64,000 nucleotides of DNA from Symbiotaphrina buchneri (Eukaryota; Ascomycota; Symbiotaphrinales; Symbiotaphrinaceae). This document shows positions 1 through 64,000 of this stretch, piece by piece (the first letter of the stretch is position 1; the number at the start of each line of letters is the position of its first letter). The position numbers and the translations under genes were made by a program. A model generated the notes under the pieces. That model worked only from the letters and a program-made list of their open reading frames with translations, did not search any database and had not been told where the DNA came from. The stretch covers positions 62,001-126,000 of the forward strand of contig BCIG01000023.1 of NCBI GenBank assembly GCA_001599915.1, read 5' to 3'.

Positions 1-1262
1 CAGCCTGCGTGATGTGCGTGGAGGTTTTGGACGTTTCAAGGGCCGAGCGTATGCGGAGAGGTTCTGGGAAGATCTATCAATCCATTGATGCGTTGTCGTA
101 TGCTGGCTTGCAACGGGTGCGCTCACAGCAGGGTATAGAAACATGGTGGTCAGTGGAGATAGCATTGGAAATGAGTAAGAGGATTACAATCAGAAGGATG
201 AAAAGGATGAATATGGGGACTGCGGCGAAGATTGGTGGATATCTACGAGCATTTGGGAGAATTCAAGGGTTTCTCACTATTTCCAATATCATGATTTTGA
301 ATCGAACTGTGTCCTAGTCCCCCGGGTTTGTAGGGAGCAGCAGCTCAAGTAAAGGTAAGGTCTATATATTACTATAAGCGGTCTTTTTCAACGGAAAGCA
401 TGAGATGGTCGAAACGGCCCAACGGTGCTCCCCATGATGCCAAATTACCCAATTGGGAATTCGGGAAAGGGAGTGATTAGTGAACCGTCAGTACACCAAA
501 TTCTCATGTTGAACACCCTGTGTTCGAGTCCTCGCAAAATCTCCTTTCTTCGGTTGGGGGGTTTTCATAGGGTGCCCTGGCCGCTTTGCGGTCACGTACC
601 TGAACTTTTTGCTTTTGAGACGTATTGTTGGCTGTGTATTTTTCTTTTCTGGTTGTGTTTTTTCTGACTTAGTGTTTACCCTTTTGCTCCAGTTGAATGG
701 TTAATGACGCTTCTTACGTCCGTGAGGTGGATATCTCAAGTATGCATGATATGGAGTAGCTCATTGTGGGAAGATATGATAGATCTTATAGATCTGAACC
801 AATGGAATCGTGCTTTATTCTAGATAGTAGTAAGATCTCAATTGCAAACTCTGTGTTCAAAATTATTGATTACCTTATTCTCTGGAAGTCCTTTTCTGAT
901 AAATGTTCCCTGAAATTTTAGTCCGATGTTGTTGTTTCATACCTTACCAGGTACATATGAGTACAGGCCAAGTGAGGCTTGTTGATTCACATGACACCAC
1001 CTTGTCAAGCCACACCAGTTCTTGGGCGATGCGGGGTAGCGTCCTCGCAAAACTTTACTAAACTGCGTCCGGGCATTTCCAGGCAACAACTCCCTATCAG
1101 TTGGATCTAGCTTCTCTAGCGTCACGGCTGCTCGAGATCCCGGGCCAATACCCCCATGCGATTAGAGAAGGTTCAGTCCCTAACATGGGGGCCGTTTCGT
1201 CGCATGCGATGATAGGGCTCCAAGGTGTCTGCTGTATCGACCTCGCATCTTGCATTTTGGCG
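1..1262. other. Region without a supported gene
   Basis: Short open frames occur on both strands but none has a recognisable domain, a credible splice pattern or continuity beyond about 130 residues. The sequence is AT-rich in parts and reads as intergenic DNA between an unseen left-hand gene and the P450 gene. Confidence 0.6.
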
Positions 1263-1275
1263 AATAAATATATAA
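1263..1275 (+). promoter_or_regulatory. TATA-box-like element of the P450 gene
   Basis: An AATAAATATATAA stretch lies about 75 bases before the P450 start codon, a usual place for a fungal core promoter. No transcription start can be fixed from sequence alone. Confidence 0.45.
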
Positions 1276-1350
1276 CAGACCTCCTCACAGGTTGACATTG
1301 GCTGTATAACCACTGCGCCCTACCCTCTACTGTCAATTCTTTGGGAAACC

Positions 1351-3017
1351 ATGGCGCACATGCCCTCTCTTCCAGTATTTGTCCTTGCCGCAGCTGCCTT
1401 TCTTCTATACCGCCTGGCCCGCAATTATCTGGCCGAGAGAGCGTTCCAGAAATTCGCGCGAGAGAATGGCTGTCTACCACCCAAGAAGCAGACCGATCCC
1501 AAGCTCCCCTGGAGCATCGACCTTATCTACGACATCGGGACATTCAAGGGCGACCTCCTGGACGAGTGGGTGATGAAGCGCTTTGACAAATTCGGGCCTA
1601 CCTGGGAAGGCACCGGCATGCTTGGGTACAAGGTCATCACGACCATGGACCCGCGGCTGATCCAGGCGGTGCTCGCGACGCATTTCAAAGACTTCGCCTT
1701 GGGCGTCCGGAGGCAGCAGTTTGGCCCGTTCATGGGCGACGGGATCTTCACTACCGACGGGCCGCAGTGGGAGCATGGCCGGGCATTGCTGAGACCGCAG
1801 TTCTCTCGTGAGCAAGTCGGGGATCTAGAACTGATGGAGAGACACATACAAAACCTCTTCAGGGTCTTGCCGATGGGCGGCAGTGGCTGGACGGACCAGG
1901 TCGATATCTCGGCCATCTTCTATCGCTTCACGCTCGATACCGCGACGGAGTTCATGCTTGGTGTCAGCGTTGGTTCGCAGTTGGTTGGCCTGGCAGACGA
2001 GCAAGGCTCCAATGGGACGGCTTCAGAGGAACAGGAATTTGCACGAGCATTCAATGATGGCCAGGACACCTTGATATGGCGCGCCAGGCTGGGAAGACTC
2101 TATTTCCTTGTTGATGGGTTCAAATTCCGGGCCAATGGAAGGATAGTTCGAAGATATATCGATAAATGTATCCAGCGGGTTGTCAATTCTACGCATGCCG
2201 ACGCTTCCCATAAGGAACCAGAGAAGGGGCGTTATACCTTCCTCGAAGCTTTAGTCCAAGAGACGCGGGATCCGAGGGATCTACGCAATCAGATTGTACA
2301 TCTTATGGTATGTTAACTTCCCTGGGCTCACACCTAGTAAATTGACAATGGCAGGTGGCGGGGAGAGATACAACCGCTGCTACACTGTCCTGGCTGTTCA
2401 CCCTTCTACCGCGGCATCAGGACGTCTTCAGGAAGTTGCGGGAGGAAGTCCTGGAGGCGTTCGGTACAGAGGAAGAGCCAAAGGAAATCACCTTCAACAG
2501 TCTCAAGAACTGCAGGTACCTACAGCACGTGCTGCAGGAGACCCTACGCCTGTACCCCGCCGTGCCTTTCAACCAGCGCTTCGCGGTCCGCGACACCGTC
2601 CTTCCGGTAGGCGGTGGTCCAGACGGCAAAAGCCCTCTCGCCATCAGAAAGGGGCAGTGTGTGGACTACTCGGTCTACATCATGCACCGGCGCAAGGAAT
2701 TCTGGGGTCCGGATGCCCATGAGTTCAAGCCTGAGCGATGGGAGCATCGAAAAGCCAGCTGGGAGTATCTTCCATTCAATGGTGGACCTAGGATCTGCTT
2801 GGGACGTGAGTGCTGGGTGTACGCGTATCTTGAGCGAGTCCGTGGCTGACTGGTGACAGAACAATATGCCTTGACGGAGGCAGCTTACGTGACCGTCAGG
2901 TTGTTACAACGCTTCTCGGAGATTGAGATAGCGAATCCGCATGAGAAGCCCAAGAAGAACATCACCTTGATATTGAGTCCCGCCGACGGTGTGAATATAA
3001 GGCTGAAGAAGGCCTGA
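1351..3017 (+). CDS. Cytochrome P450, CYP52-like (alkane/fatty-acid hydroxylase type)
   Basis: Three exons, 1351-2307, 2355-2805 and 2860-3017, join in phase to give 521 residues, normal for a microsomal P450. The N-terminus has a hydrophobic anchor (about residues 5-22). Seen in the sequence: the I-helix oxygen-activation motif AGRDTT at the start of exon 2, the ExxR motif (ETLR), the FKPERW segment, and the haem-binding loop FNGGPRICLG with its cysteine ligand, interrupted right after by intron 2. The region around ALGVRRQQFGPFMGDGIFTT and the PVGGGPDGKSP insert resemble the CYP52/CYP539 clans, which terminally hydroxylate n-alkanes and fatty acids at the ER. Substrate is inference. No neighbouring genes suggest a biosynthetic cluster. 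A TATA-like element precedes it. Confidence 0.9.
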
Positions 3018-4770
3018 TGTCGGATTCAATGATTTGATATGATACGAATGATGGTTTGCGTTTGATTCTTTCAGATTTTTGTTTTCCTCAAGGTTCTGGA
3101 TCTTGTATTTTACTCCTTGTAATGTATCCCCGGATTAGTGGATTCGCCGGACATGAAATCTTGACATTGACTAGTCTCATGACAGGACCCCTGTCAGTAT
3201 TCTTTTGTGGTTAATGAGCCTATGCATTGTGCATCTGCAGCCGTGATTGAAGAATGGAAAACTCTGTCTCATGGAGCATCACAGAATCTCTTTGATGGTT
3301 AAAAGGTGGATGCAGTACGTATTCAAGTGACGCGTGCATAGTTCCGGTCAAAGCGGCCCATGCGCATTATTGCGCAGAAGGGCGAAACATAGTTATTGAC
3401 GTACAGCATGTAGAATAATGGAATTCTGAAACTCGTTGTAGCACAGAAAGATGTTCCTCACGGTGTTCCTAGACATTGTTGTCGCAGCTGCTGTGCTGTG
3501 CAGTAACGTACCGTACCCTCTCTTGGTGGTCACGGAAGCCTAAACGGGTGCTAAATGCAGGTGCGGAGGTGGATGTCTCACTCTGGGCCAGTCGGCGGGC
3601 AGCGCCCGCGCACCAGGGTCCAAACCGATCCTTCAAAGTTGCTCGGTTGCTGGAACTCAAGTCGGGGTGGGCTGATCTCTGGTGGCTGCACTGTGGCTGG
3701 CGGGCGAGATAATGGGTCTCCATCGCAAATCCAGTTGAATGCATTCTTGTGTCTCTCAGTCTCTTTGGGGAGCTGAAGCAGGTGTTTCTCTCTCTCTGTG
3801 TCTCGGGTATTCGTACAAGACAGGCAGCTCCGATCGCTGGTGCTCAGATTGATTGTTTATTGAGCGCGGGCCCATCAAACGTGGGAATTTGCTAAGCGGA
3901 GCCAGCTACACCCAAACAGGCATCGACGGGAATTTCTCTTATTTTTAGATAGGCGTACGAAGTAGCTTGCGAGCCGGGTGTAACTTTATTTGTGACATGG
4001 TGTATCAGCTCAGAAGATCGAGAAGAAGAAAAGAAGCAAAGATGAGGAGAGACAAGGAGACCTGAATGTCAGGATATAGAGCAGGGAAAAGATAAGAGAG
4101 AGAGAGAATTGGTAAGCCCTAACAGTCAGCGGCATCGAATGATCGATCCATACGAGACATGCAGAGTTTAGCATGTACGGAATAGTCCCTGTACGAATAA
4201 TATGGAGTCGGTTAGGTAGCGACCAGGGTGTGCATGCATTGATTATTATTGCTGCGCCCGTGTGTCTCTTTTTTCTTCGGTGCTGTCGTGATCCTCACAC
4301 GCACTAGGAATCACTTGTACACTTACGGAGTAGCTGGCCAGTGCGAAGTACCGGTAGGAAGAGGCAGAGAAGCAGCAGCCCGTCTCCGCCTCCGCTACCA
4401 CTTTGCTGCTGCAACCACACCCACACGCAGTACACACAGGTGATTCTCTCGCTCACGCATTTCCCTGTATTTCCCATTATTCATTCCCTTCTCACCCAAT
4501 TCACCGTTTGTAATCCTTACCACCTACTGGCCTTACTCGTTCTTTTTCTTTTATTTGCTACCTCACCATCAGTTGCACTCACGTGTGCACGCTTCTTGAC
4601 CAGCTCCATCCCTTACCTCTTTCGTTAAAGCACGCATTCTTGAACGACAGTTTGCTGCCGGTAGCCAAATTATCACCCAACACCACCGAAAACCCCATCG
4701 TATACATATCGACATCGACGCGGTGCCAGACGTGATCCTGCGACATCACCTCTTCTCTCGCGCCGTTGCC
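3018..4770. other. Intergenic region
   Basis: About 1.75 kb between the P450 gene and the Ser/Thr-rich surface protein gene. The right half is rich in CT-tracts, typical of a fungal promoter and 5' leader. I see no gene in it. Confidence 0.6.
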
Positions 4771-6254
4771 ATGCGGTTCAATTTCAATCTCCCTCGGCAG
4801 GAGTCGCAGTCCTGTACGAGTGGCACATGGTATGTCTGTCAGAGCAACAACTTCAGAGGATGCTGTTCCGTCGATCCTTGTGACCTTGCTACGTGCCCAG
4901 ACTCAACTTCTTCTGATAGTAACACTGCCACCTCCTCCTCGTCCTCCTCGACCTCATCTACCTCGACGACCTCTACCACTTCTACCACTTCGTCGTCGTC
5001 CTCCTCCACCTCTGACACTTCGACCACATCTTCTACGAGCACGACAAGCACCACATCGACTACCTCTACCACACCCACCAGCAGCGCGTCCTCAACACAA
5101 CAGTCAAGTTCATCGAGCGACTCGTCGACGCCTACCTCGTCCGCCGGAGCCTCTTCGGCAACACCAACCTCTGCTGGATCTTCCGGAAGCGCCAGTGATG
5201 TCCTTGTAACCTCACAAGTAGTAGTTACGCCTACCAGTGATGGTTCCGCTCTTGCTCCGACTACGGTTCTCATTACCTCCACATATACGCCAACTACCAG
5301 CACCACGGGCGCTGCAACATCTTCCTCAGCAACTTCGACCGCCACAGCAGCAGCACGGCCAGATGCTTCTGGAGCATCCGGCAAGACCTCGCATACGGGA
5401 GCCATTGTAGGTGGAGCAGTGGGAGGAGCGGCTGCAGTGGCCATTATCCTGGCGTTGCTTTGGTATTGCCTGCGGAGACGTCGGCAGAAGAAGGCTTTCA
5501 AATCGGAAGTCTTGAAGAGCGATCCGGCGCATCAAGGCATCGACGCGAACAGGGGCGGTGAAGTCATTGATGAAGCAGATCATCCTGGTGCGTCTTGTGT
5601 ATATTGGGAGTATGCTAAGATTGGAAACTGACGTTTGATCAAGGCTATTACCGTGGCACTGTGCCCACGAATCGCCATCTACAGAAGCCTCTGCCTGGAG
5701 CAATTGGCGCTGCTACCACCTCTCCGACGCGACACCCTGAAAAGGGCTCATTCGATAACGAGCCAACAGTCCCGCAATTAGACAGCACACCAGTCGGCCC
5801 GAACCTAGAACTAGATGGCACTCCCGCACCACACTCTGCATTCATTGCAGAGTTACCCTCGGATCCACCTAGGCACCAGCGCCAGCAGACGCCAGTCAAA
5901 TTCTCCAATAGTCCCTCGGTAGGCTCGACATATGATAATCTACATGCACAAGAATTGCCAGCGGACGAAAGTATGCACTCCAACCTCAGTGGATGGCAAA
6001 GCCTGGGAGCAAGTAGCATGGGGACTACCGTGCCAGGGTCTGGCGGTACAGCTCCCCGGTCGCCGACTGGACATAGTATATCATCGTCAACTGCGGTGAA
6101 TTCGCCTGTTTCGGCGTCGAGCCCTGCTGGTAACAAGACCACACCGGCAGAAATCCTCAACCCGGACGAAAGGAGGGATGCGCCTTCGACGCCGACGGTG
6201 GGCTCCATTGTTGGTGGGCTGCGGCGAAGCAGCAGCGAGTACCAGAGATTCTAG
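4771..6254 (+). CDS. Ser/Thr-rich single-pass membrane protein with Cys-rich N-terminus
   Basis: Two exons, 4771-5587 and 5644-6254, give 475 residues. An upstream in-frame GTG is not used; the first ATG is at 4771. Residues about 10-45 form a short cysteine module (CTSGTWYVC, GCCSVDPC, then CPD), a pattern I know from fungal plasma-membrane anchor and sensor-like proteins. Next come about 150 residues of Ser/Thr, likely heavily O-mannosylated. A TM helix (GAIVGGAVGGAAAVAIILALLWYCL) is cut by RRRR at the inner face, and a 200-residue disordered cytoplasmic tail follows. There is no clear N-terminal signal peptide, so topology is inferred from the stop-transfer arginines. The design resembles Mid2/Wsc-type wall sensors, but there is no WSC domain. 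Function is not assigned. Confidence 0.8.
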
Positions 6255-6782
6255 ACTAAGCAGCTATGGGATCCATAATCCATGCTGCCGACTTACCTCA
6301 TTTTCTTTCAGCTGCTTCACCCTTTAGGCGCGTTTTGGATTCGCCCTTCGGAACCATGGAGTTGTCGGTGTTTCAAGTCTACATCATTTCCGGTGCGGAT
6401 ATCTGGCTCTGTCTATTCCTTCCCTTCTATCAAAATCCTTGGCATATGGAAGGCCCGCCAATTATCTCGAGTCTACTGTCTATAGTCCTATCGACCTAGG
6501 TGTGTCTGGCACTTTCGGGCTGTGTATATTGCAGTAACCTTACTGGTTGCTTTTTGGTATTGTGCTGGTAAAGAGGGACAGAAGTCGATCTGCTATCTAC
6601 TACATCTGTTAATGCCTCCCTCCTGGCAAGAGCTATCCACGGTATATAGTCGCTCCTTAGATTAATCTTACAAATCAATTCCATGAAAGACTCCATATTA
6701 ATATCTTTGTGCTTCATTGTAAAGGGGCATAGACTGATAAAAAAGGAATCACAGCAAAAAAAGAAATGTAAAACAAACATGT

Positions 6783-6979
6783 CGTCCCCAACGGGAACTG
6801 AACCCGGGCCCTGTCGCGCTTTATCAGGGATCAAAAACACTGGCAGAGGCATAAAGCTCAGGGCCCCCGCCAAATCGGCAGGGGCCCCCTGAGGAAAAGA
6901 CTCTCATGTCTTTTGCTGTGCCTTATGTAAGGGCGCCTGTCCCCCCGAATGTGCAAATGGGGGGGCAGGCCAAGGCACC
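6783..6979. other. Block of strong GC-rich hairpins with a tRNA-3'-half-like arm
   Basis: Three adjacent fold-backs lie downstream of the surface-protein gene. On the minus strand, 6783-6809 reads as a tRNA T-arm followed by a 3' acceptor strand (GGTTCAGTTCC resembles the Pol III B box), but there is no D-arm or 5' acceptor, so it is not a functional tRNA. Next, 6857-6893 is a near-perfect GC hairpin around AAATC. Last, 6935-6946 pairs with 6959-6970 (12 bases, one G-T), extended by GTGCCTT at 6918 with AAGGCAC at 6973. It could be a tRNA-derived repeat or a structured RNA; undecided. Confidence 0.35.
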
Positions 6980-7605
6980 ACCTTTCTTCTCGGACACATC
7001 GCTGGGAGCGTCTCCCATACCAACTGCGCCAGTACTGTGGAATTATTGGAAGTGAATGACTTAAAGAGATATTTATAGGAGGAGTGAATGTGGGATGTGA
7101 ATGAGGGGCTGCAATGGTTATTGTTCAGTGAGAGCAGGAAAAGGGGTTTGTTATCGATATTGATATCGTGTCTTTGTTTACTACTCTCATCATCTCACAT
7201 ATTGTTTGTCAATTCACATTAATTGTTTGTGGTGCTGCACCCTGTCCAATGTGAATGTGCAATGAGGATGAAACTTCTGGGTATACATCAGGCAAGTAAG
7301 AAGAGAGCTCATCATCGAACTCCAAAGGAGGCAGGAGCGGGAGTGCACCATGAATGTTCTGGATCGCTCCTTCTAAATATGAAACAAAGAATTACCCGCG
7401 TCCAACAGTGAGCGACAGCCTTCGAGATCCGAACAAACAACGCGTCAAAAACGCGTCCAAAACGTTCTGGTTCCAATATTGATCCATCCTTAACGCCCAC
7501 ATGGACAGCTACGCCAAAACCGCACAGCAGCTTCCAGAATGCACAAGACGCGAAAGGAAGAATCAATGCCTCCTGGGAACATCCAAGAGAAAAATTCTTT
7601 TAACT
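6980..7605. other. Intergenic region
   Basis: Lies at the 3' ends of two convergent genes. No feature seen beyond short AT-rich stretches. Confidence 0.5.
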
Positions 7606-10385
7606 CTACTGCACACTCATCCAATTCTTCCACTGGCACTGGCACCCTCCCACGCCTCCGTCGATCCCTCCAGGTCCGCCTTGCTCGAGCGTCACGTTGA
7701 CCACCTGTCCAAGCCCACCTGCAGCGTTTACGAGGCCCGGGCCACCGAAGGCGCGGTCTTCCTGATGCAGCGTGCCCGTGCTGGGGACTGGGATGCGCCC
7801 ATTGACGACGGGGTAGCAGTAGATCATCTTCGTGGTGACATTGCCGCCGTGACGGTCCGTGGTGATGGTGACCGGATACGGGAACGTGCCGGGGCGGGTG
7901 AAGGTCACGTTCGTCGACGACTTGGAGGAGGTGATGTTGCCGCTGCTGCTGGAAGGGGCAGGCAGCAGGGTCGAGGTGTTCTGCTGCTGCGTCCATATCT
8001 GCACGAGGAAGCGCGTCTGTGACCACGTGCAGCGGTATGCCGCTTCTCCGTCGGTGGATCCGCCATTCTGGTCCGCGGATTCGGGGTCTTGACTTGTGGT
8101 GGCATTCGTGAGGTTGTTCCAAGAAAGGAAAATGGAGCGATCAAAGTAAGTATAGAATCCGTAGTGTTCAGATGACAGGCCACGGTCATAGAGTCGAATC
8201 GGTTGGAGGGATGGTAAAGGAAATAGATTCGCCGGAGATGCCGAGCCATCGCCGTCATCAGAAGGCGGAGGAATCGCGCTGGCATAGTTAGGGAACTCCT
8301 GAAGCTTGGCCAAGCGGCTTGAGGATGTGTACAGGGTCGATAAAAACGAGATATAAAAAGGAGTGGTCTCTCCCTGCTTGAGAGAGGAGACAATATCATC
8401 AGTGGTATTGCCCAGGAATATTTGATCCTCAATGCTCGGCGGCGACGGATCCGGAGTCCAGTTTGTGACCAGATCCCTGAGCCGTAGCAGATGTCTCCTA
8501 ACCAGAGCACCGGCGCTGACAGGATTCCACGCTCTTCGCTGCTTGCTGTTAATGGCAAAAGTCGCGTTCGTAGTGCTGTCATTCCTATACAAGATCTGAA
8601 TTTCCCAATTTGGTTGATCTGGCTCATTCGGTTCAACAGACTGTTGTTCTTCCTCGGGCAGCGCACAACTCCATAACGCAGATGGTGTGACACACCCGCT
8701 TTGCTCAACCACAGGATCTGGTTGAGCTATAGTTGACACGCCAGTTGGCATAGGGGGGAAATTGGTGAGGTTGAGCCATTGTGACTGGGTGGGCGCGTGG
8801 TGTGTCCGATGGAGAGTCGCAACTACCGATGCTATGATCGCGGCGATCAGAACAATTCCTATCACCAGCCCCAGTATCCACCGTCTCCGATTCCTTCCTT
8901 CTCGGCCCCGCCGGCCAAAGCATCCCCGGGAGCTGAAGCACCCTCGGCCACGCCAGAGACCACCCAGTCGTTGTCCCACGCCATCCTCTTTCTCCAATCG
9001 CTGACGACGGGCTTCCACACGCCGCCGAACATCGACGGGTCTTTGGAGATTCTCTAGCCTCACAGGAGCAGGCCTTGGAGGCAGCTCCTGTGCATTTTGA
9101 CGGTATCGATCTTGCGTTGGGCCGGCCGAGAAATATGCACGAGATGGTTGCTGATGGTACATCTGCTCGGAGTGAACAGGTCCACGCTCAGGTGATAGGA
9201 TGGCGAAATACTTCCGCCGCGGAGGAGAGTATGGCGGTGGCTTGTGACCTGTGCCAGGTATCAACCCACCCTGGGTCGCTGTACGAGCCATTGTAGAAGG
9301 CGACTCGAGGATTATGCCAGACTCTTTGTCCTGTATCTCTTTATCCTTTGTCTCTTGCCGAGGAATGCTTTCTGGCTTTTGACCTGCGGGTTTCCAATAT
9401 CTTTGGGCCACGTCTTCGAGCAGGACTGGGATTTCTCGATCGTTGGGACTAAAGGTACTGTCTCTGGACCGTCTTTTCGGTCCGTCTTCGTCTAAAATCT
9501 GGTCTTTTGATGGGTTATTATCAGTCCAGCTATATGGATCGTTCGGAGTTTGTCCAGTGTCTTCGAGAGTCACTGGACCCTTCTCGGATAGGTTTGCAGC
9601 TGACCAACTCTTGTTTGGTCTCTGTACGCTGATTGCTTCATCGTGTTTCTCTCTTTCATCTTCCCACGCTGATAGGCCAGACCACATGGTGGTGTGTCCA
9701 CTTCTACGAAGATCGAAGTCCTCCGCAAAACCGGGCTTCTTCGTATGCTCGCCAGCCCTGCCATCTAAACTCGATAAGCTTGAGGCACGGTCACCTAGCT
9801 GTCTCCCTCCTTGATCTGGTTCAAGCGGACGGCTAGGAAGACCCTGTGTAAAATGAGTTACAAAAGGTGAGACTATCACATTCCACCAGCCTCTCGAACG
9901 GTACTTTGTTGCTCTGGCATCTACAGCCAAGCGGCGACTCGTGGGCCTCGAAACAGCAGGTTCTTTATCAAGACCGTCGGGCTCACCAGACGGTGATCCA
10001 TCCTCCTCGAATATAGTGAGGCCAGACACCACTCTGCTTTGCCCCCGGTCTGCTTCATCCTCCTCAAAGACCGTAGCAGAAGAAGTTCTCTTATTCCCTG
10101 GTGGTGACGAAAGTCCAACATTGTCCCTGGCTAAAGAAACTGTCGCCGGTAAGGCAGGCACAGGTGGAACATCCTCCGTTTTAGCCAACCACATATGAGG
10201 AGTAGGCTGGGAGTATATGCTAGCTGTTCATAGCCATGTACAGCTTCTTCCCGGTTCCGGATTGTCCTCCTACTTGCGCCAGTGCCAGCTTCACCCTGAT
10301 ATTCTGGGATGGTTGGAGACTCGTCTGCAAAGTCCGCGAAAGGATTTCGCATTCGCTCGTCCGGCAATTCGGTATGTGGTTGCAT
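7606..10385 (-). CDS. Large single-pass membrane glycoprotein, conserved in fungi, function unknown
   Basis: The main frame, 7606-10194, codes for 862 residues. Residues about 1-430 are polar, disordered and probably cytoplasmic. A TM helix follows RRRW (LGLVIGIVLIAAIIASVVA). The C-terminal roughly 410-residue ectodomain carries many N-glycosylation sequons and the segment HYGFYTYFDRSIFLSW. I associate this architecture with fungal proteins labelled 'glycoprotease family', a name not supported by any protease motif seen here. A second frame upstream (10385 to about 10230) encodes MRNPFADFADESPTIPEYQG and seems to be the true N-terminus. It joins the main frame only through a 35-nt GTACAT...CCCAG intron (unusually short) or across a small indel near 10215. 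The in-frame ATG at 10194 is the conservative start. Confidence 0.7.
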
Positions 10386-11484
10386 TATTGCCTCCGACTT
10401 CTATCAAGACTGACCGATTTCTGCTAGTCACGAAGCTTTTAGCGTTCCGAAAGTTTGAATATGGCAGGATTGATCCTAATAACGGAGCACGAGTCTAGCC
10501 AGGGAAAGCTAGGGGGATCATCCGAGGAAGGGAAGTATTGTAGGTATGACTTACTATATTCGTGCAATCTGGATAGCAAGAGAAAAGTTCGCAAGGAAAG
10601 AAGATCCTGAGGGGTCGAGCGCATATACATGGTCTTCAAGGCACAGCATGAGACGAAACGGCGTTAGGAAGTGAATCAACGGCACAGCGCAACAGCCAAC
10701 TGGCCAAATATCGAATAGAATGCTCTGATTGTCCTACAATAGCGGAGCCTATTGTAGGGCACAAGGAGAGTGAAAGTTACAGTTTAAGAAAGTTGCAGAA
10801 GGTGATTGAAAAGGTCAAGAGCTCCAGGGAGAAATCCTCCGCAGGTATGAGCACGCGATGACTTTGTGGCGATGCTTTGCTACAAGATCGATTCCATGTC
10901 TAGCCAGACAGTTGTTACCAGTAATTTGCCTACGAGTCCTCTCTATGACCATCGGGCCTTTTGTTCAGAGGTGTCCCGGGATTGTGGATGGAACAAGCCT
11001 CGTCATCGAGATAGCCGCCTGAGACAAATTTGAGTCATCGCGATGATTGGCTGATGATGTCTCTGGTCCTGCTCGGTACCATTTTAAGCTCCGGCTCAGC
11101 GGTACAACGGGAGGCAGCCTCCAGCAATTGGAAGCGCTGACAGGCTCGCCCTACATGAAGCAAATGTCTGCTTCGGCGGTTGAGTGGAGAAGATGGTGGG
11201 ACGAGGTCTCTCCCGGCGCTTAGTCGTCCGGATCCTTAGCCCGCGACTTCAAACTATCTTTAGCACGTCCTCCACACGAAGCTGACGCGTGATCATGTGC
11301 CATGTCGCCCCTTAGTTCTGTGAGTCAACAGAAAGAGGTGCATCTCCAAGTGGTAAACCTCTCAAGCAGAGCGATATGAGTGAAATACAGATTTTGCTGC
11401 CTACGTTGATTGCAAGCCTGCTCTCTATCGGGGTTCTGACAGCATAGGCCGACAGAACGAGTTCGAGCTCACGGGACTCGGCCC
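10386..11484. other. Upstream region of the glycoprotein gene
   Basis: About 1.1 kb with no supported gene. It ends at the target-site duplication of the MITE. Confidence 0.5.
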
Positions 11485-11493
11485 TTGTAGATA

Positions 11494-11941
11494 GGTAATC
11501 GGTAATGGCACGCCCTGATTTTTGGTTACCACACGCCCTCTCATCTATTCGTATCGTACTCCAGGTATCGAATCTATCCGTATATCTCATCTACCTGCAT
11601 CGTATCGTATCCATCTGTCCGTATATCATCATCGGAGCCTATCCGTATCGCATCTCATCTATCCGGTTAGTCTTCATGATGGATCGATCGATCAACCAAT
11701 AACCCGATCCAGAACAACATATGTCTGATCTATCCGTATATCGGCATCGTATCTTACCATATCATATCTATCTGGTTTATCTCTGTGATAGATGGACAGA
11801 TTAATCGATCAATCGGACAGGGACGTTATCTTATACCTGTTCATATATTTATCGCATATCAAAGTGGGATTAGCCGCCCTTTGTTTTTTGCATAAGAGGG
11901 GCATGCAGTTACCAAACCGGGGCGTGCCATTACCGATTACC
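11494..11941. mobile_element. MITE with long terminal inverted repeats (Mutator-like size of duplication)
   Basis: The left end, starting GGTAATCGGTAATGGCACGC, is repeated inverted at the right end. The similarity continues with mismatches for about 45 bases into each arm. The flanks TTGTAGATA (11485-11493) and TTGTATATA (11942-11950) match at 8 of 9 positions, consistent with a 9-bp target-site duplication as made by Mutator-like transposases; an 8-bp hAT type is the alternative. The 448-bp interior has no coding capacity and is built of degenerate TATCCGTAT-type short repeats. It is non-autonomous, and no transposase gene lies in the window. Confidence 0.7.
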
Positions 11942-12160
11942 TTGTATATAATAGCAGCCACCTGGTTAGTTCCTTAGTGAGACAGGCAACCTCGTCACTG
12001 CCCTGGTCATACGTGGCATGTGATACGTATAGGCGCAGGAGTTACACTATATTGCTAGATACAGACTGTCGATCTACGCTTCACACCCCCTTGGCAGCCT
12101 GGTCAAAGCTGACAGCAATTCTCCCATATGGTAATGCTTCATCTTCGTTCGATCAGTCGT

Positions 12161-12730
12161 CTAGAGATTAAACTGGAGCACAGTGATAGACCAGGATGGC
12201 ACACTCCAGCTAAAGCTGGTACCACTGCTGGTGGATCCGGTAAGGTCGAGCGGTACTGGGACGACCGCAGTTTGGTTGTTACGGAAGTTAAACGCATTAG
12301 GATCGTCAGCCGTCTGCGATGTCGGTCAGTAGGTCCAAGCTAGATTGTGGATGATGATACACGTACGATGATTGTGCCGTTAACACCAGTGTAAGGTTGT
12401 TCCAATCCTACAGTCAATGGGACACTAGTGTTGCCTGAATTGACCACCTGGATGCATGATCAACCTAAGCTCAGCGACATTCAAATCATGGTCAGAAAGG
12501 GTAACGTACCTTGAGATATACAGCATTAGTCGGCTCATCTATGGTTGCAACCCACCAAAGTGGATTGAAGTCGCCCATAGTATTAGTGACAGGCAAAGTC
12601 TGTGTGCCTCGATAATGTGCAAACAACAGTTGCTGGTAGTAACTAACGCTCAGGACCGTTTCGTCGGGATTTGTGGTAAAGGGTTCCAGAGTACCGTTGA
12701 AGAACGTACGACCGCATAAGAACATCTTTA
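12161..12730 (-). pseudogene. 3' part of a split GH51 alpha-L-arabinofuranosidase gene
   Basis: Reading right to left, the frame around 12700-12540 gives NPDETVLSVSYYQQLLFAHY, RGTQTLPVTNT and GDFNPLWWVATIDEPTNAVY, the C-terminal part of fungal GH51 arabinofuranosidases. Two further exons follow after clean GT-AG introns: VVNSGNTSVPLTVGLEQPY, then ADDPNAFNFRNNQTAVVPVP through SWSVPSWSITVLQFNL and a stop at 12161. Intact splice sites and frame suggest recent loss. The catalytic core is absent. The missing 5' end is at 27906-28232 on the same strand. A secreted enzyme releasing arabinose from arabinan and arabinoxylan is the ancestral role; this copy cannot encode it. Confidence 0.85.
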
Positions 12731-12990
12731 CGGAAACTGTTAAATTGATTTTCCCACAATGTCCTGATCTTTCTTGTCCCAGGAGCACCACGCTGGGTCA
12801 TTTGCTTGGACAACCGCTTGCTGTTGACCCTATTCTCAAAAAGCGTCGGCCAGCATCTTGTCAATACAGCCTTTCCCTAGATTACTCCATCATTCAGGTG
12901 TATTGTGGAGATTAAGCAGCTGCAAGACTTGAGAGCTCATGCAGAGGTACCAAGTTCTGTACAGCCTGTTTTAGAAAGCCTCACCTGTGA

Positions 12991-13440
12991 CTACAAAGGA
13001 CAAGAGGACGGATTTACTCTTTCATAGATGCAAACATCCCTGCTATCCATCATCTTTTGGTCCTCTTGTACGTCCGCAACGGCATTTCGTAAAGGTGCAA
13101 TGGCATCTTCTCTGAACAATTCATAGTACGTGCTGAGGTACGTTTCCTTCGATGGCCACGGTCCATCGATTTGGTTGACAGGCACGTCGACCGTCTGATT
13201 TTTTATCGCTGGCCCAGGAACGTAGTCACCCGTGCTTCCTTCAGTAGCATTGCTGCCCGGAATTTCACTTGCTGTTGGTATTGCCCGCTTCTGAAGCCAG
13301 CAGGTGGTGTCGTTGTGTTTGTCTTCCAGCTTATGTAGCTCCGGACATGCCGATTTGGTGGTAGATAGGCTGGCAAATTCCTTTGCAGGCGGTTGTTTCA
13401 TCCAATGTTGCGATTGGAGAATCGCTCGGACAGATTGACG
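12991..13440 (-). pseudogene. Fragment of an NFX1/ZNFX1-type helicase gene
   Basis: About 137 residues remain, with a Cys-rich start region and the segment DGPWPSKETYLSTYYELF followed by REDAIAPLRNAVADVQE and IYERV. This is the recognisable block just before the helicase core in fungal NFX1-type zinc-finger helicases (superfamily 1, related to ZNFX1 and Hrr1). Normal members exceed 1,000 residues; the helicase core and zinc fingers are missing. A plausible intron follows IYER at about 13008. Traces such as VNSKRLSK near 12800 could be decayed continuation but are too weak to claim. Confidence 0.65.
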
Positions 13441-13699
13441 TTCAGCTCTAGACGTGGATGTCCATTAGCAGTAAAATTTGAGAGACATACAGAGATAGTC
13501 TGAACTTGAGTCATGATAAGAAGGGGAATCAGTTAGGATGGGAGTGGATACCTACCTTAAGGTAGTGCCGGTGTGCGATAGAAGCAGGTTTGATTAAGCT
13601 CTCAGCCAAGCTCGCTAGTTCTTCGATATTGAGTGATATGATTGGCTAAGAACTGCTTGGGACGGATATTATTCGTATTTCACTGACATCCTCGCTTGA
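13441..13699. other. Spacer before the tandem-repeat array
   Basis: No gene recognised. Its left edge may still derive from the NFX1-type helicase gene. Confidence 0.4.
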
Positions 13700-14430
13700 T
13701 TCCTTAAACCATCTGTCCGAAAAGGACTCGGTCTGCAAAGACTAAATAATCTGTTCGCAAGGACTCAGTCTGTAAAGACTATACGCAGAGGCTCAGCTGT
13801 AGCTAAGAGGGATCTCCATTCTGCCTGTAAAGGCTCGGTCTGCAAAGACTAAAAAATCTGTTCGCAAGGACTTGGTCTGTAAAGACTATGCACAGAGGCT
13901 CAGCTGTAGCTAAGAGNNNNNNNNNNNNNNNNNNNNNNNNNNNNNNNNNNNNNNNNNNNNNNNNNNNNNNNNNNNNNNNNNNNNNNNNNNNNNNNNNNNN
14001 NNNNNNNNNNNNNNNNNNNNNNNNNNNNNNNNNNNNNNNNNNNNNNNNNNNNNNNNNNNNNNNNNNNNNNNNNNNNNNNNNNNNNNNNNNNNNNNNNNNN
14101 NNNNNNNNNNNNNNNNNNNNNNNNNNNNNNNNNNNNNNNNNNNNNNNNNNNNNNNNNNNNNNNNNNNNNNNNNNNNNNNNNNNNNNNNNNNNNNNNACAT
14201 TATATTTGCCTGTAAAGGCTCGGTCTGTAAAGACTATGCGCAGAGGCTCAGCTGTAGCTAAGAGGGGTCTCCATTCTGCCTGTAAAGGTTCAGTCCGTAA
14301 AGACCACATTATATTTGCCTGTAAAGGTTCGGTCCGTAAAGACCATATTACATTTGCCTGTAAAGGCTCGGTCTGCAAAGACTACTATCCTGACCGCAAT
14401 CCAGTTTGTCCGCAAGGACTTGTTCTGCAA
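13700..14430. repeat. Tandem-repeat array with an assembly gap
   Basis: A module reading GCCTGTAAAGG(C/T)TC(A/G)GTC, then (C/T)GTAAAGAC, recurs at 14209, 14278, 14317 and 14356. The spacing is 39 bases for the last three and 69 where a second module (GCAGAGGCTCAGCTGTAGCT) is inserted. Degenerate copies also lie left of the gap from about 13720. Positions 13917-14196 are 280 Ns, so the true array length is unknown. Frames through it are open only because the repeats keep phase; I do not call a gene. Confidence 0.8.
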
Positions 14431-15312
14431 ACACCTTATTGCTTTGACATCGTCCAATGCTCACTTCAATCTTTGGCTGAACTTCTCTATGGTTGCTAGT
14501 CAAGCTCAAGTGTAGCTAGATTATTGCTGCAGTTACTGTCTCGAGCAGGTCGATCCGGCATGCATTTGATCAGCCTGCACACATGTGGGGAAGATGGAAT
14601 TATGTACTGTACTATACACTGCAGGCTGTCCCTGCTCTATGGAAGGAGTGTCATTGGGGTGACTGTAAAAATGAGCAATAATAGCAGAGAATAATAAACA
14701 GCTTCCACGATCACGATCAGATACTGGACTCTAATGCTCATTGATATTTGTGTACACGCTAAGCTCCTATCTGATGTAGACAGACCGATGGTGTCTCCAT
14801 GTAACCACCGCGCACGTCGAACTTCCATCCACGAAAAAAAAAGACATCTCATAGAACACTCGAGCTTGCACTGCCTCGAGGTCGGAAACCGACAAGTAAC
14901 GGACATCGCCATTAGCACCGGGGGCAACCTTTGCAATGGCCTTCGTGTCCAGTATGGCATGGGCCGGAGTACATCAGCACTGATGGGGAATCATCTGGTG
15001 ATGCAGGCTGAGTAGTGAGAAGAAGGTTGATTAGAGCTATCTAGACTGCCTGTGCAGTAAGCTATATAGTGAATGCTAGTCATGTGACTCTAAGCAAGTG
15101 CTAGTAGCTAAGTGCAGTGATTGGAGCGACGTGCTCCTAACAAGTGACAGTCCTGTTTCCCTAACAGTTGCCGCAATAGCAAAAATAAGCGTCGTCCCGA
15201 CGCGACAACCTCATAAGGGCATACTCAGCGCGAGCAAAACAATCGACTTGATCGAGACTGTCGATTCCATTCCTAGCGTCTTGTCCCACGGGTGGCACGC
15301 CTGACTACCGCG
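14431..15312. other. Region flanking the Gypsy fossil
   Basis: No gene. On the minus strand a segment from 15166 to 14999 begins TGTTAGGG and ends in CA. It lies just beyond the integrase end of the Gypsy fossil, where a 3' LTR would be expected. No second copy was found in the window, so the LTR call is weak. Confidence 0.35.
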
Positions 15313-17456
15313 TCAGAGCGTGGACTTGCCGTGTCGTATTCGCAGGTCAAGACGGTATGCCAGACGACCGACCTTCTCAAGAACCTTGAAGGGACCGACA
15401 CGCTGTTCCGATAGCTTTCGATTCGGTTTGCCTGCAACCTGATAACCATGGTGGAGCTTCAAGTACACGGAATCGCCGACACGTAGGTTGATAGGAATAT
15501 GGCGTCGGTCGTAGTATACTTTGGTCATGGCGTTGCCGAAGGCTATCGAGTCGCAAGCCTCCTGTACGTGGATTTGTCTGGCCTCAGCTGCAGTGGACGC
15601 GCTCGAGAGCTGTTCTCCAACTAGAAGGTTGAGACCGTCATTGAGCTTTCGGCCGTGAATAACCTCGTTTGGAGCCCGTCCAGTGGTTGCATTCGTCGCG
15701 TTATTGAGTTGCGATTCTAGCTGTTTGCAAAAGCTAGACCAGTCAGAATCGAGGGTATCGATCCGTTCCGACTCGTCGTCTCCGGAGGTCTTGACTCCAC
15801 GAGTGGTCAGCCAGAAACGCAAAGCGATTTCGACGGTTTGATTTGTCCTCTCGCTTTCTGAGTTGTATGCACCTTGGTTTGTACCAGTGTCCTGAGTCAG
15901 GGAATGCTGATCGGGAGGCTGACCGGCCGAGTCTGGACCTTGGTCATAACTGTCCGTCGGGTCGCCCTGGTAGGCTCTCTGAGAACGTGCGTTGGGATTA
16001 GGCTGCCCTGGATTAAACTGCCCAGGCCGCGAGTAGCGGGTCCCGTTGTACCAATTGTTTCCCGAGTTGGATGCGTAGCGATTGGGGTTGCTGTTTGAGA
16101 CGTTGACGTTTGCTCCAGACGGGCCGGCGGTGATCTGCAGACGGGGCGGCGGAGCAGGTAAAGCTCGGCTGTCTCCCTGATACTGACCTTGGTTGGCATT
16201 GGGATAGTACTACTGGCCTTGGTAAGTGTTGTATCCTGGCTGATAGGGTTGAAAATTAGACTGTTGGAAACGGGGGTTGAAACCTCCGCGGAAGGATGGC
16301 CTAGGAAACTGATACTGGCCGAAACAAGAGTCTCGATTGTTACGATTCTCCCGACTGTCGCGACCAGGGTCGCGGAGATCACGGGTTCTTTCAGTACGGA
16401 CCTCTTGATAAGAGAAGTCGTCGAACCAGTTGGCCTGCTTGCGCTTGAGAGTCTGTATGAACTATTGGATGGTCGTGCCACGTTCTGTTTCATCCATTAT
16501 TTGTCTGAGTAGCATATCTAGTCATATCCAGGCTTTTATTATGATGCTGAAATCGTCAGTGGCCCGCTCGGCGGCCCTGGCGACCGACTGCACAGCGTTG
16601 ATATACTCTGCAGCAGTACGGTTGTTCTGAGCGTCTTCGACCGTATATCGAACCGAATTGAGTTTCTTCTAAGCTTTCATCAGGGTAGGTCTGAAACGTG
16701 TCTCTAGCTGTTGACACCACCTATCAACCAGGCTAGGGTGGTTGATGATACCGATTCGAAAGATGTTGTTCAGCTTAAAGTTCTACCAAGACTGAGCAAG
16801 ACTATGTAGATAAGTCTTGAGGTTTTGATGAATTTTGATCGGGTCACAAGTCAGAGCAGCCACTCGGACATGATTCGTAAACTAAACACGTCGCAATAGT
16901 ATATCTTGTCGTCTTTATCAACTACGTCTTCAGTGCTGTAGCTGTCTGGCATGTCCGGGTAGAAGAGACCGATCTCGGAGGCCTTCCAGTGGCTGCCACT
17001 GCCACCAGGTCCTGCTGGCCCAGGTGGGCCTTGCTCGCCAGGCTCCCCAGGCGGGCCAGGTGGGCCGCGACCTTGATCCTGATTGGCACGTCGTATAGAG
17101 GCTTCGATAACTTGTTGAATAGCTGTCCATGCTGCAGCCGTCATGCCAGGTGGGACCTGGTCTGCAGGGTCTGGATTCATTCCGTCCGAATGGCAGGGTA
17201 TCTCGCCTTCAACTGATGTATCGGGACTCGGCGAGAGTGGTGTAGAACGACCCTGTGTCGACGTTGTGTGTGTATATCGCAGCTGCAGAGGTCGTCCGAC
17301 TGGAGAACAGGGCCTGGGAGGCAGACTGTTTCCTGTCGAGGGAGGCCGGCGTTCCTCTCTGAATCGTCGGTACGCTTCGGCGAGCTGAAAATCGACAGTC
17401 TGGAGTCGGAATTCATCCACAGCACGGTTAAAATCCCACCGAGTTCGCGAATCCAA
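15313..17456 (-). mobile_element. Ty3/Gypsy LTR-retrotransposon fossil (Gag and integrase remnants)
   Basis: Read right to left, a Gag-like part comes first (17456 to about 16850), with a collagen-like Gly-Pro-Pro stretch and ending near HWKASEIGLFYPDMPDSYS. Further Gag-derived sequence follows (about 16500-15900). Then comes the C-terminal part of a Gypsy integrase (about 15822-15313) with GRAPNEVIHGRKLNDGLN and VGDSVYLKLHHGYQ. Protease, reverse transcriptase and RNase H are not present between them, so the copy is internally deleted and broken several times. No 5' LTR is visible; a possible short 3' LTR lies at 14999-15166. Its Gag end lies 24 bases from the stop codon of gene B. Age looks moderate: protein similarity is still easy to read. 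Confidence 0.75.
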
Positions 17457-17480
17457 TAGATTGGTTAATCCTTCGTCAAC

Positions 17481-20145
17481 TCATTCGACGGTCTGAACCA
17501 TCTTCCGGATAACCTCCAGCAAGGCCATCGTGTCATTCGAGGCATCGTGGTACTTGAGATCCGATTCAGGATAAAGAGCACGATGGACAATCGGCAACTT
17601 GCAGCTTAAAAAACCAGTCTGCATCGCCATGAAAAGTCTGTAAACTGGTATAAACGGTGGACAGGCAAATGTGTTATCAACAACAGGTGAGGATTCGTCG
17701 CCGTACAATATCCGCGCGAACAGGACTTCATCAATTCGACCTATATTCCAACTGAGCAAGGTGTGCGTGGTTTCTGAGTAACCGAGTTCTAAGATGGTCC
17801 TGCGTATATCACCAATGCTCTTTCCATGTGTGCGGCCCGTTCGGTAGACCCTGATCACAAAGTTGCGAAAACGGCTGTACTGTGAGGCCGTGGAGGTATT
17901 GCGCGGATTCCTTATGAAAGGCTCGATTTCGTCGTACAGCGCGGGTATCGTGAGGCCATAGTCGATTAGACTGTCGATAAGAGAGTCTCCAGCGAGAGTT
18001 CTGATGCTGATCTGTGCAGGTATTGCCAGTTTTCCCTGGGATATCGGAAAAAACTCGAAATCGAGAATCCATGTGGTGTTAGCTTGATTATCGAGCGATG
18101 GATCCAGTTTCAGTAAGATCCGCTTCTCTGTACTGCTGAGGTGAGAAGACCTGAGCCCCGGCCCGGGATTATCCAAAGGAGAAGTAGTAGCGGAAATTGG
18201 AGGAGAAGTTGTAGCGGAAGTTGGAAGAACTGTTGGCATACCGTGTTGCAGAATTCGTGTGGTATGGAATACACAGTACCTTGAATACGGGGCGGTAGGC
18301 AGATGGCAGTGCGCCGTCAGCTGACACGATAGCAGACCATCCACATATTGCTTTGAAGCCACGCTTACGCGATCGTCCAATTCCCTCTGGTCAGATGGTT
18401 CTTCGGTATGGGATGTAGGAACCTGTCGTTGCGGTGGCTCAAATATGCATGCGTCGATAGACACTTCCATATGATTCCCCTGCGATCCGGAGCCTGAAGC
18501 TGCAGAAGCTGATTCTAAGGTGAAAGCTTCCAAAGAGACAACTTGGAATGGCCGGTCGGGAGGAGACTGCAACCACGTTATCACAGGTTCACGAGCAATA
18601 ACCCGTTCCAGAAGCGTCGACATCGTAGAAAACAACTCTATGGTAGACCCAGACCTCTCTCCACTTCGAAGATTGAGAGGACTGAGACCCCAAGAAAGAA
18701 CAAACCGGCGAAATGTCCATACTCCCTTTGCCGGCCGATGCTCCGTAAAAAACAGATCAACGTCCTTGCAAGTTAGTAAACTCGAATGGACAAACTTGTC
18801 CATGATTTCGTTCTGGAAGGGGTCCTGTCCTCTTTTCCATGGTCGACGCCATGGTGTGAGGTCCGTCCGTCGGGGAACAAAAGACCCAGAGACAAATGTA
18901 ACGAGTGGGAGAATCCATTGCCTGCCATCCGAGGACAATATCAATGCGGCGAAGTGTTTATACACGGAATCCGAGCCAATACGGATTGGCATTATACTGC
19001 GAATCTAACAAGATTCAGGTCAGCCTCGACGACTTAAACAGAACATCCTGGTCTAAACTCACAAGACTGCTAGATTCTAGAAGAGCCCTGCAGGCAATTG
19101 CAACATATTTCTGGTGGCGATCGTCTCGAGATGACAGAGATGTCCCATAGAAGCGTTTTGCGATATCCATAACAGTCGGTCGTTGGCCCATCAAAGCTGT
19201 ACCGTCGTACATATAGGAGGAAGCGCTGAAGTGGTCGAAGTTTATGTCTTGCGTACAGGACACTAGCCCATATGGAGGATACCCGGGGTGTGGGTGCGTT
19301 CGTTCACCTCCCAGCCAGACGCAGAGGTCCTCTAGTTGACTGGCATTTTCCACGGTTCTGAGCATACCCTCCAGGCCGACGAAAGGAACGGGATGCTGCC
19401 ATGTATGCAAAGCTCGCTGTCTCACCAGTGAGTATGGCAGATGATAGCTGAATTATTTGGCAGGCACTCACATGGAGATCATCCGCGCTTGCTCCATCAG
19501 GAAGCATCAGTCTTTTCAAGGTCCTCTTCGACTGCTGTGCTAGATATTGATTACCCGGGTGATATATACCTTCACCAGCTGATTGTCCCATACCCTGGAC
19601 AGGACCTTCACCAGCTGATTGTCCCATACCCTGGACGGGACCTTCACCAGCTGATTGTCCCATACCCTGGACGGGACCTTCATTCACGACATCATTCATG
19701 GAGAAGTCGACAGACTCTCCATCGCTGACATCACCCTGCGGTTCGGTTGGAAAGTCGATAGACTCTCCAAGTACACCACAAACTTGGCCACTGCCGTCCA
19801 TGGGAAGATCGATAGATTCTCCGACTTTGGATAAACATGACCCAGAGCCAAGCGCTTCAGCGGCCAGGTTGTCCGTATTCTTGAAAATCTTCTTATCCAG
19901 TCCTGTTTCTAGTATCTTAAGTATGCCACACGCCTTTTGATGTCTTTTTCGGGACGGAAGGTTGCGGAACACGTCATTGCTGTTACTGAGTTGCCGCTTT
20001 ATGTCGGTTTCGGTGTAGAAGGCTTGATCATCAAGAAGATGAATGAATTCCCTCCCAGGGAACGCTGGTAGCCCGGAACTTCAACAGAATCAGTATTCGT
20101 ACGAGCTCGTGAATTAATTACTTACAGATCATGATCGATTGGCAT
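17481..20145 (-). CDS. Gene B: DEDDh 3'-5' exonuclease-like protein, 834 aa
   Basis: Four exons, 20126-20145, 19472-20078, 19063-19416 and 17481-19004, join in phase. The C-terminal domain (about residues 635-830) shows the DEDDh pattern: ILDFEFF gives Asp642 and Glu644, RIDEVLF gives Asp752, and KYHDASNDT gives His813 and Asp818. This fold removes nucleotides from 3' ends of DNA or RNA. The N-terminal half is unrecognised. It contains three copies of the 12-residue repeat EGPVQGMGQSAG (19570-19677) and Ser-Ile-Asp motifs (GESIDLP, GESIDFP, GESVDFS, VSIDACI), which also mark the neighbouring gene A. Residues 210-327 (YPPYGLVSCTQDINFDHF) look globular. It lies head to tail about 1 kb downstream of gene A on the same strand. 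No frameshift or stop is seen, so the gene appears live. Start choice (20145) is the first ATG of the spliced frame; an upstream extension is possible. Substrate and role unknown. Confidence 0.65.
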
Positions 20146-21191
20146 CGTGAGCTTGAGGTATCCACAAGTCAAGAAGCAGGCACCCAGTGCACAAGCAGAT
20201 GAGTGAGGAAGATGAGTGAGGAAACAAGCCTAGCACAGGAACCATCAGGACGGGAGTGGGAAGATAGACTACCACTGCGGTTCAGGATTCTGCGTTGGAG
20301 AGGGGTCCACCTACCGAAAGCTGTATAATTAGCAGCGAGAGGGCAGCGAGAGGACACAAGAGGTCTGAAAGTGAGGCTGCAAACGTGTGGTTGAAGAGAG
20401 GTGTTGCGGATGGTGAGTTGGGATGAGGAAGGGCAGTAATTAGTAGGTAAACATAGCTGCAAACCTTGGAAGCGCGAATTCACTGTGGAAGCGGAAAGGA
20501 CGATGCACGAATCATCACTCCAATATTTTGAAACCCAACGATTCCGAGATCCCTAAATGCCAGTTTAAGGTACTAATTTTCACAACACACCCGCTTTGGG
20601 TTGCCACGAGGCGTATTTGCACCTCAGCTTCAGAATTGCGTAGCAGGAGAGAATTGACAGGCCTTTACCTACCGACTCTGACAACTGCCCTAGTGCTGCG
20701 GGACGAGACATGGGAGTCTCTGAGCCAGGCTACAAGGGGGTTTTGCAGAGGACTGTCCGCTGCAGCAGCAGCTGGTAGACTACCATCATCGAAGATTCTT
20801 TCTCTGGGATCATGTAACGAAGAGGTAGAAGAGTTTTCTTGATACTGCAATATAGACGTGTCAGAGAGATTACTGCTTGAGCCAATCAGCCTCTGTCTCG
20901 AATAGCAAAGTGCCTGCAGCAGAATAAGATCACATAAAGTATCAAACCGTCGCATGGAAACAATATAGCTCGTCCGATATGACAACTCGTCCGATATGAC
21001 AACTCGTCCGATATAACAACTCGAGGTATCAGCTGCAAACAGACACTTAGAACCCATGAAAGCCACTTCATCAGACCCCAGATAGAGCAAGTCCGTGATA
21101 CACATCCTGCAAAAAGGCTTATTCTCGTGTCAAACGATACATGTCTCATGCCCAGCGCAGCCCACGTCGATAGACACGAGCGCTGCTGTAC
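20146..21191. other. Spacer between genes A and B
   Basis: A minus-strand frame (20665-21105, 146 codons from an ATG) has no recognisable domain and may be leader or a further exon of gene A. It contains three tandem 17-bp units (CTCGTCCGATATGACAA) at 20969-21019. One GTCGATAGAC copy lies at 21166, just past the gene A stop, where a different frame reads ALVSIDVGCAG. A downstream exon of gene A that restores this motif is therefore possible. Confidence 0.4.
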
Positions 21192-23534
21192 TCAGACGCC
21201 TTGGGAATCCAGGGCCGTGTTTATCATGTTCCAAGTTGCGCAACCAGCCCTATGCCGAGTATACGTATCCTCATTCGGAAAACCTAGCATGCACAGACAG
21301 ACAATATCCTCGATCGGGTTGGCAAGGATCGTTGTACATGAACGCTTGTAATGTTGGCGTATATTTGCTGATCTGGAATACTCTTTGCGGCATACTGTGC
21401 AAATAATAGAGCCATTACGGGTACCAGAGATGTCATTTTCTGCTACCCAGAACAAGGGCCGGAGTCTATCGGAAAGTTTCAAGTGTGAAGCCACCAATTT
21501 GGCTGTCTCAAGCGGAACCCAGGTGCCTATTCATAGTTAGCTATAACGTCGTACTCGTACCATTGGATAAATAGACTCACTCTTTGGGTCAATCTCTAAT
21601 CCGAAACGGCTGGACACCAGAGACACAACCGAGGTAAGTCTGAACAGCCGGCCGGCCAGACGGTACATGTCTTTCAAGTCGACTTCATTGTGGTCCATTC
21701 GGACTGAAATGCCTCCTTCGATGAAGCGGAAACGAGCTAAAGCTCGCTGGATTGTCGACTGGCCGGGCTGCATGGGCATATTTTTTTTGATTTCGGCCAA
21801 TGGGGATATGTCCCAACTAGGAGGTACAGTCACATTATCTGCATCTGAGGCAGAAAGTACTCGAGTACGTTTGGCCTAACGAGCTACTTATTAGAGCTCA
21901 TCACACGGATCAGAGGGAAGCGATGTTACTGACAGTGTGAGGTTCGTCTCTGCTTCCGACCGCACTGATGTCTGAGTCAAGGTCACGATACCGCTTCTCT
22001 CCCTGTATGTTGCATCAGCACCGTAGCAGCGCAAGGGCCGAAACACCATACCCGACCAGCAAAGACAGTCTGTCCCGAACGAAGACGTATGCCTCCTGAA
22101 TTTGAGTCGATCGACTCAAATTCGGGAGACTCGACGGAGCGAGGTGAGCTTAAGACGCTAGACCCTGGTGCAGAGGCGGCATCATCATCATCGAGGAGCT
22201 CAGTAACAAGATAGTCATCAAACAGCGAATCGTCATATTCATCGTCTGAATAACTGTCTAAACGTGCTGTAGGTGTATCCAGTCCATTAGGCAGATCCAC
22301 TGGCTGAAAAGACAAGTGCATGGCCGCTGGTGGCATAGTGGTTGGCCGCGTGGTGGGAGACCGAGGCTGAGCACTTGTGTCGTCAAGACCATCCATCACG
22401 CCATGTGGGTCGATAGACCCATCGGCTACGTCCTGAGCTCCATGAATAGCTTGCTTACCTAGAGAACAAAATAACCAATCAGCATGACAATATAATACCT
22501 AGTTTGATCACGTACCATTATCAAGATACGATTGTAGCTTTGTCTGGACAAGCTTCGTGGAAGGGCGTCCGCTCGGTGGACCACGCCCTACAGGACCTGG
22601 GACACAGGGTGTTGACATAGGATTCTGCTTGCTGGAAGGACCGCTCCCTGAACGCCTCGCTGTATGAAGTTGTGATGGTTCAGGCTGAGCACTATCAGGA
22701 ACACCGGCAACGCCAGTTGGGTCGATAGACCCAGCAATGGCACCATCTGCTCCGCAAACAGCTTCCTTAGCTGTATAGCAAGGCAAGTGATCAGTACGAA
22801 GTCCACAGAGCGTGGTCCGGTGACGTACCTTTCCCATGAGAAGATTGTACCTTCCGACCAGGTTGACCGGCATGCTTCGTTGGTTGAGGTGGTTTCTGGG
22901 TGGTTTCAGATCGTCGAGGGGTCAGTAGGTTCGTGCTAATAGGACGTAAAGCACCAGCAACACGTTTCGAGTAAGAGACCCTTTGTTCGTGAATCTCATT
23001 AGACGCCAATGAGCTTCCACTGGCTGGAGGCGTTGGGCGCCAGACTCCCTTGCTGTCCAGGCCAATCCTTCCTTGCATGGCTGGGTCTATCGACCCAGCC
23101 AGCGCAGGACCGGAGGAGAAGACAGAGTCTTCACCGTTCTCATCATTCTTGCCATCATCGTCGGGATCGTCAACGATAACTCGCCCAATCGACACCAGGT
23201 CCATTCCCACCTGCCGCAAGATGAATCTTCTCACCTTGTGGGGCTTGAAAGTAGTCCCCTTGACCGGCCACCAAAACTTACAGCTATCCAGGCATTCCCT
23301 GATAGCATCATGAAGGAGATTCTTCGTCTTGTACTGCAGTAACAAGCCGGACGTATCTGGTCTGAGCAAGGTCACTGCTGCCAGGACCGCCTTTGTACAA
23401 TCTATAGGAGTTAGGACGATGCAAAGTGTGACTTGAGGTTAAGACAACTCACGCTCGCTCAGTGTAACCTTAGGACCATTCGTTGACCGGGAGCCAGTGT
23501 CTAAGTCGATAGACTCAAACGTAGGCGCGGCCAT
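21192..23534 (-). CDS. Gene A: APSES/KilA-N-like DNA-binding protein with Cys/His fingers, 671 aa
   Basis: Seven exons join in phase: 23453-23534, 22829-23401, 22516-22770, 22052-22458, 21934-22002, 21581-21875 and 21192-21526. Residues about 505-587 resemble the APSES/KilA-N DNA-binding domain: FIEGGISVRMDHNEVDLKDM, then STWVPLETAKLVASHLKL and LRPLF, matching the GTW-P-L-A-A-LRPLF core of Swi4/Mbp1/StuA proteins. Two C2HC-type fingers follow (Cys603, Cys606, His619, Cys624; Cys637, Cys639, His652, Cys656). Residues 28-95 form a small globular region (LHDAIRECLDSCKFWWPVKG). The middle is disordered and carries Ser-Ile-Asp motifs at every exon scale (FESIDLD, AGSIDPA, AGSIDPT, DGSIDPH, FESIDSN). 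A sequence-specific nuclear regulator is the natural inference; targets are unknown. No disruption is seen. It is the upstream partner of gene B on the same strand. Confidence 0.65.
22093..22128. repeat. 36-nt near-perfect palindrome inside gene A exon 4
   Basis: Centred between 22110 and 22111. The first 13 base pairs from the centre are perfect (22098-22123); the next five continue with a single T-G mismatch. Its core GTCGATCGAC encodes the FESIDSN copy of the Ser-Ile-Asp motif. Confidence 0.9.
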
Positions 23535-24565
23535 GACAAGTTGTGAGATCAAAGGTGGAAGAGCAGTTCAACGGTTCCGAGACCAATTGGTGATCAGGGT
23601 GAGAAGATTGCGTAGTGTTACCAACTGGTGAAGAGTGTGTGGAACGCGTTCTGAAGAAGAATATGTGCATTAAGAAGGAAGAAGGGAGAAGACAAAAGGA
23701 GGGAAGACACCCAAGGAGAAAGCCAAGCTGCGGGTACACAGGCCATCTCGACAAGCTGCGTCATCGTTGAAAAAAGGACCTATTTAGGCAAGAGGAAGCT
23801 TGTGAAAGGCATCTGCTCTCTCTGGAACAATGAGCGTTAAGGTCATTATGTCGAGGAAGGTAGGAAAGTAGGAAGGATCGTGAGGTAGACCGCTGCTTCC
23901 TACCTTTCTGAGTATCAGGACTGGTGACATATTATCGAGGGTTCCTTACTGTTATATTACTCCGTTGCCTTTCTTGGAGTCCTGAGCCTACCCTCTGCAC
24001 ATAGTGCTTGCAAACTCTCCATATCGCGGGGATGAGCAGATGGCGGGCAATTGAAGTCTGGGCGCCGTGCGTGCAATACGGAAGATGATGTAGAGGCAGA
24101 CAGTCGCGTAAAGGGTGGGCTGGCGTACCCTGTACTGAGCTATCCGAACGCGGACCGGAAGGAGTAAGGTAGGTATCTATGTCTGGTTAGCACCCCTGCG
24201 GCACCCCTGCGGCACCCTGCGGCACCCCTGGTCTGCCAAGTGACGCTAATTAGCACATCCCGTCGCTGGTTCAAAGGATAGCTACCTTGTTCTCCTGAAT
24301 GGCGTTACCATATTCGGGCCAAGTCAAAACCGTCCAACTGGTCAGGTTACCCGATTCGCAAGTCTTGTCAACCGGTATCCCGTACGCTGGACAGACGATG
24401 GGGCTATCGTCGATGTCCCCGAGGACGAGTGGATGCCTGTCCCATTGGTCCATGACTGGACAATCCGGAGGAAAACAATCTCATACCGTCTAGCGTCAAG
24501 GACATGACTCAGAGCTCCTGATCAACCAAGTTTTTGATAAGATGCACGAAGAACGATGTTAGAAT
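23535..24565. other. Region upstream of gene A, no supported gene
   Basis: Likely the gene A promoter and leader, followed by decayed sequence. A short G/C-rich tandem repeat (GCACCCCTGCG-type units) lies at 24191-24231. The last 300 bases probably belong to the adjoining Gypsy fragment but cannot be read with confidence. Confidence 0.45.
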
Positions 24566-25005
24566 GGACAATCCAGCCTATTCCTTTCAGCTATCCGGTC
24601 TTCGTCGTCTGGAAGAAGACTACAGGACCAGATGGTATACCGGTCCGTAAGGGATACGTCGTCTCGTCGATATCCGTGCACTGAACCAGATTACTGAGCC
24701 TGATACTGTGGTGGGGAAGAAGGCGCTCCATTCTTTTTTGCAGCAGTCAAGCAATGCGGCCGGGTCAAAGCCGGAGCGGAACAATGTTTTTCTCCGGTGG
24801 TTATCCACCTACCCCCGACTACCCCAGCACAATACCTACCCTCTACCGATACAGGATGACATCAAGTCAGTGGTCCAAAACTGCCCTTATATAACGACAC
24901 TGGATGCGCTCTTGTTTTTCTACCAGTGGGCAGTGAAACGTGAGGATCGCCATAAGTTCACGGTCGTGTCTTATCGTAGGCAAGAGACTTTTAATGTTAT
25001 ATCAT
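24566..25005 (+). mobile_element. Ty3/Gypsy reverse-transcriptase fragment
   Basis: The plus strand shows similarity to the start of a Gypsy reverse transcriptase: IQPIPFSYPVF-like sequence near 24566, then PLPIQDDIKSVVQNCPYITT and LDALLFFYQWAVKREDRHKF. Only part of the RT domain remains, with no LTRs, Gag or integrase beside it. It is broken several times. Orientation is opposite to the Gypsy fossil at 15.3-17.5 kb, so it is a separate event or a rearranged piece. Confidence 0.7.
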
Positions 25006-25469
25006 AGGATTCAGGAATTCAGTTCCATACATCCAGAACTTACAAAGAAGGGAGACCTGATATAAAAGTGAATTTTACGGATCTGGGTTACCTCCTGGTA
25101 TGGAAGTGAAGTTTGCGGATCTGGGATATGTGATTTCTCTCATTTCAACCTTATTTTAACCTTACTCTTTTGTATTCATAATCCAATTTCATTACAACTT
25201 GGTACTGTGGCTGCCTCACTTTTCCTTTAATTCATGGTCTGCTTCCTTTTGTGCTCGACATCTGGATAAGCCAAGGACCAGTTAGGGTGCCCTATCTGCC
25301 CTCATCCGAAGTACTCACTTACTCATTCGTCCACTACGTACTCTACGGACACAGCTGCTTCTCCACCTTTGCCACTCCGCTCTTCAGCTTCTCTATCTTT
25401 TCACCTGTTGTCCTTACCTTCATCTACCTACCCGAACCTTGCAACAAGAGATTGGTCCAGGGGATTACC
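25006..25469. other. Probable promoter and leader of gene C
   Basis: Pyrimidine-rich, with no gene. A short near-repeat (AAGTGAATTTTACGGATCTGGG and a similar copy about 45 bases on) lies at about 25065-25125. Confidence 0.4.
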
Positions 25470-27371
25470 ATGACTGAACCAGAAGCAAAAAACAGTCAGT
25501 ATTTGTCTTGTTCGTCTGCTCTGACGAACTCACCTCTTCATGTATGACATCAAATTCTGACCTACAGCTATTAGCAACAGAGAAAACCATCAAATGACCC
25601 AAGCCATCGACCCGGCACTACTGTCCACCCTGTCAACCGGACAGGATAAGCCTTCACTTGTCCACCTGCCTCCAAATACCTTGTTTGAATTCGACAACCT
25701 CCTAAACGACACTGGAGTTGATCTGTCTCCGATCGACGATGTTTGTTCATCATGGAAAGCTCGGACGGTCAGAAAGCCGGAACATACGATAATGTCCTGT
25801 GATTCGGTTGACATCACGTTGAATCTTAAAGGAGCCATTGCACTACAGTTCCCCAGCGGAAGCTATAGTATAAAGATGGAAGCCTTATCAGTACAAGAGA
25901 TACTGTATGTCGGCCCGGACGACGGTTCAGAGTCCGACGGACCGGAGGAGGACCTTGACGGCCCGGAAAGCTCTTCCATTTGGTACATAAGGCGCATCTG
26001 GGGCGGCGCTGCGTCGCGTATGGACTTCATAGAGGGAGAGGAGCTCCCTAACAAGAATTTGACAGAGGTGACTCTTGGCTCTGATGTACAGGATGGGTAT
26101 TACCGCAGAATGTTTCGTGGAGATATACCGATCGCGATGCGAAGAGTTGACGAACCGGACTCATTCCCGTTGACTGGATCGAATATTCAAGCAGAAGGGT
26201 CAACACAGGCTCTGTCGACAGGATCTGACGGGCAGATGGAACACAACAAGACAGACAACAAGACGAGGCCATTGTCATGGTACAGTCCCGAAATATGGAC
26301 AAATGGGGATGGTGATGGGCACGAGACTGATTCCCGGGAGTGGAAGCTATTCTGCCCTACTGCTCAGGACAGCCTGTCAAAAGCATTGGTACCCAAGTAT
26401 GTTATATGCGGCGACATATTCGTCGCCTGGTTAGTGGAACGGTCGGGGCTCAGGGTTCGCGAGCTATACAAGTATTACTTTGCGGACTGGGCGAAGGGAG
26501 GCACGATCTTCCAGGCGAGAAAGCATTATGGGCCCCAGCGTATGACGCCAACCGCAGGATTAAATGTTACAGAGGTTACCCACTGTTCGGCACTGCGCAG
26601 CAATCAGACACGGCAGAATGGGTCAATATCAACCGTCCTGATAACAGGGACCAGATGTTGCCCGACAAGCCCTGGGACGATGCTGTGGCAAAACACTTCA
26701 TGTGGAGTTCAGCCAACCCGCCACCAACCAAGAAGCACAAGACAGCCGCATTGTCCGGCCTATCCGCCTCGCCTCTGCAAGCCTTGTCCGGCCNATCCGC
26801 CTCGCNTCTGCAAGCCTTGTCCGGCCCATCCGCCTCGCATCTGCAAGCCTTGTCCGGCCCATCCGCCTCGCNTCTGCAAGCCTTGTCCGGCCCATCCGCC
26901 TCGTCTCTGCAAGCCTTGTCAATAAAGCGGCCAAACTTGCTGCGTGGGTCACCCTCTGGACCGGCGACAACGACCAGATTGCGGACCCGTTTCTCAGCGT
27001 CTTCATTCAAGGATCAGATAGCCAGCCAACCTAATCCGACATATACCTATCAGCATGAACAGCTAACAAGTCTAAAGGAGAGTGTCGCGAAGCTGCAGCT
27101 AGACTTGGCGGACGCGAATCAGAAACTGGACATGGCAAGACGCACACAAGCAGACCTTCAAGTTACAATTGGAGGGGTTGCAAGGACGTTGTATATAATC
27201 ACTGAGGTGGCCCAGGATGGACGACCCGTCTTATCAGCCGATCAGGCCTTTCAGATGGCCGCTGGACAGTTCGAGCAGCTGATCAGAAAGTATACAGAGC
27301 CGTTGATTCAACGGTGGGTGGACGAAGCGGACGAGCAAGGCGCCCCGCCGATGGGTCCGGCTGATAACTAG
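25470..27371 (+). CDS. Gene C: unrecognised 580-aa protein with minisatellite and coiled coil
   Basis: Exon 1 is only 25 bases (25470-25494, MTEPEAKN). Exon 2 starts at 25568 and reads MTQAIDPALLSTLSTGQDKP onward. The frame must shift between about 26400 and 26600. An 86-nt intron (26472-26557, GTATTA...CCGCAG) restores it in phase, joining RELYK to IKCYRGYPLFG; a plain frameshift is the alternative. The protein then has five 11-residue repeats (LQALSGPSAS type), a basic stretch, a coiled coil (LTSLKESVAKLQLDLADANQ) and an acidic tail ending at 27371. The N-terminal 300 residues look globular (KYVICGDIFVAWLVERSGL) but match no family I know. AIDPA near the start resembles the SIDP motifs of gene A. 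It lies divergent from gene A across a Gypsy fragment. Function unknown. Confidence 0.5.
26752..26920. repeat. 33-bp coding minisatellite in gene C
   Basis: About five units of CTGCAAGCCTTGTCCGGCCC plus ATCCGCCTCGC(A/C)T. Being a multiple of three, it keeps frame. Three isolated Ns (26794, 26806, 26872) sit in it, suggesting collapsed or heterogeneous copies in the assembly. Confidence 0.85.
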
Positions 27372-27391
27372 GAGAAAAAGATACACCTACC

Positions 27392-27650
27392 GATGAGCCT
27401 GGCCGGCGATCAATACATGTCCTTGCATATTGCATTACCTTTCCTTTTTGATACCGTCCTGATAACCTTGGATTTCTGGACAGGCCAGGCGGACGACAGA
27501 GGAATACCGGTGATGAGCCTGGCCGGTGATCAAGACATGTGTCCTTGCATATTGCATTACCTTTCCTTTTTGATATCGTCCTGATTACCTTGGATTTCTG
27601 AACAGGCCAGGCGGACGACAGAGGAAGAGTCTGGCCAGGTGAACAAGACT
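27392..27650. repeat. 120-bp tandem duplication just after gene C
   Basis: GATGAGCCTGGCCGG starts at 27392 and again at 27512, and the two 120-base units are almost identical. A partial third copy begins near 27626. It lies immediately 3' of the gene C stop and is probably within its 3' UTR. Confidence 0.85.
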
Positions 27651-27905
27651 GTTTTCACATTGGATTTCGTTTCTGCATTGATATCGCGGCTCTTATGGGC
27701 TTGCACTTCCGGCTATGTATATGGCCCTTACAGTAGCTAGTTAACAATCATGACAAGCAAGCTCAATATCACATCACACTGCGTTCCATCCTCAGTTAGG
27801 TGACAACGAAAAGTTTCTTTGTCTGCCTGACCGGCCAGGGAACCTTTTACAATTGACCAGCTTGTCTTGTTGTTCCTGCATTCGTAAATAGATTATGATA
27901 TATCA

Positions 27906-28232
27906 TTACATGCTTGTGTCTTGGAGAGGGCGCACACCCTGAAGGCTTGTCATCATCGCAGTCCCGTGCGCGCCAGTGTTGAAAAGTTTACTACCTAGGA
28001 TACTTGGTGTTTTGTCTTCGAACATCCACCCATATAATAGGGGGGCAGTATTGTTGCGCACCCCGCTCTTTGTGGCGATCTGCAACTGTACAGCCGAATT
28101 GTTGGTGCTCGTGCCGTTGAGGTAAGATACGAAAGAAGCCTGCCTCTTCCGAAGCTGCTGCCTGCTCAGTGCATCACCAGGGGCGACAAAGAGGAGCCCA
28201 ATCAGGGCAGCTGTAGTCGGGATCAGCATCAT
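27906..28232 (-). pseudogene. 5' part of the split GH51 alpha-L-arabinofuranosidase gene
   Basis: The frame begins with a signal peptide (MMLIPTTAALIGLLFVAPGD) and continues to NNTAPLLYGWMFED, the conserved start of the GH51 catalytic domain. After FED (about 28016) similarity stops and unrelated codons run to a stop at 27906. Family members normally continue with HSGDGGIYAE there. The 3' end of the same gene lies at 12161-12730. This remnant could at most yield a short secreted peptide. Confidence 0.8.
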
Positions 28233-31079
28233 GGGTCTGATACGACGGGATACGCTTGAGGAGCAGTTGCAGGTGGCCCTACCAGGTCACAGGACTGTTC
28301 CATCCCCGGCTTTATATGCCCAAGGATGGATGGCGTTCCCCGCATCGAATGGAAGAATCGGATCAAAAATGTTGGTTGTGGCCTGTAGTTCCGCTCCTGA
28401 CGGCCATGCAGGTACAATGGCCAGCCAATGGGACGGGCCGCAGATCTCCAGATTTCAGGTTCCGGAGAAAGTAGAGTGGAGCGAAGATTAAGATAGCTAC
28501 CCCGCGAATTGACGGCATAAATCAACCGATCCTGGGTCTGAACTTGAGCTCTAAAAAAATAATCCCGATGCACGCCGACTCGCAACCGTCGGCTTTTTTT
28601 AATCCTCCGCCAGTCGGTCTGTGTCATCATTCGGGCACCATGTGGCTTTTCAAGCTTCGTAACTGCCGCGATGGATGAGTCTAGCTCACCGGTACCATAT
28701 ATTACCCGCCGACATCTTTGCCGAGACCGAGGCCGTCAATGTTGCCATACTAAGGTAGGTATATATAGGTCCTACATCAGAAAATGACGATAGTTTGTGT
28801 AGATGTTGTCGGTGGAGCTCTAGTGGCCAGGGAGCATCCTTTTATCTATGGCCACAAATGATAGATCACCATCCTCTTCTATTTTTGCTTGAATTTGTAT
28901 ATTCGTGCCAAGAGCGAGTTATGTCAACAACTAATAATTCCAATATTGGGGGTCTATCCATTCGATGAAAATCGATCCAATCTCTGTTGCTAAATGAACA
29001 ATAAGTTGCTTAGGGGAACTTATCCGGCAGGGCCGAGAAGGGCGAGCATCTAACCTTTTCCTTTTTTAAAAGAAAGAAAAATTACTAGTAGAGGCAGTCT
29101 ACCATCAAGGACTATCCTTCACAAAGAGAAGGGCCGCGTGTGTTCTTGAATGACGGGTGGAATTTCACTACGATAGTTGACGGAATATCCATCTTGCATG
29201 TTCTTTCTTTCCAGAGGCGCGACTTTGTCTGGAACGATGCAAGGGGTCACCGTTGATGGCCGATAAAGTGGGTCGAAATCCGAGTGGGCCAGCCAGCAAA
29301 TTGACATGAGAGGCCAGGGGTTGCGGAATGAGCGGTAAGGTTATTTTGAAGATGCACCCACTAAGCGGGGTACCGTAGATCCTGGCGACTGGTACTCCGT
29401 ACAGAGCGGAGACTCACGACTGGGGACCGTACGAAGAACAACTATCACGAATTGCAAATGTTCATCTCACTCCGTCCCTGGATGGGAGAGGTCACAATCG
29501 TCGCTTCGGAAACAGAGATTGCTGGCGAAGGTGATTTTGCCCAACGGTGAGATAACAATGGCGTGTAATAATGGAACAGGAAGCTAGCTGATAGAGTGCC
29601 GGTAGTGGATGACATAAGAAAGCGTTTTCATCTTTGTGGCTGCCACGCAGGATGAGTCTGACAGGAACGGTATTATTCGCATGATAAGAGATTAAATGTC
29701 AAGACCACCGTCAGGGGACGCTGTGCTTACAAGGGCCCTTGCTACCTTACCTAGGACAGCGGTCCAGGCCATCCATACCTGTCGATACGATTAGGTATGA
29801 GATACGAGTATCACGAAACATAGAAGGAAAACATCTCGAGTCAATGATTACCAGGATTGTGTTCAAACCAGCAAAGAGAGCATTCTGTTGTTATTGTTTC
29901 ATCATTTATTCCTCTGCCTTTGGTAAGGTAATTTCTTAAATCATCTTCCTTGGGTCGGCGACGGTGCGGCCCTCAAGGTAGTACTTCGTATCCGTCAGCT
30001 GTGATTGGCTTCCGGTCGGACCAAGATGTGCTCCCGGCCCACTTTGCATGGAAGCACGACAGATTCGCTCAAGCGTAGAGTAATTTCCCAAATCGGGACA
30101 AGAGACAACTGGTAGGGAGCTTTACTGCCCCCTTCTTTCCTTGGCGCTTTTCGCCAATTATTGCAAAATTTCCGCCGCAGCAGGTCAGCTTCAGCGCGCT
30201 TGCATGATTTGAATATCCATCTTTGCTGGGACTGTTTGTTACCGTTGCTGTTGTCGCTGTGATTGACTGCCAACTACGGTCTTTAACCTTTCTAGGCCGC
30301 TTCCTTGAACTGGTGGTCGCCTTAAAGTCATACAGCGATACAAAACACGCCCGCCTCGCTGTCGTGCAAGGTACTGGCTGGCGCGCTCGTGCTCTTGTCA
30401 CTCACTCATTTACCGAACTGGTCTGGTCAACAGAGCCAGATATCGCACTTCCGCACACACTGCTCACTGTCCTCCGGCTCTACATTCGATCACGTTGCAC
30501 AGGCTTTCGAATCACTCACGCCCTGTCGTCACTCGGTATCTGGCCTGAAGAGACGCCTTTATTGCCTGTCGAAGCGGTGGAGATTACACGGACCGCTCTT
30601 TCTTTCAAGACCGGGCTGTTGAGGTCGACCGCCAAGCGCATCCCCCTGAGACATTTCTGCAATCTACGAGACACCGTCATCCACACACCTCAGCACCAGA
30701 ATCATTCGTTGGACTGGTATACAACCGGCCTGGCTGAGACTTGATCACATAACGTCTTGGATTGTGGACATCGCCTGCCTTGGCTTTCTCACCTTGACCA
30801 CCCGGAGCGGACCTTCTTGATACCTCTATCAAGCAGGCCCGCTTTCGTACCGCCAGCAATCTGGCGCCCTCACGGTTAGACTTCTCACCTGCCCGGACGG
30901 AGACACATCGTCGGAGGCGGTCATCTGCTGCCGCCTCCGGTGTTCCAAGTCTTAACCTACAGGAAGCTTCACCACAGAGAGAGAACGTGGGGAGGACATC
31001 AGGCAACGAGCGAGCATTCGCTCAGCCTTTGCCAACAATACCAGGGACTCCAGCCATCCCAGGAACACCGGCGTTTGAG
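28233..31079. other. Long region without a supported gene
   Basis: The left part is the former GH51 promoter. The rest holds short frames on both strands, none with a domain. The frame at 30223-30744 (plus, 173 codons, no convincing ATG context) is polar and low in similarity signals, and may be leader of the GT34 gene. Pyrimidine-rich sequence precedes the GT34 start. Confidence 0.5.
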
Positions 31080-32607
31080 ATGTCGTTATCGCGATCGCCC
31101 TCGCCCCAGCGTGGAGGAGGCTGGGCAAGCCCCGGGTTGACCACTCCATATGCAGGTGCGGGAAGGGTCAGCCCTGCGCCCGGCTACGGCATTTTGAACG
31201 GAAGTGCGAGCGGAGTCACATGGGCATCTGCCAAAGCGAAAAGCGATGAGATCAACGGCTATCCTTCATTGACTTCAAGGAACAGCGGGTTCTTCTCTCG
31301 TTTCGCCAGGAAAGTATCCGGGTCAATACCTCGGCTCAATATGTCTGGAAGGAGAGATTTCTCAGAAAAGGAAAAACTAGGCCGCGGACGGTGGTATCCA
31401 AACAACGGCAGCAAGCTCGGAAAGTTGAGGAGCTGTGGAGGAATGCTTTGCCGCAAGATGAGATTTCGCACCTTGATCGTGTTGGCGCTCCTATTCAGTA
31501 TGGCAATGTTCTACCTTACTCGTAAGTACCCTGGACTTCTTCATTTAGGATCATTTCGGGTGGACGGCTCACGCAATCCAGCTTTACATCGATGGTATCG
31601 TCGTGCATCCTTCCTTGGGGGTGGCAGTAAATTTGTAGTAATACTAGGAGCAAATGAGGGAGGAGGGGTAATGGAATGGAAAGGAGCAAGAGAATGGGCC
31701 ATCGAAAGAGACAGCGTCAAGAACAAGAAGAAGTACACGCAGAAGTGGGGTTATGAGCTCGAGATCGTTGATATGACCACCAAGAGACGTTATGCGCACG
31801 AGTGGAGAGAAAGCTGGGAGAAGGTGGATACTGTGCGAAACTGCATGCGGAAATACCCCCATGCAGAATGGTAATGCGCAGCCAACCGATATGCACAGAT
31901 GATAACAGCTGACGCAATTTGATAGGTTCTGGTGGCTGGATCTCAACACGTTTATCATGGAGCCATCCTACTCCCTACAAAGCCACATCTTCAATGATCT
32001 TAACCAAAACACATATCGCGACATTAATATCTATAATCCACTCAACATCAGTCATCCTATGACACAGAAGTATTTGGATCCTGTGTCTCGTTCTGCTGTC
32101 GGTGACGGAAATCCGAAATCGATTGATCTGATTATCCCCCAGGATTGCTCTGGTTTCAATCTGGGGTCATTTTTCATGAGACGCAGCCCCTGGACGGACC
32201 GTTTGCTGGACATCTGGTGGGATCCAGTCGGCTACGAACAGAAACATATGGAATGGGAACACAAAGAGCAGGATGCTCTAGAATATCTGTATGCAAATCA
32301 GCCCTGGATCCGCGAGCACACTGCCTTTATCCCCCAGCGGAAGATCAACAGCTTCCCTCCTGGCGCTTGTTCGGACAATAGAGAAGACCCTCGCATACAC
32401 TATAACGAGGCAGATCGGGATTTCTTGGTCAATATGGCAGGGTGTAATTGGGGCCGCGACTGCTGGGGAGAGATGTACAACTATCGTGAGTTGTCAAATA
32501 AGCTCAATCGAAATCCTTGGGAGAAATTCAAGGATTGGGTAAGCATGAAATGGATGATGTTCTGGCACCAGGGAGAGGCAATATCAACGACTATAAGTGG
32601 AGGCTAG
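31080..32607 (+). CDS. GT34 family (Mnn10/Mnn11-like) Golgi alpha-1,6-mannosyltransferase
   Basis: Exons 31080-31521, 31582-31870 and 31926-32607 give 470 residues. Intron 1 is 60 nt with no stop, so an unspliced reading also stays open, but splicing restores FYLT-PLHRWYRR. The chosen ATG gives MSLSRSPSPQRGGGW; the open frame extends upstream without another ATG. Residues 1-127 are a disordered cytosolic tail, about 128-147 the signal anchor (LIVLALLFSMAMFYLT), then the GMA12/MNN10 catalytic domain: FVVILGANEGGGV, EKVDTVRNCMRKYP, and the DxD-like FWWLDLNTFIMEPSYSLQ that binds Mn and GDP-mannose. Known members belong to the M-Pol II complex that extends the N-glycan outer-chain backbone in the cis-Golgi. 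Mnn10 and Mnn11 cannot be told apart here. Confidence 0.85.
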
Positions 32608-33348
32608 TGACGTGGAGCATTGCACCATACTTGTCTAGGTCGCCATAGTGGAGGTCCTGTGACCAATATTTCTGTTGTTTCATTGGCGGGCATTTACTGC
32701 ATCTGCTCACATTCCCGGAGTTCATGATCATGTTTCTGCACTCATTATACCAATATTGTTCCAATGCCATAGACGGCGTCTTTGTACTATGTTACATTCT
32801 TCGCGATTATTTTTCGGGAATATTTATGATGGTTCTGGAAGGGACCCTTTGCCTTTGTGTTGGATGAGATCCACGATCAAGAGGAGGATGTCCAGCGCTT
32901 CATGACAGTATGAGATAGTGCTCTCCATGATCTACAGTATCACAATTCACCAAAGTTCACTCTTGTGCAATCATGTGCAATATCGTTCCTGATCACGGCT
33001 GTATCACTACTGAACGGAGCTTAGCAGCGATCTCGGCGCATGATATTCACAGGGGAGGTTGGTCAATTGGATCTGCGAGCTACTTATAAGGCACTTGATT
33101 TCTAAACTCCTTACGACAGAGCCGACATTGTGTGGTCATTATCCAGTCAGACACTCCATCAACACTGCTAGGAGTTGATCCCCAGGTCTCCTCCGTCAAC
33201 CCTTGTTAGTACTATACACGAATCTACTACTCAGGAGATATCAAATAACGTCATCATACAGACAAATCGACGACAGCAGAGAACTGAGGCCCCACATCTC
33301 CCATATCCCATTACAAGCAAGCACCAACTATTGCACGACAGACGAGAA
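32608..33348. other. Intergenic region
   Basis: No gene seen. Contains the 3' end of the GT34 gene and the promoter of the small Cys/His protein gene. Confidence 0.5.
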
Positions 33349-33609
33349 ATGTGCTACCACAAGGTCTACGTGTTCTACGACTGTCAGCATCACGTTTGGG
33401 GCCCGCGGGTCGGTGTCCCATGTGATGAAGCCGCAGTTTCACTTGCGTCCCCGCTGTCTCCGGGCAGGCAAACGTCTGGCTGTCGGTGGAAGCAGCATCC
33501 TCGTCAGACATATCGCATCGCCGGCGCCTGTGCGTCCTGCAAGTTGCTGGCGGAGAGGGAGGCCAACACCGAGAAGGCCAGTGATGAGAGTGTCGTCCAA
33601 GGGAGCTAG
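33349..33609 (+). CDS. Small Cys/His-containing fungal protein, 86 aa
   Basis: The open frame runs from 33175, but the likely start is the ATG at 33349, giving MCYHKVYVFYDCQHHVWGP. Proteins starting MCYHxVY with a following C-x-H are common, short and uncharacterised in filamentous ascomycetes. Cys2, Cys14, Cys28 and a CASC pair near the C-terminus with His residues suggest metal binding. No TM or signal segment. Function unknown. Confidence 0.6.
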   Translation: MCYHKVYVFYDCQHHVWGPRVGVPCDEAAVSLASPLSPGRQTSGCRWKQHPRQTYRIAGACASCKLLAEREANTEKASDESVVQGS

Positions 33610-34153
33610 CTGTAAGGATGGCATGAGCATTGATGTCGTGTCATGGATGCCGTGGTGGGCGGAGTGTTTGGACGTGGTCTCTCTGGTTGATACGACTCCA
33701 TGACCGGCTATAAGGAGGGGCAAGGGGCAGTTCGTGAGCCTGATCAGCATCGTAGATAGGCCGGACTTCCTCATACTCTCGAGCCGTCCACGACATACGT
33801 GCCCATGATAGAAATCACTGAGACTTTAACAACAGTGATGGACTACAATTGCAGGTTCTACCCAAACATATAGATAATGACAACTGAGGGAATGTTGTTC
33901 AAGGAAGCTCAGTTATAACTCATATATGTGCCTTGAATTGAACAGCCAATCAGCGTTCATCTTTTCCAACCGTCTCCGGCGCTAGCATCTCCAAGCCCAG
34001 CCGCAGGTGCAGGGACGCACGCACCAAATCCGACAGCCATCATCATCAATCACCTCTGCGTATTGCCAGCATCTCAATCACCCACTGGCAGCCCAGTACC
34101 CGGCCAGTTGGCAATCTCTTCCTCCTGCACCACACACCTCCACCGCACACACA

Positions 34154-34641
34154 ATGCCGACGCCCGAGTCAGCGGCGTTCCTCGCCAAGAAGCCGACGGT
34201 GCCCCCGACCTTCGACGGCGTCGACTACGACGACACGCCCCGGTTCAAGGCCGCGCAGGATGCCATCATCCGCGAGCAGTGGGTGCGCAGCATGATGGCG
34301 AGGCTGGTCCGGGAGGAATTGGGCAAGTGCTATTACCGTGAGGGGGTCAACCATCTTGAGAAGTGCGGGCCGCTGCGAGGTAGGTCCATTGTCCTCTCTT
34401 CCCCCCTCACACACTCTCTTCCCTTGCTATTGTGGTGGATCACGACGGCCGGTTGAGCAACTCGGCATGGGGTCGGCAGGGCGTATCTTGTTGCTATGTG
34501 CGGAATTGGCTGGCTCGATTGACGAACTACCTGGGGACCTAAGCTGACAACTCTGCTTTGCCAGAGCGATACTTCGAATTGCTGAAGGAAAGCCGAGTGA
34601 GGGGATCTCTGTTCGAACAGCAGAACTATATACCGAAATAG
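34154..34641 (+). CDS. NADH:ubiquinone oxidoreductase 12-kDa subunit (NDUFB10/PDSW type)
   Basis: Exons 34154-34379 and 34565-34641 give 100 residues. MPTPESAAFLAKKPTVPPTF is nearly the start known for the Neurospora 12.3-kDa subunit, and the conserved core IIREQWVRSMMARLVREELG and CYYREGVNHLEKCG with its paired cysteines is intact. It is an accessory subunit of the membrane arm of mitochondrial complex I, without a cleaved presequence. The intron splits the Glu of LRERYF. It converges on palC. Confidence 0.92.
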
Positions 34642-35011
34642 TGAGGGGTACGAAGGGCACGGGTGGATGGATGGTGGTGGCATGAGCCGGGACAGGACTA
34701 GAACCGGGTTCGTGACCCCAAGCGACGCAGGTTCCCTGGAAGCTGTAAATACCGAACGGGATTGGCTCGTCGTGGGGCGGCAGCGATGCGCAGGAGCAAA
34801 TGTTTATGGCCCATGGAAAGGCGTTACTCTGATTGTACCATGTCGACGTTCCTACATACATTGACCGGATCGCCGGTCCGAGATACAGATATCTTTGCTG
34901 CCAGGGTACCTCCTAGACAGCATCACACTCTGCCCCAAGAAGAATTTCTTAAAACAAAGTGACCCATGTGCCCTCCGGCCAAACGCCGTGAACCGTAACG
35001 CCGTAGGAAGA

Positions 35012-36623
35012 TCAATAGTATGCTGTGCCGCCGGTATAGTCAGTCTTCGTCCCTGGGAAGGCTCCCACTGGACTCTTCAAGCCGCCATCTCCTTCATCTT
35101 CACTGTCATCCTCCTCAGCAGTGAATAGTGAGTCTTGTGGCTCCACTGGCGCTCGCATCCTCGCCAGCGCATCCGCATCCAACATCGGGACAACGAGCGG
35201 CTTGGGAGTATGGATCTCCCGGCCTGACGGCATCGTAGCCAGGAGTGCATCGGAAGATGGTATCACTTGTGTATTTATCTGCCAGTAATTAGAATCGCAA
35301 CGCGTATAAAGGTAGTGGTGGGGTTGACCGTACTGTATCATTCATCTTGACCCATTTCTTCTCCAGCATCTCAATAACCCTGCCCTCCTCAGCCCTCCCT
35401 GCATCGAGTCCCCAGTCTCCACCCTTGACGACCTTCTTGTCTTCGCGCCGCTCGCTCCATTCCCTCTTGAGACGGCTGAATTTGCCCGGCTTTCCGCTTT
35501 CTGACACCTCTAAGCCGAGTTGTTTCTTACCGCCGCGTAGCCATGCAATACCTTCCCCCGTCCTTCCAGTCAACTCTGCGTCGATAGCAAAGAATCTGCA
35601 AGCTTTGGCCTTGGACGTCCTGCTCAGGTCTTCCACGTACTCCACCAGTGATTCATCCACCCCTTTCCCGGTCGCAGCCAGGAGACCCTTCGCCCTCCCC
35701 GAATGATCTGCGGCTGCAAGGCACAGCCGGGCGAAAAGATGCGCTCGTACTTTTGGTATCTCGGGCGCTTTGACCATCCAATCCTTGTCGTTCTTATTGA
35801 GATCCTGTGCCACGGCTGCCGGGTATGGGTCGTCCTTCAGGACAGCTAGGAGTGTGGCCTCCGCCAGGCTAAGCTCCGCCAGCGCAGTAAGCGTTTCCGG
35901 ACGTACGTCAACTAAGAGAGAGACCTTTGTGCTGCCAGTCCATTGCTCTGTACGGGAGGCCAGATAGCTGTGGATACTTTGGGCGTCAAGAAGATAGCGT
36001 GTTGCGGTTGTGATGGCACTGGTGCGTTGTTCCGATGTAGGAGTAGCCGTGGGGCTATAAAGGAGAGCCAGCGATGACCGGGCTAGAAGCACATAGGTAT
36101 ATGCCAATGTCGTAAGAATAAAGGCAATCTCATGCTCCAGGCTGCGCAGCTTCTGCTTTGGAGGCTCCCGCCCCGGAAGTGTTGATGCCAAGGTCGCGCG
36201 CCATGAGACGACAATTTCCCGTTCCAGGATAACATCTATCTCTTCTTCATCATTGCCAACGGGGCGGCCGCTGAGTCCCGCATCAAGGGCAAAGAGATAC
36301 GGCAGATATGATCTGAGCGCATGCAGCACGTTCGGAAGGTCTGCAGCTTGATCTGAAGGGGACAGACGCTTGTGCTGCTTGAGCACAGAGCATAGCGACG
36401 ACCGTTGAGATGTTGCGATCAGCGGGAGGGAGGGATGTGAAGAAGAGCCCAGATGGGCAGAGAAGTTCAATTGGGACGTGGTAGGCAGAGAGAAAGGGAA
36501 GGGCATGTTATGCTGTTGTTTCTCCAGCGGTGGGACGTACGGCGTGTCTACTTTACCCCGCGCTATGAATAAAGTTGTGGGGCTGGATGGCTGCGAAATG
36601 GAGAGATCAATGAAGCCAAGCAT
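35012..36623 (-). CDS. pH-response regulator PalC (BRO1-domain protein)
   Basis: Exons 35334-36623 and 35012-35278 give 518 residues. The BRO1-like domain occupies most of exon 1, with FPFSLPTTSQLNFSAHL near the start, a helical core (LEHEIAFILTTLAYTYVLLA) and EALSLAEATLLAVLKDDPYP-like segments. The acidic C-terminus ends TKTDYTGGTAYY. In fungi PalC bridges the plasma-membrane Pal sensor complex and ESCRT-III (Vps32) so that PacC is processed at alkaline pH. I infer identity from length, BRO1 features and the PalC-like N-terminus. It lies 134 bases downstream of TAF7 on the same strand. Confidence 0.85.
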
Positions 36624-36757
36624 TTTGGAGCTAAAGGTCTACTTATGATGCCTGGATGAGCAAGATTCTTTCAAATTACAGACTGGTAATTCATTAAAGG
36701 GGCCTAGCACCAATTTCCTTAAAACCCGGACTCCCTGAATCCAGTTCCGAGGCCCGG

Positions 36758-38308
36758 TCATTCATCTGTTGGCTCGCCCAAAGCCGCCTTCTTCAGCTCC
36801 AGGTTGCTCTTCAGGCTCTGGACTTTCTGCCGTAGCCTTTGCTTCAAAAGGGGATTCTTCATGTTCTCCATATCTCTCGTTTGCATCTCAATGGCATGTT
36901 CGAGATCGGCAATCTCCTCTCGCTGTCTCTGAAGATCCTGTTGTCGTTCCAATAGATCCTCATCCAACTGATCCGGCCCACCTTCATCATCGAGATCAGC
37001 GTCGGATTCATCATCAGCACTTTCATCTGCCCCGGACGCAGCAAAGGACGACGTCTCTGCTGCTCCATTCAGCGTTGCTTCGACTGCCCCGAGTGCTACA
37101 GCGTGATCCGCAACAGGCGCCGTTTCTTCTTCGTTTGCCTCCAGCATAGCCATTTCAAGATCTGCTTCCAGATCTGCTTCCTCCAGATCGCCACCAGGCT
37201 GCCCAAAGTAGCCCGATTCATCCAGATCGCCTTCGGCATCTTCCTCCATATACTGGTCGCCTGGCATACCTGCGTTGCCTAACATGTTGTACGCTTCTTC
37301 TGAGTCGCTCCTCACAGAGCTCGTAGCTCTGGCAGTTGGATCGATGATCTCAGGATGGCTACTTCCCGGTTCGCACTCCTGATCCGCTGCCAGAAGCCTT
37401 TCCACTTCGTCCTCAACAGCTTCGATAGTCCTATTGCTGACACGTTTTCGAAACCTTCTCTTCCTAACGTTATGCATGGGCGGCGTGAGACCATGCGGGT
37501 ATTGATATGTTGTAGGATCAACCTCGCGGGGTAACGGTATGGTTAGAGCGGATTGCTCGTCAGGGATCTGAGCAAACACAAGCAGCATTTGGCAGATGTC
37601 GGCACTTTTCCACCAGCCCCTCTTATCCCAGCTTTTCATTCCTTCAACAATGCATGGCAAGTCCACCATCGTCGCAGCATAATGCCTTCCCCGGATAGTG
37701 ACCACCGCTCGTCGCCCATCTCTGTTCAAGAACTTCAGCTGCACATCCGCGCCCCCTTCTTTCCGAGGAACACCTAATTTCTTCTCCTCGATAGCGCTTC
37801 GCAGGTACTCGCAATCCTCTCCTGGTATCATCCGTAGTATGAACTCTTCCTCTATAGCCGGATCAATCTCACGGTCTGACGACTCCGAATCATACCCGAC
37901 ACCAAGCGGGCGCACTGGTGGTTTGCCTTTCAGCTTCGTTCGTAATATGGGCGTATTCGGTGTCCGTGCTGTAAGCTTGATCTTCTTGATCTTCTTGGGA
38001 CCTTCAGAATCACCGCCGATTTCATCATCGTCTTTGGCACGCTTCTTTGATGACGATGTGAGCGTCCCGTTACTCACACCGTTGGTATGTACACTGGGCT
38101 TAGAGGCTTTTGGCTTTTTCTCTTTCTTCGCTGCAGGTGCAGGAGCGCTCTGTTGCTCAGCTGGAGTCGGCGGTTTTGAGCCAAACTTGAGCTTCAGCTT
38201 AGGGGTTGAGGTAGAAGATGGTGTGTCCAGTGGCTGCGGACCAGGAGGGCGATGGGTTGTCGATAGCTTCAGCTTGAGCGGAGGTCGTGAGGGGTTCGGC
38301 GCGGACAT
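36758..38308 (-). CDS. TFIID subunit TAF7 (TAFII55)
   Basis: A single exon of 516 residues. Residues 1-140 are basic and disordered. The TAFII55 N-terminal domain follows: EEEFILRMIPGEDCEYLRSA, then LKFLNRDGRRAVVTIRGRHY and AATMVDLPCIVEGMKSWDK, which bind TAF1. The C-terminal part is acidic (DESADDESDADLDDEGGPDQ) and ends in a coiled coil (QREEIADLEHAIEMQTRDME). TAF7 is a core subunit of the general transcription factor TFIID. It is transcribed divergently from TAF3, another TFIID subunit, across 476 bases. Confidence 0.93.
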   Translation of the reverse strand: MSAPNPSRPPLKLKLSTTHRPPGPQPLDTPSSTSTPKLKLKFGSKPPTPAEQQSAPAPAAKKEKKPKASKPSVHTNGVSNGTLTSSSKKRAKDDDEIGGDSEGPKKIKKIKLTARTPNTPILRTKLKGKPPVRPLGVGYDSESSDREIDPAIEEEFILRMIPGEDCEYLRSAIEEKKLGVPRKEGGADVQLKFLNRDGRRAVVTIRGRHYAATMVDLPCIVEGMKSWDKRGWWKSADICQMLLVFAQIPDEQSALTIPLPREVDPTTYQYPHGLTPPMHNVRKRRFRKRVSNRTIEAVEDEVERLLAADQECEPGSSHPEIIDPTARATSSVRSDSEEAYNMLGNAGMPGDQYMEEDAEGDLDESGYFGQPGGDLEEADLEADLEMAMLEANEEETAPVADHAVALGAVEATLNGAAETSSFAASGADESADDESDADLDDEGGPDQLDEDLLERQQDLQRQREEIADLEHAIEMQTRDMENMKNPLLKQRLRQKVQSLKSNLELKKAALGEPTDE

Positions 38309-38784
38309 GACAGGCGACCCCGTCCTTCCCGGACGAAGGAGAACTAGGAAGAGAGGTATAGAATACCGTCGTGCATGCTCAAACTAAGAGCTATCGCAGA
38401 TAGGGCCTCGATGTCGTGTTCAGTGGTATGTACGGTTGTGAGAGTGTACACCTACTGGGGTTGCGCGAGGGAGGTCGTGAGATCGCCGCTAGTCGCCTAG
38501 GGAGCTTCACCCCGGCTGTGGAGCGAGCCTCTCTAAAGTATTTCATACTTGCCTCGTTGCGTACGAATAGACCTACCATCCTCTGGAATCCGCGCTGGGT
38601 TTCGCGCGGCTCGACAGTCCACCAGCGTCCGTCACAACTGGAAATGTCTTACAAGAGCTGTATCCAATAAGTGGCTGTAGCCATAACACATACTTTCCAC
38701 CCAGGCCTCCGCGCCTGCACTATGAAGATCATCGTTCTTCGATAGTCTCCTCCAGATCAAGTCAACGACCTGACCGCATCCGAG
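38309..38784. promoter_or_regulatory. Shared bidirectional promoter of TAF7 and TAF3
   Basis: 476 bases separate the two start codons of these divergent TFIID-subunit genes. No TATA box stands out. CT-tracts and GATA-like sites are present but not decisive. Confidence 0.6.
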
Positions 38785-39515
38785 ATGTCTTCTCAGCAGT
38801 TGCATCGCTCGCTGCTTGCGCCTCCAACCCTACATGTGCTCCGCGCCGCCGGCTTTCACAGCACACGCCCTTCAGTCCTTGAAGCGCTCGTCGACCTTGC
38901 ATCGCAGTATCTACTCCTACTCGCTGATTCCACCCTTCGTCATGCGGAGGGCAACCACAACACGGACATCCCAGAACTTATGGACGTGCGCATGGCGCTT
39001 GAGGATTGCGGAGCTTTGAGGCCGTACATTGGGTCGACGGTGGAGAGTTGGAGAGGTCAAGAGGACATGCGGGGTGTCAATGATTTCCTGAAATGGTGTT
39101 GCGGTGATGCAAACAAGGAGATTAGAAGGGTCGCAGGGCTACTTCCGGAGGAGGGCGAAGCTGATATCGAAGGCCTGGAAAGAAGGGAAGACTTTCTAAG
39201 TGGTATGCGATGCTCACCTTGTGAGCTCTGGTGCAAGAACATGTTGCTGACCGACGCTTCATAGTACTCAAAAAGAAGCATAGCAAAACTGGCGAAGACT
39301 CGAGGTATCAGGGCACCGTACTCGGAAGGGGTGCTGAGGACAGGATAGTAAAGATAGAAGGCGGACCGGCTGACACCATCCAAGCTTGGGAAGCCATGGT
39401 ACGCGAAAGAGCCATAAAGGGGCGGTCGACAACACCGGCTTCTGATGTGCATATGGGGGTCGAATCGGAGATTCATAATGATAGTCCAAACGAAGGGACA
39501 TCAAACGGACACTAA
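38785..39515 (+). CDS. TFIID subunit TAF3-like (Bromo_TP histone-fold protein)
   Basis: Exons 38785-39202 and 39265-39515 give 222 residues. The N-terminal histone fold spans about residues 5-80 (LLAPPTLHVLRAAGFHSTRP, LEALVDLASQYLLLLAD), as in TAF3 and TAF8 bromodomain-associated domains. MDVRMALEDCGALRP follows. There is no PHD finger, as expected of fungal TAF3, which is short. TAF3 pairs with TAF10 in TFIID. TAF8 is the alternative, but its proline-rich region is missing. Confidence 0.8.
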
Positions 39516-39646
39516 CACTGTTCATGTCGTCGCATAGCGAAGGCGTTGAAATCTTTTCCATTCTGCTCAGTTTCCGTCATCAGATAACCCGCAATTGGAA
39601 GTTCCCACAACTTGTGTTTTCCCTCCGCGAAACATCTGCGTCTAAT

Positions 39647-40120
39647 TTAATAGGTACTACCCTCAACCGTTGCAGGACCGCCCATGCTTCCGTCAACGTC
39701 TTGCCCACTATGCCTTGCCTGCTGTATCGACTCCCGTTCCCCTTGCTGCTCTGCCTTCTTGCGGTCCAGGTCTGAAGTGAAGCTCCCTTCCTCCCCCATT
39801 CCACCGGTCTTCGCCTTGTTTTGTTGCGCTTCCATTATCTTCCCCTCGTCGAATGTCGCCATCTGCTCGCCGTCTTGCTCGTCTGCGGGTCCTGCCATTT
39901 CCGCATCTGTACGATCGCGTCCACTGCTACTTCCACCACCGAGAGCGCTTGGCTTAGGGTCAGAGGGTACGTCGCCCGCTTCACGGTTTCCAACCTTTGC
40001 TGAGTTCGTATGCGCATTTTTGTAGGAAGCTGCCTTTTCAGATGGGTTTTCCGTGGCAGGATTACCGGGTGTAGTATAAGCCTGCTCTTGAGTCGGCTGG
40101 GGAGGGCCTTTTGGGTCCAT
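39647..40120 (-). CDS. Small hydrophilic disordered protein, 157 aa
   Basis: The frame is open to 40186 but the likely start is the ATG at 40120 (MDPKGPPQPTQEQAY). The whole sequence is polar, rich in Gly, Glu, Lys and Gln, with KNAHTNSAKVGNREAGDVPS, a run of Gly-Ser, and EEGSFTSDLDRKKAEQQGER. No cysteine, TM or signal segment. Reminiscent of stress-related hydrophilic proteins, but no family is assigned. It converges on TAF3, stops 131 bases apart. Confidence 0.7.
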   Translation of the reverse strand: MDPKGPPQPTQEQAYTTPGNPATENPSEKAASYKNAHTNSAKVGNREAGDVPSDPKPSALGGGSSSGRDRTDAEMAGPADEQDGEQMATFDEGKIMEAQQNKAKTGGMGEEGSFTSDLDRKKAEQQGERESIQQARHSGQDVDGSMGGPATVEGSTY

Positions 40121-40650
40121 TGTAGGATCGGAGTAGGAGACTTGTAGAAGACAGTGATATGAGTGAGATAATTGGACAATTGGCAATTGACAATGTCCTG
40201 GATGGGAAATATCTTCCTGTTCTTGCGTTGGTTTAGAGCAGGGAAGTAGGAGATGTGTTTGGTGTTGTCTATTGCTGTGAAGGAGCTTCTATTTGACCGA
40301 CCGCTACTGGTGACGTAGCCAGGTATCGCCAGTCGAGCTTAGGGCTCCTTCCCCACTACACGTCTCCGACAACCCGGAGCTCACTCTGATTTTGGGCGTC
40401 TAAGCTTCTATAATGCGTGGCCATCATTCCTCCGTTCTACCTTATTCAAGTTGTTACATTGCATGATTATCTGCCGGAAGATATGGGCATGTACGGGGAA
40501 CCAATTTAGTATTGCACCTACTCCCACTCTCTGAGTGTAGTACATCGTAAACATGATAGGCATCAATTTGTAACGCTGAACTTCAAAGAAAGGAATAGCC
40601 CACATGTTGGCATTGTGGACTTAATAACTCCTCACGACCAGAAGAACAGT
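40121..40650. other. Intergenic region between the small disordered protein and alpha-tubulin
   Basis: No gene seen. Confidence 0.5.
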
Positions 40651-42323
40651 TTAGTATTCGCCCTCGCCCTCAACATCATCAACGCTGTCTGCCGCAACCT
40701 CTTCATAGTCCTTCTCAAGAGCAGCAAGATCCTCTCTGGCCTCAGAGAATTCACCTTCCTCCATACCCTCGCCAACATACCAGTGTACAAAGGCCCTCTT
40801 GGAATACATGAGATCGAACTTGTTGTCAAGGCGGCTCCAAGCCTCGGCAATGGCGGTGGTGTTGGAAAGCATGCTGACCGAGCGGTCGACAGGGGCCAGT
40901 TCACCTCCAGGAACGCGAACAGGCTTTTGGTAGTTGATACCGATCTTGAAGCCAGTAGGGCACCATTCAACAAGCTTGAAGGTTGACTTGGCCTTGAGGG
41001 ATGCAACAGCAGCATTGCAGTCACGCGGCACAACGTCACCACGGTAGAGCAGAGCCACTGCCATGTATGAGCCCTTCTGCGGATCGCAAACCACCATCTG
41101 GTTGTTCGGTTCGAAACCTACACAAGTAAGCAGAAGAACGGAAGACATACCAAAAGCACTCACATTGGAAGGTCAAGTCAGAAACCTTGAAGCTCTCATG
41201 AGAACTCTTCGATGCAGAGATCACAGGCGCATAGCTGATCAATGGGTAGTGAATACGGGGGTAAGGAACCAAGTTAGTCTGAAATTCGTTCAGATCAACA
41301 TTCAGAGCGCCATCGAAACGAAGACTGGACGTGATCGAGCTGACAACCTGGGCAATCAGACGATTGAGGTGCTCGTAACTGGGGCGAGGAATATCGAGAT
41401 TGCGACGGCAGATATCGTAGACGGCTTCGTTGTCAACCAGGAAGGTACAGTCAGAGTTCTCAATGGTGCTGTGGGTAGAGAGCACAGCGTTGTACGGCTC
41501 AACAACCGATGTGGAGACGCGGGGAGCAGGGTAAACAGCAAACTCGAGCTTGGATTTCTTGCCGTAGTCGGTGGAAAGGCGCTCCAAGAGGAGGGCACCG
41601 AAACCGGAACCAGTACCTCCACCGAAGGAGTGGAAGATCAAGAAACCTTGGAGAGAAGAGCAGTTGTCTCGGAAATGTTAGACACAGTGCGTTTCGTCTG
41701 ATAATCATAGCTTCAGCTCACCAGCAACGCGACGGACGCGGTCGATAACGCTGTCAACGAGCTCCTTCCCAATAGTATAGTGGCCACGAGCATCTGATGC
41801 ATACGTTAGAATCAACCAAGCATGATCAAAAGGTGGATAAACACACAGTTGTTTGCCGCGTCCTCCTTGCCGCTAATCAGGAGTTCCGGATGGAACAGTT
41901 GGCGGTAGGGGCCGGTGCGGATCTCGTCAATGGGCTGATTTCCAGGTTAGTCTGACCAAGTGCAGCCCTAGGCGCAGAGAACCTACAGAGGGATCCAAAT
42001 CAACGAAGATAGAGCGCGGCACGTATTTGCCATTGCCAGTCTCCGTGAAGAAGGTCTCGAAGGATCCGGGCTCACCGATGTCCTTCGCCTCAGGGTCAGG
42101 ACGACCGTCAGCTTTCAGGCCGTGCTCCAATAAGTAGAGCTCCCAGGCGCTGTTTCCCAGCTGGGTACCAGCCTGGCCAATATGGATGTGGCAGACCTAG
42201 ACAAATGATGATGCATGTCAGGCAATGTTGGTTGACGGTGTCTTTCTTCCCCTTCTTGAACGCGTCTTCGGGAAAAAGGGGATCAACAGAAGGGGTACAC
42301 GTTTCACTTACTTCGCCCCTCAT
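40651..42323 (-). CDS. Alpha-tubulin
   Basis: Six exons, 42312-42323, 41987-42196, 41847-41934, 41722-41793, 41164-41667 and 40651-41117, join to 450 residues, the normal length. Exon 1 encodes only MRGE. Visible landmarks: [20 protein letters not shown], the GTP-binding loop [35 protein letters not shown], and [14 protein letters not shown]. The tail is acidic and ends EGEGEY, with the C-terminal tyrosine typical of alpha-tubulins. It forms the microtubule heterodimer with beta-tubulin. Whether it is the vegetative or the second isotype cannot be told from this window. Multiple 5' introns are usual for fungal tubulin genes. Confidence 0.95.
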
Positions 42324-45152
42324 AGTGCCTGTCTTCAGGTTATAGTATGGCAAAGATCTATGGAATTGGATGCGAGAAGACGAGACTCCGAAGATGGAAC
42401 TCTGAAATGCACCAAGTATGGATGATTGCAAATGCAGAGGAGTTTGTTTGGGAGCGTTGTGGGGTTCCCCTGAAGTGGATGGGCAATGGGCGGTGAACAT
42501 AAACAAGAGCGAAAGGTGCGCGTCTCGCTACGCCCTGACTAAGCGATCCAATAACACGAGGCCCTGAGGCCCCTCGCCCCGTTTCGTGTCAAAAAGTCAC
42601 GCCTGAACAACACATTGCAGAACCTCCTAATCGCAGCACGCATCAAGCAACCAATCTGATTATGGAGATCAAACGCCGGTATGATAATATCACTCGAAGA
42701 TGACAGCAGATCATGATGGTAATGCAATGAGCCTTCGTCGCCATCTATAAGATCAATTGCCTTTGTTGTTGCACTGTGTCTTCGCCTTCATTCGCATCGC
42801 GAGTACAACCTTCTACACAGCAACGCTCTACTGCATCTCGAGTAAACATCCGATTGACGGCGCAATCACCCTGCCTCTGGGAATGAAGTACAAACCCGGT
42901 TGATTCATTTTTCAACAGCAAGGGCCTGAGCTGGTGTATGACTTCATATACTGAGACTATGGACCGCCTGTTGTGTTGAACTGGTTTCTCTCGTGCCTTT
43001 TGAGCAAGGCCGGATTTGTACCGAAGCTACGGTTGTTTTAATTCTGACGACGAGGCTCTACATGATCGGGCCGAGGCTTATACATACTCCAAGATCCAAT
43101 ACGTGATCGAGTTTCTCCGGGTATACAGCAAACAAGCGACCCCAGAATGATGACCGCCATCCAAGTTTTGAAATGATCTAGGTTCACATGAAAAAGAGAC
43201 GCGTCTCTGTGGGCAGCCGATGCTTTTCGAAAAGCCTTCACCTCACTGTGACTCGCCAGGCTCGTGCCAGAGAGGCTTTCTGTAGTCAAAAATGGCCCTC
43301 AACCGACATATTCTGCAGCCGGTAAATGCATGGTGAAGATAAAGTACCTGAGAGCAACGTACATGCAGCAAGGAAGCAGTGTCCGCTCTCAGAAGATCAA
43401 GGGTGCGAGGCACCTTACCCTGTCTTTACTTCCGGCTTTGGCTTGAGTGCCATGTGGAAAATGTTGCATGTGATTTTGAGAAATATGCAATTTGAGGACA
43501 ACCGATGTGAATCCTCTAATATCACCACCGAACGATTACTGTACTTTTATCAAACTGACACCGGATTCCATCCCCAAGGTACCTCGCAGCGCTCAAAGTC
43601 TGAGGCTGATTGATATTTTTCAGATGGTAAGAGGTAATTTACAACACATTATTTTCTCTGGTGCACTACGTATTCTGGTGCAGTAGCACGTAAACCCCAA
43701 GAGTCGGACATGAGAATGCAGGACGCAAAGCCTCTGATCTTGCAAGGTTATACATTCCAGCAACGCGTCTCATCACCGCAGCACAGCCCAGCCGGCATGT
43801 GCCGTTAGATGTTTCCGGGCGCACGGCGATGGCGCAACGCGAGGGTTCCAGGGCTTACGCTAATCCACTTTAATTACCAGGCCTCCTCTCGATCCCTGGC
43901 TCGTCACACGAGTGGGTAAGCATAAAAGCATAAAACGGTAGTGTCGTACGAGGCTAAAATTCACAGTCAAGATCTCTATGGGTTCAGACCAGAGCAAACC
44001 AGGGGCATCATGAGGAGGACTGTCCTCAGTCCTTAGTAGTATCCGCGTGTGTGTCGTGCCATTCAGCAACGAAATATTCAAGAACGATTCAATAATCATG
44101 GTGACACTGCTACCCCGCTCCGATCCCTGAACTACGAATAACCTACTCGTACGACGGTACGAATAAGTATTCGTCAACGGTGTTAGAAGGGCTGTCTGAG
44201 CACGATCTTCCACTCAAGTGTTAAAACAGCCTCAGTCAACTCAACGCTCGGAGGATTCCTCCCCCACCGATCGGCAAGCCCCCGTCTAAAGCTTCTTGGG
44301 AGGTTGGAGTGCTTTACGATTCGGAATCGCACCGGCACGTCGTTTTGTTAAGACACAAAATCCCTCGCAGGCGAATGACGTACCCTCGGCAAGCCATGCC
44401 CTCTGCAATCAGCCAAGCGCGCACACTAGGGAGCTGGCGGAGAGATCTTTCACACCTCCAAAACATAAGGTAAGGTACGAACTACCGTACCTTACCAAAG
44501 GGAGTGAGCTTAAAATAGGTTTTATTGCTCCGGAGTCCGTACCACCTACCGACAAGATTCTTTTCTCCACTATGCTGCACCAAGCCTGACGACGGATGGG
44601 ACGCCCTGCTGCCCCTGAAACATACCTTATCTCTCGATCTGCCACATCCATGGCGCTCCTAGTCCGCTTTGGAGTGGTTGCATAAATCTGCATTATTATC
44701 AATCCAATAATGATTACTTTCCTTTGCTTCGTGTATCTCCCTCTTGACTATCACGGAACGAGCGTTGACCTCCGGCCTTGGCGAAGCCAAAACACCCTTG
44801 AGGGTCCACACTGAGTCTCCACTTGTGATGATCAGTCCTGGCGGAGCCGCGCAATATACGCGCTAATCGAGTCCCTGGGCTTCACCTCCTTAGCTACTGA
44901 CTTCGTTCCTTTGTCTTGAACTTCCCTATCCAACGTGCATTCTTATTTCCTGATACTCCAGTTGTCCCGGGTCTGGGATCCCATCGACAGCCAGCGCTTT
45001 GGATCATATATCGCTAGACCTAGGGCTCGATCCATTTCCGGCCTCGATACACACAATAATCGAACTGGCTTCGTACGCAAGAGTCTCCCGCTTCGAGGAA
45101 GGCCATCATCAATACGCGGCGCCTCAGGCACGTTGGACTGTTCGGTTGAAAT
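42324..45152. other. Long intergenic region before the MscS gene
   Basis: About 2.8 kb with no supported gene on either strand; the frames present are short and domain-free. A perfect 11-bp inverted repeat with a 6-base loop lies at 44469-44496. The last few hundred bases are probably leader of the MscS channel gene. Confidence 0.55.
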
Positions 45153-48056
45153 ATGTCGAGCCCAGTGGATGAGAAGGCAGACTATCCCCGCGTGGGAGAC
45201 CAGGGCCGACAAGCAACGGTCAACAATGAGACCACGAGAAGATCCTCAGACGAGGAGGGCACATATGTGGGCGATGGCTCTGCAAATGACCTGAGCCATC
45301 TGAAGGTGGTAACAAGTATTGGTTCCGAAAACTTCAGTCGGTCACGACCATCGCCATCACAGACCCGCGAGCAGAGCTCCAGATTGGGCGATGATCTGGA
45401 GTTGCTCCGTGCCGAGCAGATTGTATCCCAGTCCAACGCCGAGGCTGAAAGCCAGGGAGGCTTAGCCCCTTCCCGTTCCGTGGCCCGTTCGAGGTCGCGA
45501 AGAGAAGAGCCAGTGGATGAATTCGATGTTGCTACCAACCCTTTACATGAAAAGGCGGCCGTGTATTCACCACCACCGCACCCAACCACCAACTTTGCCA
45601 AATTTTTCAAAAAGGTTCATGAATCGAGCTTCTTGATCCGATACTTCACGTATATCTCGCCGCTAGTGCTTCTATTACTGATTCCACTCCTACTTGGGGC
45701 ACTTGTCTTCAAAAATGCAAATGTTGGAGGCGTGAAGCTGATGTGGTTCAGCATCTGGCTAGAAATCGTCTGGCTCACTATGTGGGCTGGCAGGGTTGTA
45801 GCCAAGGCTCTGCCCTGGCCCATTGGGCTCATAACGAGTCTTTTCACCAACAATAGCAAGAAGTGGAGGGATATGGGGAAACAACTGGAGATTCCTGCAA
45901 CCTTGTTCTTCTGGTGGCTCGCGATCGAGATCTCCTTCCTCCCGACAATGACGAACCATCACATTGACGGTAACGATGGAGTTAAGAATTGGGAGAAGAC
46001 GATGAATAAGGTCCTTGTCTCGATTTTCGTCGGGGTGATTCTGAACTTTGTCGAAAAGATCATCATTCAATTGATCGCCATCAGCTTCCATCTCAGAACC
46101 TATGCTGACAGGATCGAGCTTAATAAGTTCCAAATCGGCAGCCTTACTAAGCTTTACATCTTTTCGAAGGAGAAGATTGCAATGGCGGATTCCGAGTTTG
46201 AGGTGCACCAGCCGTCCGGACCTGGGTCAGGGGCTCGTACGCCCATGGCATACTTCAGCCAAGCGCAAAAGACCGCGCGCGACGCGCTAGCAAAGGCGAC
46301 CGATGTGGCGGGGAAGGTGGCAGGTGACTTCACGGGGAAGAAGGTCACACAAAGCACACATCCGAACCAAGTCGTCCTGATGCTTTTGCACACGACTAAA
46401 GGCAGCCAAGTTCTGGCTCGCCGCTTGTACCGTACTTTTGCCCGAGAGGATACCGAGACAGTACACCAGGAAGACCTAAGGCATGCATTCGACAACGATG
46501 ATGAGGCGAATGCGGCCTTCCAAATGTTCGATAAAGACATGAACGGTGATATCTCGATGGAAGAGTTGGAGGCAGTGTGTGTTGAAATCGGTCGTGAGCG
46601 AAAATCGATTACAGCGTCCTTGAAAGATCTCGACTCTGTGGTCAGCAAGCTGGATGGCGTCTTATTCTTCATCGTCGTCGTCATTGCCCTTCTGGTATTT
46701 ATTTCCTTGATATCAACATCTGCAGCTGGAGTCCTTACGTCTTTGGGCTCATCGGTCCTTGCACTCTCCTGGCTGTTCTCTGCGACGGCGCAGGAATTCC
46801 TCCAATCTGTCATCTTCGTCTTCGTCAAGCATCCGTTCGATGTCGGGGATAGGGTGTCCGTTTATGGTAACACCGGATCTCTGTTGCGCGGGGATGATTA
46901 TTTTGTGAAAGAAATCTCTCTTTTATACACCGAGTTCAAGAAAATGGAAGGACACGTTGTCCAGGCACCGAACAGCTACCTTAACACACTCTTCATCCTA
47001 AATCAAAGGAGGTCGGGTGCACTGGCTGAAGCCGTTCCTGTCACCTTCAAATTTGGGACTACACTCGATCAGATTGACCAACTACGGCAGCGCTTGCTCG
47101 CCTTCGTCACGGAGGAGAAACGAGAATATCAATCCAACATACTTACTGAATTGCGTGATGTGGTAGAGGCTCATGCTATCTCACTCAACATCGTGTTTTT
47201 CTACAAATCGAATTGGCAGAATGAGCTGCTGCGTCTTCAAAGGCGTAACAAGTTCATTTGTGCACTGATGGTATCCATGCAGGAGGTCGGCATCGAAGGT
47301 CCTCGCATGCGCTATCCTGGTCAGAAAGAGAGCTTTCCCGTCTATCTCCAGAATGTTGTTCCAAGCAATGGTATCCCAACCACAGCGGAACCTGCTCCTG
47401 GCCCTGGGCCTGATGCAACTCAACCGCAAGATGCGGCATTCGTGCCTGCCAGCGGCCAAGAGCCGGGACTTCGCGTCATGCCATCAATCCGCAGAACCAG
47501 CCCGAGCCCATCCCGGCCTCGCGGTGAATCATTGTCACAGATGAGCAAGCGTGTTGACTTCTCTCTTGGCATACAGGACATCGCTTCTAGTGACGTGATG
47601 GCAGATGTTTACCAAGACAGCCGTCCGCGTGTCCCGGAGATGCTTCGCTCCTCTGAGCATCATTCGCAGACCCGCACCCGTGCGGCCCGCGACCGTATCC
47701 TGGAAGAAGATGATGAGGGAATTGGTCGCACCAGTTCTGTGGACAGCGCAGGTCGCCAGTCTATGGATTCCCACAGGATAAGGTCCAGCATGTCTACGCA
47801 TCGCAACCGCTTTTTCCCGAGGAGCAAGACCCGTGAAGATCATGATATAATGGAACAAGGGATGGCGAGCCGACCAGAAGGTAGTTCAGCATCCAACAGG
47901 ATGGACCCCAGGAGTGGTTCCGTGAGTACATCCGCTGTTCGGCTCGAAAGCCCTGCGAGTGATCGCTTCCCTCACGCGACCGGTGGCTTGCCTCCTCAGC
48001 CTACGCCTTCGCGCAGCCAGACTTTTGACGTGGAAATGTCGAATATCCGGCATTAA
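45153..48056 (+). CDS. EF-hand MscS-type mechanosensitive channel (Msy1/Msy2-like)
   Basis: A single 967-residue exon. The polar N-terminus is followed by about four TM segments ([76 protein letters not shown]). An EF-hand loop ([13 protein letters not shown], near residue 460) precedes the MscS pore and beta domain ([20 protein letters not shown], then [17 protein letters not shown]). The C-terminal 280 residues are disordered. Fission-yeast Msy1 and Msy2 sit in ER or plasma membrane and adjust calcium after hypo-osmotic shock; the same role is inferred. Both EF-hand acidic positions and the HPFDVGD motif are intact. Confidence 0.93.
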
Positions 48057-48437
48057 TCATTTTCATATATAATCGCTGGATACCAGGAGAGGCGCAAATT
48101 CCTTGTTATAGAGGCGCTCACGGTGCGCAAAACTTATAGAAGCTTGAGCCTGCTGGTCAGTCGCTTGCAATTCCAGTGGCATTCTACAGGTGCTAGAGTG
48201 CTTGTCATTTCCGTGGAGATCCCACCACGGTTCTGGCTTGTATATTTTCCATATATCTGATCGTCGGAGATACAATCTACTACCATTGGTACCGCGGGAT
48301 TGGTGGAAGTAATCAAGTACTGTCAGAGTGTATATATCACAGATACGTTTTCGAGCTCATTGAAATATGAATCCTGTGAAACTATTCATCCCTAGGTCTA
48401 CACGTACGAGATGTAATTGCATGATAACGCCACGACC

Positions 48438-49436
48438 CTATTTGTTATGGATCAATAATGTACGGAGGCCATCCCAGTGGTCCGAATCGACATATCTAAA
48501 GCACACTGTCAGCAGCCTGCTTGGCTAAGGTAGGGGTAGATAGGAATTGACAACATACATATATCTCATGCTGCTCCGCAGACTTTGCTGAATGACGTCA
48601 GGATACCACCGGAAGAGATACATGACAAAAGCCCAGCTGAAGGACGCAAAGACCGGCCATGCGTGCTTCGAGACGGTTGTCCGATATTCTTCTGGAACGA
48701 GCGGTACCCGCTTTGACGATCCATGAGGAGGTGTGACGGTCAATTTGGCCAAGCCCAGAACCACACGGGCGAAGACGTAGATGACGATCTGCCTCAGACA
48801 TTAGGACCTGCTTGACAAAGTGTCTTCTCTGTGCCCTCTCTAGAGGTCCAGCATGGGGTCAAGCCCATCAGCGTACCTGTTTGTTGACACTACTCTGGTT
48901 CCCACGGCCGAAGACTACGTAGCCTCCGACAAGCCCTGCGAAGAAGTTGTCGTACCGGTGCTCCTTGCCTCTAGCATGCTTGAGGCCCAGCATGCAGAAC
49001 TTGTAGACGGTCGCGAAGTAGGCCAGGTTTCGGGCGTGTGTCCGGGTGGCTTTGTACACCAAGCGTAGTTTCTCGCGGAACCTGAGCGCATCGGTCAGTT
49101 GAGTCTTGAGCTGGTGGGATTCGAGCGCAGACGTACGTTCCAGAGCGGAATAGGAAGACCATCCTACACAGAAGTACCATTCATTAGCACGCTTCCGCCA
49201 ACACATTACATCCTGCCCGATCTCTTCGACACAGAGAGAGCGCTTACACCAGCGCATGCGGAAAGCGAACTTTGGCGCCGTAGACAGCGCCATTGCGTGC
49301 GGCCTTGACGATCCTCAGTAAATCGGTGTACTTGGGATCAAGTATAACCCTATCGATCGCCTCCTGGTCACAGTGTCAGTGGCTGGGTCTGTTTCACGTT
49401 ACGGTGCATTCTGGTTCGCACCTTCACCGAGTCCAT
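48438..49436 (-). CDS. Peroxisomal membrane protein 4 (PXMP4/PMP24 family)
   Basis: Six exons, 49422-49436, 49248-49363, 49137-49163, 48877-49081, 48559-48788 and 48438-48495, join to 216 residues. Exon 1 encodes MDSVK. Recognisable blocks are RIVKAARNGAVYGAKVRFPH, MVFLFRSGTFREKLR, DNFFAGLVGGYVVFGRGNQS and the C-terminal YVDSDHWDGLRTLLIHNK. The family belongs to the Tim17/Tim22/PMP24 superfamily of small multi-span membrane proteins; this branch sits in peroxisomes, exact role unknown. One exon is only 27 bases. Confidence 0.88.
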
Positions 49437-50046
49437 GGCGAGGCCAAAGCTGGACCTCGGCAATGCCGCGATCGAGCTGGCGAGATGGAGGGAAATGGTA
49501 TGGCGAAGTTGTCGTCGCTGGACACTATCTCATTTGTGATTCGACGGATCTGTTATCCCTAGATGCCAGCCGGGTGAGCCCACAGGTGGAATTTGTCTTG
49601 AGTGTGAGGTTGAAATGATGAATACAGCAGGCTGGTTGTGGAGAAGCAAGCGTACAGGTGCAAGCTTCCCCCACAATTCAGATGACGCGCTAGAATCGCT
49701 TGTGGCTTTCAAGTTTCAACATGTGAACGTCCGGACACCCGGCGGCATGAAAATACTCGTTTCTCTTTACTCGTCAAAAATGCCCCAAAACATAATAAGA
49801 TCTTCATGAATCTTGTTTATGTCTGAGAGTGATACTGCGAAGATATCCTTTGGTGATGGTTCATGGACATACTGGCCCCAGATCCGCAAGCAAAGAAGCA
49901 AACAACAGTTTCACCCAGTCCGCTATGCATGAAGAACGATTATGCCACTCTTTGCTTTTACTTTTCTTGGACTTTTCTTGGGATCCCCGGCCCGCGCAGA
50001 TAACTGGGCCAAGGGTCCCTCGGGTACATGTCATTTTATCCAGTTT
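49437..50046. other. Intergenic region
   Basis: About 600 bases between the PXMP4 start and the SPC2 stop. No gene seen. Confidence 0.5.
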
Positions 50047-50819
50047 TCACTTCTTTGATGTCCTGGCCCTCGTACTTCCTCCTTTCTTTGCCGCCGATGA
50101 AGCAGGAGTAACAGGTATTGTTACGTCAGTGACAACCGTCTGGACCCCTTGTCTTGTGCCCTCAGCGTTCCCTGGATCTGCTTGTCCGATCACTGGGACT
50201 TCACTTGCCAGCCATTTCTGGAAAGGCTTCGTGATGAAGTACCCATCAGCCGAGAACCACTTGTTGAATGGCGCTGAGATCTCCAGAGTATGCCAATCTT
50301 CGTGTGATGGAAGCAAATAGTGAACTCGCAGATGGTAGATCGGAATGTGTTTGTCAGTCCGGGATTGAATGATAAGCTAGATAGCCGGTCAGCAAAGGAT
50401 TGCTCCCATATTGTCGGGCCATATGCTCCGATGGTATCCAATTGACCATACCTTAATGCCATTGAGATCTCCTACAAAGATCTTCCCCCTCTCCACTCCC
50501 CAGATCCAATATGTCAAGGCCGAATTGAGCAGGAAATATACGACCACCGCATACAACGTCCAGCCCTTGGTTACCTCGAAGCCATAGTGGTAGTCGTAGT
50601 AGAAGGTAGCTCCCGCTATGGCTACCGCAGTAAAACCAAGTGCAAGACGCACATCGGTAAGGAAATTTGATTGTTTGAACGACAGCGATTTCAGGTAATT
50701 TGGGAGGGCATCATCCGTTGTGTTCTTCAGGTCTAGACAAGTTAGGGAAACTGGGCGACCACTCGCAAGGACAATTGCATACCTGACAGAGAATATACGG
50801 CAATCTTCGGACTTGACAT
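50047..50819 (-). CDS. Signal peptidase complex subunit 2 (SPC2/SPC25)
   Basis: Exons 50783-50819, 50452-50732 and 50047-50376 give 215 residues. MSSPKIAVYSLS leads to DLKNTTDDALPNYLKSLSF. Two TM helices follow (VRLALGFTAVAIAGATFYYD; WTLYAVVVYFLLNSALTYWI) and then the cytosolic domain with VHYLLPSHEDWHTLEISAPF. The C-terminus is Lys-rich (RARTSKK), compatible with ER retrieval. SPC2 links the ER signal peptidase to the Sec61 translocon. It lies divergent from EMC3, another ER membrane biogenesis gene. Confidence 0.92.
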
Positions 50820-51059
50820 TATTTCGAGCTGCCCAGCTAGTGGCTAGTGCACTAGAAGAGGGTGCTGCGACGAATCCGACGATGGAGCTCAGTTTTCTGG
50901 CGCTGAAATGGAGAATTGCTTACCTGCTCTAAAAGGTGTCTCGACACGCGAACTGCCAAGCCAAGAAGGTTGAAGCAAGCTTGCATCGACCTCACCTCTG
51001 GTTTCACAACCATCCATGCTCGTCTGCTAGGGGATAACAGGCGTAACATTGTTTCCAAT
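50820..51059. promoter_or_regulatory. Shared bidirectional promoter of SPC2 and EMC3
   Basis: Only 240 bases separate the two start codons of these divergent ER genes. No TATA box is clear. Sites for the unfolded-protein regulator Hac1 were not recognised by eye. Confidence 0.6.
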
Positions 51060-52150
51060 ATGGCTGAAATAATCCCTCAAACGATCCATCGGGATCCAGC
51101 GTTATTGTGAGTCGCTCCTACTGGTTCGACCGCACTGAATATTGACCCAATTGCAGTTACTGGATCCTGTTTCCGATCACTGTGGTCATGGTACGCATCT
51201 GTCGGATATTCATGACATCTTGTTTCCTAATATGATCTCCCCTAGATCTTGACGGGCGTGCTCCGCCACTATGCTACCATCCTGATGCAATCGGCGCCAA
51301 AGAAACAAGACCTGCGCTCCCTGCGCGAACAGTACGCTCTTCCTGCACCCCCCCTTCCACCCCTCCCTGCCATGTGCTAACGGGCTCTCAGGCGGTCCCT
51401 CCTGCGAGGCATCAACTTCCGCAACAACGCCTTCGTGCTCTCGCCGAGCTCGTTCCAAGCTCGCAAGAGCTACCTCGTGTCCGCCTTTAAGTCGGGCGCC
51501 TTCCTCAAGGACCCGGAGAACAAGGGCAAGCCTCCCGCGAATCCGATGACGGACCCCGCCGGCATGGAGGCGATGATGGGCATGATGAAGGGCAATATGG
51601 CCATGATTGTGCCGCAGACCTTGATCATGGGTTGGATCAACGCCTTCTTTTCCGGCTTTGTCATCAGTACGTCTACTGCCCGCCATGGCCGCGCTAGGCA
51701 CACGGCTCAGCGAGCGCACGCTGACTCGCTATCATAGTGAAATTGCCCTTTCCCTTGACGATACGGTTCAAATCGATGCTCCAGTCCGGCGTCATGACCC
51801 GAGACCTGGACGTGAGATGGGTGTCGAGCTTGTCCTGGTACTTCCTCAACTTGTTCGGCTTACAACCTGTCTTTACCTTTCTTCTCGGTAGCGATAATGG
51901 TAAGGACTTCCCCCCGTTAACGGCAAGACTATGGGATAAGCTGGTTTTGATCTGCTGACACTGTTGTATAGCCGCGAACCAGATGAACCAGCAGATGGCA
52001 CAAATGAATCCCGGTGCCGGGGCTGGTATGTTCGGGCCCGGGCAGGATCCCGATAAGATGTTCCAGAATGAGGCGGAGAATCTTGAGGTTACGGAACATA
52101 GGTGTATCTTGGAAGGCATCGAAGAGCGGATTCTGCAAGCTACTGCTTAG
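51060..52150 (+). CDS. ER membrane protein complex subunit 3 (EMC3)
   Basis: Six exons, 51060-51106, 51157-51190, 51248-51333, 51392-51666, 51738-51899 and 51972-52150, join to 260 residues. Landmarks are [20 protein letters not shown], the Met-rich [19 protein letters not shown], the second TM region [20 protein letters not shown] and [19 protein letters not shown]3 is the Oxa1-superfamily insertase core of the EMC, which inserts tail-anchored and multipass proteins at the ER. The Met-rich cytosolic loop that captures substrate is present. The tail [14 protein letters not shown] matches the family. Confidence 0.93.
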
Positions 52151-52535
52151 ATGATAGATGGTTCCTACGAGTCTAGTATCAAAAAGCACTCGAGTCCGAG
52201 AGCCTCTTGAGTCTGCCTCCACCCGGTGTGACGGTCTCTACTTGAATTCACGCGAGGATACAGCATGCAGTGTGGTTGACGATTCAGATTCCTCTATCTA
52301 ATTAACCTACGTACAGCGAGGTCTGAGCCCAAGTGAGCTGCAGGCATACATGCGAACTTCGGGAAGAGCTAAATTCCTGCCAGTTAACCATCGCCATTCC
52401 GTTACACATTACGCCTCGAATGCCGCATAAAGCTGGACAAACACCGTGCAGCCAGCAAAGCAAATAGCCCATCAAGCAATGCCGTTTTCCACCACTGATT
52501 CAACCAGAAGCAAATTTGTTCCCTAGGGATCCATT
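52151..52535. other. Convergent intergenic region
   Basis: 3' ends of EMC3 and the GPI protein gene. Nothing else seen. Confidence 0.5.
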
Positions 52536-53255
52536 CTAGCTGAAGTAGACCAAGGCAGCCACCACGCCGAAGACGAGAGTGAGCGAGCTTGACAAGCCAG
52601 CGGCAGAGTTGACTGATGAGACCGTAGTGGAAGAGCTGGAAGAACCAGTCGCGGAGGCGGTCACCCCGGTGACGACGGTGGTGGTACCACGGGTCAGTGT
52701 GGCGGACGAGATTGTGCTGTTGCTGCCTGTGCCTGCACTGCCGCTTGCTCCGGTCGAAAGAGCCCCAACAGTGGTGGTAGAGTTGGCGGCGGTGGTTGTG
52801 GCCGAAGAAGAGGCAGAGCTGCCGCCGACAAGTGTAATCAGACCCGAGTAGTTGATGGTAGAGCCTTGAGAGATCTCAAGCGCGTAGTCTGATGCACTGG
52901 GCAAGCTGGTGTCAGGGGTCCAGATGTAGGAGCCTCCAGTTGCAGATGCTGCAGGGAGCGGTTAGCGGAGGGACTAGGTGACCGAGGTAAGGATCAACAT
53001 ACTTGTAAGGACACCGATGGTGCTGAGGGCGCTTGGGTTACCCTCCCTCAGCGTGATTGTGACAGGCTTCCATTGTCAGTAAAAGTGCTGCAGAACAGAA
53101 GCCTACAGAAGACTTACAGAGCCGCCATCGCCAGAGTAGGTGACATTGGTAGGCTGACCAGCAGTGACCGATGTGAAGGTGAAGGTGAACTGCAACTGGG
53201 CGGCAGCCAGGCTGACCAGAGCAGAAAGACTGACGAGCGTCTTGAAGAATTGCAT
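52536..53255 (-). CDS. Kre9/Knh1-like Ser/Thr-rich GPI-anchored wall protein
   Basis: Exons 53118-53255, 53003-53066 and 52536-52948 give 204 residues. A signal peptide (MQFFKTLVSLSALVSLAAAQ) precedes a Kre9/Knh1-type beta domain with VTAGQPTNVTYSGDGG, VTITLREGN and a final ALEISQGSTINYSGLITL. The rest is about 80 residues of Ser, Thr and Ala followed by a hydrophobic C-terminus without charged residues (LSSSLTLVFGVVAALVYFS), a GPI-attachment signal. Extracellular attachment to membrane or beta-glucan wall is inferred. Highly O-glycosylated. Other fungal members affect wall structure or conidial adhesion. Confidence 0.88.
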
Positions 53256-54696
53256 GGTGTCTGTTGTCTGTGTTTTTGGTTGTTATGCGTTCCGAATATG
53301 TCTTGATTGAGGTCGTGGAGCTTGTCGAGATCGTTGGAGTCGGTTTCTTCGTCGAGTATCCTGCGTCGTCCTGCAGAGAGAGAAAGTATGTGTAAGCGTG
53401 TGTAAAGAGGAAGGCAAGCACCCGCGTCAGAAAGGTGGTTATGTCCCACTCTCCGGGGTTCAAGTGAATATGTTGAGGCGGAAGGAAGGCACGGCCAGGC
53501 ACGCAAGGTGTTGTTGATACTCACAGTAAATTAGATGTACCAAAGGAGTGGACCGGTATGTTACCTGCAAGAGTGCAAAGATAAAAGAAACGAGAAGAAA
53601 GACGACAACGTGCGGTGCAGTTGTGTTTTGTACGAATAATAGAATGTATTGAGAATGGAGAATGAAGGGGGGAAAGAGGCGCTGGGATGATGGTGGTTGG
53701 GCTCAGATTTAAGGGTCTCGACAACAGCTGCCCATTCGCTCAGACCAAACGCGCCGTGTGATGATCTGTAACACCGAGCAACCAGGCCAAAGCGGCAACC
53801 CCCGCAAAAGAAGGTCGTTGGTGGGCTTGGGCCAGTCTAAGGCTCTAAGCAACGGCGCGCACGCCATCAGCGGGCTGTGCCTTGAACCAACCAGCCACTC
53901 CATGCCAATAATAACCTGACCCCCATTCCCCGTTCTGCCACCTTGTCTTGCTAAGTTAAAACCCATCATCACAGTGGGAGGGAAGCACTGTCATACACGA
54001 AAATTTGCCGTGCCTGTCCTGGTCCGCATTCTACGCCGGCGTTTGGACTCTTTCAACCTGCTACGGGTGGCGTCTGCCAGTACGAGTGCCTGGTTTGGTG
54101 GTAAGAATGCACTTAATCCGCTCCAGACTCCAGAGCTTTCAGCTATGCATAGCTCCCAAGTGAAATTAAGAGCTTTCAGCCTTCGGGCACGTCCATTTGC
54201 CCTGCCTCAATCAAACCACTGAAGGCCGGAAATTTTCCAGGCGTCACTCTCGGTCCAGCCAGTCTCGTCACCAGTAATTACGGAGTAGACGCGTCACTGC
54301 AGCATGAGCGGATCTTGTTCAGGTCGAGCATTACGCGGCTAATCGAGGCCAACCCAACAGGAGCTGATCACGGGCTGATTGTTAGCCTGAGAAATTGTAG
54401 AAATCTGCTGAGGCCGAAAAGTGAAGATAATCGCAATTACTGTTGCTCTTTGCATCATTATTTAGCCCCTTCCTAACCGACGTGGGTACCCGTTGTGTCG
54501 TGGCTTCGTGATTAATGTGGATTCGGGATTATCGTCAGGCACTGTATGTACTACAGCCTGCGCGTCGAGGCATCCTCGACACATAGTGCTCTTCTGGGAC
54601 TAGCGGTAGCGCATGTTCGGCTTCAAAGGCGCTGGCTAAAGATGATTTGCATGGTGATGCATAAGGTAGGTGCACGAAAAGAAACATCGGCAGATA
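53256..54696. other. Intergenic region
   Basis: 1.4 kb between the divergent GPI protein and SET-MYND genes. No coding feature. Confidence 0.55.
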
Positions 54697-56410
54697 ATGG
54701 ACGCCGACGTGAAAAAAGTCTCTGCAAGATCAAGTAACACGGGCGGCCGAGGACTCTTTGCATCTGAACCCATCCGGGCCGGAGATTTGATTGTGTCCAT
54801 TGCACAACCTTTCATCTCCGTGCTTGATAAGGACCACCTCGACGATGCGTGCTACCACTGCTTCGTCTGGTGCCCAAAGCAAGGCATCCAGAACCCCGTG
54901 ACCGAGGATGAAACTCTTAAAACGACCTTGAAGACCTGTACTGGCTGTCGCGTCGTCAAATTTTGTAGTAAGGTACATTAAGCACATCCATGATTTCCAT
55001 TTTTTCTGTCTTTTGATTCCCGATTCGTTGTACGCTGCCTTTTTGACTTCTGATCCGCCTGCTGCTCCTGAACATATTCTCTGCCCCTTGTTTTTGCAAG
55101 AATTGCATCTTTTTTATTTCGGCCGTCCATATACTTATTCATGACGTTCGTCTTTTAGGGCTGTCAAGCTCAGTCATGGAGAGCATGGCACAAATATGAA
55201 TGCCCTCTTTTTGCTCATCTGGCGCCCCGGATCCTCCCTACTACCGTCCGGGCCATCATTAGGCCGCTCCTTCGCCAACAGAAAGGGGCCCTATCAGAAG
55301 AGCATTGGAACAGCCTGCTCAAAATGGAGTCCCACATGTTGGACTTCAGGAGGGCTGGCGGCCCGCGATGGGAGAACATCTGCTTGATGAGTAAAGGGGC
55401 TGAGGGGTATTCCGGGACCACAGTCGGTATAGATCTGGTCAGAGATCTTTACTGCAAGGTATGTGCACTGTGCCTTCTAGGGGATCATGGACTAGGTCTG
55501 AGCTGTGCAGCTGCTTGTCAACTCGCTCACCCTTGTCACACCACATTTCGACCCCCTGGGTATCTGTATAGATCCCTTAGCGGCAACGATGAATCACTCG
55601 TGCGAGCCTAACGCAGTAGTCGTCTTTGATGGTCCAAAGCTATCTATCCGCTCGTTGAAAGATATTGGCAAGGATGAAGAGGTCTTTATATCTTACATCG
55701 ACTGCACGGACCCCTTTCCAAAGAGACAAAGAGAGCTTCGGGATCGGTATTTCTTTGCTTGCAGCTGCCGATTATGCCGTGAAGAAGCCGAGGTAAATGC
55801 CAGAGACCTTAGCGCGGCCGAGGAAGAAGGATATCGGGTCCTCGATCTCGTAAAGAAGACTGCCGATCCCCTTGAAGGGATCAAAATCGTGAAAGGTGGA
55901 CTTTCGGCTTTGAGAGCAGAGCAGGCGGGGCAGACATTGACCCGACAGCCTGGACCCTCACTTCGGCAGCAACTCGTCGTATGCTACCTCACGGCACAGG
56001 AATGGCTACCGGCATTGGTCCAGATGCTCAAGACGTATTTCTGGATCGACCCTGTCCTCTTTCGCCAGACACACTATCCGATCAGGGTCGTGCACAACTG
56101 GGTGCTGGTGACCTTACTTCTGAACATCGCACAACTCGCCGCGGAAGGGTCCAGCTCGGTCCGAGATCTGGAGCCCTTCCAGCTGGACTACGGAGTCATC
56201 ATAGTAGGGCTGGCGAATGAAGTGCTGCACAATGTCCGCAAGAGCCATGGCGAGGACTCCAGATTTGCAGTCATGGTGCGTAGGAAGGTGGACCAGATAC
56301 TGACCGATATGACGAGAAACAGCGATCGTGCCACCCCCCATCCTCGAAGAGAGGAACTGGAGACAGAGTGGGCAAAACTTAGACGGGTCGCAGACTTAGC
56401 GGAAGAATGA
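54697..56410 (+). CDS. SET-MYND (SMYD-like) lysine methyltransferase family protein
   Basis: Exons 54697-54972, 55159-55458 and 55511-56410 give 491 residues. The split SET domain begins with NTGGRGLFASEPIRAGDLIV. A MYND-like zinc finger follows (CYHCFVWC, CTGCRVVKFCSKGC, WRAWHKYECPLF). The SET core continues with NHSCEPNAVVVFDGP, the AdoMet-binding and knot region, and EEVFISYIDC; the post-SET cysteines are FACSCRLC. The C-terminal half is helical, as in SMYD proteins. It has all expected catalytic elements, including NHSCEPN. Targets may be histones or other proteins and cannot be inferred. Intron 1 (186 nt) is long for this window. Confidence 0.9.
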
Positions 56411-56718
56411 GCTTGTGGTCCAGTCTTGGAATTCTTCTAGCAGGACAATTAGGTCTGTCGGCGGCCAGAATGCGACCAGGTGTCGTCTGCACAGTCACAC
56501 CCACATCAGACGACTTATGCCCAGTTTACAGTCTCTTCGTGGAAGTCCCAGCAAAATGTCCAAGGGCTTCTAGGGCGCTAGCTATGCCAGCGCGGAGGGA
56601 TTCAAGGACCATAGCTCGCACAACAAAGCACTCCTGTGATCTTGGACAAAGGCTCCGACAGAGTACGAAAAGGTCATTATATTAAGCATCTGGGTATCGT
56701 AGACAACGCATATGACAA
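56411..56718. other. Convergent intergenic region
   Basis: 3' ends of the SET-MYND gene and SIL1. No gene seen. Confidence 0.5.
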
Positions 56719-57999
56719 TCAGCAAGTGCCACCCAGCTCGTTCAGCCTTGTTCGTAAGGCATCATTAGCCGCTTCCACCTTCTCAAACGCACCAGAGACG
56801 TCGTCCCCGCCTCTCTTCCGCCATCGACTCGGGGCAGCGGCAAAGTTTCGGCACCAACCCTTGAGGATCGCTGTTTGGAAACTGCTAGTATCTGCTCCGA
56901 CCTCTCTGCCCGCCTTATCCAGCAAACCCCAGCCTGACGCCTCCGCCGCTTCACCGAAGAGCTTCTCCTCGTCCACTGGCGACCCAGGCTTCAGAATGGT
57001 ATCGAGCACGAAATTGGCTATTCTTCCCCTCACAGCATCCCTGCCATCTGCGCCGGCCTTGTCGCCATCGAAGATCTCCTGGAGCGTCGTCATGCCCCTC
57101 CTCTGGATGAACTCAGCCAATCGAGCCTGGCTCTTGCTCAGAGCACTCAAGAGGTAGAGTAGCCGCTCCTGAACCTTTGAAAATTGCTTGTTCTCAAAGA
57201 GCCGCAGCAGGATGGCCTCCACAATGGTCTCATCGCTGTCTTTATCCGATTGACAACTACTCTGAAAGCGCCCTTCTGCGGACGCCTGTCTGACAGCAAC
57301 AGGGTTGTTCTGCAGAGCGCTGCCTACAACCATGGCAACATCGGCCCTCACCCTATTGCGCTCTTCGTCGGGTAATGATAACGACTCGCAGCCCAATAAG
57401 CCTGACAACTTGCGCATAACATCCTCTCGAGCGGCCAGCTCTATGCCCCAGTGCATGGAATGCACCAGCTCTTCAAGCGCCGACAACGCTGCTATAAGCT
57501 CGGGCCCGTTTGAACGAGGGTTGAGCAGGATATCAACGTTGTCTTCAAACTCCTCACTTTCGCCATGAGCAGGTCTCGGAATCCGACCAACCGGATCGTA
57601 CGGCGGAGGCGTCATTCCCGACTGTTCAACGAGAGAAAGCATGGGCGCTTCCTGTTCTTGTTCCATCGCACCAACAGGTACTGCTACCATTGTCCCATCT
57701 TCGGCACCATCTGCATCTTCGACAGATGGGTCATACAGCTTGGCTTCCTTTTTACCCGTCTCGAGATTCAAGCGAACGTGCAGACCCGGCGGAATATCTT
57801 GATCTTCATGTACAGTTTGAAATTCGGTCGTTGGTTGGAAATGACGAGGATAGCACTCAGATGCGTCTGATGTGTGACATATGATATCTGAAGAGGCCGC
57901 GGGCGATGCAGCAGAGGATTTATATAGTGGTGATGCGGCGTAGCAAGCTCCCAAGAATAGGAGCAAGGCACAGGCGAGCAGGCTCGCCCGCAAACGCAT
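56719..57999 (-). CDS. SIL1-like nucleotide exchange factor of ER Hsp70 (BiP)
   Basis: A single exon of 426 residues. The signal peptide is MRLRASLLACALLLFLGACY. The region HVRLNLETGKKEAKLYDP is typical of SIL1/HspBP1-type proteins. A helical armadillo-like body follows (LSALEELVHSMHWGIELAAR, AIVVGSALQNNPVAV-like segments, VQERLLYLLSALSKSQARL). No HDEL/KDEL-type retention signal ends it (GGTC), so retention is by other means or the protein is partly secreted. SIL1 promotes ADP release from Kar2/BiP during translocation and folding. Divergent from the complex I subunit gene. Confidence 0.88.
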   Translation of the reverse strand: MRLRASLLACALLLFLGACYAASPLYKSSAASPAASSDIICHTSDASECYPRHFQPTTEFQTVHEDQDIPPGLHVRLNLETGKKEAKLYDPSVEDADGAEDGTMVAVPVGAMEQEQEAPMLSLVEQSGMTPPPYDPVGRIPRPAHGESEEFEDNVDILLNPRSNGPELIAALSALEELVHSMHWGIELAAREDVMRKLSGLLGCESLSLPDEERNRVRADVAMVVGSALQNNPVAVRQASAEGRFQSSCQSDKDSDETIVEAILLRLFENKQFSKVQERLLYLLSALSKSQARLAEFIQRRGMTTLQEIFDGDKAGADGRDAVRGRIANFVLDTILKPGSPVDEEKLFGEAAEASGWGLLDKAGREVGADTSSFQTAILKGWCRNFAAAPSRWRKRGGDDVSGAFEKVEAANDALRTRLNELGGTC

Positions 58000-58332
58000 G
58001 ATGGATGGCTGTGCGTAAAGTAAGATGTGAAGTAAATATCGGGAGAGAGTACAAAGGCAAAAGATAAGGCTTCGATATTGAAAGGCAAGGTGGCACTTTA
58101 TATGAAGAATAATGAGGACAAGCTGTTCTGAATCCCTCTGAGGTCCAGCGCGTCACCGTGCACTTATGGCTTGAGCTACCGGTAGGTATGGCTTACACTC
58201 GCAACATTGTTTATCCGAAATGACTAAGCTATTCTGTAACCTCACCCTCACCCTCACCCCGTCGTCGATATCCATTGATTGTGATAGCACATCTTTCGAG
58301 CATCCATTGTGAGCTTGGGAACCCTGCTCACA
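58000..58332. promoter_or_regulatory. Shared upstream region of SIL1 and the complex I 17.8-kDa subunit
   Basis: 333 bases between the divergent starts. A repeat of CTCACC (CCTCACCCTCACCCTCACCC) lies at about 58239-58258, close to the complex I gene. Confidence 0.5.
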
Positions 58333-59020
58333 ATGCAATCCCTCAGGCCTGCACCGAGACTGTTGGTCCGGTCAACCCGCGCATTGCCGAGGCCATCGCG
58401 GCGCTTCGCATCTACAGAACATGGGCACGGTCACGGCCACGAGCATGCCCACCACGGCCCCGTCGAGGAGCCTCTAGGCGTACGGATGTATCTCATATAT
58501 CGCGCAAGTCAAGGCTGACACCATTACAGAAGGGCTTCTACGTCGTCCTAGCGGCGATCCCGTTCACTATCGCCGTGTACAAGCTCTCGCGGTCGAGCCC
58601 TTCCACAGACCCGTCGAATCCGGGCTCGCAACCCTGGTTTTCGCGGGTGATCAACAGCTACAGCGTGTGGATGGACAGTTGGAAGGCCAGGAATTCCTTG
58701 CACACGGCGGCGATTGAGCAAGCGGCGCATGATCGGCATCTGTTCCACAACAGCAAAGGCAGCCCTACGGTCTCCTTGAAGTACCCTGAGTGAGTCTTTC
58801 CCCGTTTGTCGGCCCACAACCAATTCAAGCTCTTGCCCCTTGAGGGTTACTCTTTGAGTGCGGGTTCCTAATTTGGGTGCTCAGGATCGTCAATGCCGGA
58901 TCTCCCTACAATGTACCGGCGGGACATGGGTCTGCCAACATTGACGCATTAGTGGCACATTACGAGGCAAAGCGGGCGGAAGAGGAAGATAGGAAGCTGA
59001 AGATGCTAGCTCAGGCTTGA
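58333..59020 (+). CDS. NADH:ubiquinone oxidoreductase 17.8-kDa subunit, mitochondrial
   Basis: Exons 58333-58479, 58530-58789 and 58885-59020 give 180 residues. The presequence is rich in Arg (LRPAPRLLVRSTRALPRPSR) and followed by a His-rich linker (HGHGHGHEHAHHGPVEEPLG). One TM helix (FYVVLAAIPFTIAVYKL) anchors it in the inner membrane. The conserved C-terminus contains NSYSVWMDSWKARNSLHTAA and the ending AHYEAKRAEEEDRKLKMLAQ. It is an accessory subunit specific to fungal complex I. Confidence 0.9.
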
Positions 59021-59387
59021 TAGGTTGGAGACTTAGACATGGAGCACAAGACTTGAGGCTGCTCAGAAGAGATGTCATGGGCGGTCCATGCCGATATTCG
59101 TTGACTGGTGTTGTACTCAGCCCTATGACTATTTATCCTAAAGCTCCTGTATCCTTGGAATTGATTGGAATATGGGCGAAGCCAGATGTGACTTGCACCT
59201 CGCCTGAATGCCAGCCCATCGAAGCTACACGCCTATACGACCTCTCGAGCGTACCAGCGCCGGAAAATGCATGATCAAACGCCGTCTGCTTGCGTGCATG
59301 GCCCTATCATTAGGGCTTGTAGTGCGCGACCGTTTGCCACATGGGTAGATGAACAAATAAATGGCCAGATGACCGATGGACAATCAA
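59021..59387. other. Convergent intergenic region
   Basis: 3' ends of the complex I subunit gene and the Pta1 homologue. No gene seen. Confidence 0.5.
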
Positions 59388-62092
59388 TCATGTTGCCGCG
59401 GTAACCGCTGATGAAGCCATAGAAGGAGCTCTCTCAGAATTTCCATCCACTGCCGCAGCGTGTTCTTGCTGGGCAGCTTCTTTCTTGAGAGTCTCTGGGC
59501 GCCATTTCATAAGGAGTTTGGCTGCAGAAGTACGTGCATCATCGTCTCCATGACAGTTAGCTATAATCCCAGGGGAAGCAGTGTTCGGCACTCGTACAGT
59601 TTTTCCACAGGTCCTCCAAAGCATCTAAGCACATCTCTCTAATCGGCGGCCTGAGAAGGATCAAGTAGCTGAATTATAAAATTAGCCTCCACCGGAGAAT
59701 ATGAAGGCACAGGAACTCACTGTATAGCACTGGTAGCAAGAGCGACCCTTTCGGGATCACGAGCTAGTGATTTCACGCGTTCTAGAAGAAGATGACTGAC
59801 GCCTGGGATCTCAGACAGGAGCCGTATCAACACTTTGTCTCGAGCATCCAAATATGGTAATATTCCTTCCAACATCTTGAGAGCCCATTTTTCATATTGC
59901 AGACTCGACGACCCGTTTTGCTCCATCTGGATTTTGTCATTGTACCATTCCTCGTTCAGCCAAGAGATGGCGATATCGATCCGTCTACGGAAGTCCTCAA
60001 TGATATACATATAAAGAGCTTCGCGAATGCCATCCCCTACGTGGGAATGTAGACGCCCTACCTCGTCCGAGTGCTCCTGCTCTCCGAAATCTTCGGTCAA
60101 CATGTCTGGGTCCACAGTAGCGCGAGTGGCTAGTCGAGTGATGACTGTCACCCATGAATCCCGATCATATGAGCTGGCTGCAAGGCGATTGATCCCACTT
60201 TTGGCTTTGCCTTTTGACGGCTCCTCCAGCGCATTCATCATACCGAAAACTCGTATCACAGTCCCTCGGCTCATTTTTTCAGTTTCCTCGGCAGTCAGGG
60301 GCGGTGGTTGAGGGAGCTCGAATTTGCCCAGCGGAACAGCATGGTCTCGTGCAACTTCTGCTGCTGCTGGACTATCTAGCTTGTTCAAGAGCTGCTCTGG
60401 GTCCTCCGCAGGTTCGTAGTCAGGCTCATAGTCATCATCCCCCTCTGCAGCACCGGTTGCTGCCGGTGCCGAAGGTGTTTGTTTGCTCAATGATAACCAA
60501 CGAGAGCGAACGCCCTAGGCACTGTTCTTAGAACAATGATCGGTCACTGGCAGAGGTTGGCACTTACATCAATAGCATGATCGAGAAGCCTCTGATCAAT
60601 ACTGTGCAAGACAGGCAGAGTGATCTTGACAACCATATCAATAGGCAGCTGGGTTATATCGAAGGACGTAAGAGCTTCATCGCGGGTCAAAGTAAAGAGC
60701 TGTGCAAAAGACGTCGGACCAGGAGGTAGAGGCGGTATGGCGGGGAGCCCAGCCCCTTCGTTGGGAAGACCGGCCCCTAGTCGTGCGCGCTTCGCCTGAT
60801 CAAGCCCATCCGTAGGCTCAACAGGTGCAGTCCGTTTTCGACTTCCTTCATCAAATATTTCCGCTTGCGATTGAGTGATCCGATCGATATATTGTTGTAT
60901 ACGGCCAGCGAGAGGCCCATTGGGATTTCTACATCGCCTTCAGTAAAGCTCCGGGCGTGGGGGGTTTGGAAACCCACCTCTGATTAACAGATTTGAGCAG
61001 CGCACGCACGGTACGTGCCATGGATTTGACCAAGACCTTTGTCTTTGGGGTCATCGGTGAGTTTGCTTGCTTCAATGGATTGAAATTAAGAATGGCATTG
61101 ATGATCCTATTGGATATTGAAGGACGTGAACGGATGAGAGGAGCCAAGCAATTGAGCGTTGCGTTCACAAGGACTGCCTCGCTGCTTTCTGTGAGCCAAT
61201 TTCTCTTAAGAGGTCCTGTCATATTACCTTGGCTCCTCGTGGAAGACATTCAGGAGTCGGTCCAACAGGCCCATGGCCTCGGCTTCAAGATTCGACGGAG
61301 GCATGAGAGGATGATTTCGAGGGACCAATGCCAGTGAGATTTCATTCTGATCCGGGCGCTGTATGATGGATGCATGTTAACTTCATATATAAAGCAATAG
61401 CTGGAGGGAGTGATCTCGCGCACCCTTGGGTCTGCTATCATCCCTGGAGTTTGCACTTGGACGACCTTCTGTACGAACTTGACGCAGCAGGTACGGACAC
61501 CGATGTCTGCTGTATCCCATAATCGTAGCAATTTCTGTTTGATGGCAACCATGTGCTCCCATGACGCTGAATCGGATGGGTTGTTGGTTCTAGAATGAAA
61601 GCAACATGAGAAACGGAACTGTACCAATACGCAGGGAATACGTGGGCAAGGAATCAGAGATCTATCCACACAGGGTGCGTGATATGACATCGAGAGGAGC
61701 TCAATGCCTCTGTGTTCTACGAGCGGGGGTAGGTAGGATAGGGGCAGCGCTCACGTATGTCTGAAAATGAGAGGATAGATGCTTGCCGCCGCCTGTGCTA
61801 GGCTTTTGACCACTGCTGGATCTTCCCCTGGGATGTCCAAAACCTCCCTAAGTGTCTGCACGACCAACACCGCAAGTTGTTGCTTCTGCTGCGCTGGCAG
61901 AGCAGGAGTCGCGAAAGTCTCCGCCAGGAAGTCGGCGCCCCATCGTCGAAGCTCCAGCCTGGCGCTCGCGCTGATGATGGGTAGAATACCTTCAATGATC
62001 GGGTTGTAGAAGGCCGCATCACCCAGGACAAGATTTCGGGCTGCATTCAGCTGAGCAAGTTGTTGGGAGATCGATTCCGAAGCTTGTGCCAT
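59388..62092 (-). CDS. Pta1/symplekin homologue, mRNA cleavage and polyadenylation factor
   Basis: Eight exons by splice signals: 61755-62092, 61424-61589, 61228-61358, 60978-61202, 60568-60928, 59721-60514, then 59668 down to about 59600, and the last ending at 59388, for roughly 745 residues. The symplekin/Pta1 N-terminal domain is clear: ELRRWGADFLAETFATP, WEHMVAIKQKLLRLWDTADI, VRTCCVKFVQKVVQVQTPGM. An acidic linker (DDDYEPDYEPAEDPEQLL) follows, and the C-terminal helices carry LRPPIREMCLDALEDLWKN and AAKLLMKWRPETLKKEA. It is the scaffold of the CPF/CPSF complex in mRNA 3'-end formation. The last intron would be only 37 nt (GTACGA...TTATAG), so that junction is uncertain. Confidence 0.85.
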
Positions 62093-62480
62093 GATTGCTA
62101 GATGTCCTTAAGCTTTGTCACGCGCCGAGAGACCTCATGCGCGGAGCAAGACTACGACTGATATTGCTCCACTGCGTGTCCTCCAAAAACAAACAGAGGA
62201 TCATCTGTAGTCGCTCATCGGGATCAGAGCGGGGAATAACACCATGTTGGGAGACGGGTGAGGCGGATTGCGGGAAGCAGGGCAACAGTGTAAACTTTGG
62301 TTGTTAGCTGCCGAGTGCGCCTGGACAAGCTTATTGAAGCACTCAAGTATCAAGTGAGGCTGGATGAGACAAAGTCTTGCTGAGTCAGCAATGACATTGC
62401 GAATCATGCTACACTCTACTCAAGTTGGCCATGGGACAATAATCGCACCGTCACCGCAGCAAGACAGCGCAGCAGCCAAG
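62093..62480. promoter_or_regulatory. Shared upstream region of Pta1 and COA3
   Basis: 388 bases between two divergent starts. Nothing stands out. Confidence 0.45.
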
Positions 62481-62854
62481 ATGCCCATGTATGCTACGTC
62501 TTCTGGATAATTATTCCGACGATGAAAACAGACCGCTGACAGCTGGTAGAATACCTCGATCAACCTATTACGACAAGCATTATCGGCAGGCTCCTGCCCT
62601 CATCCGTGCGCGGCAACCCTACCTGGTCAAGAACATTCTCACTGGAACTGCTATTTGTGCATTCGTGATAGGAGTTTGTGAGTGCCATTCCTGCTCAAAG
62701 ATATTTCCTGTGCCTTACATCATTCATAGACGCCTTCACCATTCGCGCGGTAGCTCAGGATGACTTCGAGGACGTGCCTATTCCGGATGCTCCAGCTCAG
62801 CCAGCCCATGCGCCTCACACATCCATAGTGCAATCAGCGGGTTCTCGAAAATAG
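62481..62854 (+). CDS. Cytochrome c oxidase assembly factor 3 (COA3)
   Basis: Exon 1 is only 8 bases (62481-62488, ATGCCCAT); the others are 62532-62677 and 62730-62854, giving 92 residues. Without the 8-base exon no start codon fits. The conserved core is STYYDKHYRQAPALIRARQP, then YLVKNILTG and one TM helix (AICAFVIGVYAFTIRAVAQ), then DDFEDVPIPDAP, the family signature. COA3 stabilises newly made Cox1 in the mitochondrial inner membrane together with Cox14 and Mss51. Length is normal. Confidence 0.88.
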
Positions 62855-63280
62855 GCTGCTAAGATGGCATGCATTGCAGAACTAGCATTTAGGGAGCTCT
62901 GGTCAATCGGTCTGTCCTGTAATTAGAGGTTGCATGACACAGGCGTTATGGTGTTGTTGCTGTGGCCTACTACAATTACGCTACTCACGTACTTCCCGTT
63001 GAAACCATTGAAGTCCTGATCCTGATCGGACGTAGTCATGAACGCCTATAGATCGTAGCCTATTTGGCCTTTAATGTCGAAGAGCAGAATCCATCCTCAT
63101 AGCTTGCAAGGTCTCCGTGCGCTCAAGAACAGTGGACCGGTTTTAATTACATTCATATCTGAGACGCTCATGCTGACACTGATTTTCGTACGTCGTACAC
63201 TCCACCGGAGGAACCTCGCCTAGGGTACCAGAAAGCGACAACTCCTTGGAACGCCTCCCGTCTACATTCCCACCAGTTCT
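62855..63280. other. Convergent intergenic region
   Basis: No gene seen. 3' ends of COA3 and the uncharacterised minus-strand gene. Confidence 0.5.
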
Positions 63281-63892
63281 CTAACGAGCCCCAAGTGGTC
63301 GCATAGCGCTTCCTCCTGTGAGAGCGGAATGTATATGTAGCCGTGCCGGATTCTGCAAAGCAGCCGGAACTGAGCTACCGTTGGTACGGATGTCCTCTTT
63401 AACAACGGTCGAGGAGGTTGTGGAGGCGTTGTTCTGGACAAAGTCCGGATCCGCACGCGGTGGAGATAAACGGCCAATGTCAGCGGATTGTAGCATGTTA
63501 GACTTGCGTTCCGTAACAGGACCATTCTCACTGGCAGGGGACCGCCCATCGGGTGAAACTCCTAACATTGAAAAGTTAGGGTCATTGGGAGTATGGCGCA
63601 CCACCACAGGCGTCGCGGCTGCAGAAGAGTTCGGCAACGATACAGTAGCCATGGTCGAGGCAGATCCGTTTGCAGCACCAGGTTCGGCAAACCGCCGTTG
63701 AGCAGCTGGAGTTGTAAAGGGATTCTCAATCCGCGGCTGCTGACCGCTGTTGCGTGGACCCTGCTGCGTCTGAAGCTGATGGTGTGCGGGATGCTGCGGA
63801 TTGGCCCACGGGGTACGCTCGAGAAACTGCTCTTCAGCAGCTGGCCTGGGTCTAGAGACTGAGGAAGTCGGTAGGGAAGTCCGCGACGCCAT
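63281..63892 (-). CDS. Uncharacterised disordered protein, 203 aa
   Basis: A single open frame from MASRTSLPTSSVSRPRPA to a stop at 63281. It is low complexity, rich in Pro, Ser, Ala, Asn and Gln, with no cysteine, TM or coiled coil; a segment reads VVRHTPNDPNFSMLGVSPDG. No family is recognised. Codon usage and an uninterrupted frame suggest a real gene, but its 5' limits are close to the window edge and an upstream exon cannot be excluded. Confidence 0.55.
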   Translation of the reverse strand: MASRTSLPTSSVSRPRPAAEEQFLERTPWANPQHPAHHQLQTQQGPRNSGQQPRIENPFTTPAAQRRFAEPGAANGSASTMATVSLPNSSAAATPVVVRHTPNDPNFSMLGVSPDGRSPASENGPVTERKSNMLQSADIGRLSPPRADPDFVQNNASTTSSTVVKEDIRTNGSSVPAALQNPARLHIHSALTGGSAMRPLGAR

Positions 63893-64000
63893 ATTCTGAG
63901 CGGGCTGGTGTTGTCGAATTTGTCTTCCAACCTACCTCACCACCTCATAGTCAGCAATATACTTATTGACAAGGGGCAAGTTGTAATTTCGAGTGCATAC

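Follow-up and report, generated by a model that had tools for sequence, protein, structure and literature searches.

The host genes

Two neighbouring, co-oriented genes, both predicted and here called A and B, lie within the window, by which we mean the whole 64,000-nucleotide stretch of DNA that was analysed.

Gene A, 17481..20145, minus strand: predicted, 834 aa; exons 20145-20126, 20078-19472, 19416-19063, 19004-17481.
Gene B, 21192..23534, minus strand: predicted; exons 23534-23453, 23401-22829, 22770-22516, 22458-22052, 22002-21934, 21875-21581, 21526-21192 (with stop).

The gene B model encodes 671 aa with no internal stops, and its product contains an Mbp1/APSES-like stretch and C2H2-like fingers. 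Its four best PDB chains are all Mbp1 (E 0.007-0.05), Pfam returned no APSES/KilA-N match at E 1, and a 641-aa gene B model had no homologue at E 0.001 among 7993 candidates scored. For residues 240-834 of gene A, the single homologue among 7997 candidates scored was the Penicillium brevicompactum protein N7452_000739 (25% identity); pieces of another relative are found at G000:C7:665097-666363. Neither search turned up a close orthologue. DEDDh-like residues (D.E, N-x4-D, H-x4-D) can be picked out by eye in gene A, and Pfam and PDB gave no relative. AlphaFold prediction of its 503-aa exon, with a mean pLDDT of 32.9, was too poor and was left unused. In a search of the organism's own genome at E 0.001, exon 4 of gene A matched C7, and 182 aa of gene B exon 2, 202 aa of its exons 6-7 and exons 1-3 of gene A matched only themselves.

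A 10-mer concentrated at one locus

The sequence GTCGATAGAC occurs seven times in the window, every copy falling within 18453-23514 (~5 kb), with six on the plus strand and one, at 23085, on the minus strand. Variant copies are present at 19706 (GTCGACAGAC), 22106 (GTCGATCGAC) and 19808 (ATCGATAGAT, which encodes the gene A SID at residue 95). Dinucleotide-shuffled controls gave a mean of 0.13 copies per window, and none of 100 shuffles contained at least 7. It is also the commonest dispersed 10-mer of the locus, found at 7 places, with the runner-up at 3. The original prediction of seven exact and three variant copies in 5 kb, spread over two neighbouring genes in both orientations and far above chance, is therefore reproduced. 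Genome-wide (23.4 Mb), 41 copies were counted, 7 at the locus and 34 elsewhere, the latter never less than 80 kb apart; the genome density predicts ~0.007 copies per 5 kb. The pattern GRGTCNATNGACYC occurs at 10 places in the genome, 4 of them in the locus and the remaining 6 including contigs C31 and C57; by our own arithmetic chance would give ~6 places, and the reversed control gave 1. TGGGTCNNNNGACCCA is found at 4 places genome-wide, 3 of them in the locus.

The word had also been said always to spell Ser-Ile-Asp. In the spliced models, all nine copies within predicted coding exons share one phase and read SID, with SVD at 19706; the tenth, at 21166, falls past the point where translation of the upstream gene is predicted to stop. 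This single phase is accounted for by neither an RNA reading nor a frame-blind DNA process.

Predicted stem-loops at the ten sites

The 10-mer corresponds to the loop and three closing pairs of a stem-loop, with the coding strand reading GUC-UAUC-GAC. The loop is UAUC at 7 of the 10 sites and UGUC at A3; E2 and B5 deviate. In the list below, z values are RNA folding z-scores against shuffles.

E1, 23495..23524, minus strand: gene B exon 1, FESIDLD; 9 contiguous pairs including G.U; loop UAUC; z -3.9; 30.8 bits.
E2, 23075..23104, minus strand: gene B exon 2, AGSIDPA; 10 Watson-Crick pairs; core inverted, coding-strand loop GAUA; z -5.5; 27.6 bits on the minus strand, 34.4 on the plus strand.
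E3, 22711..22740, minus strand: gene B exon 3, AGSIDPT; 6 contiguous pairs; loop UAUC; z -1.85; 29.8 bits.
E4, 22399..22428, minus strand: gene B exon 4, DGSIDPH; 6 contiguous pairs; loop UAUC; z -0.7; 28.2 bits.
B5, 22093..22128, minus strand: gene B exon 4, FESIDSN; loop GAUC; perfect 26-bp palindrome at 22098-22123 nested in a longer imperfect one; z -6.5; 31.7 bits.
D, 21156..21185, minus strand: directly beyond the predicted gene B stop codon; 9 pairs, 3 of them G.U; loop UAUC; z -1.25; 30.7 bits.
A1, 19798..19827, minus strand: gene A exon 2, GESIDLP; loop UAUC; z +0.7 (not better than shuffles); 28.1 bits.
A2, 19744..19773, minus strand: gene A exon 2, GESIDFP; 10 pairs on the coding strand; loop UAUC; z -4.5; 33.3 bits.
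A3, 19696..19725, minus strand: gene A exon 2, GESVDFS; loop UGUC; bulged stem; z -3.5; 22.6 bits.
C, 18443..18472, minus strand: gene A exon 4, EVSIDAC; 5 inner pairs and an interrupted outer stem; loop UAUC; z -2.0; 27.2 bits.

Folding z-scores range from -6.5 to -3.5 at five of the ten sites, and folding is weak relative to shuffles at A1, E4, D, E3 and C (+0.7 to -2.0).

Pairing and covariation of the arms

Inverted symmetry had been noted to extend often into the flanks, and it does: outer positions form Watson-Crick pairs in 54/100 cases at the ten sites versus 81/340 at the 34 other genomic copies. At least four of the first five outer pairs are formed at 8/10 locus sites versus 2/34 of the other copies, and at 0/38 copies of GTCTGTCGAC. 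The 11 GTCnnnnGAC words found elsewhere in the window form 3.0 of 10 outer pairs on average, and two off-motif words of this form inside the locus have 1 and 3. Quasi-palindromes number 11 in the window, 3 of them in the locus and 2 of those on the core.

Beyond the core, the arms of different sites have little in common; exceptions are E2-E4, with their GGG/CCC arms, and the three copies in gene A. Alignment of the ten sites gave a covariation score of 0.477 versus 0.215 when shuffled and 76.2% paired cells versus 61.4%, neither reached in 500 shuffles, although kinship among the rows can inflate results of this kind. Slid registers of the same alignment scored 0.07-0.27. Changes on both sides were seen in 9 of 13 pairs, a count reached by 24/500 shuffles. 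Some of the redundancy is due to duplication, which links the beginnings of gene B exons 3 and 4 and the three copies in gene A exon 2. With duplicates dropped, the remaining seven sites scored 0.560 versus 0.217 (0/500 shuffles), and 14/500 shuffles reached their number of pairs changed on both sides. The earlier suggestion of a docking motif spread by duplication does not fit: arms vary between copies and stay largely complementary, the pattern turns up again in a tandem array elsewhere in the genome, and it persists once duplicated sites are collapsed. Paired substitutions beyond column composition, the mark of a structured RNA element, are present.

Possible stem turnover in a tandem array

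One of the two background copies with at least four outer pairs lies on contig C31, within a tandem array. Units c1 and c2 of this array have a common core, GTCTATCG, and flank identities of 63/72 and 75/90 (83-88%). Their arms are unlike (6/31 ungapped matches), yet each is self-complementary, which suggests that stems may turn over faster than flanks with pairing retained. Unit c2 lies in a 189-codon open frame with an ATG, in which ESID is in the same phase as the locus copies, and may be coding; c3 has a longer open frame in another phase.

Strand of the structure

Summed folding energies are nearly equal for the sense (-144.2 kcal/mol) and antisense (-138.9 kcal/mol) strands, and six sites (E3, E4, B5, A1, A3 and C31 c2) fold better antisense. 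These observations, together with the inverted core of E2, the GAUC loop of B5 and the five weakly folding sites, count against an RNA reading. Stems of at least 9 contiguous pairs that form on the coding strand only are found at E1, D and A2. On the UAUC-type strand, G.U outnumbers A.C mismatches by 10 to 4 at the locus (P 0.09) and by 12 to 4 when C31 c1 and c2 are included (P 0.04).

The alternative that survives best, possible but in our view doubtful, is that these are DNA palindromes: short inverted repeats whose symmetry is maintained by template switching from arm to arm (quasi-palindrome correction). They would have no role as RNA, and their core would be an inherited seed. Near-equal strand energies would be expected, B5 and E2 are perfect on both strands, the core of E2 is inverted relative to that of E3 within a 29-nt inverted match (86%), and the C31 c1 and c2 arms look replaced rather than gradually substituted when set against their flanks. 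However, this process leaves the recurrence of one core in two genes and in C31 unaccounted for; G.U pairs give E1, D, A2 and C31 c1 and c3 a better-paired stem on the UAUC-type strand; and the excess of symmetry is confined to the core.

Peptide, editing and operator explanations

We consider it unlikely that the element is at base a protein short linear motif, [EG]-S-I-D-[PLF], in low-complexity linkers, its DNA identity reflecting recent duplication and codon bias. The common phase of the coding copies, the resemblance of gene B exons 3 and 4, the three adjacent gene A copies and the open-frame ESID of C31 c2 are all consistent with such a motif, as is the sole alignable site, in gene A exon 4, which differs in both relatives (SID is absent from the Penicillium brevicompactum protein and from C7). 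When synonymous codons were redrawn with the S-I-D codons fixed, however, outer Watson-Crick pairs (50/90) exceeded the mean of the redraws (40.9, P 0.001), as they did at six independent sites (39/60 versus 30.9, P 0.0004); counting G.U and five pairs gave P 0.006 and 0.0075. Codons and flanks are therefore not free at the nucleotide level, in agreement with the proposal that the nucleic acid, and not the peptide alone, is acted on. Moreover, the residues beside Ser-Ile-Asp track the pairing (G..P, E..F/L/S, V..A), copy D lies beyond the predicted stop codon, and C31 c3 is out of phase with its longer frame. Arms that vary and stay mostly complementary point to a nucleic-acid structure rather than a simple protein motif, and the covariation speaks against a peptide motif as sole cause.

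Substrates of fungal A-to-I mRNA editing are an improbable explanation. Editing of the loop A in UAUC, with U at -1, would convert Ile to Val; an A follows U in the hairpin loop of 7/10 copies, and in A3 (UGUC) this position is already G. According to PMC11156358 and PMC9600606, fungal editing favours hairpin loops with U at -1, and hairpins of higher stability. The sites here resemble edited hairpins in their loop A after U, their stable hairpins and their location in coding sequence. Editing does not predict a nearly identical loop across copies, though; E2 and B5 have no A after U at the loop position, one copy is beyond a stop codon, and the sites have C at +2, a base called depleted there in PMC9600606. 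The review among these papers reports editing in Sordariomycetes and one Pezizomycete, with none in the Eurotiomycete and Leotiomycete examined, and TAF7 places this genome nearest Acarospora-type lichens, outside the groups there reported to edit.

Least probable are duplex-DNA sites for a dimeric regulator such as the gene B protein, which would suit the inverted symmetry and the Mbp1/APSES-like stretch (E 0.007), but a dimer site has constant arms, whereas here, as in the C31 array, arms differ between copies with mainly complementarity kept, which does not fit the fixed operator for an APSES-like protein first proposed, and 9/10 sites lie within predicted exons.

Comparison with known elements

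An Rfam scan of 17400-23800 of the window and of L067 3800-6400 found no family near its gathering score (best 23.9 versus 50 bits and 21.8 versus 47, respectively). Searches of the literature with the 10-mer letter strings returned no title or opening of an abstract suggesting such an element, and searches on combined terms and on UAUC/UGUC loops found nothing. Among mRNA stem-loops that act in cis through a bound protein are the histone mRNA 3' stem-loop and the Smaug/Vts1 hairpins. As in these, a loop and closing pairs are conserved, the stem is held by pairing and the element occurs in several mRNAs; unlike them, the element is multi-copy, mostly in coding exons and in one frame, has a different loop sequence and has no Rfam match in the two scanned stretches. 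Short linear docking motifs are short peptides repeated in linkers, a likeness that extends to the repeated peptide here, but not to nucleotide pairing beyond the motif, which is found also at the copy past the stop codon. Rickettsia palindromic elements are palindromes inside genes, and both they and REPs have arm sequence common to copies; here it is chiefly the 10-nt core that is common. A palindromic mobile element was rejected on this ground. Palindromic repeats of this kind, prokaryotic REPs (PMC3733652) included, resemble the present sites in measuring 20-50 nt and, for some, in lying within genes.

Interpretation

Our preferred reading, with a probability of about 0.5, is that the two genes carry RNA stem-loops in their sense RNA with a factor-read tip and are under coordinated control. 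The 10-mer would be the conserved tip (tetraloop UAUC and three GUC/GAC closing pairs) of a small stem-loop present in ten copies in or beside the two genes. The analysis shows loop and closing pairs held constant and the remainder of the stem altered by paired substitutions, to a degree above that expected from synonymous codon choice. The structure would form in sense RNA, where one RNA-binding factor could read the loop and closing pairs and elsewhere need pairing alone. The stem-loops are probably protein-binding sites in both mRNAs, which would thereby carry several common sites for coordinated control of stability, localisation or translation. One candidate partner, by analogy, is the protein of gene A with its DEDDh-exonuclease-like residues.

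We offer more tentatively, as a rather unlikely combination, a family of stem-loops that keep the UAUC tip but are otherwise hypervariable: active renewal would replace their arms wholesale and preserve complementarity. Placed repeatedly in a single frame of both genes, and also in the tandem array, they would write matching residues (G..P, E..F, V..A) around an invariant Ser-Ile-Asp.

Having several copies within one genome allows covariation to be tested readily there; it also becomes directly testable whether stem turnover is driven by RNA structure or by DNA copied from one arm to the other. If the stem-loop reading is right, two adjacent genes would hold ten copies of one stem-loop that matches no Rfam family, and, with nine of them within predicted coding sequence, base pairing would visibly shape protein.

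Distribution of the 10-mer and its host genes

A ten-letter sequence reading Ser-Ile-Asp (SID; the 10-mer) is present as seven exact and three variant copies at the window positions claimed in the original prediction. They lie in or beside two adjacent genes, both with spliced models free of internal stops:

23534–21192, minus strand: gene B, predicted; seven exons, introns of 49–58 nt, 671 aa
20145–17481, minus strand: gene A, predicted; four exons, introns of 47–58 nt, 834 aa

Gene B holds sites E1–E4 (exons 1–4) and B5 (exon 4), with D just past its predicted stop, and gene A holds A1–A3 (exon 2) and C (exon 4). The 503-aa frame with the copy at 18453 is the predicted final exon of gene A, since relatives in Penicillium and on contig C7 show this arrangement. 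Gene B encodes C2H2-like fingers scoring under the Pfam cut-offs and a stretch without a Pfam call, for which the four top PDB hits are all Mbp1. Its exons 3 and 4 start similarly, each after a phase-1 intron, and by our reading would represent an exon duplication.

The genome of this fungus (G000; 23.38 Mb, 82 contigs) contains 41 exact copies, 34 of them scattered beyond the locus; other dispersed 10-mers of the locus each occur at no more than three places. A distant gene A relative on C7 (G000:C7:665097–666363, in L013), with a stop within its last matched stretch, has no copy in the surrounding 15 kb. Three 36-bp tandem repeats encoding GPVQGMGQSAGE lie within gene A (window 19568–19682), and the stretch separating B from A carries a 17-bp unit, CTCGTCCGATATGACAA, in three tandem copies (20969–21023). 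A Ty3/Tf2-like retroelement frame (SH3_Tf2-1) is found downstream (15316–16209), and an open frame at 26751–26920 contains 33-bp tandem repeats and three single Ns. Among the best 120 of 1582 TAF7 relatives, the top named were lichen-type ascomycetes (among them Pleopsidium 57%, Pycnora 58%, Acarospora 57%, Sarea 62% identity).

A stem-loop with covarying arms

Coding-strand sequences of the ten sites give a gap-free alignment around G-N-GUC-UAUC-GAC-N'-Y, and 76.2% of positions in a thirteen-pair structure are paired. Nine of the thirteen pairs changed on both sides, a count reached in 24 of 500 shuffles. The covariation score was reached in none of 500; related sequences can beat such shuffles even without structure, and genomic controls therefore matter. 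Sliding the partner by 1–3 bases lowered the score to 0.07–0.27, and with the likely duplicates E4, A1 and A3 dropped, the remaining seven sites scored 0.560, versus 0.217 when shuffled. Alignment position 10/21 is A-U four times, G-C three times, U-G twice and unpaired once; position 9/22 is divided equally between G-C and G-U (five each). RNA folding z-scores range from −6.5 to −3.5 at five sites and from −2.0 to +0.7 at the other five.

Pairs outside the 10-mer are Watson-Crick in 54 of 100 cases at the locus versus a chance-like 81 of 340 at the 34 other genomic copies, and in 73 of 380 at 38 copies of a control, GTCTGTCGAC. With G·U counted as pairing, four or more of the five outer pairs nearest the 10-mer form at 8/10 locus sites, 2/34 other copies and 0/38 control copies. 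When synonymous codons were redrawn with the peptide fixed, there was more pairing in the observed sequences than under the null: P = 0.001 with nine sites and 0.0004 with the six independent ones. This null itself gave 40.9 pairs, against 22.5 in random sequence, because the residues flanking SID already follow the pairing: Gly occurs with Pro, Glu with Phe, Leu or Ser, and Val with Ala.

All nine predicted coding copies share one phase, as Ser-Ile-Asp or Ser-Val-Asp, with a chance of about 0.004 by an arithmetic estimate assuming six independent origins. E2 matches E3 inverted over 29 nt (86%), and both encode AGSIDP because in this phase the core reads SID on either strand. Either the peptide matters too, or phase matters to the structure.

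Matches elsewhere in the genome

The ten sites score 22.6–33.3 bits on the coding strand (E2 27.6, versus 34.4 on the opposite strand) under a covariance model, values that are high because the model was built from them. The top match in the rest of the window has 14.3 bits. Across 43 loci, including all 34 other 10-mer copies, contigs C31 and C57 gave 28.6 and 22.1 bits and remaining matches at most 18.6, barring these two places on the opposite strand (C31 20.5).

The C31 place lies within a tandem array (L067 4131–5240; G000:C31:126131–127240) of three copies (c1–c3), two at a spacing of 209 nt. Besides conserved boxes, the array contains possible UUCG-loop hairpins, together with a hypervariable stem-loop sharing the core of the 10-mer. 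One box is present in a fourth copy; the unit has no other genome match at E 0.1, and an Rfam scan of the stretch gave none. Flanks of c1 and c2 are identical at 63/72 and 75/90 bases and the intervening part at 6/31 ungapped positions, with a common core, GTCTATCG, offset by one base. Their arms differ and both fold (z −4.1 and −2.6), c1 with 12 of 13 positions paired; the third copy, whose loop is UGUC, folds less strongly (z −0.2). Having been found via the same 10-mer, the C31 core is not independent evidence; its arms and neighbouring copies are. Copy c2 reads ESID, in phase with the locus copies, inside an open frame of 189 codons that includes an ATG and has no match in a Pfam search; the frame around c1, of 45 codons, is also in that phase, and c3 lies in a 124-codon frame of a different one. 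A further core copy on C57 (L068 4220–4249), with seven consecutive Watson-Crick pairs, lies about 1 kb beyond where a large open frame ends, with UAUC on that frame's strand.

RNA or DNA, and a possible role

Through G·U pairs, E1, D and A2 reach 9–10 uninterrupted pairs on the coding strand but not on the other, and E2 and B5 form perfect stems on both strands. Over the inner eight pairs G·U outnumbers A·C by 10 to 4 (P = 0.09), or 12 to 4 (P = 0.04) with C31 c1 and c2 added. Summed folding energies are nearly equal between strands; the opposite strand gives the better fold for E3, E4, B5, A1, A3 and C31 c2. Action in RNA rather than DNA is favoured, not settled, and neutral arm-to-arm copying inside DNA palindromes is a possible account.

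A specific alternative is fungal A-to-I editing of the loop A, which a U precedes and which is G in copy A3. However, a single invariant loop is not what editing would predict, and the portions of PMC11156358 and PMC9600606 consulted report none for this lineage. Most likely, the stem-loops would serve as sites within the gene A and gene B mRNAs for a putative RNA-binding factor, which may recognise the constant loop, its three closing pairs and the G at column 9, while the rest of the stem would need pairing alone.
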